IMG/VR virus record: IMGVR_UViG_3300025030_000317
Span: 1 to 32,073 of that record
Strand: one strand, 5' to 3'
DNA length: 32,073 nucleotides
Source: a virus
The position numbers were made by a program, and so were the translations under genes. Positions within the stretch are counted from its first letter, which is position 1. Each line of letters begins with the position of its first letter. This document shows positions 1-32,073 of this stretch, in pieces. The notes under the pieces were generated by a model, which ran no database searches, had not been told where the DNA came from, and worked only from the letters and a program-made list of their open reading frames with translations.

Positions 1-3
1 AGT

Positions 4-372
4 TTATATTGTTGAACCAGTTCGCAAATATAAACTTCCCAATCCTACGGTATTAACTCCAGTACCTGTCGCTAAAGAAGTAAAACCATCAAGACTTTCA
101 AAATATGTCATAACATATTGCCTATTAAAAAACAAAGTTCCAATATTTAGTTCTCCAGTAATAGTTAATTTTGAACCTGTCCAAGACAATTTATCCCCTA
201 TTAAATTTCCTCCAAGTTCTCCGTCTTTTATCGCTCCACCAGAAACACCATCTGTGAATTGATTGACGGATGACGGCGTATCAGCCAACTCCGGCAATTC
301 AATAGATTCGGGCAAGTCGCCCTCAAACAAATCATCTAAATTGTATTCTAAATTATTTTCAAGTTTAGACAT
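4..372 (-). CDS. Short tail-fibre-like protein, 122 aa
   Basis: The reading frame runs from an ATG at 372 to a TAA at 4-6, overlapping the upstream 494-aa tail gene by 8 bases, so the two are probably translationally coupled. The N-terminal third is acidic and low in complexity (Leu/Glu/Asp rich). Residues from about 50 on have the Gly/Thr/Ser-rich beta pattern (GELGGN, LSWTGSKLTITGEL) seen where phage fibre and appendage proteins begin. No catalytic motif is visible. It is last in the tail run before the window edge, so it could be a small adaptor or the shortened start of a longer fibre. Function is inferred from position and composition only. Confidence 0.6.
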   Translation of the reverse strand: MSKLENNLEYNLDDLFEGDLPESIELPELADTPSSVNQFTDGVSGGAIKDGELGGNLIGDKLSWTGSKLTITGELNIGTLFFNRQYVMTYFESLDGFTSLATGTGVNTVGLGSLYLRTGSTI

Positions 373-1849
373 AATTATTTATAACTTTCGGTTCTGGGAT
401 TTCTATTTCTCTCACATACACAGGCGAACCGGCCGACTCGCCCGACACTTCCAATGAAATTGTTGTTCCTTTAATCGTTTTGCTAATTCCTAAAACCGAA
501 AGAACTTTATTTAAAAAACCTTTGCCATTTATCTCTATCGGGTCAAGAATTTCATTGACATAAGCGAAACATTTTACCGAGTTTAAATTTTTACCCCGTA
601 TCACTATTCTGTCCGCTATTTCTTTTTCTTTGTTTTCCCCAAAATTATTATGATGAGTTCTTATTTTAAAAGGAAAATTGGCGGTGGTGGTCGTGGTAGC
701 ATCGGTGTAAGTCGCTGGTTTGTCCATTCTATACACCGAACCATCATCATCCCCCCCGACTGTGGTATTTACGCCCGACACCAAATAATTGGCAAAAACC
801 CTGAACTCGGTCGGATAAGTCCTGACTGACCATTGATTTAAAATCCTATTGTATTTAAAAACCACATTGCTGTAAGTTTCCCCATCCACAGTAAGGTCGC
901 CCACGCTCCAAGCGAAATATCGGTCTGTCGCCCAACCAGCGATGTTGGCTTCCGAAGCCGAAGCGATAGCGTCCACCCACTTCTTAATCGGTCTTTTGTT
1001 GTCTTGGGATATGCAGACAGGACGAGAGCCGTTGGTGATATAAAATCCTTTGGCGTTTTCATTGGAATTGGAATAAAACGCGCAAAGTCCTCCGCCCATT
1101 ACCACGCTTTCCTGCGAGGGTGTGCCTATTTGAATAAGACTTTCAGGAAAAGCCGAGCTGAAATTCCAACGATGCAAACTTCTTTCTTTGAAAATAAGGA
1201 CATAACCCGGAACTTTCCCTAAGGCCGTTATCGGCCCCCCGCCGTCTTCCGGTTCTATATCCACGAAACCATTACCAGAAGTCCAAGACACTGTTGAACC
1301 ATTGGAAACTCCCGAATAGAAAATTCTAGTCAAAGTAGCCGTTACTCCTGCGATATACACCCGGTCTAGGAACTCTATGCATAAGTTTCCCGCCGGCATA
1401 TTAGCCAAATCAAATGCTCCTCCGGTAGTTATCCAACCAGCCGAGGTGTAACTTCTTTCCGCGTCCGTTCCATTGATAAACAAAGTCGCCCCGTTAAAGA
1501 CAAGGGAACGCATTTTTTTGCTGGCAGTCAGTCCGGTTACCACCACTCCGCCCGCCACATCATTAACATCGTAAATCACGGAGGTCGCTCCACCCGAAGC
1601 ATTGATAGTTCCGAAAAGTTTGTTGTTGGCGGCGGTGTCCACATCTATATGCTGGTGAAGTCCCAACACGGTCATATTGTCCACCATTTGCGTTCCAATA
1701 GTCGCTCTGCCTGGACGGGAGACTACCGAACCAATCTCAATATCCGCTTCGCAATTTAGAAGCAGGTTTACTGTATTGGCGGGAGAAAGAGAAACATTTG
1801 CGTCCGATAACATCGCCCCGCTAAAGTCTTGTATTTTTATACTTGGCAT
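365..1849 (-). CDS. Tail protein, probable beta-propeller nozzle/hub, 494 aa
   Basis: This is a large, beta-rich, Gly/Ser/Thr/Val-rich protein with regularly spaced Trp, Tyr and Gly turn motifs (GLGxHQH, FINGTDAERSY, GYVLIFKERSLHRW, FKYNRILNQWSVRTYP). That rhythm resembles the beta-propeller tail proteins of podophages (T7 gp12-like, P22 gp10-like). The C-terminal 100 residues (FKIRTHHNNFGENKEKEIADRIVIRG) look like a separate beta domain. It follows the 564-aa virion protein by 6 bases in the same orientation, the order expected for adaptor then nozzle. The family assignment is by pattern, not by a database match. A siphophage distal-tail role cannot be excluded. Confidence 0.7.
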   Translation of the reverse strand: MPSIKIQDFSGAMLSDANVSLSPANTVNLLLNCEADIEIGSVVSRPGRATIGTQMVDNMTVLGLHQHIDVDTAANNKLFGTINASGGATSVIYDVNDVAGGVVVTGLTASKKMRSLVFNGATLFINGTDAERSYTSAGWITTGGAFDLANMPAGNLCIEFLDRVYIAGVTATLTRIFYSGVSNGSTVSWTSGNGFVDIEPEDGGGPITALGKVPGYVLIFKERSLHRWNFSSAFPESLIQIGTPSQESVVMGGGLCAFYSNSNENAKGFYITNGSRPVCISQDNKRPIKKWVDAIASASEANIAGWATDRYFAWSVGDLTVDGETYSNVVFKYNRILNQWSVRTYPTEFRVFANYLVSGVNTTVGGDDDGSVYRMDKPATYTDATTTTTANFPFKIRTHHNNFGENKEKEIADRIVIRGKNLNSVKCFAYVNEILDPIEINGKGFLNKVLSVLGISKTIKGTTISLEVSGESAGSPVYVREIEIPEPKVINNYV

Positions 1850-1855
1850 TGTTGT

Positions 1856-3550
1856 TTACTGTTGTGAATAATCCAAACTTTGCAAATTGGCTTTCCTTGT
1901 AAGGTTGCCTCGTTTATACATTTTGTTTAAAGATGGTCGCATTCTAAACCTGTTATTTGAAGGAAGAGTTCTAATAGCATCATTAAGTTTTTCTTTAAAT
2001 CCGATATAAAATCCGTCCGTGTAATCCAAAATCCCGTTGTTCTTTGCTTTCATTTTCATTCGCCATTTTAGAAAATCGGAAATCATATCGTATCTTTGCA
2101 GGTCAATAGTGTCGCCATCGCTGTCCACCATTGTAATAACTTTGGCGTAATCCCCGTAGATATTGGAATTGTCTTCATTGCCGTCCGCCAAAGGCCAAAA
2201 TTCTATGTTCCCGTTTCGCACAGTAAAAGAGCTTGGTATGCCCTCGTCCTCGTCCTGCCAAACATAAGTGTCCACCGCTATTGTTACGGAAATTGAACCT
2301 GTCCCCGAAGCGGGAACACCGGTAAGAATACCAACAGTAGCGGAGCGAGTTACGCCAGTATAAGTGATACTGTATTTCGTCCCCGACACATAAACATTAA
2401 CCGAACCGCTATCGGCAAAATCATAAGAATTGTCTATTTCCAAAGTCGTCTGTCCCGATACGGCTTGGGTAGTTACTTGCGTCCTCTTGACCCCCGTCAT
2501 TTGAGCCTCAAACCAAACAGGGTCTAAATAATCCAGTTTTCCGTTGTCGCCTATCCTGACAGCGATTAAACTCTTGTTTGTTTCGGTGTCATAAGCGTCT
2601 GTCGGCATTGCCAAAATGTTCGTTCCTCTTGAAACTTGTCCTAATACAGCGTTATAGGAATAATGCTCCGGCCACCTTTTTAATTTTCCTTGAACAAGTT
2701 TAAGCCCATCATTCGCCCATTCATAGCAATCTTGGATAGTAAGTTTGTCGGAAAAATCCAATTCCAAATCTCTCAAAGCCCTTTCTGTCATAAAACCAAC
2801 CGAGCTTCTTTCCCAAGTTCCATATTGAACCCCGTCCGAATAAAGAGAGCATTTATACCAAGTGTGCGTTCCCGTGCCTGTGTCGGTAATATCCACCGCT
2901 GAACCGCCATTAGTCAAAGACACGCTAAAAGTATTGGTGGCGGATGAAATCACATAATAAAGAACTGTCGTGGAAAGTCCGGCAGGCAGAGTTGTGCCAG
3001 AAATAACTTTTATAATATCCCCATTAACCAATCCGTGAGCCGTTGAGGTGATAATGTCCGTTGTGGCGGCGGTAAAAACCACTCCGATATTATTCACATA
3101 TCGCCCGAAATAATATCCCGAATTATATTCAGGTTCGGGATAGACAAGTATTGGATTATCCGCTTCCAAAGCCACCAGTCCGTTTAACGCAGTCGTGGTT
3201 AAAGCGGTTTTTGTTCCCGTTAAAGTCGTGGTGTGAGCCAATTCAATCTGGTTAAAGGGAATAAGATAAACTTTCTCTCCGGCGTAATGAGCGAAAGAAG
3301 TATTAGCCGCCAAGGTTATGGTCGCTCCGGACGGAACGGTGGTGGCGTGGGTTTTGACAAACTCCGCCGTTTCTCCGAATGGGTTGATGATTAAGTTTTG
3401 ATTTATACCGAACCTGTTGATGTTGGAAACAGTCAAAGTCCCCGAAGCGGCGGCGATGTCCGCCGTTAAATGGGTTTCTTCCATCTTTAAATTCAAAAGG
3501 TGGCTTTGATTTATGAGAAGCTGTTTATTTTTCCAACTTATTACAAGCAT
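1856..3550 (-). CDS. Head-tail adaptor or tail tubular protein, 564 aa
   Basis: I place the start at the ATG at 3550 (MLVISWKNKQLL). The frame is open 24 codons further upstream, but that would overlap the preceding gene, whose stop lies at 3553. The N-terminus up to residue 100 (LTADIAAASGTLTVSN, then an Asn-rich strand pattern and a GETAEFV motif) is of a kind common in phage virion proteins near the neck. The middle has Gly/Thr-rich insertions. The C-terminal 180 residues are mixed (WQDEDEGIPSSFTVRNGNIEFWPLADG) and end in a basic helical tail (DFLKWRMKMKAK). Its place between capsid and propeller genes suggests a gp11-like adaptor. No enzyme motif is visible. Confidence 0.65.
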   Translation of the reverse strand: MLVISWKNKQLLINQSHLLNLKMEETHLTADIAAASGTLTVSNINRFGINQNLIINPFGETAEFVKTHATTVPSGATITLAANTSFAHYAGEKVYLIPFNQIELAHTTTLTGTKTALTTTALNGLVALEADNPILVYPEPEYNSGYYFGRYVNNIGVVFTAATTDIITSTAHGLVNGDIIKVISGTTLPAGLSTTVLYYVISSATNTFSVSLTNGGSAVDITDTGTGTHTWYKCSLYSDGVQYGTWERSSVGFMTERALRDLELDFSDKLTIQDCYEWANDGLKLVQGKLKRWPEHYSYNAVLGQVSRGTNILAMPTDAYDTETNKSLIAVRIGDNGKLDYLDPVWFEAQMTGVKRTQVTTQAVSGQTTLEIDNSYDFADSGSVNVYVSGTKYSITYTGVTRSATVGILTGVPASGTGSISVTIAVDTYVWQDEDEGIPSSFTVRNGNIEFWPLADGNEDNSNIYGDYAKVITMVDSDGDTIDLQRYDMISDFLKWRMKMKAKNNGILDYTDGFYIGFKEKLNDAIRTLPSNNRFRMRPSLNKMYKRGNLTRKANLQSLDYSQQ

Positions 3551-3552
3551 AT

Positions 3553-3927
3553 TTATAGAGTAGTTTCCGTAATGGTAATTGTGCTGGAAGCATTTACTCC
3601 AAAAGCCGATACCGCTCCGCAACCATAATCATCAGATGAGTAGGCGACAGTAGTGCTGGCTCCCTGCCAATTTCCATCCATTGAAGTCGGAGTTACAGCC
3701 GAATGGAAAGAAAGCATAATCGCTTGGGCTTTTGTGGAGATAATACGGGAGGAACAAGAGGGTTTAGCGGAAAAAAGAGTTTTATTTTCCTGTATCCCGA
3801 CCGTTATCGTAGAAGAAGAAGCCACTCTTGAAAACATACCTTTTAAGTTTGTTTGTTCTTTTCCTTTAAAAGAAATTACTATGGCTATTATTGATATTAA
3901 AATTGCTATCCCTGCTAGTATTTTCAT
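3553..3927 (-). CDS. Membrane-anchored small virion-region protein, 124 aa
   Basis: Residues 1-20 form one hydrophobic segment after a single Lys (MKILAGIAILISIIAIVIS), a signal anchor. The rest is Ser/Thr-rich with strand-like stretches and several Cys (CSSR, YGCG). It ends two bases before the start of the 564-aa tail gene and follows another N-terminally anchored Ser/Thr-rich protein (4003-4665) with a similar plan. The two may be diverged duplicates, though identity is low. The role is unknown. Candidates are a minor virion spike with an anchor or an exported host-surface protein carried in the late operon. Confidence 0.6.
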   Translation of the reverse strand: MKILAGIAILISIIAIVISFKGKEQTNLKGMFSRVASSSTITVGIQENKTLFSAKPSCSSRIISTKAQAIMLSFHSAVTPTSMDGNWQGASTTVAYSSDDYGCGAVSAFGVNASSTITITETTL

Positions 3928-4002
3928 TTTTTTAATTTAGTTGTTAATTTTTAGCTCTTATCGCACCGCTCTATATCACAAGTATAAAACGGTGAGTAAA
4001 AG

Positions 4003-4665
4003 CTAAATGGAAATGTCCTGACACCACACCCCCGCTTCCGCGCTCCAATTACCATAGTAAGTAGAGGAAGCCGAAGTATTGGTAATGTCGCCGATAATAG
4101 CAGTCAAAACATCGCCTGCGGCCAGAATGAAACTTGAAGCAGTCGGCACTATAATTGTCGTAGTTGTAGTCGCTACTGTGCTTGAAGCCACAAGATTTGT
4201 GGAAGCAACAGCAGTAGTGGAAGTGCCTAAACTGAATACAAGAGACGGCGCAAATGAGCCGTTGTTTTTGACATAAAGGAATGCTGTGTGAGAATCGCAG
4301 AATTTGGGGCCGGTGCTGTTGGTGTAAATCGTCCTGACAGTTCCTGTGGCGGCGGTTGAAAAAGTCCCGCCGACAACAAGTCCGTCTACTGATTGGGTAA
4401 TCGTAGTCGTGCCAGTAAGAGTGGATGTCCCATCAACAGTCAAGGAAGCTCCGCCAGCCGGAGGAACATTGACTGTTATGCCTTCCTGAAAAGTGTGCGG
4501 ATTGGAAATCGTGGTGGAACTTCTGTTGATAGCCCCCAAGCTATCAACTTCCTTCACAATTCTCTCCACATTTTTTGTTTCCAGTCTATTTCCCAAGAAA
4601 GACGAAGCGACCAAGAAAGCGATAATCAGAACGCTCAAATGGTTTTTCTTTAAATAGTCAATCAT
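4003..4665 (-). CDS. Membrane-anchored Thr/Ser-rich protein, 220 aa
   Basis: A short basic N-terminus (MIDYLKKNH) precedes one hydrophobic helix at about residues 10-27 (LSVLIIAFLVASSFLG). A Thr/Ser/Gly-rich beta-type ectodomain follows, with runs such as GTSTLTGTTTI and STVATTTTTIIV, a Cys near residue 120 and a second close to the C-terminus (VWCQDISI). Its ATG overlaps the stop of the 99-aa gene by 4 bases, so the two are coupled. A transmembrane anchor is odd for a gene lying between capsid and tail genes. The composition recalls secreted surface proteins of Patescibacteria, but that is only an impression. The function is not known. Confidence 0.65.
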   Translation of the reverse strand: MIDYLKKNHLSVLIIAFLVASSFLGNRLETKNVERIVKEVDSLGAINRSSTTISNPHTFQEGITVNVPPAGGASLTVDGTSTLTGTTTITQSVDGLVVGGTFSTAATGTVRTIYTNSTGPKFCDSHTAFLYVKNNGSFAPSLVFSLGTSTTAVASTNLVASSTVATTTTTIIVPTASSFILAAGDVLTAIIGDITNTSASSTYYGNWSAEAGVWCQDISI

Positions 4666-4961
4666 TGTTTTGTTTTGCGTCCGCTTTTTACTTCCCTTAC
4701 GACTTCTTTCCCTCTGTCCTCAATAATCTTGGCGGACGCTTTTACGGCTTCTTCCACTCCAAGCGGTTTAAATTTCTTTTCCACCGCTTTGTCGTAGTCT
4801 TCCGCCGTCTTAATGCCGTTGCGGATATAATCCGCCGCCTCCAAACGAGTGAGGTTGCGGGCTTTTTCCAAAGCCATCAACTCCTCCAACTCTTCGGGAG
4901 ACCACGGCTGTCCGTAAGCCTTTGCCCGTCCTTGTGATACCAGATTTGCGTAATTAAGCAT
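4662..4961 (-). CDS. Small helical protein next to capsid gene, 99 aa
   Basis: The protein is mostly charged and helical, with a central AxxLTRLEAADYIRNGIKTAEDYDKA region and a Lys/Arg-rich tail (VREVKSGRKTKQ). It contains no Cys or membrane segment. It lies directly downstream of the capsid gene and overlaps the next gene by 4 bases. In many phages this slot holds a head-completion or neck protein, and the size fits, but no specific family is recognised. Confidence 0.55.
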   Translation of the reverse strand: MLNYANLVSQGRAKAYGQPWSPEELEELMALEKARNLTRLEAADYIRNGIKTAEDYDKAVEKKFKPLGVEEAVKASAKIIEDRGKEVVREVKSGRKTKQ

Positions 4962-4992
4962 AAGCGTAAATTAAGCTGATAATAATTGACCT

Positions 4993-5973
4993 TTAATTTG
5001 CCCCTGTTGTCCCCCAGCAATTAAAACTCTGGCCGAGAAACAGCACATAATAAGCGTCTATTGGGTATTCCCAGTTAAGAGAATCGTGGACTTGCGTTGA
5101 TTCGCCCATTTGGGGTTTTTGAGCGAACGGCGATTTCAGGGTGCTTTTGATATTCCTTGAATCGGCCATAAACCAATAAGCGGAAGTGTCCGTGCCATCT
5201 CCTCTTGTATCCAGTCTTGACCAGACAAGGATGTTAGAAACTTTGCTCTTCAAGGGGTTCAAATCAACATTCGGAGTTCCTTGAACGCCCGATGAAAAGA
5301 CAACTCTTTCCGCCAAATCCTCATTAGTGGCTGAAACAATCAACTGATTAAGGTTAATCGGTCTATTGGTGCCATTAGGGTCTTTGTGGGTCTTGGCATC
5401 TTTTCTGGCGGTGATAATCGCATCTCTGGAAAGAGCCGGATTCGCCGTGGCGGCCGAATTTCTGATAAGGTTTCTGGCAGTTGTTGAGTTCTGGTTGTTG
5501 GTATGGGAAGCGGAAAAGAACACAACAGCGTCCGGGGTTGTGTTGGCTTGGGAATATCCGTAAATGTCCGTGTAGGAAGTCCCGGAAAACCCATTGGTAA
5601 GCAAGTCGGCTTGAGATTGGTCTACTCTGTCAAAAGCATAGTCCACTGCCGAGCGGACTAACTCTTGCATTTGGTCATATCTCTCAAACATTCGCATATC
5701 CTTGGTAATGGACACACGGCCTCCGTAGCGCCTCTGCGTTGCGGAAACAGAATCCCCCTCTACTGAACTAGCGACTGGGAGCTGGGCTCCTTCAGCCACT
5801 CGGTCAAATTTGGCAATGCCGTTCAAGATAAGGTAGTTGTAGGTTTGCCAGTTGGTTTCGGAAACATCAAAAAGTTCCTTGCCAATCCAGTCCTGCACCT
5901 TTTCTTTGGCTGACTCGTTATACCATTCGTTCAGTTTCTGGGTCAAAGTTGTGTAGTCGGTAGTTGTTAACAT
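4993..5973 (-). CDS. Major capsid protein (HK97-fold), 326 aa
   Basis: I choose the ATG at 5973 (MLTTTDYTTLTQ). The frame stays open 17 codons further, but that extension is AT-rich leader and not protein-like. The features fit an HK97-type capsid subunit without a long delta domain: an N-terminal helix (LNEWYNESAKEKVQDWIGKE), a strand-rich region with RRYGGRVSITKDM, a spine-helix pattern with DQMQELVRSAVDYAFDRVDQSQAD, then an NPALSRDAIITARK helix and an IDAYYVLFLGQSFN strand near the end. The gene order scaffold, decoration candidate, capsid supports it. No Shine-Dalgarno precedes the start, only TATCATT before ATG. Assembly may depend on the phage chaperonin encoded upstream. Confidence 0.85.
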   Translation of the reverse strand: MLTTTDYTTLTQKLNEWYNESAKEKVQDWIGKELFDVSETNWQTYNYLILNGIAKFDRVAEGAQLPVASSVEGDSVSATQRRYGGRVSITKDMRMFERYDQMQELVRSAVDYAFDRVDQSQADLLTNGFSGTSYTDIYGYSQANTTPDAVVFFSASHTNNQNSTTARNLIRNSAATANPALSRDAIITARKDAKTHKDPNGTNRPINLNQLIVSATNEDLAERVVFSSGVQGTPNVDLNPLKSKVSNILVWSRLDTRGDGTDTSAYWFMADSRNIKSTLKSPFAQKPQMGESTQVHDSLNWEYPIDAYYVLFLGQSFNCWGTTGAN

Positions 5974-6023
5974 AATGATAAAATTAAATTGATAATAAAA
6001 CTGCGGCAAACTATCACCTATCA

Positions 6024-6431
6024 CTAGGCGATAGCTTGCATAAATCGTCCTTCAACGATTTTGTCAGTTGCGTTTATGATTCTTTCTATAAGAAAAATCT
6101 TGTCGGTAGTGGCGGTCAAATCAACCGTCCCAGCGGCGGAAATATCATAGCGGTTTCCAACGTGTGTAGCCTGAACAGGTGTTGTGCCTGTCGTGGCGTG
6201 AACAACCACGGACGGGTCTATTCGGGTGCAAAGAATACTATCCGTGCCATCTCCTGCCGCCGAGGTTTTGGTTTCCATTGAAATAAAATCAACGGAAGCG
6301 TCCCCCGAAGCAGAAGCCGCCAAATAACCGGAAGTGAATTTCACTCCGTTATTTTTAGTGAAAGCGGTAGATGCTGTGGCCGGCAAAGAAACTGTTTTGC
6401 CCTCTTCTCTATTTTGAACAATAAAGCTCAT
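6024..6431 (-). CDS. Probable head decoration protein, 135 aa
   Basis: A small Ala/Thr/Ser/Gly-rich beta protein (ATASTAFTKNNGV, YLAASASGDASVDF, YDISAAGTVDLTATTDKIFLIERI) lies immediately before the capsid gene. Short proteins of this composition at this place are usually capsid-stabilising decoration or head-fibre proteins (lambda gpD-like or DUF2190-like). No Cys and no membrane segment are present. The capsid ATG I use lies 51 bases downstream of its stop. The family is inferred from size, composition and position. Confidence 0.65.
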   Translation of the reverse strand: MSFIVQNREEGKTVSLPATASTAFTKNNGVKFTSGYLAASASGDASVDFISMETKTSAAGDGTDSILCTRIDPSVVVHATTGTTPVQATHVGNRYDISAAGTVDLTATTDKIFLIERIINATDKIVEGRFMQAIA

Positions 6432-6492
6432 TTTATTGCTGTTAAACTTATAATAACAGCAACCCTTAAATACTTTTGATATTACTTATACC

Positions 6493-7116
6493 TTACTTAT
6501 ACCATTCGCTCGGTTTTTTGGCGGGAGTGATATTGAGAGAACTTTTTTGAGGTTTTGAAGCGGGAGCGTTGCCTGTCGGACTTGTCTTGGTTGTAGTCAA
6601 ATCACTGATGTCAGGTTTAGCTTCCGCCTTCGGCCTGCGGGTGTTAAACACCGTGTAAGCGTCCTTAATGTCCTCTAAAATGTCCTCTGCGGTATCCTTG
6701 CCCCTGCGAGGAGTATAAAACTGGCGAGCCTTATCCCAATTTTCCAGCAAATCCGTTTTAAAAGATTTGACTTCTTCCGTGTCCTGTTCGGAAACGGCAG
6801 TTGCCATACGGATAGCTTTCTTTTGGTTAGCCAACTCAAAATCCGACTTTTTAAGAAAATCAGGTTTTTCAACTTTCTTTTCTTCAATCGGTTTTTCTTC
6901 GGGTTTCTTTTCAGGCTTGTGCCTGTTATAGATTGCCCGAAACTTTTTTGCTTCGGCTAATAAAGCGTCTCTTTCAAGTTTATCAAGAGGGTCGCCGCCC
7001 TGATTGTCTAACTCATCGGACTTCGGGTCTTCTGAATTATTCTCATCAGGTTCCAGCTGAATCTCCTGCTGGTCAGGGTTGGGAGTTGTTTCCAACTCTA
7101 ATTCATCATTTGTCAT
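6493..7116 (-). CDS. Capsid scaffolding protein, 207 aa
   Basis: This is a highly charged, low-complexity protein. Residues 1-45 are very acidic and rich in Asn/Gln/Pro. Residues 46-150 are Lys/Glu-rich helix (coiled-coil like), with EKKPEEKPIEEKKVEKP. The tail is Pro/Lys/Ser-rich and ends KKPSEWYK. That make-up, and the place just before decoration and capsid genes, is typical of phage scaffold proteins, whose basic C-terminus binds the capsid subunit. The start at 7116 has no Shine-Dalgarno. It is the first gene after a good promoter (7183-7211), so it probably begins the virion transcript. Confidence 0.75.
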   Translation of the reverse strand: MTNDELELETTPNPDQQEIQLEPDENNSEDPKSDELDNQGGDPLDKLERDALLAEAKKFRAIYNRHKPEKKPEEKPIEEKKVEKPDFLKKSDFELANQKKAIRMATAVSEQDTEEVKSFKTDLLENWDKARQFYTPRRGKDTAEDILEDIKDAYTVFNTRRPKAEAKPDISDLTTTKTSPTGNAPASKPQKSSLNITPAKKPSEWYK

Positions 7117-7182
7117 AGTTGATGTGTCTAGTTAATAATCGCTTTTTACAAGGGTTCGTTCCCTGTTTAATTTTCTAATTTA

Positions 7183-7211
7183 ATTATATCACCTTTTTAT
7201 TTGTCAAGCAA
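7183..7211 (-). promoter_or_regulatory. Extended -10 promoter for scaffold/capsid operon
   Basis: On the minus strand TTGCTT (7206-7211) and TATAAT (7183-7188) are 17 bases apart, with the extended -10 form TGATATAAT. A perfect TTGACA (7202-7207) overlaps but gives only a 13-base spacer to TATAAT. The same TTGCTT-16-TGATATAAT arrangement recurs before the plus-strand operon at 12483-12510. The predicted transcript would start near 7176, about 60 bases before the scaffold gene. Confidence 0.65.
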
Positions 7212-7233
7212 GTTTTATTTTTCAGTAATTTTG

Positions 7234-7560
7234 TCAAGCAACTTTTTCAGCAACTTTTTCAGCATTATCTTTTCTTAATTTTTGAATTGCCAAATAAGAT
7301 GCCCTTGCTCTCAATCTCAAATTTCTCACTTCTAAAAGTTGCCCCGCCATTCCTTTGGCATTGTCCAATCTGCCTTCCAAAAATCTTTCCATTCCTTGTT
7401 TAATCAGATAGTCTTCTCTGGCATTAAGATACAGACGGAAAGTATCATTCTCATATAATTGGGCGAAAAGTCCCAATTGCTGTTCTTTGGATAAAGGCGG
7501 AATTGGTTTGTCTTTTCCAATTATCAAATCTATTATCAAATTTCTTATTTTATTTTTCAT
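7234..7560 (-). CDS. Helical protein of unknown function after groEL, 108 aa
   Basis: I use the ATG at 7560 (MKNKIRNLIIDLI). The frame is open 10 codons further inside the chaperonin gene. The ATG overlaps the last 11 bases of the chaperonin gene, so the two are coupled. The protein is all-helical, rich in Leu/Arg/Lys, with LSKEQQLGLFAQLYENDTFRLYL and RNLRLRARASYLAIQKLRK, and ends in the repeat EKVAEKVA. It has no GroES features (no mobile-loop GGI/V pattern, no beta barrel pattern). This slot usually holds portal-region genes. It might be a head-assembly accessory or a partner of the chaperonin, but nothing in the sequence proves that. Confidence 0.6.
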   Translation of the reverse strand: MKNKIRNLIIDLIIGKDKPIPPLSKEQQLGLFAQLYENDTFRLYLNAREDYLIKQGMERFLEGRLDNAKGMAGQLLEVRNLRLRARASYLAIQKLRKDNAEKVAEKVA

Positions 7561-9058
7561 CTTTTTCTTTGTTGGCGATAATTCCTTCAATGGTCAAAAG
7601 AACTTTAACCACACTGACTGAATTGGCAACCGCCGCCTTGACTACGAGATAACTGTCATACACTTCTTCCAAATCAAATTCTTTGCCTAGATTGTTTTGG
7701 ATTATCCTGTCATAAGGTTTTCGCAAGGCGTTATAAAGCAAAGATGTCTCACCAAGTTCATCAGAGATTTCTTTAAGAGTAACCCCGCCCCCTTTGACCA
7801 TTCCGTCATTTAACGCCCCTTTGCAAGAGTTCATCGCATCTTCCACTTTCAGTTTCAGATAATATCTTTCAGCCACGGTTTTAGCGTCCACATAAATCGT
7901 GGCGATACCGCCCAAGAGAGCCGCTATTCTTTTGTCCATTAAATCTCTTTCTTTGCCGTCTTTTTCCGTTTCTTTTAATTTCTCAATTTCTTTGACCCTT
8001 ACTCCGACTTTCGTCAGGGTTTCTTGTCCATAAACTAAACTTTCCAATCCCCGTCCGCCGATAAAAGTAGTTTCTTTTTCTCGGGCGATAAAAGTTTTAC
8101 AGAACCCCGCATCGCTGAATTTCGCTTCGGCTATCTTCACTCCGGTCTTGGGGTGGGTATCAATCAGTTTAGCGTCGCAGAAAGCGGCGATGTCCCCGAA
8201 AGTGTCATTGTGAAAGTTTCCCGAAACAAGAATTATGGGAAAATTCGCTCTCTTCACCGCATCGCTGACCGAGTTGATGAACGGAATAGAAAATTGTTTG
8301 GCCACTATCGCCAATCCGTTCTGCTTGGTCTTGCCTTGAAGCATAGAAAGCATAAATGGAGCAACTTCAAGATATTGCTCAAAGCAATGATTGGCGACTA
8401 AAATCGGGATTTCCGAACATTCCGCCTTACCCACTCCGTTGAACATTGAAGTTGTCGCTATATTAAAAGGAAAAGCAATACCATTAACAACAGAAGTTTC
8501 TATTTTCCCGTTAAAGCCATTGTCCAATATGGGATAAGCGTCTTTGCCCGCTTGCCACATTGTTTCCGCCACTATATCAGCCCCAGTTTTATCTTCCATA
8601 GCCGTATAAGCGACTTTCCGCAAATCTTCCAAACTTTCCACTTTTATAATTTTAGATTTAAGGATTTCTAACACCCTATCTTTTTCCGTTTCCAATTCTT
8701 TTGCCATTTCCATTGAGCTTTTGGCTTCTCCAAGAGGGGCGTCAATGTCGGGAACTCTGTCAATGCAGTCGCAAGCCAGTTGAGCGCCGATGACCATTGT
8801 CGTAGTCGTGCCGTCGCCAGCGTCTTTGTCTGTCTGCCGAGCCATTTCGTGGAAAGCCAAAGCTATGTTATCTTCGCACTCATCCTCAAATCGTATCTCG
8901 CTTACGATTGTCCGCCCGTCATTGGTAATGCCGGAGGGCAGAAAATAATTTCTTCCGGCCGGCCCCAAAGTCTTACCCAAAATGTCCCCGACTTGTTTGG
9001 AAACATTTTTAATCGCTCCCCTTCCTTCTCCTCCCAACTTATATATTTTTTTTATCAT
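7550..9058 (-). CDS. groEL-like: Phage-encoded GroEL-like chaperonin, 502 aa
   Basis: Group I chaperonin motifs are clear. The nucleotide-binding loop TLGPAGRN is at residues 30-37, with NDGRT after it. GDGTTTT at 81-87 is the phosphate-binding signature. A KVEDAMNSCKGAL segment keeps the Asp of the GroEL RVEDAL motif needed for ATP hydrolysis, and KGGGVTL matches the GGGVAL turn. The C-terminus has the NSVSVVKVLLTIEG helix but lacks the Gly-Gly-Met tail of bacterial GroEL. Total length is about 45 residues below the usual 548. No GroES gene is seen in the window, so it either uses host GroES or works alone, as reported for some phage chaperonins. Lying between terminase and scaffold, it most likely folds the capsid protein. 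The start is 4 bases past the TerL stop. Confidence 0.93.
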   Translation of the reverse strand: MIKKIYKLGGEGRGAIKNVSKQVGDILGKTLGPAGRNYFLPSGITNDGRTIVSEIRFEDECEDNIALAFHEMARQTDKDAGDGTTTTMVIGAQLACDCIDRVPDIDAPLGEAKSSMEMAKELETEKDRVLEILKSKIIKVESLEDLRKVAYTAMEDKTGADIVAETMWQAGKDAYPILDNGFNGKIETSVVNGIAFPFNIATTSMFNGVGKAECSEIPILVANHCFEQYLEVAPFMLSMLQGKTKQNGLAIVAKQFSIPFINSVSDAVKRANFPIILVSGNFHNDTFGDIAAFCDAKLIDTHPKTGVKIAEAKFSDAGFCKTFIAREKETTFIGGRGLESLVYGQETLTKVGVRVKEIEKLKETEKDGKERDLMDKRIAALLGGIATIYVDAKTVAERYYLKLKVEDAMNSCKGALNDGMVKGGGVTLKEISDELGETSLLYNALRKPYDRIIQNNLGKEFDLEEVYDSYLVVKAAVANSVSVVKVLLTIEGIIANKEKDEK

Positions 9059-9062
9059 TTTT

Positions 9063-11036
9063 TTAAGTAAATAATCGTCTTTTTTCTTTTGTAAGTTTCT
9101 TTTTCCTCTTTATCATTTCATTGAAAATTCTTTTTTCTTTATTCTCGCCGGTTTCAGATGAATAGAGTTTTGGAATAGCGGTTATTGCGTATCTAATTGC
9201 GTCACAATTAGATACCACTACTCCGTTTGCCACAAAAAAACCATTAGTCGTTGTTGTCGCATAAACGTCTTCTTGCCCGCAATGCTTTAGCTTTGCAATT
9301 ATTGTGGCAGAATTTTCCGTGTTTTGTTTTTGCAACATATTCTTTTCCACATTGGTTGCAATTTCTTGTAATTTTGTATCTTGGGAAATATGAAGCATTT
9401 TTAATACCTTGTCTTTTACGGAATTTTTGCCCTTCTTTAGTTTTACTCCACTCACTAGCTTTCTTAATGGTGTTTTTGATATTCTTTTGCCACTTTGGTA
9501 GCATTTCTTTATAGTGTTCCTTATTGTGTTCGGCAGGTGATAAACATTTGAGATTATCCAAACTATTATTAAGTGGATTGTGGTCTTTGTGGTGGATATA
9601 AAAACCTTTTGGCGTTTCACCATTATGTTTTTCCCATAAATACCTATGAAGCCGTTTTGCTTTATAGCCGAAACATTTCTCCGCAGAAGATTTAAAATAG
9701 TTCCGAAGCTCACTGCGACTGGATTTTGGGTATCGTCTAAAGGTAATTCCGTCAATAATTTGTTTTTCCATAACACTATTCTATCAGAATATCGCAACCT
9801 GTCCAGCGTCACAAAACCTCTTTGTGTTAAATAAGGATGGTCGGCTGTTACTTTTGAACCCATAAATTCATACACGTCTTTTTTGCCACTATATTTTTTG
9901 AAAAGAATGTAGCCGACAGGAATTTCAATTATCACATCTTTTGTAAAACAACAATGGTCAAAACCTTTTTCCGGTTCGTTCGGCGATACCAGTTTACCAT
10001 TTTTATCCGCCAGCCACAAATAATTCCTGTATTCGTGAATGATATTTACGCTTCTTTTGGTAACAGAAATTCTTTGGTCTTGAACCAAAGCAATTCCGCT
10101 TCGGACGCTATCTTTGCCTTTCTTACAAGGGATAATCGGAATACCAAAAGAGTGGATTTCATCAATGGATTTCGGCTCGGCGGAATCGGCGATGACCACA
10201 GCCTTATCTTGATTGGAAAGAATATCGGCGATTTGCTTATTGGACAGTCCTTTCTGGTAAAGAATTTCATCTAAAATCAAACCTTGATTCAACCGATAGA
10301 CGGCGACAATGGCCGAGGGGTCGGTCGTGTAACCAAAATCCAGCCCAAATTTCTCCAGTCTGGCTTCGTGGGGAACTTCGTCAATTATCTGCCAGTCCCT
10401 ATAAATCTTACCCTCCACTTCGCCCAACTGCCCTAGTCCATAAACCTGCCACCAACCTTTTCGGTTCTTCCTTTGCTCAATAGAGGCGATAATAGCCGGA
10501 TTCAAAGCCTCATTATCCTTGTAATTAAGAATAATGTGGTCTATATCACTTCTGTTGCCTTTGACATCGGTATAAAACCAAAACTCATTAGTCGGATTCC
10601 AATCCATATAAACAAAATCATTAGTCCTTATCTCCAACTGCTCAAAAGTTTCAAATGGAATGTTGTTGGCTTCGTTGATAAATAATCTATCTCTTCTTGG
10701 CCCCCTGACTTTGGCCGGTTGGTCAGCCGAAAAGAACTCTATCTTTGACCCTGTTTCAAAATTATAAGTAAAATCAGACCGGTTCCATTTGTCTTCCTGA
10801 TAATAACCGTGCTGTTGCATTATCGCTAAAAAATCTCTCATCGCCCCTTTTTTTAAATGGGGCAAACTTTCCGAAACAACGCTGGTTAATTTCGGATTTT
10901 TATCTGATTGAGCCAAATGAATGAGATAAAGAAGTATGCTTACCGTTTTTGACCCGGCTGTGCCGCCTTGGACAGCCCTAATCCTTTTGTCCATTTTCAT
11001 TATCTTCTTCGTGGCTGTCGTTATTTGAAATGCCAT
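9063..11036 (-). CDS. terL: Terminase large subunit precursor with intein, 657 aa
   Basis: This is the DNA-packaging motor. With the start at 11036 (MAFQITTATKK, preceded by AGGA at good distance), the ATPase has the deviant P-loop QGGTAGSKT (residues 23-31) and Walker B LFINEAN (118-124). The RNase H-type nuclease shows FGLDFGY (Asp 233), VVIADSAEP (Asp 284) and a final DHCCDAIRYAI after splicing. An intein of 248 aa interrupts that last motif, between DHC and CDAIRY. Mature TerL would be 409 aa, normal for the family. An upstream in-frame ATG at 11069 is possible but has a poor ribosome site. TerS lies about 700 bases upstream. Confidence 0.92.
   Translation of the reverse strand: MAFQITTATKKIMKMDKRIRAVQGGTAGSKTVSILLYLIHLAQSDKNPKLTSVVSESLPHLKKGAMRDFLAIMQQHGYYQEDKWNRSDFTYNFETGSKIEFFSADQPAKVRGPRRDRLFINEANNIPFETFEQLEIRTNDFVYMDWNPTNEFWFYTDVKGNRSDIDHIILNYKDNEALNPAIIASIEQRKNRKGWWQVYGLGQLGEVEGKIYRDWQIIDEVPHEARLEKFGLDFGYTTDPSAIVAVYRLNQGLILDEILYQKGLSNKQIADILSNQDKAVVIADSAEPKSIDEIHSFGIPIIPCKKGKDSVRSGIALVQDQRISVTKRSVNIIHEYRNYLWLADKNGKLVSPNEPEKGFDHCCFTKDVIIEIPVGYILFKKYSGKKDVYEFMGSKVTADHPYLTQRGFVTLDRLRYSDRIVLWKNKLLTELPLDDTQNPVAVSFGTILNLLRRNVSAIKQNGFIGIYGKNIMVKRQKVFISTTKTTIHLIIVWIISNVYHLPNTIRNTIKKCYQSGKRISKTPLRKLVSGVKLKKGKNSVKDKVLKMLHISQDTKLQEIATNVEKNMLQKQNTENSATIIAKLKHCGQEDVYATTTTNGFFVANGVVVSNCDAIRYAITAIPKLYSSETGENKEKRIFNEMIKRKKKLTKEKRRLFT
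9189..9215. repeat. 11-bp perfect inverted repeat at intein C-terminal junction
   Basis: GTATCTAATTG at 9189-9199 is mirrored by CAATTAGATAC at 9205-9215 around the spacer CGTCA. The splice junction (last intein Asn codon 9207-9209, extein Cys codon 9204-9206) sits inside it. It could form a small cruciform or hairpin and may be part of the homing target. Confidence 0.7.
9207..9950 (-). other. Intein within TerL, 248 aa, residues 363-610 of precursor
   Basis: The intein begins CFTKDVIIEI (block A, nucleophile Cys). It has block B GSKVTADHPYLT at intein residues 31-42, with the TxxH motif, then GFVTLDRL and a Ser-Asp turn. It ends VYATTTTNGFFVANGVVVSN (blocks F and G) followed by Cys as first extein residue. 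The penultimate residue is Ser instead of the usual His, a known but less common variant. Removing 248 aa restores the DHxxDAxRY terminase motif, which fixes both splice points. Between blocks B and F the in-frame sequence has no LAGLIDADG or HNH motif. The endonuclease lies in another frame of the same DNA. Confidence 0.9.
9244..9771 (-). CDS. HNH homing endonuclease nested out of frame in intein, 175 aa
   Basis: An ATG at 9771 opens a frame shifted relative to the TerL frame and ends at 9244, entirely inside the intein. It encodes an intact HNH protein: LHRYLWEKHNGETPKGFYIHH at residues 41-61, KDHNPLNNSLDNL at 62-74, LSPAEHNKEH at 78-86, the classic HNH_3 layout. A C-terminal zinc finger follows (Cys 138, 141, 155 and 159; CNQCGKEY...FCHNNC) with a basic end. 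It would cut an intein-free terL allele to drive homing. Its start overlaps the codons just after block B, and its end overlaps block F, so both frames are constrained. No Shine-Dalgarno is obvious (GTGTT before ATG), so expression may be by reinitiation or from a separate message. Confidence 0.88.
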   Translation of the reverse strand: MEKQIIDGITFRRYPKSSRSELRNYFKSSAEKCFGYKAKRLHRYLWEKHNGETPKGFYIHHKDHNPLNNSLDNLKCLSPAEHNKEHYKEMLPKWQKNIKNTIKKASEWSKTKEGQKFRKRQGIKNASYFPRYKITRNCNQCGKEYVAKTKHGKFCHNNCKAKALRARRRLCDNND

Positions 11037-11450
11037 AAATATCCTAATACCCTCCGTTATCCCTTCCATACCCCCGACATATCGGAGTTAAGGCTGGGCT
11101 GTAATAATCTTATAATCAATCTCTTATTAAGAACAAATGGAAGTTGCCAGTTGTTTGGAGGTGAAACAGAGCTGGGCTGATTCAGAAAGCTTTCCCTTTA
11201 TAAGCAAATCCTATCTGTTCTCAATAATTGAGCAAGTTTTTAGCCATTCCTCAATAGGGCTTGATTGATATTTAAATCAGAAAAAGCCGCCATTACTGAC
11301 GACTTCTTCCAATTTCGGTCAAGAAATTATGTTTGTTACCTCCAACAAACAAAATAGTATTTGTGATAAACCGCACCAACACTATTTTCTTTGTGTTTAT
11401 TAGAGGCATAATAGTTGACCTTTCATTAAGTCTAGCATACCCATTTCTTG

Positions 11451-11476
11451 TGTCAAGCAAGTGTGTCAAGCAAGTG
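11451..11476. repeat. Tandem 13-bp repeat carrying TTGACA on the minus strand
   Basis: TGTCAAGCAAGTG is present twice, head to tail and exact. Read on the minus strand each copy contains CTTGCTTGACA, so it supplies a -35-like TTGACA. A TAGACT lies 16 bases beyond the nearer one. Related words occur at 7202-7213 and 7232-7241, upstream of the scaffold gene. It may be a promoter for terL with a long leader, or a binding site. Confidence 0.5.
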
Positions 11477-11518
11477 AATAAAATAAAAAATTTTGCAGAG
11501 AGGGGAGTATATAATATC

Positions 11519-11549
11519 GGGGGGTGGGGGGTTGATGCCTCCCCCCCCC
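11519..11549. other. G6-T-G6 / C9 hairpin, possible G-quadruplex
   Basis: Six Gs, a T and six Gs at 11519-11531 are followed by TTGATG and then CCT plus nine Cs at 11538-11549. The arms pair over about 12 positions with one mismatch and one wobble, a very strong stem in AT-rich DNA. The purine arm also has the G-runs needed for a quadruplex. No T-run follows on either strand, so it is not a simple terminator. Confidence 0.6.
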
Positions 11550-11659
11550 TCTATCATTCGTCCTGCCTCACCATAGAGCAAACGGCGGGGATTATAGAGC
11601 GAAACTGTCGCAATAGGAACACTTAATAATCAGGATGGGGTGTGATACCTCTTCTTACT

Positions 11660-11671
11660 GTGTCGCACAAT
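11660..11671 (-). promoter_or_regulatory. Inverted copy of ATTGTGCGACA word
   Basis: GTGTCGCACAAT is the reverse complement of the word found at 12378-12389 and 12464-12475, differing at one end base. It is a candidate operator site. Its core TGTGCGACA has TGT/ACA ends in mirror symmetry. Confidence 0.4.
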
Positions 11672-11775
11672 ATACATTTTGCGACCAAAAACAGCTAGTC
11701 TATTATGTTTATTATCCTTACGGCTTGTTTTCTTACTCGTATAATGAGCCATAACGAACGAAAAAAGGGGGCAAG

Positions 11776-12300
11776 CTACTTTGCTACCTCTACCGGTTCC
11801 GTTGTTGTTGCTTCTACCTCTTCCGCTTCTACATATTCCGCTTTATTATTTTGAACGAACTTTTTAAAATCTTGCTTTTCAAATTCCTGGCCGGCTTCAA
11901 TCGCCGGAGTGTCGCCTTTAATTTTTAGGCCTACCAATATAGGAGTAGGCAAGGTGATGTTATGCGTCGCTTCTGTTTTATCTTGCCAGCCGTAGGCATT
12001 TTTCATAAAGAAAATTAAAAAGGCGGCGTTTGTTTTATTGGTTCTATTTTCACCAAAACCTAAACCCATTTGAACAGCTCTTGTTTCAAGTTTTTGTTTT
12101 ATAAGTTTATACAACTCTGAACATTTTTTTTCATCCTTATATTTTTTAACAAAATCATACAGAGTGTTTATTGAATACTTCTTGTTATCAAATAATTCAT
12201 TGATAAACATTATATCCTTATTCCTAGCCAGTTTATTATGGGCGGTTCTTAATTCTCGCCATAGCCAATTCACTGGATATTTTGTGATGTATTTTTTCAT
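11776..12300 (-). CDS. terS: Terminase small subunit candidate, 174 aa
   Basis: The C-terminal half carries NKTNAAFLIFFMKNAYGWQDKTEATHNI. This matches the pattern 'AxxFxLKNxxGWxDKTE' seen at the end of the DNA-binding core in many phage small terminase subunits. The N-terminal part (LWRELRTAHNKLARNKDIMFINELF, then YSINTLYDFVKKYKDEKK) is helical with helix-turn-helix spacing, fitting recognition of the packaging site. The tail is acidic and Val/Glu/Thr-rich (YVEAEEVEATTTEPVEVAK). The gene lies upstream of TerL on the same strand, though unusually far (about 740 bases). It recognises DNA and hands it to the TerL motor. The identification rests on motif and position. Confidence 0.7.
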   Translation of the reverse strand: MKKYITKYPVNWLWRELRTAHNKLARNKDIMFINELFDNKKYSINTLYDFVKKYKDEKKCSELYKLIKQKLETRAVQMGLGFGENRTNKTNAAFLIFFMKNAYGWQDKTEATHNITLPTPILVGLKIKGDTPAIEAGQEFEKQDFKKFVQNNKAEYVEAEEVEATTTEPVEVAK

Positions 12301-12313
12301 TTTTTGGGGTGGT

Positions 12314-12326
12314 ATGATACTATCAT
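12314..12326. promoter_or_regulatory. Palindrome ATGATA-C-TATCAT before TerS
   Basis: A perfect 6+1+6 palindrome sits 14 bases upstream of the TerS start codon on the minus strand, where an operator for the late operon would lie. Which protein would bind is unknown. Confidence 0.4.
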
Positions 12327-12377
12327 CTGCTTAATTATCTTCTCTTATATCGCATTGTAGAGCGTTGTTATTATTAT

Positions 12378-12475
12378 ATTGTGCGACATCTATTAACTTT
12401 GAACTTTTGTTTGACATTTTTGTTTGTTTGTTCTGTTATTTCACTATCCACATATTTTAAATTATTGTGCGACAT
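12378..12475. promoter_or_regulatory. Two direct ATTGTGCGACAT words in the divergent control region
   Basis: The 12-base word is exact at 12378-12389 and 12464-12475, between the minus-strand TerS gene and the plus-strand operon. A third, inverted copy is at 11660-11671. Spacing between the two is 86 bases, about eight helical turns, compatible with cooperative binding of a regulator. Confidence 0.45.
12411..12439 (+). promoter_or_regulatory. Weak sigma-70 promoter candidate
   Basis: TTGACA at 12411-12416 is followed after 17 bases by TGTTAT at 12434-12439. The spacing is ideal and the -10 matches 4 of 6. It would read into the plus-strand operon, together with the better promoter at 12483. 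Confidence 0.4.
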
Positions 12476-12482
12476 TATGGGC

Positions 12483-12510
12483 TTGCTTACCGATATGGAC
12501 TTGATATAAT
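12483..12510 (+). promoter_or_regulatory. Extended -10 promoter of the plus-strand operon
   Basis: TTGCTT (12483-12488), a spacer of 16, and TATAAT (12505-12510) with TG at -15/-14 (TTGATATAAT). It closely matches the scaffold promoter at 7183-7211. The start point would be near 12517, giving a leader of only 25-35 bases. Confidence 0.6.
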
Positions 12511-12550
12511 TATTGCATAGTCGTATTTATCAAATAATTTATGAAAACTT

Positions 12551-12727
12551 ATGACAAAGAAAAAATTGGTAAAACTTATAGAAAAAAAGCTGTCCGGCTT
12601 AATTGCCACTGTGCAAGCAGACGACATAACAGGCGTTCGTAAAGATGTATTTGCCAAGCCGAACTATCTAGCGAAATTTGAGGTTTCGGACATAATGGAT
12701 TTGGTTGAAGAATTAGCCAACTTTTAA
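12551..12727 (+). CDS. Small protein, paralogue of the 59-aa minus-strand gene, 58 aa
   Basis: The protein begins MTKKKLVKLIEKKLSGLIAT. It shares long stretches with the product of 21778-21957: LV-K-IEKKLSGLI-TVQAD at the start and NYLAKFEVSDIMDL at the end. Conservation between two copies on opposite strands shows that both frames are real genes. No known domain is recognised. A lysine-rich helix leads, and the C-terminus is a short acidic helix. A shorter overlapping frame from 12541 has the better upstream motif but no homologue. The gene is followed at 4 bases by a tiny membrane protein, and the same order holds in the other copy. Confidence 0.75.
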   Translation: MTKKKLVKLIEKKLSGLIATVQADDITGVRKDVFAKPNYLAKFEVSDIMDLVEELANF

Positions 12728-12731
12728 ATTT

Positions 12732-12869
12732 ATGTTTTACAAAGGACAAAATGTAACTTATAAGCAATACCGGAGAATTGAGCGGATGGACTGCATCAAG
12801 CAATTCATCGGCTTTGGTGTCGTATTCTTCGGCGGGCTTATATTATGGGCGCTTATTATTATAGCATAA
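12732..12869 (+). CDS. Tiny single-pass membrane protein, 45 aa
   Basis: Residues 1-22 are polar and basic (YKGQNVTYKQYRRIERMD). Residues 23-45 are one hydrophobic helix (FIGFGVVFFGGLILWALIIIA) running to the C-terminus. That gives an inner-membrane protein with a cytoplasmic N-terminus. It starts 4 bases after the 58-aa gene and has AAATTT before ATG. The equivalent downstream gene of the paralogous pair (21606-21773) also encodes a small basic-then-hydrophobic membrane protein, though the sequences are not clearly alike. Function is unknown. Confidence 0.65.
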   Translation: MFYKGQNVTYKQYRRIERMDCIKQFIGFGVVFFGGLILWALIIIA

Positions 12870-12872
12870 TTT

Positions 12873-13184
12873 ATGAAAAAAACTACACCCTACAAAAGAA
12901 TTGATAAAATCGTTCTTAAAAAAGCAAGATATAAAAACTTAACTGAAGCGGAGAAATCAATCCAAAAGGAAGGGACTGAAGATTATATTGCCATTGATAA
13001 CTTACTCTATACGATGATGGAATATGATGAGCGCGGGGCGATTATCCAATATTACAATATGCGAACAAACAATATGCTGGAAATTGCAACGAGCAACCGG
13101 TATCAGAACGGTTTTGGCGATGCAAAACTGGAATTATACGAAAATTACGGAGTGTGGAGAAATGATATTAGTTATGCGGATTAA
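12873..13184 (+). CDS. Unknown protein, 103 aa
   Basis: The start ATG follows TAATTT, the common initiation context of this genome, 3 bases after the previous stop. The protein is mixed alpha/beta, with a basic N-terminus (KKTTPYKRIDKIVLKKARYK) and a Tyr/Asn-rich C-terminal half (YYNMRTNNMLEIATSNRYQNG). No domain is recognised. It is cotranscribed with its neighbours. Confidence 0.6.
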   Translation: MKKTTPYKRIDKIVLKKARYKNLTEAEKSIQKEGTEDYIAIDNLLYTMMEYDERGAIIQYYNMRTNNMLEIATSNRYQNGFGDAKLELYENYGVWRNDISYAD

Positions 13185-13190
13185 AAACAT

Positions 13191-13397
13191 ATGGACAAAA
13201 CAAAAATGTATCAAAGGGAGATAGAAAGCAAAAAGCAAATGTTTACGGCCTTTATTAAAAAAAACGGCTATATTGAAAATCTGGGACAGATAGAATACCG
13301 TGAGTTTATAGAAAAAGTAAACAACTGCGATGATTTGGGTTATGCAGACAAAGCGATGCTAGCCTTTAATTTTTCTGAAATGCTTGAAAATCTTTAA
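13191..13397 (+). CDS. Unknown small helical protein, 68 aa
   Basis: A charged helical protein (MYQREIESKKQMFTAFIKKNGYIENLG, then YADKAMLAFNFSEMLENL). It starts 7 bases after the previous gene in the same operon. A hairpin TCCGGC-TTTATG-GCCGGA at 13408-13425 follows without a T-run and may stabilise the message end or mark processing. No function is recognised. Confidence 0.55.
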   Translation: MDKTKMYQREIESKKQMFTAFIKKNGYIENLGQIEYREFIEKVNNCDDLGYADKAMLAFNFSEMLENL

Positions 13398-13493
13398 ACC
13401 TTGCTAGTCCGGCTTTATGGCCGGATTATGGAGGGCTTAAGCTTTCCGGCTGATTGGGTAGTCAGTCAGACCTTTAACAATTAAATTTAATTT

Positions 13494-14063
13494 ATGAAAT
13501 ACAAAATCAAAGTATCGTGGAATTGGATATATGACGACATTGAAGCCAAAAGCTGGCCAGAAGCCAAACAAAAAGCGTTATCCCTTGCCAGTGAAAGGGT
13601 GGAACAAGATTATATGATAGCGGAAGAATATCAACCGCCTAGAAATTGGCGAGAGACAGCGGAAGAAGAAGCCAAAACAATAGCGGAAGAATTGGAGCCG
13701 GAAATAGCGGAAGCGGTGGCAAAATGGAAAAACGAAAACAAGAAAGGCGGAATGTATCGGCTTGACGATGATATTGCTAGCGAGATATACGACGCTATCT
13801 ATCAGTCGGAGGATGTTGTTGATAAAGCGTGGCAAGCATCCGATAGATATTTTATCTATAACTCGTCCGATGCCTTGAAAGAAGCGATGGACTGCATAGA
13901 TAGATTAAGCGATTATGCTTCGGGTGATAGCGGATTATGGGAAGGTAAAACAGAATACTGGGACATTATCAACATACAGGCTTATGATGCATTAGAAGGA
14001 GCGATAATGTCTTTTACAGAGGATGAAGTCAAAAATAAAATTATAAGTTTTTTAAACAAATAA
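13494..14063 (+). CDS. Unknown acidic protein, 189 aa
   Basis: The start follows TTTAATTT. The first 30 residues (KYKIKVSWNWIYDDIEAKSWPEAKQKALSLA) have a beta strand then helix pattern reminiscent of small DpnD/PcfM-like or 'xxAxxKA' phage domains. Residues 45-80 are a Glu/Ala-rich helix, and the rest is helical with acidic patches. No Cys pair, P-loop or catalytic motif is visible. It is the largest gene of the plus-strand operon. A role such as DNA-mimic or anti-host protein is possible from its acidity but unproved. Confidence 0.6.
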   Translation: MKYKIKVSWNWIYDDIEAKSWPEAKQKALSLASERVEQDYMIAEEYQPPRNWRETAEEEAKTIAEELEPEIAEAVAKWKNENKKGGMYRLDDDIASEIYDAIYQSEDVVDKAWQASDRYFIYNSSDALKEAMDCIDRLSDYASGDSGLWEGKTEYWDIINIQAYDALEGAIMSFTEDEVKNKIISFLNK

Positions 14064-14067
14064 TTTT

Positions 14068-14388
14068 ATGAAACTATATGGAACAATCACGAGCGAGCGA
14101 GCGAGCAAAGGACAAGGTGGAAATCATTTTCTTGAAATTGAAATCAAGGCCGAAAAAGTGGAGGGAACACCGACAAGGGCGAATATCTACCGCATCCGTC
14201 TTGATGTGATTGACGATAGATTGTATGCCAAGCTACACGAGTATAGCACCGGAACGACGCAAGACTTAATTACTTATAGACCGGCTACTCAATGCGAGCA
14301 TAACGCAACAGACAAAAAGGGATTATGTATAAAATGTGGCTATAATACCCTACACCGAACACTCGCAGAATTAAAAGGCGAAAAATAA
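14068..14388 (+). CDS. Small protein with C-terminal zinc knuckle, 106 aa
   Basis: Residues 1-70 are beta-rich (KLYGTITSERASKGQGGNHFLEIEIKAE, YRIRLDVIDDRLYAKL), like a small OB or SH3-type fold. A zinc-binding hairpin follows, CEHNATDKKGLCIKCGY, with Cys/His ligands. It starts 4 bases after the previous stop with AATTTT before ATG and is the last gene before the terminator at 14422. Nucleic-acid or protein binding is likely, but the target is unknown. Confidence 0.6.
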   Translation: MKLYGTITSERASKGQGGNHFLEIEIKAEKVEGTPTRANIYRIRLDVIDDRLYAKLHEYSTGTTQDLITYRPATQCEHNATDKKGLCIKCGYNTLHRTLAELKGEK

Positions 14389-14421
14389 AAAGGCGAATAA
14401 TAAAAGCCAAAAAATAAAAGG

Positions 14422-14455
14422 CCGTTAGACTTACTACCAGTTTAGCGGTTTTTTT
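14422..14455 (+). terminator. Rho-independent terminator of plus operon
   Basis: CCGTTAGAC (14422-14430) pairs with GTTTAGCGG (14440-14448) over 9 positions with two wobbles, then seven Ts. It lies 33 bases after the last gene of the operon. Confidence 0.75.
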
Positions 14456-14628
14456 ATTGTCAATTTTCTATCAATTTTCTTCCTTAATTATAGCAAAAAA
14501 TCAAGAGAAATCAAGAGAATTGGCAACGAGGCAAACAGGTTTTTTCATAAGTTAGGTCGGGATTTTAAGGGATTATTGGGATTTTAAATCCGCTTATGGA
14601 TGAAGAATTTACAAGTTAAATAAATTTT

Positions 14629-14775
14629 ATGGAAAAAAATAAAGCGGCGGTGGAATTAGGGCGATTAGGAGGTCAAGCCAGAGCGAGAAATTTAAGCAAA
14701 GAAAGAATAATTGAGATAGCAAAAATTGGAGCTAAGGCTAAATGGGCTAAGAAGAATAAAAAAGGAGGGAATTAA
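14629..14775 (+). CDS. Small basic GGxARARNLS protein, 48 aa
   Basis: The peptide MEKNKAAVELGRLGG continues QARARNLSKERIIEIAKIGAKAKW. The motif 'GGxxRARNLSxER..EI...A..kW' is a widespread short bacterial and phage protein type. A cousin is encoded at 22667-22831 on the other strand (KKGGYARARNLTKKRLSEIGKHAV). The start has AATTTT before ATG. The protein is basic and helical, so RNA or DNA binding is likely. Its stop lies inside the terminator stem and overlaps the stop of the converging 45-aa gene. Confidence 0.7.
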   Translation: MEKNKAAVELGRLGGQARARNLSKERIIEIAKIGAKAKWAKKNKKGGN

Positions 14776-14789
14776 CCCTCCCTTTTTTT
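14764..14789. terminator. Bidirectional terminator between converging genes
   Basis: GGAGGG (14764-14769), loop AATTAA, CCCTCC (14776-14781). A T-run follows on the plus strand (14783-14789) and a matching A-run lies before it (14758-14763), so it works for both directions. The stop codons of both converging genes lie in its loop. Confidence 0.85.
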
Positions 14790-14909
14790 ATAAAAACACT
14801 TTGCACATTCCCACTTTTTTGTTTCCCGATTAAAAATTACTTGCCCAACTTCTTTCTCGCACTTCTCACATATATAAACTATGCCGTCTTTTGTTTCTTT
14901 TGTTTCCAT
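14772..14909 (-). CDS. Two-knuckle zinc ribbon protein, 45 aa
   Basis: Two CxxC pairs (CEKCEKEVG at residues 14-22 and CAKCFYKK at 35-42) spaced 18 residues apart make a minimal zinc ribbon. The start at 14909 follows AATTAAGAAA. The stop shares bases with the stop of the plus-strand 48-aa gene. It is the last gene of a minus-strand trio of small Cys-rich proteins. A role in nucleic-acid binding is likely from the fold type. Confidence 0.65.
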   Translation of the reverse strand: METKETKDGIVYICEKCEKEVGQVIFNRETKKWECAKCFYKKREG

Positions 14910-14927
14910 TTTCTTAATTATATCATT

Positions 14928-15098
14928 TTAAACTTCTCCTTTCAACTTCGCTTCCCGATATTCGTCAATCAAATCAATACATTCTTCAATAGTTTCCATT
15001 TGCCGTTTTCTTTCTTCAAATTCTTTATCAAAATTACATTTTTCGCATTTCATAGATTGTTTTTCTCGCTTATTTATTTTACAATTTTTGCATTTCAT
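14928..15098 (-). CDS. Zinc-knuckle protein with helical tail, 56 aa
   Basis: I use the ATG at 15098 (MKCKNCKINKREKQSMKCEKC), which gives a CxxC pair at each end of a basic loop. A charged helix follows (DKEFEERKRQMETIEECIDLIDEYREAK). The start lies inside the end of the upstream 122-aa gene (20-base overlap). The longer frame from 15122 is unlikely. Confidence 0.6.
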   Translation of the reverse strand: MKCKNCKINKREKQSMKCEKCNFDKEFEERKRQMETIEECIDLIDEYREAKLKGEV

Positions 15099-15447
15099 CT
15101 CTTTCACAATTATAGCATACATTCCCTTTCTTCTTAATCGTAAATGTTCCCCTTATCGCTTTTCCGCAAGTTCCGCAAAGTGGCAATTCCCATAATTCAA
15201 TTCCAAAATCCTTGCAAACTTTTTCAAGTTCTTCTTTGTCGTCAAACATTATAATCGGCGAGCCTTCTTGGCTGTCGCCCTTATAATCCAAATCAATCAA
15301 TTGCGAAAGGCTATATGCGTTGTCGGCGATAATCCCAACCAAGTTGTCTGTTTCGCCCAAATCCTTGTCGTCTAAATACGGGTTATTGATTTTCTGCTTC
15401 AAAGGTATTCGTATGACAAGCTCGTTATTTTCTTTTGTTATGTTCAT
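15079..15447 (-). CDS. Unknown protein with C-terminal zinc ribbon, 122 aa
   Basis: The first 85 residues are mixed alpha/beta (ELVIRIPLKQKINNPYLDDKDLGETDNLVGIIAD). The last 40 form a zinc ribbon: CGTCGKAI, then VCYNCERDEM. The start at 15447 follows AAAATT, and the gene leads the trio that ends at 14772. No specific family is recognised. Confidence 0.6.
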   Translation of the reverse strand: MNITKENNELVIRIPLKQKINNPYLDDKDLGETDNLVGIIADNAYSLSQLIDLDYKGDSQEGSPIIMFDDKEELEKVCKDFGIELWELPLCGTCGKAIRGTFTIKKKGNVCYNCERDEMQKL

Positions 15448-15531
15448 AATTTTATTTTTATTTTTTTAATAATTTTATAAAATTTGATTTTTCTTTTTTC
15501 ATTTTGTTTTATTATTTAATAATTTCCAATA

Positions 15532-15612
15532 TCCGCAAAGTTAGAGTCGCACTAACAGGACTTTCGTAAGCGATTTACAGTCGCTCCCCGCCCTCTACGG
15601 GACTACTTGCGG
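15532..15612 (-). tRNA. tRNA-Tyr (anticodon GTA)
   Basis: Read on the minus strand: acceptor CCGCAAG (15612-15606) pairs with TTTGCGG (15539-15533) with a G-T at the last pair. The D-arm region has GTCCC...GGG. The anticodon arm is AGCGA-CTGTAAA-TCGCT with anticodon GTA. A 12-base variable region follows, longer than class I and short for tyrosine tRNAs, then T-arm GTTAG-TGCGACT-CTAAC, with C56 and A58 kept but T55 replaced by G. Discriminator A is present. CCA is not encoded. The deviations leave some chance that it is degenerate. Confidence 0.75.
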
Positions 15613-15618
15613 TAATAA

Positions 15619-15640
15619 GAGCGAATTTTAGGCTTCGCTC
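15619..15640 (-). terminator. Hairpin terminator ending the metallophosphoesterase operon
   Basis: GAGCGAA (15619-15625) and TTCGCTC (15634-15640) pair perfectly around an 8-base loop. It lies 21 bases beyond the last gene and 6 bases before the tRNA. The T-rich tail on the minus strand (TTATT) is weak. Confidence 0.5.
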
Positions 15641-15661
15641 ACGCCTTTTTAAAGAACTAAA

Positions 15662-15838
15662 TTACTTTTTAGGAAGAAGTTGCAAAGAAATAACTTTTAT
15701 CACTCCTTTCTGGCTGATCTGCTTTAAGGAAAAATTCTTGCAAACCGCTTTGCCTATTCCGATGTGCAGGCAATAATTTACCGTCTTGTAGTTATCAATG
15801 ATTTCATTTTTTTTGAGACAAAACGCTTTTGTTATCAT
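15662..15838 (-). CDS. Unknown small protein, 58 aa
   Basis: I use the ATG at 15838 (MITKAFCLKKNEIIDNYKTV), which forms an ATGA overlap with the stop of the previous gene. The peptide is basic, with scattered Cys, and ends QLLPKK. It is the last gene of the operon. Nothing known is recognised. Confidence 0.5.
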   Translation of the reverse strand: MITKAFCLKKNEIIDNYKTVNYCLHIGIGKAVCKNFSLKQISQKGVIKVISLQLLPKK

Positions 15839-16011
15839 TGAGAACCCTCTTTCTGGCAACTCGGGCAAAGTTTTCTTTCAATTTCAATTACGCCTTTTGC
15901 GACATAATCTTTCAGACTTTCACAGACTAACTTGGACGGACTTTGCCAAGTTTGGTCATCTCTTCGCAAATGCTTTCCACAAACACAGACTTTCACTATC
16001 ACTTTTGCCAT
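15835..16011 (-). CDS. Zinc ribbon protein, 58 aa
   Basis: The ATG at 16011 (MAKVIVKVCVCGKHLRRDD) follows a strong Shine-Dalgarno, GAGGTGA, at good distance. An in-frame GTG at 16020 overlaps that site and is unlikely. A CVCG knuckle near residue 9 and CPSC near residue 50 suggest a zinc ribbon. It is coupled by ATGA to the next gene. Confidence 0.65.
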   Translation of the reverse strand: MAKVIVKVCVCGKHLRRDDQTWQSPSKLVCESLKDYVAKGVIEIERKLCPSCQKEGSQ

Positions 16012-16035
16012 CGTAATCACCTCACTTTCTGTCGG

Positions 16036-16245
16036 TTAAAATTTAATTTTTCCTGAATAAAATTCACATAAACAACTTGGACAAATAGTAAGGCAAAGTT
16101 GTTTCTTGATGGAAAAATAAAACGATAAAATATGTTCGTTAGGTTTAATCCAAGTTTCTGAAAATGCTCTAATCATTAAACAAATTTCGCAAATTTCTAA
16201 AACAACATTGTCATCGTATATTTCAAAAAGGTCAAAATCTTTCAA
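16036..16245 (-). CDS. Cys-rich small protein, 69 aa, TTG start
   Basis: The start is a TTG at 16245, overlapping the TGA of the preceding gene (TTGA), with AAGGAG upstream. The protein has CEIC near residue 19 and CPSCLCEF near residue 56, so it is probably another zinc ribbon. The middle is hydrophobic and aromatic (FSETWIKPNEHILSFYF). Function is unknown. Confidence 0.6.
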   Translation of the reverse strand: MKDFDLFEIYDDNVVLEICEICLMIRAFSETWIKPNEHILSFYFSIKKQLCLTICPSCLCEFYSGKIKF

Positions 16246-16406
16246 GGTTCGGCGCTCCTTTTCTTATGTTCCGCTATTTCTTGGGCGGAATAAAAAGGCA
16301 GATGTATCACGCCATTGAGAAATGGACAAGCGAAAGCTAGGACTTGATGACTTATTTTGTAATCGTGATTTTGACCACAGACTGGACATTGAATAATTCC
16401 TTTCAT
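16242..16406 (-). CDS. Zinc ribbon protein, paralogue of the 61-aa gene at 18574, 54 aa
   Basis: The product starts MKGIIQCPVCGQNHDYKISH and continues with a CPFLNGVIHLPFYS segment. It is nearly identical through residue 48 to the 61-aa product of 18574-18759, and they diverge only at the C-terminus. Ligands would be the CPVC pair, His 14 and Cys 27. The start follows AAGGATGGTG. It lies inside the 3' half of another frame (16264-16524). Conservation of the protein between two loci shows that this is the real frame for the shared DNA. Confidence 0.8.
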   Translation of the reverse strand: MKGIIQCPVCGQNHDYKISHQVLAFACPFLNGVIHLPFYSAQEIAEHKKRSAEP

Positions 16407-16524
16407 TTTTCACCATCCTTTCAGTTGCGTTCACTTTCGGAGCTAGCCAAAGAAGCAGAGCGAAAGCCAACGCGAGGATAAGCCAATACAGATTTTCTTT
16501 TACGGCTTCATAAAAAACTTTCAA
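16264..16524 (-). CDS. Membrane protein with long overlap, 86 aa, TTG start
   Basis: A TTG at 16524 follows AGGAGGGAC at ideal distance, so initiation is well supported. Residues 12-30 are a transmembrane helix (LYWLILALAFALLLWLAP). From about residue 40 the frame reads through the start and body of the 54-aa zinc ribbon gene and looks like low-complexity shadow sequence rich in Ser/Arg. The real selected part is probably the first 40 residues, and the rest may be tolerated read-on. A nested spanin-like arrangement is conceivable, but there is no lipobox. Confidence 0.5.
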   Translation of the reverse strand: MKVFYEAVKENLYWLILALAFALLLWLAPKVNATERMVKNERNYSMSSLWSKSRLQNKSSSPSFRLSISQWRDTSAFLFRPRNSGT

Positions 16525-16688
16525 CTGTCGTCCCTCCTTTTTTCAGTCCATTCTTTCTGCCTTCTAGGGCTGAAAATGTCTAATGAAATTTGCAACTCTA
16601 CCGCCGAGCAGTAGAAAGTTAGTTTATTTACCCCTTCTTCAAATTTGTGATGTCTTCCGCAAAATGGACACAATATGTTGTTTATCAT
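16521..16688 (-). CDS. Zinc ribbon protein, 55 aa
   Basis: I use the ATG at 16688 (MINNILCPFCGRHHKFEEGV), which overlaps the stop of the metallophosphoesterase gene as ATGA. CPFCGRHH near residues 7-14 and Cys 27 form the likely zinc site, the same plan as the 54- and 61-aa proteins (CPVCGxNHDYK...AC). So this is probably a third, more diverged member. The C-terminus is charged (RRQKEWTEKRRDDS). Confidence 0.65.
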   Translation of the reverse strand: MINNILCPFCGRHHKFEEGVNKLTFYCSAVELQISLDIFSPRRQKEWTEKRRDDS

Positions 16689-17509
16689 AATGAGAAATGA
16701 ATATCCTTTCTTTCCGCAAAAAGTTTTAATTTGGGTGAGCCGATTTTCCCGATAGGATAATTTTTCTGCTGTCCATAACTCGTATCCCAATCAAGATAAC
16801 CGCCAGTCAATACGACATATTGCTTTGCTTCCACAATCCTGTTTTTTGTCGGGTCAAAGTATTGCTTGATTATAATATCGCTTGCAAGCCCGTGAGTATG
16901 AGCCATTGCAACAACATCGGCCGAAACTATCTTACCGAGTTTTACAACGGCGTTGAGTTTCGTGTGTTCCATAATACTGGCCGAAACTCCGTGTGTGGAA
17001 TAAAGAGAATATCTTTGTTTTCCGACATTCAACAAACTCCAACAAGAATACGAAAGATAAGGAACATTCAACATTTTGGCTATAATCTTTGCGATATTTA
17101 TCCCTGTCGTTAATAAAACTCTGTTTTCGTGATTGCCCTCGTGAAGTCCAATAATATATCCCGCTTGGGCTAGTGGGGTCAGCAACTCAACCACCGCCTC
17201 CATTTGGGCTTGCGGGTTTAGTTTTTGACGATAAACACTATCGCCTATACTGTCCCGAAGTCCGGCCTCAATTAAATCGCCGACCAGTAAAACATAAATA
17301 CCATTATCAAGAGCATAATCCAGCATAGCTTTCGCTTTCTCTATGTTCGCTGTTGGGTATCCATAATGCAGATCCGAGAAAAAAAGCACTTCTGCGTAAT
17401 CTTTACCCTTTTTTACTTTCAATGTTTGCCGATTAAGTCTTATTGGCCTACCCACTATCTTATCTTTGCCCGCATATCTTTCCGCAAATTCTTTGTCTTT
17501 TTTCTTCAA
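16685..17509 (-). CDS. Calcineurin-like metallophosphoesterase, 274 aa, TTG start
   Basis: All five metal-binding motifs are present in order: FSDLHYG (Asp 46, His 48), VGDLIEAG (77-78), GNHEN (125-128), STHG (His 173) and AHTH (204-206). The enzyme should hydrolyse phosphate esters with two metal ions. The substrate could be nucleic acid ends or nucleotides. The start is a TTG at 17509, preceded by GGAGGTGA at ideal distance and overlapping the TGA of a 25-aa leader ORF. It is the main enzyme of an operon of tiny zinc proteins. SbcD-like partner genes are not seen nearby. Confidence 0.9.
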   Translation of the reverse strand: MKKKDKEFAERYAGKDKIVGRPIRLNRQTLKVKKGKDYAEVLFFSDLHYGYPTANIEKAKAMLDYALDNGIYVLLVGDLIEAGLRDSIGDSVYRQKLNPQAQMEAVVELLTPLAQAGYIIGLHEGNHENRVLLTTGINIAKIIAKMLNVPYLSYSCWSLLNVGKQRYSLYSTHGVSASIMEHTKLNAVVKLGKIVSADVVAMAHTHGLASDIIIKQYFDPTKNRIVEAKQYVVLTGGYLDWDTSYGQQKNYPIGKIGSPKLKLFAERKDIHFSL

Positions 17510-17583
17510 GTTTCACCTCCTGCCTTTCTTTTTTGAATATAAAATTTAAGCTCATTTTCAAAACAAGCCCAAATTTTCTTCAT
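17506..17583 (-). CDS. Leader peptide ORF, 25 aa
   Basis: ATG at 17583 follows AAGGAGAG at good distance. The product (MKKIWACFENELKFYIQ, then basic) ends at a TGA sharing bases with the TTG start of the metallophosphoesterase gene. Its last codons contain the Shine-Dalgarno for that gene. It probably couples translation of the enzyme to the leader. Confidence 0.6.
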   Translation of the reverse strand: MKKIWACFENELKFYIQKRKAGGET

Positions 17584-17610
17584 TTTTCTCTCCTTTCCTA
17601 AAAAAGTATG

Positions 17611-17678
17611 AAATAAAATACTGATTAGAGGCCATCACGGACAAGTAACCTGCACGACCTCTAATCAGTATTTTATTT
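17611..17678 (-). ncRNA. Leader hairpin 2 (copy 1), 21-bp perfect stem
   Basis: Positions 17611-17631 and 17658-17678 are perfect inverted repeats around a 26-base loop. The same stem with two mismatches and an unrelated 96-base loop recurs at 18785-18920. On the minus strand it lies between promoter and ribosome site, and TACTTTTTTAGG follows, so it may attenuate transcription. Confidence 0.7.
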
Positions 17679-17694
17679 TTTTTAAAGAACTATC

Positions 17695-17807
17695 AGTGAT
17701 AATTCGCTGGTGGGGAAATTTTACCATTTAAACTACCAAGAGTATCTAGAATTCATTTCTTGGATTGGTGTTTAACCAACATCTTCCCCCATCAACGAAC
17801 TATCACT
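17695..17807 (-). ncRNA. Leader hairpin 1 (copy 1), 24-bp stem with 65-base loop
   Basis: Positions 17695-17718 pair with 17784-17807 over 24 positions with a few G-T pairs and one mismatch. The outer side is directly downstream of an extended -10 promoter (17811-17819). The stem recurs at 18939-19040 with a different loop. The 3' boundary and promoter share 40 identical bases between copies (17784-17823 and 19017-19056). Confidence 0.7.
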
Positions 17808-17810
17808 CTT

Positions 17811-17819
17811 ATTATATCA
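17811..17819 (-). promoter_or_regulatory. Extended -10 promoter TGATATAAT (copy 1)
   Basis: GTGATATAATAAGAG on the minus strand. It overlaps the stop codon of the HNH gene. No good -35 is seen, but TG at -15/-14 can replace it. Identical in the second leader at 19044-19052. Confidence 0.6.
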
Positions 17820-18479
17820 CATTCCCCCTCGCTGACTTTGTAAAATAAAATGATTATGTTTTATCAAATTCTCTTTCGCTTCCAATGGCTGTAAATTTGC
17901 CAAACTCCAACAATTTTTAAACGCTTGTTCTTCCCTTGTTTGATAAGGAAACCAAGATTTTGGAACAATATGGTCTAAGTGCCAATAACTTCCATAGTTC
18001 TCCCAAGTCATTTTATCGTCAAACTGTTTTTCAAGATGCTGATATAAATCTTGTAATGTGTAGCCTACCAATGTTTCCCATCTTCTGCCTGCTTTATTAC
18101 CTTTAAGAGATTTACATATTGAAGTAGAAATTCTAACATCTAATCGTTTTTTGGGAACTTTTAAATAACTCTTTATCCATTTTCTATTTCTCTCGTTAAT
18201 CCATTCCCTATTTTCTTTTCGCCACCTTTTATGATTTTCATAATCTCTTTCTTTGTTTTTTACCCTCCATTCTTTACATATTTTTTTGATTTTTTCTTTA
18301 TTTTTTTTACGATATGCTTTTATTTCTTTTTGATGTTTATCACTATAAGTTTTTGAATGTTTTTTCATTTTCCCTTTATTTTTCATTCGCCATTCTCTAC
18401 GATATTTATCAATTTTCTCTTTGTTTTTTTCTCTCCAATTTTTGTAATACTCTTTTTGTGATATATTTTTATATGGCAT
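17817..18479 (-). CDS. HNH endonuclease with basic repeat N-terminus, 220 aa
   Basis: I use the ATG at 18479 (MPYKNISQKEYYKNWREKN). The first 100 residues repeat a 'W/YR.KNKEKI' unit of 12-15 residues, very basic and helical, probably DNA-binding. The catalytic part has YWHLDHIVPKSWF (residues 165-177) and NLQPLEAKENLIK (195-207), the classic phage HNH layout with a His-Asp-His core and Asn. It is likely a homing or mobile endonuclease. The last 116 bases of the gene are repeated exactly at 19686-19801. It is preceded by an attenuator-like pair of hairpins and stands between the two hairpin-led cassettes. Confidence 0.85.
   Translation of the reverse strand: MPYKNISQKEYYKNWREKNKEKIDKYRREWRMKNKGKMKKHSKTYSDKHQKEIKAYRKKNKEKIKKICKEWRVKNKERDYENHKRWRKENREWINERNRKWIKSYLKVPKKRLDVRISTSICKSLKGNKAGRRWETLVGYTLQDLYQHLEKQFDDKMTWENYGSYWHLDHIVPKSWFPYQTREEQAFKNCWSLANLQPLEAKENLIKHNHFILQSQRGGM
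17831..17946. repeat. 116-bp exact direct repeat, copy A (HNH 3' end)
   Basis: It is identical to 19686-19801, and similarity extends a few bases more to the left with one mismatch. It covers the C-terminal 38 or so codons of the HNH gene, frame preserved in both copies. Confidence 0.9.
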
Positions 18480-18488
18480 TTCTTTATA

Positions 18489-18538
18489 AAAACTGGACAC
18501 CCGCCTTGTAAGTGGGTATCCAGTTTTGATTACAAGGC
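18489..18538 (-). promoter_or_regulatory. Competing hairpins (attenuator-like) before the HNH gene
   Basis: Two perfect or near-perfect stems interleave. Stem A pairs 18489-18502 with 18514-18527 (13 of 14). Stem B pairs 18503-18511 with 18530-18538 (9 of 9). They cannot both form fully. On the minus transcript stem B forms first, and stem A is followed by TTTTTAT 7 bases before the HNH ATG, the layout of antiterminator and terminator. Stem A also closes the zinc ribbon cassette upstream. Confidence 0.7.
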
Positions 18539-18573
18539 TAATAATAATTAAATTATAGCATATCGTAATCTTT

Positions 18574-18759
18574 TTACCAAATATACCACTTTCTTCTTTT
18601 AGGCTCGGCTTCTTTTTTGTGTTCTGCTATGTCTTGCTCGGAATAAAAAGGCAAGTGGATTACGCCATTGAGAAACGGACAAGCAAAAGCGAGGACTTGA
18701 TGGCTTATCTTATAATCGTGATTATGACCGCAGACCGGACATTGAATAATACCTTTCAT
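18574..18759 (-). CDS. Zinc ribbon protein, paralogue of the 54-aa gene, 61 aa
   Basis: The sequence opens MKGIIQCPVCGHNHDYKISH and has the CPFLNGVIHLPFYSEQDIAEHKK stretch shared with 16242-16406. It ends KRRKWYIW. Likely zinc ligands are Cys 7, Cys 10, His 14 and Cys 27. A strong AGGAGGAG precedes the start. Upstream is the second hairpin leader with its promoter, so the cassette of leader and zinc ribbon has been duplicated. Function is unknown. Confidence 0.8.
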   Translation of the reverse strand: MKGIIQCPVCGHNHDYKISHQVLAFACPFLNGVIHLPFYSEQDIAEHKKEAEPKRRKWYIW

Positions 18760-18784
18760 TTTCTTCTCCTCCTAAAAAAGTATG

Positions 18785-18920
18785 AAATAAAATACTGATT
18801 AGAGATTAGCTGGTGCAGTGGTGTGCCATCTTTGCGAATAAGTGAGCTAGCATTTATTCACAAATGACGGATTTGAACCGTCCCCACAACATCAACCAAC
18901 CTCTGTTCAGTATTTTATTT
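18785..18920 (-). ncRNA. Leader hairpin 2 (copy 2), 96-base loop
   Basis: Positions 18785-18804 pair with 18901-18920 (18 of 20). The stem is the same as at 17611-17678, but the loop is unrelated and longer. Within the loop, 18866-18882 on the minus strand is GACGG-TTCAAAT-CCGTC, exactly like a tRNA T-arm. No full tRNA can be folded around it. Confidence 0.65.
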
Positions 18921-18938
18921 TTTTAAAAAAGAGCTATT

Positions 18939-19040
18939 CGTAATAATTCGCTGGTGGGGAAAAACAAATGCATATTGACCTTTCAGTGCTCTCCTCTCCG
19001 TCAAGTGGTGAGCTTTTTCCCCCATCAACGAACTATCACT
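18939..19040 (-). ncRNA. Leader hairpin 1 (copy 2)
   Basis: Positions 18939-18964 pair with 19014-19040 with a conserved CTGGTGGGGAAA/TTCCCCCATCAAC core. The loop of about 50 bases is different from copy 1. The outer part of the stem has more mismatches than in copy 1. Confidence 0.65.
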
Positions 19041-19043
19041 CTT

Positions 19044-19052
19044 ATTATATCA
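19044..19052 (-). promoter_or_regulatory. Extended -10 promoter TGATATAAT (copy 2)
   Basis: It has the same GTGATATAATAAGAG context as copy 1, and a second TATAAT lies just upstream on the minus strand (AGATATAATG). Drives the hairpin leader and the 61-aa zinc ribbon gene. Confidence 0.6.
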
Positions 19053-19075
19053 CATTATATCTTAATTCTGGGTAG

Positions 19076-19630
19076 TTAATCTTCAAATGCAGTTATTAAA
19101 TAAACTTTATTTTTTTCTTCTCTAATATCTATAAAATAGGTTGTTTTGTAATTTGAGTAATCTTTTTTGTCTATTTCTTTGTCGTCAATCTTAAAACTTG
19201 AGTTTCCATATTCCGCAAGATAAACCGGCGTTCCTTTACCCATAACAAAATCTCCGCCTTTATATCCTATGAATGTCTTTCCGACTGCTTCTTTCAAAAC
19301 ATCAATCCATTCTGCAACTGTGGGATTTTTTTTCCCAATACTCCTCTGTTTGTGAATAACATATCCATCATCAAATTGTTTTTCAATTTCTTCTGTTTGA
19401 TAACTGCCAAAATCTTCTGTTTGTATTGCAAGCTCTGCATATATACCCCTCCAACTTCCAATTCCATTGGGTCTTTTGTCCATTAAGTCAATAAAAAGTG
19501 GTAAATCTTTATTCTTTACCGCTTCAAGTTTAAGGATTAATTCACCCAATAATAATTGCGGAGAGTTTTTTAACTCTTCTGCCCTTTTGGCGGCAACTGC
19601 GTTGTCTAGCATTGTTTGTAAATCCATCAT
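19076..19630 (-). CDS. Phage conserved protein, 184 aa
   Basis: The layout is LLLGELILKLEAVKNKDLPLFID, SWRGIYAELAI, then NPTVAEWIDVLKEAVGKTFIGYKGGDFVMGKGTPVYLAEYGNS. It matches a recurrent phage protein type of unknown function whose hallmark is 'GKTFxGYKGGxFxM...TPxxxAxYG'. The start ATG follows AAATTT. A partial relative of its central region forms the N-terminus of the chimeric gene at 19654-19911. No catalytic motif is evident. Confidence 0.65.
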   Translation of the reverse strand: MMDLQTMLDNAVAAKRAEELKNSPQLLLGELILKLEAVKNKDLPLFIDLMDKRPNGIGSWRGIYAELAIQTEDFGSYQTEEIEKQFDDGYVIHKQRSIGKKNPTVAEWIDVLKEAVGKTFIGYKGGDFVMGKGTPVYLAEYGNSSFKIDDKEIDKKDYSNYKTTYFIDIREEKNKVYLITAFED

Positions 19631-19653
19631 AAATTTTATTTCCCTAATTATTC

Positions 19654-19911
19654 TTATAATTTTCCGACCTTTATCCCCTCCCCTAGCTGACTTTGTAAAA
19701 TAAAATGATTATGTTTTATCAAATTCTCTTTCGCTTCCAATGGCTGTAAATTTGCCAAACTCCAACAATTTTTAAACGCTTGTTCTTCCCTTGTTTGATA
19801 ACTTCCCCAATATCCCGCAAATGTTTTTCCGACTTCTTCTTTTATTCTATCAATCAGTTCTGAAATTGTTGGGTTTTCTTTTCCACTTTTTTTATTGTTT
19901 ATTTTTTTCAT
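19654..19911 (-). CDS. Chimeric ORF: 184-aa family fragment fused to HNH C-terminus, 85 aa
   Basis: Residues 1-35 (KKSGKENPTISELIDRI, then KEEVGKTFAGY) resemble residues 99-123 of the neighbouring 184-aa protein. Residues from YQTREEQAFKNCWSLANLQP to the end are the C-terminal part of the HNH enzyme, from a 116-bp exact repeat. The catalytic HNH histidines are absent, so no nuclease is expected. The join falls at the word TTTGATAA, which is present in both parents (19395 region and 17940 region). It is open and starts with ATG, so it may be expressed, but it is better viewed as a recombination scar. Confidence 0.7.
   Translation of the reverse strand: MKKINNKKSGKENPTISELIDRIKEEVGKTFAGYWGSYQTREEQAFKNCWSLANLQPLEAKENLIKHNHFILQSQLGEGIKVGKL
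19686..19801. repeat. 116-bp exact direct repeat, copy B
   Basis: It is the second copy of 17831-17946, 1855 bases away, in the same orientation. The total identity means a recent event. Confidence 0.9.
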
Positions 19912-19920
19912 ATTTTTAAT

Positions 19921-20391
19921 TTATAATGTCGGTTCTTCTTCTAATTTGGGATATTCGTAATTAGCTTTGTCTTCTTTTATTAAACTTGGGAATTTCCATT
20001 CTTCGGGATTGGGTATCGCAATTTCACACCACGCCGATATTTTGTCCATATAATCTCCAAAATCTTTTTTGTCTAAATTGCTAGTTGTGGCTGGCAGTTT
20101 ATATTCTTGTCCTTTAACTGAAATAAATCTAGGAGGCAAGAATTTTCTTTTGGCTATTTCGTGTATATCTTCCGCCAAATTACCTGTTTCGTCTTCAATA
20201 AGATTAAGATACGCCCAATAATAAGCATTTTGTTGAAGCGACCTTTTGTATTTTTTTTCTTCAATGGTCAAAATGCAATCTTTATCGGCGAGTTTATAAG
20301 TAAGATAATTTTCAAATTCCTCACGGTTTTTAATTACCAATTCCCCCTCGTTGGTTATTTTAACTTGAAATGTTTTTATGAATTTAGACAT
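19921..20391 (-). CDS. ninB-like: NinB-like recombination protein, 156 aa
   Basis: The core KRSLQQNAYYWAYLNLIEDE, with AEDIHEIAKRKFLPPRF and later TSNLDKKDFGDYMDKISAWCE and IPNPEEW, follows the pattern of lambda NinB/Orf family proteins (RS.xQNxxYW...eeiH...STxxLxxkeFxxYxexI...PxPee). These bind single-stranded DNA and help load recombinase. The gene overlaps the NinG-like gene by 8 bases, the same neighbour relation as in lambda nin regions. Confidence 0.6.
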   Translation of the reverse strand: MSKFIKTFQVKITNEGELVIKNREEFENYLTYKLADKDCILTIEEKKYKRSLQQNAYYWAYLNLIEDETGNLAEDIHEIAKRKFLPPRFISVKGQEYKLPATTSNLDKKDFGDYMDKISAWCEIAIPNPEEWKFPSLIKEDKANYEYPKLEEEPTL

Positions 20392-20743
20392 TTGAGTAAG
20401 TTTTTTTAAGATATATCATCATCAATTTGTCATCTCTTTTGCAGTAAAAATTCGCTCTTAATTTTAATGCGTCAAATTTCTTCTTTCCTAACTTTTCAAA
20501 CTTATAATCTCGGTATTCATTCGGGTTCTCCTCAAATTTCTGATGGCAATAATCCAGTATATCGCAATTATCCTCGTCAAATCTCACATTCTCATTTCTT
20601 CGGCCATAGAAGTGAGAAACTGATAATCCTTTGCCTTCGGGATAAAATGTTCCGCATTTTTCACATCTGTATCCTCTTTTTTTACGGAGGGCTTTGGAAA
20701 AATAAGCGTCTGTTGCCCTGATTTTGATTTTTCCCCAGCTCAT
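20384..20743 (-). CDS. ninG-like: NinG-like HNH endonuclease, 119 aa
   Basis: With the ATG at 20743, residues 9-20 (RATDAYFSKALR) lead to a CEKCG knuckle (27-31), then SVSHFYGRR (His 44, Arg 48-49), a ED-N turn, CH at 66-67 and a helical end (FEKLGKKKFDALKLRANFYCKRD). This is the layout of the lambda NinG (Rap) family of Holliday-junction nucleases. The frame is open 18 codons further into the upstream gene, but that start would overlap it. The start here is 5 bases after the upstream stop. Confidence 0.75.
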   Translation of the reverse strand: MSWGKIKIRATDAYFSKALRKKRGYRCEKCGTFYPEGKGLSVSHFYGRRNENVRFDEDNCDILDYCHQKFEENPNEYRDYKFEKLGKKKFDALKLRANFYCKRDDKLMMIYLKKTYSNV

Positions 20744-20747
20744 TTTT

Positions 20748-21317
20748 TTAAAAAGGCGGTTTATCGTTTTTAAAATCTTCGGCATTTTGCTTGTCATATT
20801 CTATCACTTTTTCGTCTTCTGCTTTGGTGGTCAAAGCATATTTTACATTATCGTTTTTATGACGCAAGAAATTCGGACAATAGGGATTGCCTGTTTTGGC
20901 CGAGATTATTCCTTCCGAACCGCAGGCCGAACAGAACGAGCCAGACTTTTCTTTGCCTTTTGAGCCGGTGGCTTTGTTTATCTCGTCCACACTTGCCACG
21001 CTGTCTATCACGCCAATACCCATAAGAGCCAATGCCCGGCCGACCGCGCTTGTTTCTGCGTTTTCCAGCGCCGAAGTTTTATTCACCATTCCATCTCCGA
21101 TTGTCGCTTGCGAATATCCGGTGAATTTTCTGCCGGCCAGTCCTTCGGGATAAACTGTCGCCTTGATGATGATGTGGTCGCTTTCGGGCGAGGTTACAAG
21201 CTCTGTGCCAATGCAACCGTCTTTATAATTCTCGTTGAAGAATATGATGCGGTGCGATACTTGGACATATTCCCTACCCTTAATCAGAATTGCTTTGCTT
21301 TTTAAATTTTTATCCAT
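20748..21317 (-). CDS. Single-strand annealing protein, Rad52/ERF-like, 189 aa
   Basis: The motif MVNKTSALENAETSAVGRALALMGIG (about residues 76-101), followed by ASVDEINKA, is the conserved signature of phage annealing proteins of the Rad52/DdrA/ERF-like group. A zinc knuckle follows (CSACGSEG...CPNF). The C-terminus is acidic and ends NDKPPF, much like the protein-docking tip of SSB (DDIPF). With NinB- and NinG-like genes directly downstream, it completes a recombination set. The exact family is not certain without a profile search. Confidence 0.65.
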   Translation of the reverse strand: MDKNLKSKAILIKGREYVQVSHRIIFFNENYKDGCIGTELVTSPESDHIIIKATVYPEGLAGRKFTGYSQATIGDGMVNKTSALENAETSAVGRALALMGIGVIDSVASVDEINKATGSKGKEKSGSFCSACGSEGIISAKTGNPYCPNFLRHKNDNVKYALTTKAEDEKVIEYDKQNAEDFKNDKPPF

Positions 21318-21391
21318 ATGTTTTTTTATTCGGGGATAGATTAAGCAGGACTGCGTAATCTTTCCCCCGAATGTCCTCCTTAATTGATAAT

Positions 21392-21601
21392 CTACTTGCT
21401 GTCTTCCATTGCATCTTCGTCTTTCTCTTTTTGATATTCCTCGTCGGCTCTATCACCAATTTCAGCGTTCTCTATGTTGAATAAGATGTCGTTGACAATA
21501 TCTTCGTTAATTATCAATCCTTTCTGTTTCTCTTTAAGTAAAGAAAGCTGGATGTCTCGTATGGTGTTGATTATAATCAACTTTTTTATTTCTTTATCCA
21601 T
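21392..21601 (-). CDS. Unknown acidic helical protein, 69 aa
   Basis: It is two helices (EIKKLIIINTIRDIQLSLLKEKQ, then EDIVNDILFNIENAEIG) with an acidic tail (EEYQKEKDEDAMEDSK). No known domain is visible. A small gap separates it from the annealing protein. Confidence 0.5.
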   Translation of the reverse strand: MDKEIKKLIIINTIRDIQLSLLKEKQKGLIINEDIVNDILFNIENAEIGDRADEEYQKEKDEDAMEDSK

Positions 21602-21605
21602 AAAT

Positions 21606-21773
21606 TTAAAAACATTTTATGTTAAAAAATAATGGGCAAAAATCGTATGTTGCGACCGACCATATCGCAACAGATAAAGCATACATTCCGATAATCGCCA
21701 CTAGACTGTATAAGACGAATTTTATTTTTTTGTTTCGGCGTTCGGCGTAAAAACATTTTAAAGCGTAGTTCAT
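21606..21773 (-). CDS. Tiny membrane protein, 55 aa
   Basis: A basic N-terminus (YALKCFYAERRNKKIK) is followed by a hydrophobic helix (FVLYSLVAIIGMYALSVAIW), so it is single-pass with a cytoplasmic N-terminus. The ATG follows AATTTT and lies 4 bases after the stop of the 59-aa gene. The same gene order and spacing occur in the plus-strand copy at 12551-12869. Confidence 0.6.
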   Translation of the reverse strand: MNYALKCFYAERRNKKIKFVLYSLVAIIGMYALSVAIWSVATYDFCPLFFNIKCF

Positions 21774-21777
21774 AAAA

Positions 21778-21957
21778 TTATTTAATTAAATCCTCTATTA
21801 AATCCATTATGTCCGAAACCTCAAACTTCGCTAGATAATTTTGTTTGCAAAACAAACCTTTGTGTAAGCCTGTTCTGTTGTCTGCTTGCACTGTCCAAAT
21901 TAGACCTGACAATTTTTTCTCTATTTTTTTAACTAACTTTTCTTTTTCTTTTTTCAT
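21778..21957 (-). CDS. Small protein, paralogue of the 58-aa plus-strand gene, 59 aa
   Basis: It starts MKKEKEKLVKKIEKKLSGLI and ends in an SDIMDLIEDLIK helix. Over 30 residues match the 58-aa product of 12551-12727, including IEKKLSGLI, TVQAD and NYLAKFEVSDIMDL. The ATG follows AATTTT. It is coupled to the membrane protein gene downstream. No domain is recognised, but conservation across the two loci marks it as functional. Confidence 0.75.
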   Translation of the reverse strand: MKKEKEKLVKKIEKKLSGLIWTVQADNRTGLHKGLFCKQNYLAKFEVSDIMDLIEDLIK

Positions 21958-21961
21958 AAAA

Positions 21962-22468
21962 TTATTTTACTAAGTCGTTAATGTCAATTCCTTTTTTTCT
22001 TTCTTCCTCGGTAATTTCACAATCGTCTAGGTTGCCTCTGATGTTGGAGAGGTCGCCTGTGAGTTTGGAGATGTTACCTGTGAGGTTGGGAGAGATGTCG
22101 CCTGTGAGATAGGAGATGTTACCTGTGAGGTTGGAGATGTTACCTGTGAGGTTGGAGATGTTACCTGTGAGGTTGGGAGAGATGTTACCTGTGAGATTGG
22201 AGATGTCGCCTGTGAGATAGGAGATGTTACCTGTGAGGTTGGAGATGTTACCTCTGATGTTGGAGATGTCGCCTGTGAGATAGGAGATGTTACCTGTGAG
22301 ATTGGAGATGTTACCTCTGATGTTGGAGATGTTACCTGTGAGGTTGGGAGAGATGTTACCTGTGAGGTTGGGCGGATATGTCTTTCTGTCATTTCTGTCA
22401 ATGACAATTTTTATATTATCTTTGAAATAATATAATTCGTTATTTATTTTTGTTAGATTTTTTTTCAT
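21962..22468 (-). CDS. Heptad-repeat solenoid protein, 168 aa
   Basis: After a 32-residue head (KKNLTKINNELYYFKDNIKI), 16 units of NLTGNIS, YLTGDIS or NIRGNIS (some with an extra Pro) fill residues 33-147, and then LDDCEITEEERKKGIDINDLVK. The pattern of small polar and hydrophobic positions suggests a beta-helix solenoid. Phage proteins with similar 'SGDxSxIxG' repeats and the same kind of C-terminal tail occur, but their function is unknown. The ATG follows AATTTT. The array also leaves a second frame open, a by-product of the repeat. Confidence 0.75.
   Translation of the reverse strand: MKKNLTKINNELYYFKDNIKIVIDRNDRKTYPPNLTGNISPNLTGNISNIRGNISNLTGNISYLTGDISNIRGNISNLTGNISYLTGDISNLTGNISPNLTGNISNLTGNISNLTGNISYLTGDISPNLTGNISKLTGDLSNIRGNLDDCEITEEERKKGIDINDLVK
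22030..22371. repeat. 21-bp tandem repeat array inside the solenoid gene
   Basis: About 16 units of GTTACCTGTGAGGTTGGAGAT and close variants (some 24 bases long) in direct tandem. The in-frame unit is 7 codons. Arrays like this often change copy number by slippage. Confidence 0.85.
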
Positions 22469-22501
22469 AAAATTATTTTAATTATTTTTTAACACGACCT
22501 A

Positions 22502-22580
22502 TAATTGAGCGACCAGACTTTCCCTCCGCCTTTGCCTATTTAGACTGTGTCTTGGTTCGGCTCCGGCTTACGGGAGGAAG
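22502..22580. other. Possible structured region, no gene
   Basis: A stem of about 13 pairs with one mismatch and one wobble can form between GACTTTCCCTCCG and CGGGAGGAAGTC, with inner pairs AGAC/GTCT. It separates the solenoid gene from the KGG-type gene. I could not fold it as a tRNA. Confidence 0.3.
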
Positions 22581-22637
22581 TCCAGTTTTTCAATCTTGGT
22601 TTAAGTATAATCTTATCTGCCACGATGTCAAGGAAAG

Positions 22638-22646
22638 TTATACACA
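22638..22646 (+). promoter_or_regulatory. DnaA-box-like word TTATACACA
   Basis: It is an exact match to the TTATNCACA consensus. It is single and far from the initiator gene, so it may be fortuitous. Confidence 0.3.
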
Positions 22647-22666
22647 GAACATCAAAACAACACGAA

Positions 22667-22831
22667 TTATATCTTTTTGTCAATTTTTAATCTTTCTCTT
22701 TTTTTCTTCTCTCTGACCATTACAGCGTGCTTTCCAATTTCGCTTAATCTTTTTTTGGTTAAGTTTCTAGCTCGGGCATATCCGCCTTTTTTGCCATTCT
22801 CGGATAAAAACTTTTTTATTGCGTTATTCAT
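22667..22831 (-). CDS. Small basic GGxARARNL protein, 54 aa
   Basis: The ATG at 22831 (MNNAIKKFLSENGKKGGYAR) is chosen over an in-frame TTG further up. The motif KKGGYARARNLTKKRLSEIGKHAV matches the 48-aa protein at 14629-14775. The C-terminus is a Lys/Arg-rich helix. Nucleic-acid binding is likely. It has its own promoter (22840-22867). Confidence 0.7.
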   Translation of the reverse strand: MNNAIKKFLSENGKKGGYARARNLTKKRLSEIGKHAVMVREKKKRERLKIDKKI

Positions 22832-22839
22832 ATTTTTAT

Positions 22840-22867
22840 ATCTTAACAAGTAGGTTTATTTTGTCAA
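22840..22867 (-). promoter_or_regulatory. Promoter TTGACA-16-TAAGAT with extended TG
   Basis: On the minus strand TTGACA (22862-22867) and TAAGAT (22840-22845) with TG one base before the -10 (TGTTAAGAT). It is immediately upstream of the 54-aa basic protein gene. Confidence 0.6.
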
Positions 22868-22891
22868 ATTATTTTATTATCTTTTAAAGTT

Positions 22892-23716
22892 TCATAAATT
22901 GCTTTCAAAAAAAGCTTTTGCAAATCTGGCCGGGGTTATACTTCTCCTTGCTTGCCTGTCCCAACATCCGAATGCTTCCGAATGAATATCTTTACTTGCC
23001 AACATATCAAATTTTATTAAATCTTTTTCCGCCCAAATAGAGGGAGGTTTCCCTCTATTTGTAGAATTTCCCATGGTGTGAAGATAACTGTTTGTCTTTG
23101 CTTTTGCTTTTGCTTCTTCCGTCATTGGTATTGGATTTTTAGTTGGTTCATTGAAATTACCCCATAGTGCCGTTCGCTTTTGATAACCGTCGCCAAACTC
23201 CCACGGGTCAAAAATAAAGGCGGGTTTGCCGAGAAAATTTTTTAGAAATCCAAAATATGGATTTTCCAAAACCCAGAATTTTAAAGGCAATGTTTTTTTC
23301 GTCGTGTCTTGTTTAATTTCCAGGCACGACCAAATAATATCAAGACAAGTTCTGACACATTCCATACCTTCTTTTAAATCTCTTGGCTTCTTTGCGTTGG
23401 TTCGGGCGAAAGAAAACATTGTGCAAGGCGGCGCGGCCAGAATACCATAAACATTTTGTTTTGCGATTATAAGAGGCGCTATATCCGAATGTCCATTTCC
23501 GTTAGGTGAACAAAATGTCAATCTATCGTCCTCAATTCTCGTAAGATTTATATCGTAATAAGGCAAGGTGATGGAAATAACATTATAGCCAGCTTCAACA
23601 TAGGGTTTTTCCCAAGATCCCGTTCCAGAACAAAGACTTAAAATTGTTTTATCTTTATTGCTTTTATCCATTATAATCTTATCTTTGTTTTCCATAATAA
23701 TTTTTGGTATTTTCAT
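22892..23716 (-). CDS. DNA cytosine-C5 methyltransferase, 274 aa
   Basis: The motifs in order are LSLCSGTGSW (26-35, cofactor loop), AAPPCTMFS (95-103, with catalytic Cys 98), FWVLENPYF (147-155, ENP variant of the ENV motif) and GYQKRTALWG (177-186, RxR-like). The core is short (274 aa) and the target-recognition part is small, as in many phage enzymes. It probably protects phage DNA from host restriction. There are no obvious restriction nuclease genes next to it. It overlaps the next gene by 4 bases. Alternative in-frame ATGs exist at residues 8 and 16. Confidence 0.88.
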   Translation of the reverse strand: MKIPKIIMENKDKIIMDKSNKDKTILSLCSGTGSWEKPYVEAGYNVISITLPYYDINLTRIEDDRLTFCSPNGNGHSDIAPLIIAKQNVYGILAAPPCTMFSFARTNAKKPRDLKEGMECVRTCLDIIWSCLEIKQDTTKKTLPLKFWVLENPYFGFLKNFLGKPAFIFDPWEFGDGYQKRTALWGNFNEPTKNPIPMTEEAKAKAKTNSYLHTMGNSTNRGKPPSIWAEKDLIKFDMLASKDIHSEAFGCWDRQARRSITPARFAKAFFESNL

Positions 23717-23970
23717 TTTAAAAATTCACACACTAATAATGAATGAGAAGCATCGCCGAATTTCCGACAAACTTCGGGACGCATTTCATAAATTGAACAT
23801 TTGTGATTTTCGTCCAAGAAACCGCAAACTAAATTATCATCGCAAGCGATAAAAAAATCGTCAAAATCTTTCACTTCGCATTTTCGGGCAAAAGAAAATC
23901 TTTTAAAGGGTCTTGGCAGAGGCACCGCCCCGCAACATTCTGCCTTGCATTTTTGGATATCACAATTCAT
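23713..23970 (-). CDS. YkgJ-type Cys-rich metal-binding protein, 85 aa
   Basis: The Cys pattern C-x4-C-x3-CC near the N-terminus (CDIQKCKAECC) and the later LVCGFLDENHKCSIYEMRPEVCRKFG match the CxxxCxxCC family (YkgJ), thought to bind zinc or an iron-sulfur centre. Function is unknown in general. The gene is coupled to the methyltransferase by a 4-base overlap. Confidence 0.75.
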   Translation of the reverse strand: MNCDIQKCKAECCGAVPLPRPFKRFSFARKCEVKDFDDFFIACDDNLVCGFLDENHKCSIYEMRPEVCRKFGDASHSLLVCEFLK

Positions 23971-23982
23971 ATTTTTATAAAT

Positions 23983-24108
23983 TTAATAATCAATCCTAAA
24001 AATTTCTTCTTCCACTAAATCTATTTCCTCTTTGATTTTATCTTCTTCCGCCGGAGTTTTGGCTTGGCGGAGTTTTTTGATAAGCTCTTGTTGTTTTTCT
24101 TTTAACAT
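23983..24108 (-). CDS. Short coiled-coil protein, 41 aa
   Basis: The frame begins MLKEKQQELIKKLRQAKTPA and runs as one charged helix ending EEEIFRIDY. Its ATG overlaps the end of the 142-aa gene and follows AATTTT. There is no known domain. The regular reading and start context support it. Confidence 0.5.
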   Translation of the reverse strand: MLKEKQQELIKKLRQAKTPAEEDKIKEEIDLVEEEIFRIDY

Positions 24109-24530
24109 AAAATTCTTTTATAAAAAATTCTAATAAACCAATCCCACCCATAATCTTTGATATTTCTAATATCGGCCGGCAATATCCAATTTTCAATCGG
24201 CATAGCGTTTTTTTTCAAGTCATCTTTTATTTCTTTTTCAATTTTTTCCAAAAGAATAATTTTATCAATGTTTCTTTTTTCAAAACAATTTCCTGATTTT
24301 CTGGCATTATTATCTTCGCATAATAATTTTTCTTTCAATTTTGGAATTTTTAGTAAAACTTCATTCAAAATTTTTCTTATTTTCCCTGTCATTATCGCTG
24401 GCGTGATTTTATGTTTCAAAAAAGATTTAGTTGATTGCCATTCTTTTCCCACTTTTTCGTATTCTTTTTCCAAACCCAAAGAAATTAAAAAATCTTCATT
24501 GCCTGCAAAAATTTCAAAATAATTTTTCAT
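24102..24530 (-). CDS. Unknown protein, 142 aa
   Basis: An alpha-helical protein with a basic middle (SFLKHKITPAIMTGKIRKILNEVLLKIPKLKEKLL) and an aromatic end (DYGWDWFIRIFYKRILC). It is directly downstream of the helicase, overlapping its stop by 4 bases, so it may be a helicase accessory or loader-like factor. That is inference from position only. Confidence 0.55.
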   Translation of the reverse strand: MKNYFEIFAGNEDFLISLGLEKEYEKVGKEWQSTKSFLKHKITPAIMTGKIRKILNEVLLKIPKLKEKLLCEDNNARKSGNCFEKRNIDKIILLEKIEKEIKDDLKKNAMPIENWILPADIRNIKDYGWDWFIRIFYKRILC

Positions 24531-25384
24531 ATATTTCCAAATTCATTGCTAATTTTGTCTAATTCCAATTCCTGTAAAAAATGATTTTGGTGGTTCATAA
24601 ACCAAGTTCCCATTTTCCCTTCTCGGCGATTTTTCCAAATTCTTACTTTCGCCCAAGTATCGTCTTCCACTAATTCTTCCATTCTATTTCTTTTAATATC
24701 GCTTCCGTTCGGCACCCTCCATACTCCCATCACCACATCAGCTAAACGGCTAATCATTCCACTATCTCGTATGTCCTGCATTTGCGGTTCTTTGTTGTCG
24801 TCTCGGTCTTTATTGTGAGCGACAAGGAAAATAACCAATCCGTAATCAATCGCTAATTTTTTTATCTGGGCGACCACATCGCCAATTTCCAAAGACAAGT
24901 TTTTCATTTTTTCCATTGAAAAAATTTGGTGGAGATGGTCAATAAAAACAATTTCGGTATTATATTTCATTTTTGCCTCAATAATTCTTTCCATCAGCCA
25001 TTGGATATTATTCTCTGTGTTTTTTGACGGAAGATAAAAAAGAGGCAACTTCCCTTTTTGTTGAATTTTGTGCAAAAACTGTCGGGGGGGGACTTCCATT
25101 GTGAACCATACTGAATTTATCTCTTTATTCGCCATATTTTGCGTGATGCTCATAAGTAAGGTTGTTTTTCCCCCACCTGTCGGGCCGGTGGCGATTATAA
25201 GTTCGCCAGGCTCAATCCCATTAAGCAACCTATCCATACTTGGAATACCTGATCTGAATATCTTGCTTGGACTTTGATTTTCAAGTTTAGTTAGTTCCTC
25301 CGAAGAAACTATTTTATCTTCACCTTGATAAACCGAAAGTTTTTTTTCTAATTTAACTAAATCTATTCCTGTGGGCAATGACAT
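24527..25384 (-). CDS. dnaB-like: DnaB-like replicative helicase (RecA core), 285 aa
   Basis: The P-loop is GPTGGGKTTL (67-76), Walker B is IVFIDHLHQI (145-154), and the arginine/DNA-loop motif is DIRDSGMISRLADVVMGVWR. FTMEVPP and VAHNKDRD fit the H2/H3 motifs. The N-terminal DnaB domain is absent, as in several small phage helicases. It should unwind DNA as a ring at the fork. The start ATG follows AATTTT, and the initiator gene is directly upstream (4-base gap). A RecA/RadA-type recombinase is less likely given the DnaB H4-like motif. Confidence 0.83.
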   Translation of the reverse strand: MSLPTGIDLVKLEKKLSVYQGEDKIVSSEELTKLENQSPSKIFRSGIPSMDRLLNGIEPGELIIATGPTGGGKTTLLMSITQNMANKEINSVWFTMEVPPRQFLHKIQQKGKLPLFYLPSKNTENNIQWLMERIIEAKMKYNTEIVFIDHLHQIFSMEKMKNLSLEIGDVVAQIKKLAIDYGLVIFLVAHNKDRDDNKEPQMQDIRDSGMISRLADVVMGVWRVPNGSDIKRNRMEELVEDDTWAKVRIWKNRREGKMGTWFMNHQNHFLQELELDKISNEFGNI

Positions 25385-25388
25385 AAAA

Positions 25389-26195
25389 TTATTTATTTAC
25401 TTTCCACCGATTAAGGCGGTTGCTTGATAATGCTTGGGTTATTTGGATTAAGTCCTCGTCTTTTTTTGATTGATTAAACCAATCTTTAAAACTGTCTGAT
25501 ATATCTTTTTCGCTCATAACTTTTAAAGCCCTACACAAAAGAACATAGCCGGCTTTATTATACATAGGTCTGCATTTGATTTCTTTTTCAGCTATTTTTA
25601 TAAATTCATCTTGTAATCTTCCGGCAATTATATTTCTACCTTCTGTTTTTTTCTCTTTTATTTCTTCTTGTGTTTCGTAGTTTATCTTTTTCTCATAATC
25701 GTCTTCAAAGTTGTTTGGATTATATTTCATATTTTTTTTAATTTGTAAAAGAGATTTTACGTTAGTAAAATCATTCTTAAGATTAAGATTAAGATTAAGA
25801 TTAAGATTAAGATGCGATAGGGTATCCATACCGTATCCATACCCTATCGCAATTTGTAAAATTTCGTTGGGAATTAAGGATATTTCAGTTTCTATGCCTT
25901 TTTTAACAGTCGGACTCCTTTGATTTTGGTGTTTTAGAAAATTTATCAAAATAACCCATCCTTTTTTATAAAAAACTTTTGGTTCTAATCTTGGCAACAT
26001 TGACTTGTTTAATTCTTCTTTTTCTATGCCGGTTTCAAAAGACATTGTGCTTATGGGTAATTCATATATTCCACTAATGTTTGTATGTTCGTTAGTAAGA
26101 AGATAAATAAATACAAGTCTGTCTAATGGATTAAGTTTTTCTCTAACCCAACCATCGTTCCATAATCTTGTATTGATCATTCTTGTTTTGCTCAT
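25389..26195 (-). CDS. Replication initiator, lambda O/DnaD-like, 268 aa
   Basis: The ATG at 26195 (MSKTRMINTRLWNDGWV) begins a winged-helix part (LNPLDRLVFIYLLTNEHTNISGIYELPISTMSFETGI) typical of phage replication initiators. A low-complexity linker follows with LNLNLNLNLN from a hexanucleotide repeat. The C-terminal helical part (KAGYVLLCRALKVMSEKDISDSFKDWF) would contact the helicase. The gene precedes the DnaB-like gene with a 4-base gap. The middle of the gene contains iteron and palindrome structure, as in lambda O. Confidence 0.75.
   Translation of the reverse strand: MSKTRMINTRLWNDGWVREKLNPLDRLVFIYLLTNEHTNISGIYELPISTMSFETGIEKEELNKSMLPRLEPKVFYKKGWVILINFLKHQNQRSPTVKKGIETEISLIPNEILQIAIGYGYGMDTLSHLNLNLNLNLNLKNDFTNVKSLLQIKKNMKYNPNNFEDDYEKKINYETQEEIKEKKTEGRNIIAGRLQDEFIKIAEKEIKCRPMYNKAGYVLLCRALKVMSEKDISDSFKDWFNQSKKDEDLIQITQALSSNRLNRWKVNK
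25753..25850. other. Candidate replication origin inside the initiator gene
   Basis: The structure contains an 8-bp inverted repeat GATTTTAC/GTAAAATC (25753-25760 and 25765-25772), six exact TTAAGA units (25777-25812), a 12-bp inverted repeat GCGATAGGGTAT/ATACCCTATCGC (25814-25825 and 25839-25850) and within it two adjacent 11-bp GTATCCATACC repeats (25822-25843). Iterons next to an easily melted tract inside the initiator gene is the lambda-like arrangement. Confidence 0.55.
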
Positions 26196-26211
26196 ATTTT
26201 TAACAACCAAA

Positions 26212-26264
26212 AGGGAGAAGACGGCTGGAAAGGCTTTTCGCAAAACCTAAACCATCTTCTCCCT
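26212..26264 (-). terminator. Long stem-loop before the initiator gene
   Basis: AGGGAGAAGA (26212-26221) and TCTTCTCCCT (26255-26264) pair perfectly. Inside, GGTTTT-GCGA-AAAGCC forms a second stem with a GNRA-type loop. On the minus strand TTTT follows, about 15 bases before the initiator ATG. It may terminate the upstream message or regulate initiator expression. Confidence 0.55.
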
Positions 26265-26299
26265 GCTGATAATTATCTATTAAATTATTTACGAAAATT

Positions 26300-26357
26300 T
26301 TATCCATACACCTATTTTATACCTCTTTATTATATTTGCAAATATTTATGTGGATAA
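26300..26357. promoter_or_regulatory. DnaA box, palindrome and iteron word upstream of the initiator
   Basis: TATCCATAC at 26301-26309 repeats the iteron core. ATATTTGCAAATAT (26332-26345) is a perfect palindrome. TGTGGATAA (26349-26357) is an exact inverted DnaA box. Confidence 0.45.
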
Positions 26358-26394
26358 CTATACTTCAATCAGTTTCAAAACCGAAACAAAATTT

Positions 26395-26901
26395 TTAAGT
26401 CGGATTTTTGAAATAATAATTGTCTGCTTCTGGGCAATTTGACAAGTCGGTTGTCTGGGGCGGGCAAGACGGACTAGGGATTTCCTTGTCCGTCTTTGTT
26501 TTTATATAAAATTGTTTTTTGCTCGAATTTTTTAATTGATACCAACCCTTTTTTTTCCGCTTCTCGTTTTCTATCGCCAATAATTCTTTGTAAGATTTTC
26601 CTTTGATTTTTTTACTGAATTTTTTTGTATTTCTGTATTCATAACTATATTTTAGGATTTTTTCTCTGTTTCTCTTTTTGTATTCTCGGTTATAATCTTT
26701 CTTGCTTGCCCACGCCGATTTTTTTCTTAAAATAGTTATTCCCGCTTTTTTTAAATAATGATAAATAAGAGAATGGTCTATGTTATATTTTCTCGCCACC
26801 ACCATTTTCACCGCCCCCGCTTTCACTTCGGCGAGAATGTTTTGAACAGTTTCGGGAGTTAATCTATTTTTGGTTGCTCCGGACAAAATTTTTAAATCCA
26901 T
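26395..26901 (-). CDS. HTH DNA-binding protein with basic tail, 168 aa
   Basis: Residues 14-57 form a helix-turn-helix (LTPETVQNILAEVKAG, then ARKYNIDHSLIYHYLKKAGI). A long basic region follows, DYNREYKKRNREKILKYSYEYR, that resembles the repeat of the HNH enzyme at 17817. The rest is low complexity, with CPPQ and CPEAD near the end. Its start overlaps the stop of the methyltransferase gene (10 bases). A transcription regulator or homing accessory is possible. Confidence 0.6.
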   Translation of the reverse strand: MDLKILSGATKNRLTPETVQNILAEVKAGAVKMVVARKYNIDHSLIYHYLKKAGITILRKKSAWASKKDYNREYKKRNREKILKYSYEYRNTKKFSKKIKGKSYKELLAIENEKRKKKGWYQLKNSSKKQFYIKTKTDKEIPSPSCPPQTTDLSNCPEADNYYFKNPT

Positions 26902-27464
26902 TTAATAATAGGTTCTCCTTCATAGCCGATTTCCCATACATACCAAGCAAATGCCATTGTGCTACTCATTTTCTTCCCTGTGATTTCATCGTTCTCTTTT
27001 CCGTTTCTCATAGGTTGTTGTCTTTTTTTGAAAACATAAACATATTTAAGTGGAGTTTTTTGTAAGAAGGTTGCTCGTTTTTGTCCTTCAAGTGCTTGTA
27101 GTTTTCCAAACATTATTACTTTCTTTTTTGCGATACTTAATGCTTTTTCTACAAACTCTTGGAATAGGTTGAACGGCGGATTTGTAATTACTGTTTCAAA
27201 AGAAAACCCACCATAATCTGTCGTCAAAAAATCAACAGTATTCTTTCCACCATACCCCCTATAAATCAAATCAGTTGATACAAGCGACGGGTCTTCAATA
27301 AGTTTTGATATATGCCCCTCGCCACAAGCAGGTTCTAACGCAGGGTAAATAATTCCCTCCACTTCTAAAAGTGCCTTTGTGCTGTTTGGGTGCGTAGCAT
27401 AAAAGTCATTTTCCATTCTACCTCTTGATGGATTTCCACCAGCTATTTTCCCACCTTGTTTCAT
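26892..27464 (-). CDS. DNA adenine N6-methyltransferase, 190 aa
   Basis: Motif I ALEPACGEGHISK (43-54) and catalytic motif ITNPPFNLFQEF (93-104) fit an N6-adenine (Dam-like) methyltransferase. Upstream it has FYATHPNSTKALL, as in phage enzymes. It is likely used to escape restriction, together with the cytosine enzyme. A TTGCAA-16-CATAAT promoter candidate lies just before the start on the minus strand. Confidence 0.85.
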   Translation of the reverse strand: MKQGGKIAGGNPSRGRMENDFYATHPNSTKALLEVEGIIYPALEPACGEGHISKLIEDPSLVSTDLIYRGYGGKNTVDFLTTDYGGFSFETVITNPPFNLFQEFVEKALSIAKKKVIMFGKLQALEGQKRATFLQKTPLKYVYVFKKRQQPMRNGKENDEITGKKMSSTMAFAWYVWEIGYEGEPIIKWI

Positions 27465-27524
27465 ATTTTTATTATGCTCTCCCTTTTTCTACTTGCAAAT
27501 CAAATATGTGCATAAGGTGTGGAT

Positions 27525-27574
27525 AAAACAAAAACGCCTCGTTCCTTGAAATATCAAGCGGGCGTTTTTGTTTT
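27525..27574. terminator. Strong terminator between lysis and replication modules
   Basis: A perfect 14-bp inverted repeat AAAACAAAAACGCC (27525-27538) and GGCGTTTTTGTTTT (27561-27574) with an inner CTTGA/TCAAG pair. T-runs occur on both strands. It closes the minus-strand lysis genes. A DnaA-like TGTGGATAA (27518-27526) abuts it. Confidence 0.8.
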
Positions 27575-27671
27575 ACAAACCGGACAGAGAAGCAAGATTA
27601 GGGCTTCTTTCCTGTTTTACTGGGGTCATAACTTCCAGCCGGCAATCCATAAAATCTTTACGAATTATCGG

Positions 27672-28178
27672 CTAAAAATTTTTCCAAAGCGGATAACTTT
27701 CTTGCCACGCTCCAAGCCCTTGCCCGTCCAAAACTTTTTTCGCGCAAAGAATGTTGTCTTTGGCATTCACCGGTTCACCCTCGCAAGAGAAGTGTTTCCA
27801 AGTTCCGGACAAAATTTGAAAAATTCCCGTTGCGGAAGAATTTGGATTTTTTGCTTTGGGGTTTAGCCCGCTTTCCGCTTTTGCCACTTCAAGCATAATC
27901 TGGTCTTGCGGAAAGGTTGCCATTATAAGCTCTACAATCGCTTCAGGCGAGCTTGTGGCCACATTATCGTCCTTTCCCCTCACCCCCCCGTTTTCATTCA
28001 AGGCAAGCGATTTTTCGGGCGAAGCATAGGGGGTATCGGGAATTACTGAAACAATAAGAGCCGAAGAGGCCAATGAATTGGTTTTGGCGTCGGCGATATA
28101 AGTAAAATTAGCGTATGGCTTTGTTGGTAAAACAATAGTTGTTACGGCTAAAATTACTGTTATTAGAATTTCAAACAT
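27672..28178 (-). CDS. Secreted lytic transglycosylase (endolysin candidate), 168 aa
   Basis: The N-terminus is one hydrophobic helix (FEILITVILAVTTIVL), so the enzyme is exported or anchored. The catalytic core is IMLEVAKAESGLNPKAKN (Glu 102) with SSATGIFQILSGTWK (116-128), the Glu and GIFQI signature of soluble lytic transglycosylases. The end (NILCAKKVLDGQGLGAWQESYPLW) is characteristic of short Patescibacteria and phage enzymes. It cuts peptidoglycan glycan strands. It lies 24 bases after the amidase-holin gene. Confidence 0.85.
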   Translation of the reverse strand: MFEILITVILAVTTIVLPTKPYANFTYIADAKTNSLASSALIVSVIPDTPYASPEKSLALNENGGVRGKDDNVATSSPEAIVELIMATFPQDQIMLEVAKAESGLNPKAKNPNSSATGIFQILSGTWKHFSCEGEPVNAKDNILCAKKVLDGQGLGAWQESYPLWKNF

Positions 28179-28202
28179 AGTGGCGGATAACTCCGCCGAG
28201 TT

Positions 28203-28955
28203 CTACTTGTCCGCCATTCCCAAAAGATTTCCTTGCTCAGAAGTTACAAAATTTTTGACAACATAAGCCATTCCAGAAGCCATAGCTACTTGCAAAAGGC
28301 TGGCATAATCAAAAGAAGCGAATGAAAAATTTTCTGCGCTTAAAGCCGTTCCAAAAGCTAAAAATACCGTTGATAAAACTGCGACTAAGATTCCACGCCC
28401 CAAATCTCCCAAGTTAATCCGAAAAAGTTTTGATGACATATTTTTTGAACCTAATTTATTAACTGATAATTGGCTGATAATCTGCTTGTATAATTCTATA
28501 ATTTTTTGCAAGATGCTAATTTTCTTTTGTTCTATGTCTGAAACTATCATAACATTTTCGGCGGGAAATTGAAAACGAAACAAGGCGATAGGGAAAGTTT
28601 TGTATTTCAGCCGCCATTCTCCAATGGACAAATGTTCGTCCCAAAGCGAATTTTTACTGTTATTGGACAGAATTTTCCCACTATCGGACACGATACCGGT
28701 ATGTCCATAACCTTGTCCGTAATCAGTCGGGGAAATGATTATATCCCCGAGGCGTGGCTCTGTTACTCGCTTAAATCGGGTGTCCTTTAACAATGACCGA
28801 TATAGTTTTGAGGTGGACAGATTTTCTCCCAGCTCTTGTCCGATAGCTTTATAAAAGACAGCCGAAACAGCCTCAACACAGCCAAATTCGCCCTGTGTCT
28901 TGGACATATCTTTTCCAAGGCATTCTTTTCCTGTTTTGTAAATTATGTTTTCCAT
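28203..28955 (-). CDS. Amidase (CHAP/NlpC-like) fused to holin-like membrane domain, 250 aa
   Basis: Residues 20-130 hold a Cys/His catalytic pair: GEFGCVEAVSAVF (Cys 26) and GYGHTGIVSD (His 85), followed by SNNS, with RLGDIIISP between, the CHAP or NlpC/P60 pattern. A linker helix at 140-165 (KKISILQKIIELYKQIISQL) joins a C-terminal domain with two membrane segments (GILVAVLSTVFLAFGTALSA and LLQVAMASGMAYVVKNFV), very like a stand-alone phage holin. A fusion would anchor the amidase at the membrane. It overlaps the protease gene by 13 bases. Confidence 0.8.
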   Translation of the reverse strand: MENIIYKTGKECLGKDMSKTQGEFGCVEAVSAVFYKAIGQELGENLSTSKLYRSLLKDTRFKRVTEPRLGDIIISPTDYGQGYGHTGIVSDSGKILSNNSKNSLWDEHLSIGEWRLKYKTFPIALFRFQFPAENVMIVSDIEQKKISILQKIIELYKQIISQLSVNKLGSKNMSSKLFRINLGDLGRGILVAVLSTVFLAFGTALSAENFSFASFDYASLLQVAMASGMAYVVKNFVTSEQGNLLGMADK

Positions 28956-29416
28956 TTTTTAATAATATGTTTTTTTCTGATTGTATTTATCATATAATCA
29001 ATGATATTGGTTAAATGGTCTGTTGTTGCTTCATTTTCGTCCTGAATTTCGATATGGGTCGTATATCTTCTTCTGGCCAGTTCTCCTGTTTTCCACAGGA
29101 GAATATGAATGCACTCGTGCAGTATTGCTGTTTCCAAATTTTTCCAAAATCCAACATTGGAAATTGGTTCGCTTAACATTTTTTCTATTGTGTCTTGTTG
29201 AACAGAAAGGGCAAATTTTTTATAAGGATATTCAACTGTAATTGTAGCCGATGTTTCTGGTTGGACAAAATGGTTTTTATTGTTGGGCAGATAAATGATA
29301 AAAGTATATCCCTCTATCATCAGCCAATGCAAACAATTTAAAACTAATTCGTCTACGTGTTCCATAATATCGTTATTGTTTTTAGGTTTTTTATCCGGTG
29401 TTGGAAAATTTTTCAT
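28943..29416 (-). CDS. HExxH zinc metallopeptidase candidate, 157 aa
   Basis: LHECIHILLW at residues 99-108 gives His 100, Glu 101 and His 104, the zinc motif. ENEATTDHL (from residue 128) offers a third acidic ligand, as in gluzincins and M78-type proteases. The rest has beta strands (SATITVEYP). No signal peptide is seen. It lies between the papain-like protease and the amidase-holin, so it may process virion or wall components. Confidence 0.7.
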   Translation of the reverse strand: MKNFPTPDKKPKNNNDIMEHVDELVLNCLHWLMIEGYTFIIYLPNNKNHFVQPETSATITVEYPYKKFALSVQQDTIEKMLSEPISNVGFWKNLETAILHECIHILLWKTGELARRRYTTHIEIQDENEATTDHLTNIIDYMINTIRKKHIIKKWKT

Positions 29417-30258
29417 TTTTTAAAAGATAATTTTAATAATTCTTTAAAAGCGAGGCAGAAGACTTTTATCAAGTCAAAAACCCAATTTGTCTGTTTTACG
29501 GGATAGAAAGTGTCGTTTTTTTTTGCCTCTTTTTTTGCGATATGGAAACGCATTATCACGGCGTGTTTGGCATTCCAATCGTAGTCTTTCAGATAAGGGT
29601 CGCCCTCGCCGTCAGCATAGCTGTCAAAAACTCGCTTATATTCTCCCTCTTTGATTGCAACAAGAGTGGTGGCGTGGTTATCTTCCACTCCGTCCGGCTT
29701 AAAGTATTTCCCGTCTTTAAGATACCAAGCCGCAACCGCCAAAAGAAGCGGGGCAGTTTTTAGAGCTTTGGCGATACTTTCATTGTTGGCTGGCACAAAT
29801 TCATATTTAAATTCATACTCGGCCAGAAATTCTTTGGCGAGGGCATAAATTTCATCCGGTATTTTGGCGTAAAAATCTTCAAATGATTTTATGGTATTGT
29901 CAAATGGCCAGACTTCCTGCGGGACAACTCCCAATTTGCGAAGAAATTCAGCCACAACATTTGGCGAATTGCCACCCGCCCCAGTTCCTGAAATTGCGGC
30001 GAGAAAGCGATCAGCCCAATTTGTGTCTTTGCCGTATTTTCTTTTGATAAGAATTTCAAGACAGTTTAAAATCGTGAAACTGACACAAGCAAATGGTTCT
30101 ATTCCGTTTAGATTTTGGATTTCTTTGTAGGGCAAAAATGTTGTCCAGTCGCCATTGGGTTGCAGTTCTTCGTAAGGCAAAGGAGAAGCTCCGAAAATAT
30201 AGTCTTCGGGTTTTTGCTTGTCCAGCTTTAGTCCATAGTTTTTAATTTTTTGTTCCAT
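29413..30258 (-). CDS. Papain-like cysteine peptidase (C1 family), 281 aa
   Basis: EPFACVSFTILNCLE places the catalytic Cys at residue 58. DNHATTLVAI places His at 195, and VFDSYAD offers Asp 212 where Asn is usual. GTGAGGNSPN and WPFDN are common in the family. The C-terminal 40 residues include a hydrophobic stretch (WVFDLIKVFCLAFKELLKL), perhaps a membrane tether. Phages encode such peptidases rarely. It is between an HNH gene and the metallopeptidase gene. Confidence 0.8.
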   Translation of the reverse strand: MEQKIKNYGLKLDKQKPEDYIFGASPLPYEELQPNGDWTTFLPYKEIQNLNGIEPFACVSFTILNCLEILIKRKYGKDTNWADRFLAAISGTGAGGNSPNVVAEFLRKLGVVPQEVWPFDNTIKSFEDFYAKIPDEIYALAKEFLAEYEFKYEFVPANNESIAKALKTAPLLLAVAAWYLKDGKYFKPDGVEDNHATTLVAIKEGEYKRVFDSYADGEGDPYLKDYDWNAKHAVIMRFHIAKKEAKKNDTFYPVKQTNWVFDLIKVFCLAFKELLKLSFKK

Positions 30259-30584
30259 AATTCACAATCCATTATAACATTTTTATTGATTTTTCGGTAA
30301 TTCCCCAAGTGCCCGTAATGCAAATGGCAAACCACTCCGCCTTTTCCGCTTTCGCATAGGTTTATAAAATTTGTCGGGTCAAGTTCTCTTAATGGATTTT
30401 GCGAAAAACTTTCAATGTGGTGGCACTCGTTTTTTTTATTTCCGCCACAAGCGGCACAATTCGGATGTTCCGCCAAAAAGGCTTTTCTCGCGGCCGGCCA
30501 TTTAGACGAACGCCCCGCCCCGCCCAGTAATGGCGATGTTCCCCGCCACCAGTCGCGAACTCGAATAAAGAAATTATTTATCAT
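30228..30584 (-). CDS. HNH endonuclease, 118 aa
   Basis: CAACGGNKKNECHHIESF (residues 43-60) and LDPTNFINLCES with CHLHYGHLG give the zinc-bound HNH pattern typical of small phage HNH nucleases that work with terminase. It overlaps the peptidase gene by 31 bases. TerL lies 19 kb away in the window, so packaging partnership is uncertain. Confidence 0.8.
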   Translation of the reverse strand: MINNFFIRVRDWWRGTSPLLGGAGRSSKWPAARKAFLAEHPNCAACGGNKKNECHHIESFSQNPLRELDPTNFINLCESGKGGVVCHLHYGHLGNYRKINKNVIMDCELWNKKLKTMD

Positions 30585-31152
30585 TTATATTTAAAAATTC
30601 TTCTAATTGTTCTTTTGTGTTATTTTTGTTTCCATATCTTTTATGAAACCCTCTATGGGCTTCTTTTGATAAAGTAATTCCGTTGTCTATGGAGGTTCTT
30701 AATTCGGGGAATTGGGCAAAATTTTGAATATGATGAGCGTGCAATTTACCACCTTTAATTTTTGTTTTTTGACAAGTCCAGTTATCTCTTGCAAAAACTG
30801 CTTCTCTCCACAAACGAAATTCCACGCTCATTCTAATTTTTATATTTTCTGGATAATTTTTCATTTTTTCTCCCCTATTTTTAGTAAAATCTGGATGACC
30901 TTTCTTATAGAAATTTCCAATTGCTTTATGTCCTTTTTTGAAACCACCCCCATTTGTCCACCCTTTTTTCCCTTTATTATGAGGAATAATGCCTTTTTTG
31001 AATGTTCCCTTGTTTGGATTTTTCCTTTGATAATCATAAAGACAATTTTTTGAACATATTTTTGCACCTCCACGATTTATTTCTCCAAAAGATGCCATAA
31101 ATAATTGATTACAATTTTTACAAATCCTTTTTTTATTTTTAATTCCTGACAT
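30574..31152 (-). CDS. HNH homing-type endonuclease with zinc finger and KG-rich linker, 192 aa
   Basis: The N-terminus is a zinc finger (CKNCNQLF, later ICSKNCLYDY). A linker rich in KKG/NKGKK repeats (about 50-95) resembles NUMOD3-type DNA-binding motifs. The C-terminal HNH is ARDNWTCQKTKIKGGKLHAHHI with ITLSKEAHRGFHKRYG. It is a likely mobile endonuclease. It overlaps the next gene by 11 bases. Confidence 0.8.
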   Translation of the reverse strand: MSGIKNKKRICKNCNQLFMASFGEINRGGAKICSKNCLYDYQRKNPNKGTFKKGIIPHNKGKKGWTNGGGFKKGHKAIGNFYKKGHPDFTKNRGEKMKNYPENIKIRMSVEFRLWREAVFARDNWTCQKTKIKGGKLHAHHIQNFAQFPELRTSIDNGITLSKEAHRGFHKRYGNKNNTKEQLEEFLNINDK

Positions 31153-31190
31153 ATTTTCATTATATCATCCTTTGCCCATTTTTTGGAAAA

Positions 31191-31538
31191 TCATCTGTGA
31201 AAAATCTTGCTAACTAATAAATATAAAGACCCAACAGAACTGGCTAAAATCGCCAAGCCGATAATCATTTTTTTCCCCGTCATTAAGGCGTTGTAATTTT
31301 CAATTATCGGCTGAATTTTTTCATAACTGTCAAAAATCGGTCTCAAATCGTCTCTAAATTCCTGTTCTTTTTTTTCTCTTGATATTTTATTCTCGGCGGA
31401 AAATTGATGATGGTCATTCATTTCTTTTTTAAGATTTTCAACAGCAATAGCCAATCTTAACACTTCTTTGCCATTGGAAGAGTATTGGTCAAGATGTTTT
31501 TCCAGTCTTTCTTCAATTATGTTGCATTTTTCACTCAT
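31191..31538 (-). CDS. Coiled-coil protein with C-terminal membrane helix, 115 aa
   Basis: Residues 1-80 are charged helix (LRLAIAVENLKKEMNDHHQF), and 88-112 one hydrophobic helix (KKMIIGLAILASSVGSLYLLVSKI). This tail-anchored plan resembles small phage holin or antiholin-like proteins (BhlA/XhlA type). It lies between tail and lysis genes, which fits. Confidence 0.65.
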   Translation of the reverse strand: MSEKCNIIEERLEKHLDQYSSNGKEVLRLAIAVENLKKEMNDHHQFSAENKISREKKEQEFRDDLRPIFDSYEKIQPIIENYNALMTGKKMIIGLAILASSVGSLYLLVSKIFHR

Positions 31539-31555
31539 CTTAATAGTTGTTCATA

Positions 31556-32073
31556 TTATTCAAAAATTATTTGATATTCTTCGCCTTGGACAGTTACTCC
31601 GACTGGCTTAAAAGAAACTGATACCGCTCCGTGATTATTTGTTCCGGCATCTTGTTGAAGAGTCATTGTTCTAGCTCCAGCCGGAGTAATTACACCACTG
31701 TCAGCAATAGCGTGGCCTCCCGCATCAGAAGCTAAACGAACTGTGTCCCCGGTCGTGCTTGTATAAGTTCTTGCTCCGCTATTATCTTTCTGAAACATTA
31801 TCATCCAAGAATTATCAGCTATTGTTGTAATATCTGTGCTTATTGTGCTTGCGGCTACAGAGGTGGATGTATCTGACCCGTCCGGTTGGCCACTTTGAGC
31901 CGCGCCGGTATAAGAAACAGAAGAAAATCTTAATGCAGTTGAAACACTAGAAGTAACAACGACATTGTTTGCTCCACTAGCGGGATTGGTTAGTATCCAA
32001 ATCGTAATCATTCTGTCTCCAGCACCACTTCTTACTTCTGTTATTTTGGTCATTGCTACTCCCGCATAAGTGA
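31556..32073 (-). CDS. Tail or surface-adhesion protein, 5' end beyond window
   Basis: The frame stays open from the window edge: the codons before the ATG at 32053 read TYAGVA, and the motif YAGVAMTKI is internal to a known phage protein type (VTYGGVAMTxV...GDRMxTxWxLxNPASGANNVVVT). So the ATG is probably not the start. The visible part is beta-rich, with NPASGANNVVVT and a repeated Thr/Ser/Gly pattern. It is probably part of a tail or carbohydrate-binding surface protein. Confidence 0.75.
   Translation of the reverse strand, partial: TYAGVAMTKITEVRSGAGDRMITIWILTNPASGANNVVVTSSVSTALRFSSVSYTGAAQSGQPDGSDTSTSVAASTISTDITTIADNSWMIMFQKDNSGARTYTSTTGDTVRLASDAGGHAIADSGVITPAGARTMTLQQDAGTNNHGAVSVSFKPVGVTVQGEEYQIIFE

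Follow-up and report, generated by a model that had tools for sequence, protein, structure and literature searches.

How can a gene for the large terminase subunit (TerL) carry an intein whose endonuclease is written in another reading frame? Inteins are taught as fusions, in a single frame, of a splicing domain and an endonuclease. In the virus contig analysed here (32,073 nucleotides, hereafter the window), the first-pass annotation had described a TerL intein at 9207-9950 with an HNH endonuclease gene nested in it out of frame, and a check of ORFs and codons found the coordinates of both to be correct (Table 1). The terL ORF matched the Pfam families Terminase_3 (1.5e-8) and Terminase_3C (2.2e-10) and the PHROG terminase large subunit (3e-31). 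A chaperonin gene (7550-9058, minus strand; Cpn60_TCP1, E=1.5e-21) lies immediately downstream of terL. Another contig, L003, is identical to the window over 7,455 bp and possibly comes from the same sample.

The intein corresponds to TerL residues 374-621, from the C1 codon (9948-9950) to the N248 codon (9207-9209), and sequence features by which an intein is recognized were found in the window. The TerL frame is free of stops through the whole 248 aa. The insertion splits HC from CDAIRYA in the TerL nuclease active-site motif, and excision in silico restored a continuous GFDHC/CDAIRYA, the form that the last active-site motif of terminase nucleases usually takes. All the splice blocks that had been assigned to the TerL frame (C1 and blocks B, F and G) could be located by alignment; the nucleophile C1, T35 and H38 of block B and the terminal N248 were invariant across the intein alignment, and the cysteine at +1 is present. 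NCBIfam models of the N- and C-terminal parts of inteins matched many of the related inteins. In an AF2 model, pLDDT was mostly 79-91 in the splicing halves, which take up about residues 1-60 and 221-248, and most of the dual-coded middle was of low confidence and uninformative. The best Foldseek match of this model was the Ssp DnaB mini-intein, with a probability of 1.00 but a weak E value (0.022). The penultimate residue of the window intein is S, not H. In the group of inteins to which it belongs, the penultimate His is absent (SN or KN ends), as is the His of block F, and about 20 residues of the N-terminal splicing half (IxxIxxGDxVxTxxG), present in other inteins, are missing. For these reasons the splicing competence of the group is uncertain; judged from its sequence, the window intein would most likely splice itself out of TerL. 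A palindrome at 9189-9215 (GTATCTAATTG-TGACG-CAATTAGATAC) straddles the C-terminal splice junction; it was taken as a chance occurrence, because it is confined to the window and absent from related inteins.

The nested ORF matched the PHROG HNH endonuclease (2.2e-24). It begins on the third base of a TerL codon, which places it in the -1 frame, and it has its own ATG, preceded by a stop in the HNH frame. It lies wholly within the intein, where it overlaps residues 60-236, block F included. Conserved residues in HNH alignments were H60/H61, D63, N68, N69, N73 and H82. The AF2 model of the protein reached a mean pLDDT of 92.3, and its best PDB match was I-HmuI (1u3e, E 0.015). Pfam, the conserved motif and the AF2 fold all identify the product as an HNH_3 endonuclease. 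Profile searches of both frames found HNH_3 in the HNH frame only, with no LAGLIDADG or HNH match in the TerL frame of the intein, as the first reading of the sequence had noticed. That reading also held up on three further points: an intact 175-aa HNH gene lies out of frame inside the intein, the intein frame is open across it, and its codons overlap block F. The element is not a canonical homing intein, since its endonuclease is not in frame but is a separate, overlapping gene.

Table 1. Features of the intein-bearing terL locus (positions in the window).
Feature	Position	Strand	Evidence
terL, large terminase subunit gene (Terminase_3 / Terminase_3C), intein-bearing	9063..11069	-	ORF, 668 aa
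Intein, 248 aa, TerL frame	9207..9950	-	alignment with 27 related inteins; NCBIfam intein matches
Intein block B (SKVTADHPYLT)	9825..9857	-	T35 and H38 invariant columns in alignment
Intein block F (EDVYATTTTN), dual-coded with HNH C-terminal tail	9243..9272	-	codon-position pattern follows intein frame
Intein block G (ANGVVVSN), beyond HNH gene	9207..9230	-	intein alignment
HNH_3 endonuclease gene, 175 aa, nested in intein, -1 frame	9244..9771	-	ORF; Pfam 3e-15
HNH catalytic region (HIHHKDHNPLNN...NL...H)	9514..9600	-	conserved residues in alignments
Cys4 zinc finger, HNH protein C-terminus	9295..9360	-	invariant C138, C141, C155, C159

The probability that such an open frame occurs by chance was estimated by keeping the HNH protein fixed, shuffling its synonymous codons and counting stops in the TerL frame. 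The TerL frame was open in 1.75% of the shuffles, and in about 0.25% when codons were drawn according to usage in the host gene's upstream portion. This result is modest by itself, so that the relatives decide. HNH loci were collected by TerL and HNH searches of IMG/VR and phage records and by an HNH alignment search, from which the best 80 of 437 relatives were taken. The loci were then classified mechanically (n=93), and those sharing 90% HNH identity were counted as redundant. In 75 of the 93 loci (63 non-redundant), the HNH gene lay out of frame within a long open host ORF bearing an intein; nested loci on cut contigs show intein blocks on one side only. The arrangement had at first been treated as a lone oddity, and it turns out instead to be a widespread class. 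A Pfam scan of ten diverse hosts gave an Intein_splicing match in all ten, most of them bracketing the HNH gene, and a terminase match in nine (weakest in L113, none in L096). A species-genome scan of bacterial and archaeal contigs added 8 nested cases, one of them a prophage-like locus in an isolate genome, that of Bacteroides mediterraneensis (L140). The nested form is also present in two cultured phages, Acinetobacter phage Highwayman and Tetrasphaera phage TJE1, in both of which the locus is annotated as 'terminase' alone, and in a record named Rhodobacteraceae phage LS06-2018-MD07. Homologues with the HNH motif in frame with the intein, which were sought as the outcome that would speak against dual coding, numbered zero in the window HNH family, both among the 93 classified loci and in the species-genome scan. 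In-frame HNH inteins were encountered only in the ribonucleotide reductase ORF of an acidobacterium (L150, 787-5652), which apparently has two inteins with in-frame HNH motifs and matches the window HNH family weakly and partially.

The HNH gene had the same phase relative to the host frame in 62 of the 63 non-redundant nested loci, and all the cases added by the species-genome scan shared this phase. No host-frame stop was found in the 62 common-phase loci, against about 258 expected across all 63 with host codon usage. Free-standing HNH genes and those between split halves, used as controls, had stops at about the expected rate (in L039, for instance, 10 observed and 10.0 expected). The absence of stops in the nested loci and their expected rate in the controls indicate that the host frame is actively kept open; as the relatives are not independent, the product of their probabilities is not a p-value. 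Chance overlap was ruled out by the codon shuffles together with the 63 non-redundant relatives. The difference in stop content between the two phases can also explain the phase bias: the opposite phase contains about 17 stops per HNH gene, as expected, and would put these into terL, so that only the -1 phase is easily tolerated. L086 (3230-4060) is the sole nested HNH gene in the other phase, with a host frame that is still stop-free, and perhaps represents an independent origin of dual coding.

Selection on each frame, proposed in the first-pass annotation as a check, was followed through the rates of change at the three codon positions. The HNH frame came out clearly: third positions of HNH codons were the fastest-changing in every nested group, indicating that the protein is under purifying selection. 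The answer for the intein frame was mixed. In the window's group (for this comparison L023, L024, L045/L046, L047, L049 and L051) the intein frame appears to be constrained as well, with a pos3/pos1 ratio of 1.31 (1.11-1.56) against 1.8-2.0 in the split and free controls, and a pos2/pos1 ratio of 0.71 (0.58-0.83) against 0.84-1.02. Four-fold sites in the overlap changed more slowly than those of the adjacent intein N-half (ratio 0.74, 0.52-1.07), a difference that is not significant. In the block F stretch the third HNH position, which is the second intein position, was slow (0.13), and the first HNH position, the third of the intein, was the fastest (0.20), both values having wide intervals. 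Other nested groups, such as that of L056, showed little beyond stop avoidance. Apart from the avoidance of stops, the intein frame is modestly constrained, and in some groups weakly or not at all.

We consider it highly probable that the window contains a mobile intein, that is, a mini-intein invaded by an independently translated HNH homing gene, with the intein frame kept open for TerL splicing. A Hint-type mini-intein in the TerL frame would interrupt the last nuclease motif of the terminase and splice itself out. Its 177 residues that overlap the HNH gene would mainly form a tolerated loop, which has to remain stop-free. The HNH_3 homing endonuclease would be translated separately, from a start codon of its own inside terL, and, by analogy with other homing endonucleases, would cut intein-less terL at or near the insertion site; repair of the cut would then copy intein and endonuclease together. 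As to its origin, an HNH gene of a family found adjacent to terL probably entered the mini-intein at the usual position of endonucleases. For this phage, we infer splicing, HNH translation, DNA cutting and homing.

The main alternatives concern the way in which the two frames are expressed. The HNH protein might be produced by programmed -1 ribosomal frameshifting from the TerL-intein frame, which would give a fusion of the TerL N-terminal part, the intein N-terminal half and the HNH protein. The fixed phase is the one that such a shift requires, and the HNH start comes directly after the intein N-terminal half; against this, the phase bias is already accounted for by stop content, and L086 is in the other phase. 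A shift site would also have scant space, as the HNH start lies a median of 13.5 nt past a stop in the HNH frame (15 nt or less in 42 of 70). Shine-Dalgarno sequences were present at about half of the nested HNH starts (36 of 70), compared with 10 of 78 background ATGs taken upstream in the same frame (p=4e-7). In the window and its group no Shine-Dalgarno sequence was found at the HNH start, and most genes of the window are likewise without one; an ATG at the HNH start or at most 2 codons away is conserved in every member of the group. The upstream stop and the Shine-Dalgarno enrichment favour independent initiation, and we regard frameshifting as improbable. We give an equally small chance to a dead or relictual intein, in which HNH would have invaded terL and the open frame would be retained as a passenger loop, comparable to the ShiLan insertions discussed below. 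The SN/KN ends and the shortened N-terminal half of the window's group would fit such decay, as would the lack of a confident structure for the dual-coded middle. Yet C1, the T and H of block B, the terminal N and Cys+1 are all retained, the conservation of block F follows the intein frame, and other members match complete Intein_splicing domains that span the HNH gene. TerL is, moreover, an essential enzyme, to which 248 extra residues kept at its nuclease active site would be expected to do harm.

Two other explanations can be given almost no weight. As inteins usually have in-frame endonucleases and the window is a single virus contig, a sequencing or assembly error might have displaced an HNH gene that is truly in frame, or concealed a truly broken TerL frame. 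This was refuted in practice by the comparative data: the arrangement recurs in dozens of contigs, in cultured phages and in an isolate genome, and no in-frame homologue occurs in the HNH family of the window. Furthermore, a single frame error cannot bring the HNH gene in frame at both ends. Removal at the RNA level, by a group I or group II intron with a fortuitous resemblance to an intein, is brought to mind by the frequency of such HNH genes in phage introns and by I-HmuI, itself an intron endonuclease. It is just as implausible, since the TerL frame is open throughout, intein blocks stand at both ends and models of the N- and C-terminal intein parts match relatives; no Rfam intron match was found in this region of the window.

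Insertion points cluster at the last TerL nuclease motif, as xHx^CDAxRY (the window), NH^CxDAxRYA or xA^CRYA; another site is the ATPase-like motif VDDL^C (L022, L113). Yet another TerL site, GIDFGYE^CDPTA, holds the nested HNH intein found in the genome of an uncultured Bacteroidales (L139, 1997-4123). Members of the window's group share 54-64% identity with the window in the intein, but just 25-34% in the TerL parts. The nearest TerL proteins (58-68% identical) align with the window TerL up to the insertion point only, and close TerL relatives with a readable motif are intein-less, with the motif unbroken (FSHSMDAIRYG, for example). An intein identity higher than that of TerL, together with intein-less close relatives, is consistent with horizontal spread by homing, and spread of the window-type intein in this way would fit these sequence comparisons.

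In brucellaphages, a putative intein-encoded HNH gene has been noted out of frame within terL (PMC4422536, Virol J 2015). By its description, to which our comparison is limited, that case resembles the window in having an HNH ORF that overlaps terL in another frame; in the accessible part of the report it is a passing remark on one closely related phage group, with no analysis of splice blocks, phase, selection or relatives. The ShiLan domain and the Pacc40 gp60 insertion are associated with out-of-frame HNH genes in phage DNA methylases (PMC11855218, Genes 2025). They share with the window an HNH gene in a frame other than that of the host gene, which stays open, and a disjunct, homing-like distribution, but their authors detected neither intein nor intron splicing domains there, whereas in the window splice blocks are present in the host frame and a predicted Hint splicing domain flanks the HNH gene. 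Conventional homing inteins, whose LAGLIDADG or HNH domain is in frame, include the mycobacteriophage TerL inteins, at a site in the ATPase domain (PMC5050341). Like these, the window intein is a probably mobile element in terL with its endonuclease between blocks B and F; unlike them, it has a separate endonuclease in another frame and a site in the TerL nuclease motif. The paper on the ShiLan and Pacc40 insertions cites a 2025 preprint (10.1101/2025.01.02.630785) on actinobacteriophage inteins of 'non-canonical architecture'. In the literature covered, which took in few subscription papers, no analysis of a class of TerL inteins with nested HNH genes was found. The endonuclease is an overlapping gene in at least 63 non-redundant inteins, nearly all of them in terminases, and these make up a large natural set of dual-coded sequences that combine an essential host gene with a selfish second gene. 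The nested endonucleases are hidden from annotation. The tolerance of these inteins for a middle section of about 170 largely unconstrained residues may also interest protein engineers.

Relatives of the nested HNH gene were found in two other settings. Some are free-standing beside an intein-less TerL. In the split form, TerL ends with the N-half of an intein, the HNH ORF follows, and the C-half is carried on the TerL C-terminus (L032, L043, L068, L091/L092, L093, L116 and L121); five more split-looking loci (L135-L138 and L141) came from the species-genome scan. Of the two descriptions offered by the first-pass annotation, a dual-coding intein agrees with the intein frame being open in every contiguous case, and a mini-intein invaded by a free-standing HNH gene agrees with these two settings; that they are mutually compatible is supported by the data. 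The phase in which the C-half overlaps or comes after the HNH gene matches that of the nested loci in 13 of 14 split loci, which suggests common descent. In the HNH tree the nested, split and free forms are intermixed, with 7-9 changes between them; its support is weak and a single origin is also compatible with it, so that the order from nested to split is one that we infer. Natural split inteins, the 'fractured genes' of Dassa et al. (2009), reportedly have a free-standing endonuclease gene between their halves. The TerL elements resemble these in that a separate endonuclease gene stands between the intein halves and HNH relatives are found in split TerL inteins. The window intein differs from them: it overlaps the HNH gene as a single uninterrupted polypeptide, with one open frame in place of halves on two polypeptides. 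We tentatively suggest, as a possibility somewhat short of even, that the window belongs to a widespread class of phage-terminase homing inteins with dual coding, which would be the missing link between mini-inteins, free-standing HNH genes and split inteins. The HNH gene would enter in the one phase that is readily tolerated, after which both frames would be kept; once the open intein frame was lost, the intein would be left split, with the endonuclease lying between the halves. The series of free-standing, nested and split forms makes the origin of split inteins testable. In Exiguobacterium phage vB_EauM-23 (L040, 1050-3225), an HNH gene separates two parts of terL, the first up to NNHSMAA and the second from NNQCDATRYAM; no intein blocks and no Rfam intron were recognised at this interruption. 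Among phages with known hosts, the L043 split TerL intein is that of Lactobacillus phage CL2 (455-2771), and Vibrio phage 1.238.A (L123, 3-3371) and Brochothrix phage BL3 (L124, 709-2604) have the split form too; none of the three is annotated as such, and in BL3 the HNH gene is reduced to its C-terminal part.
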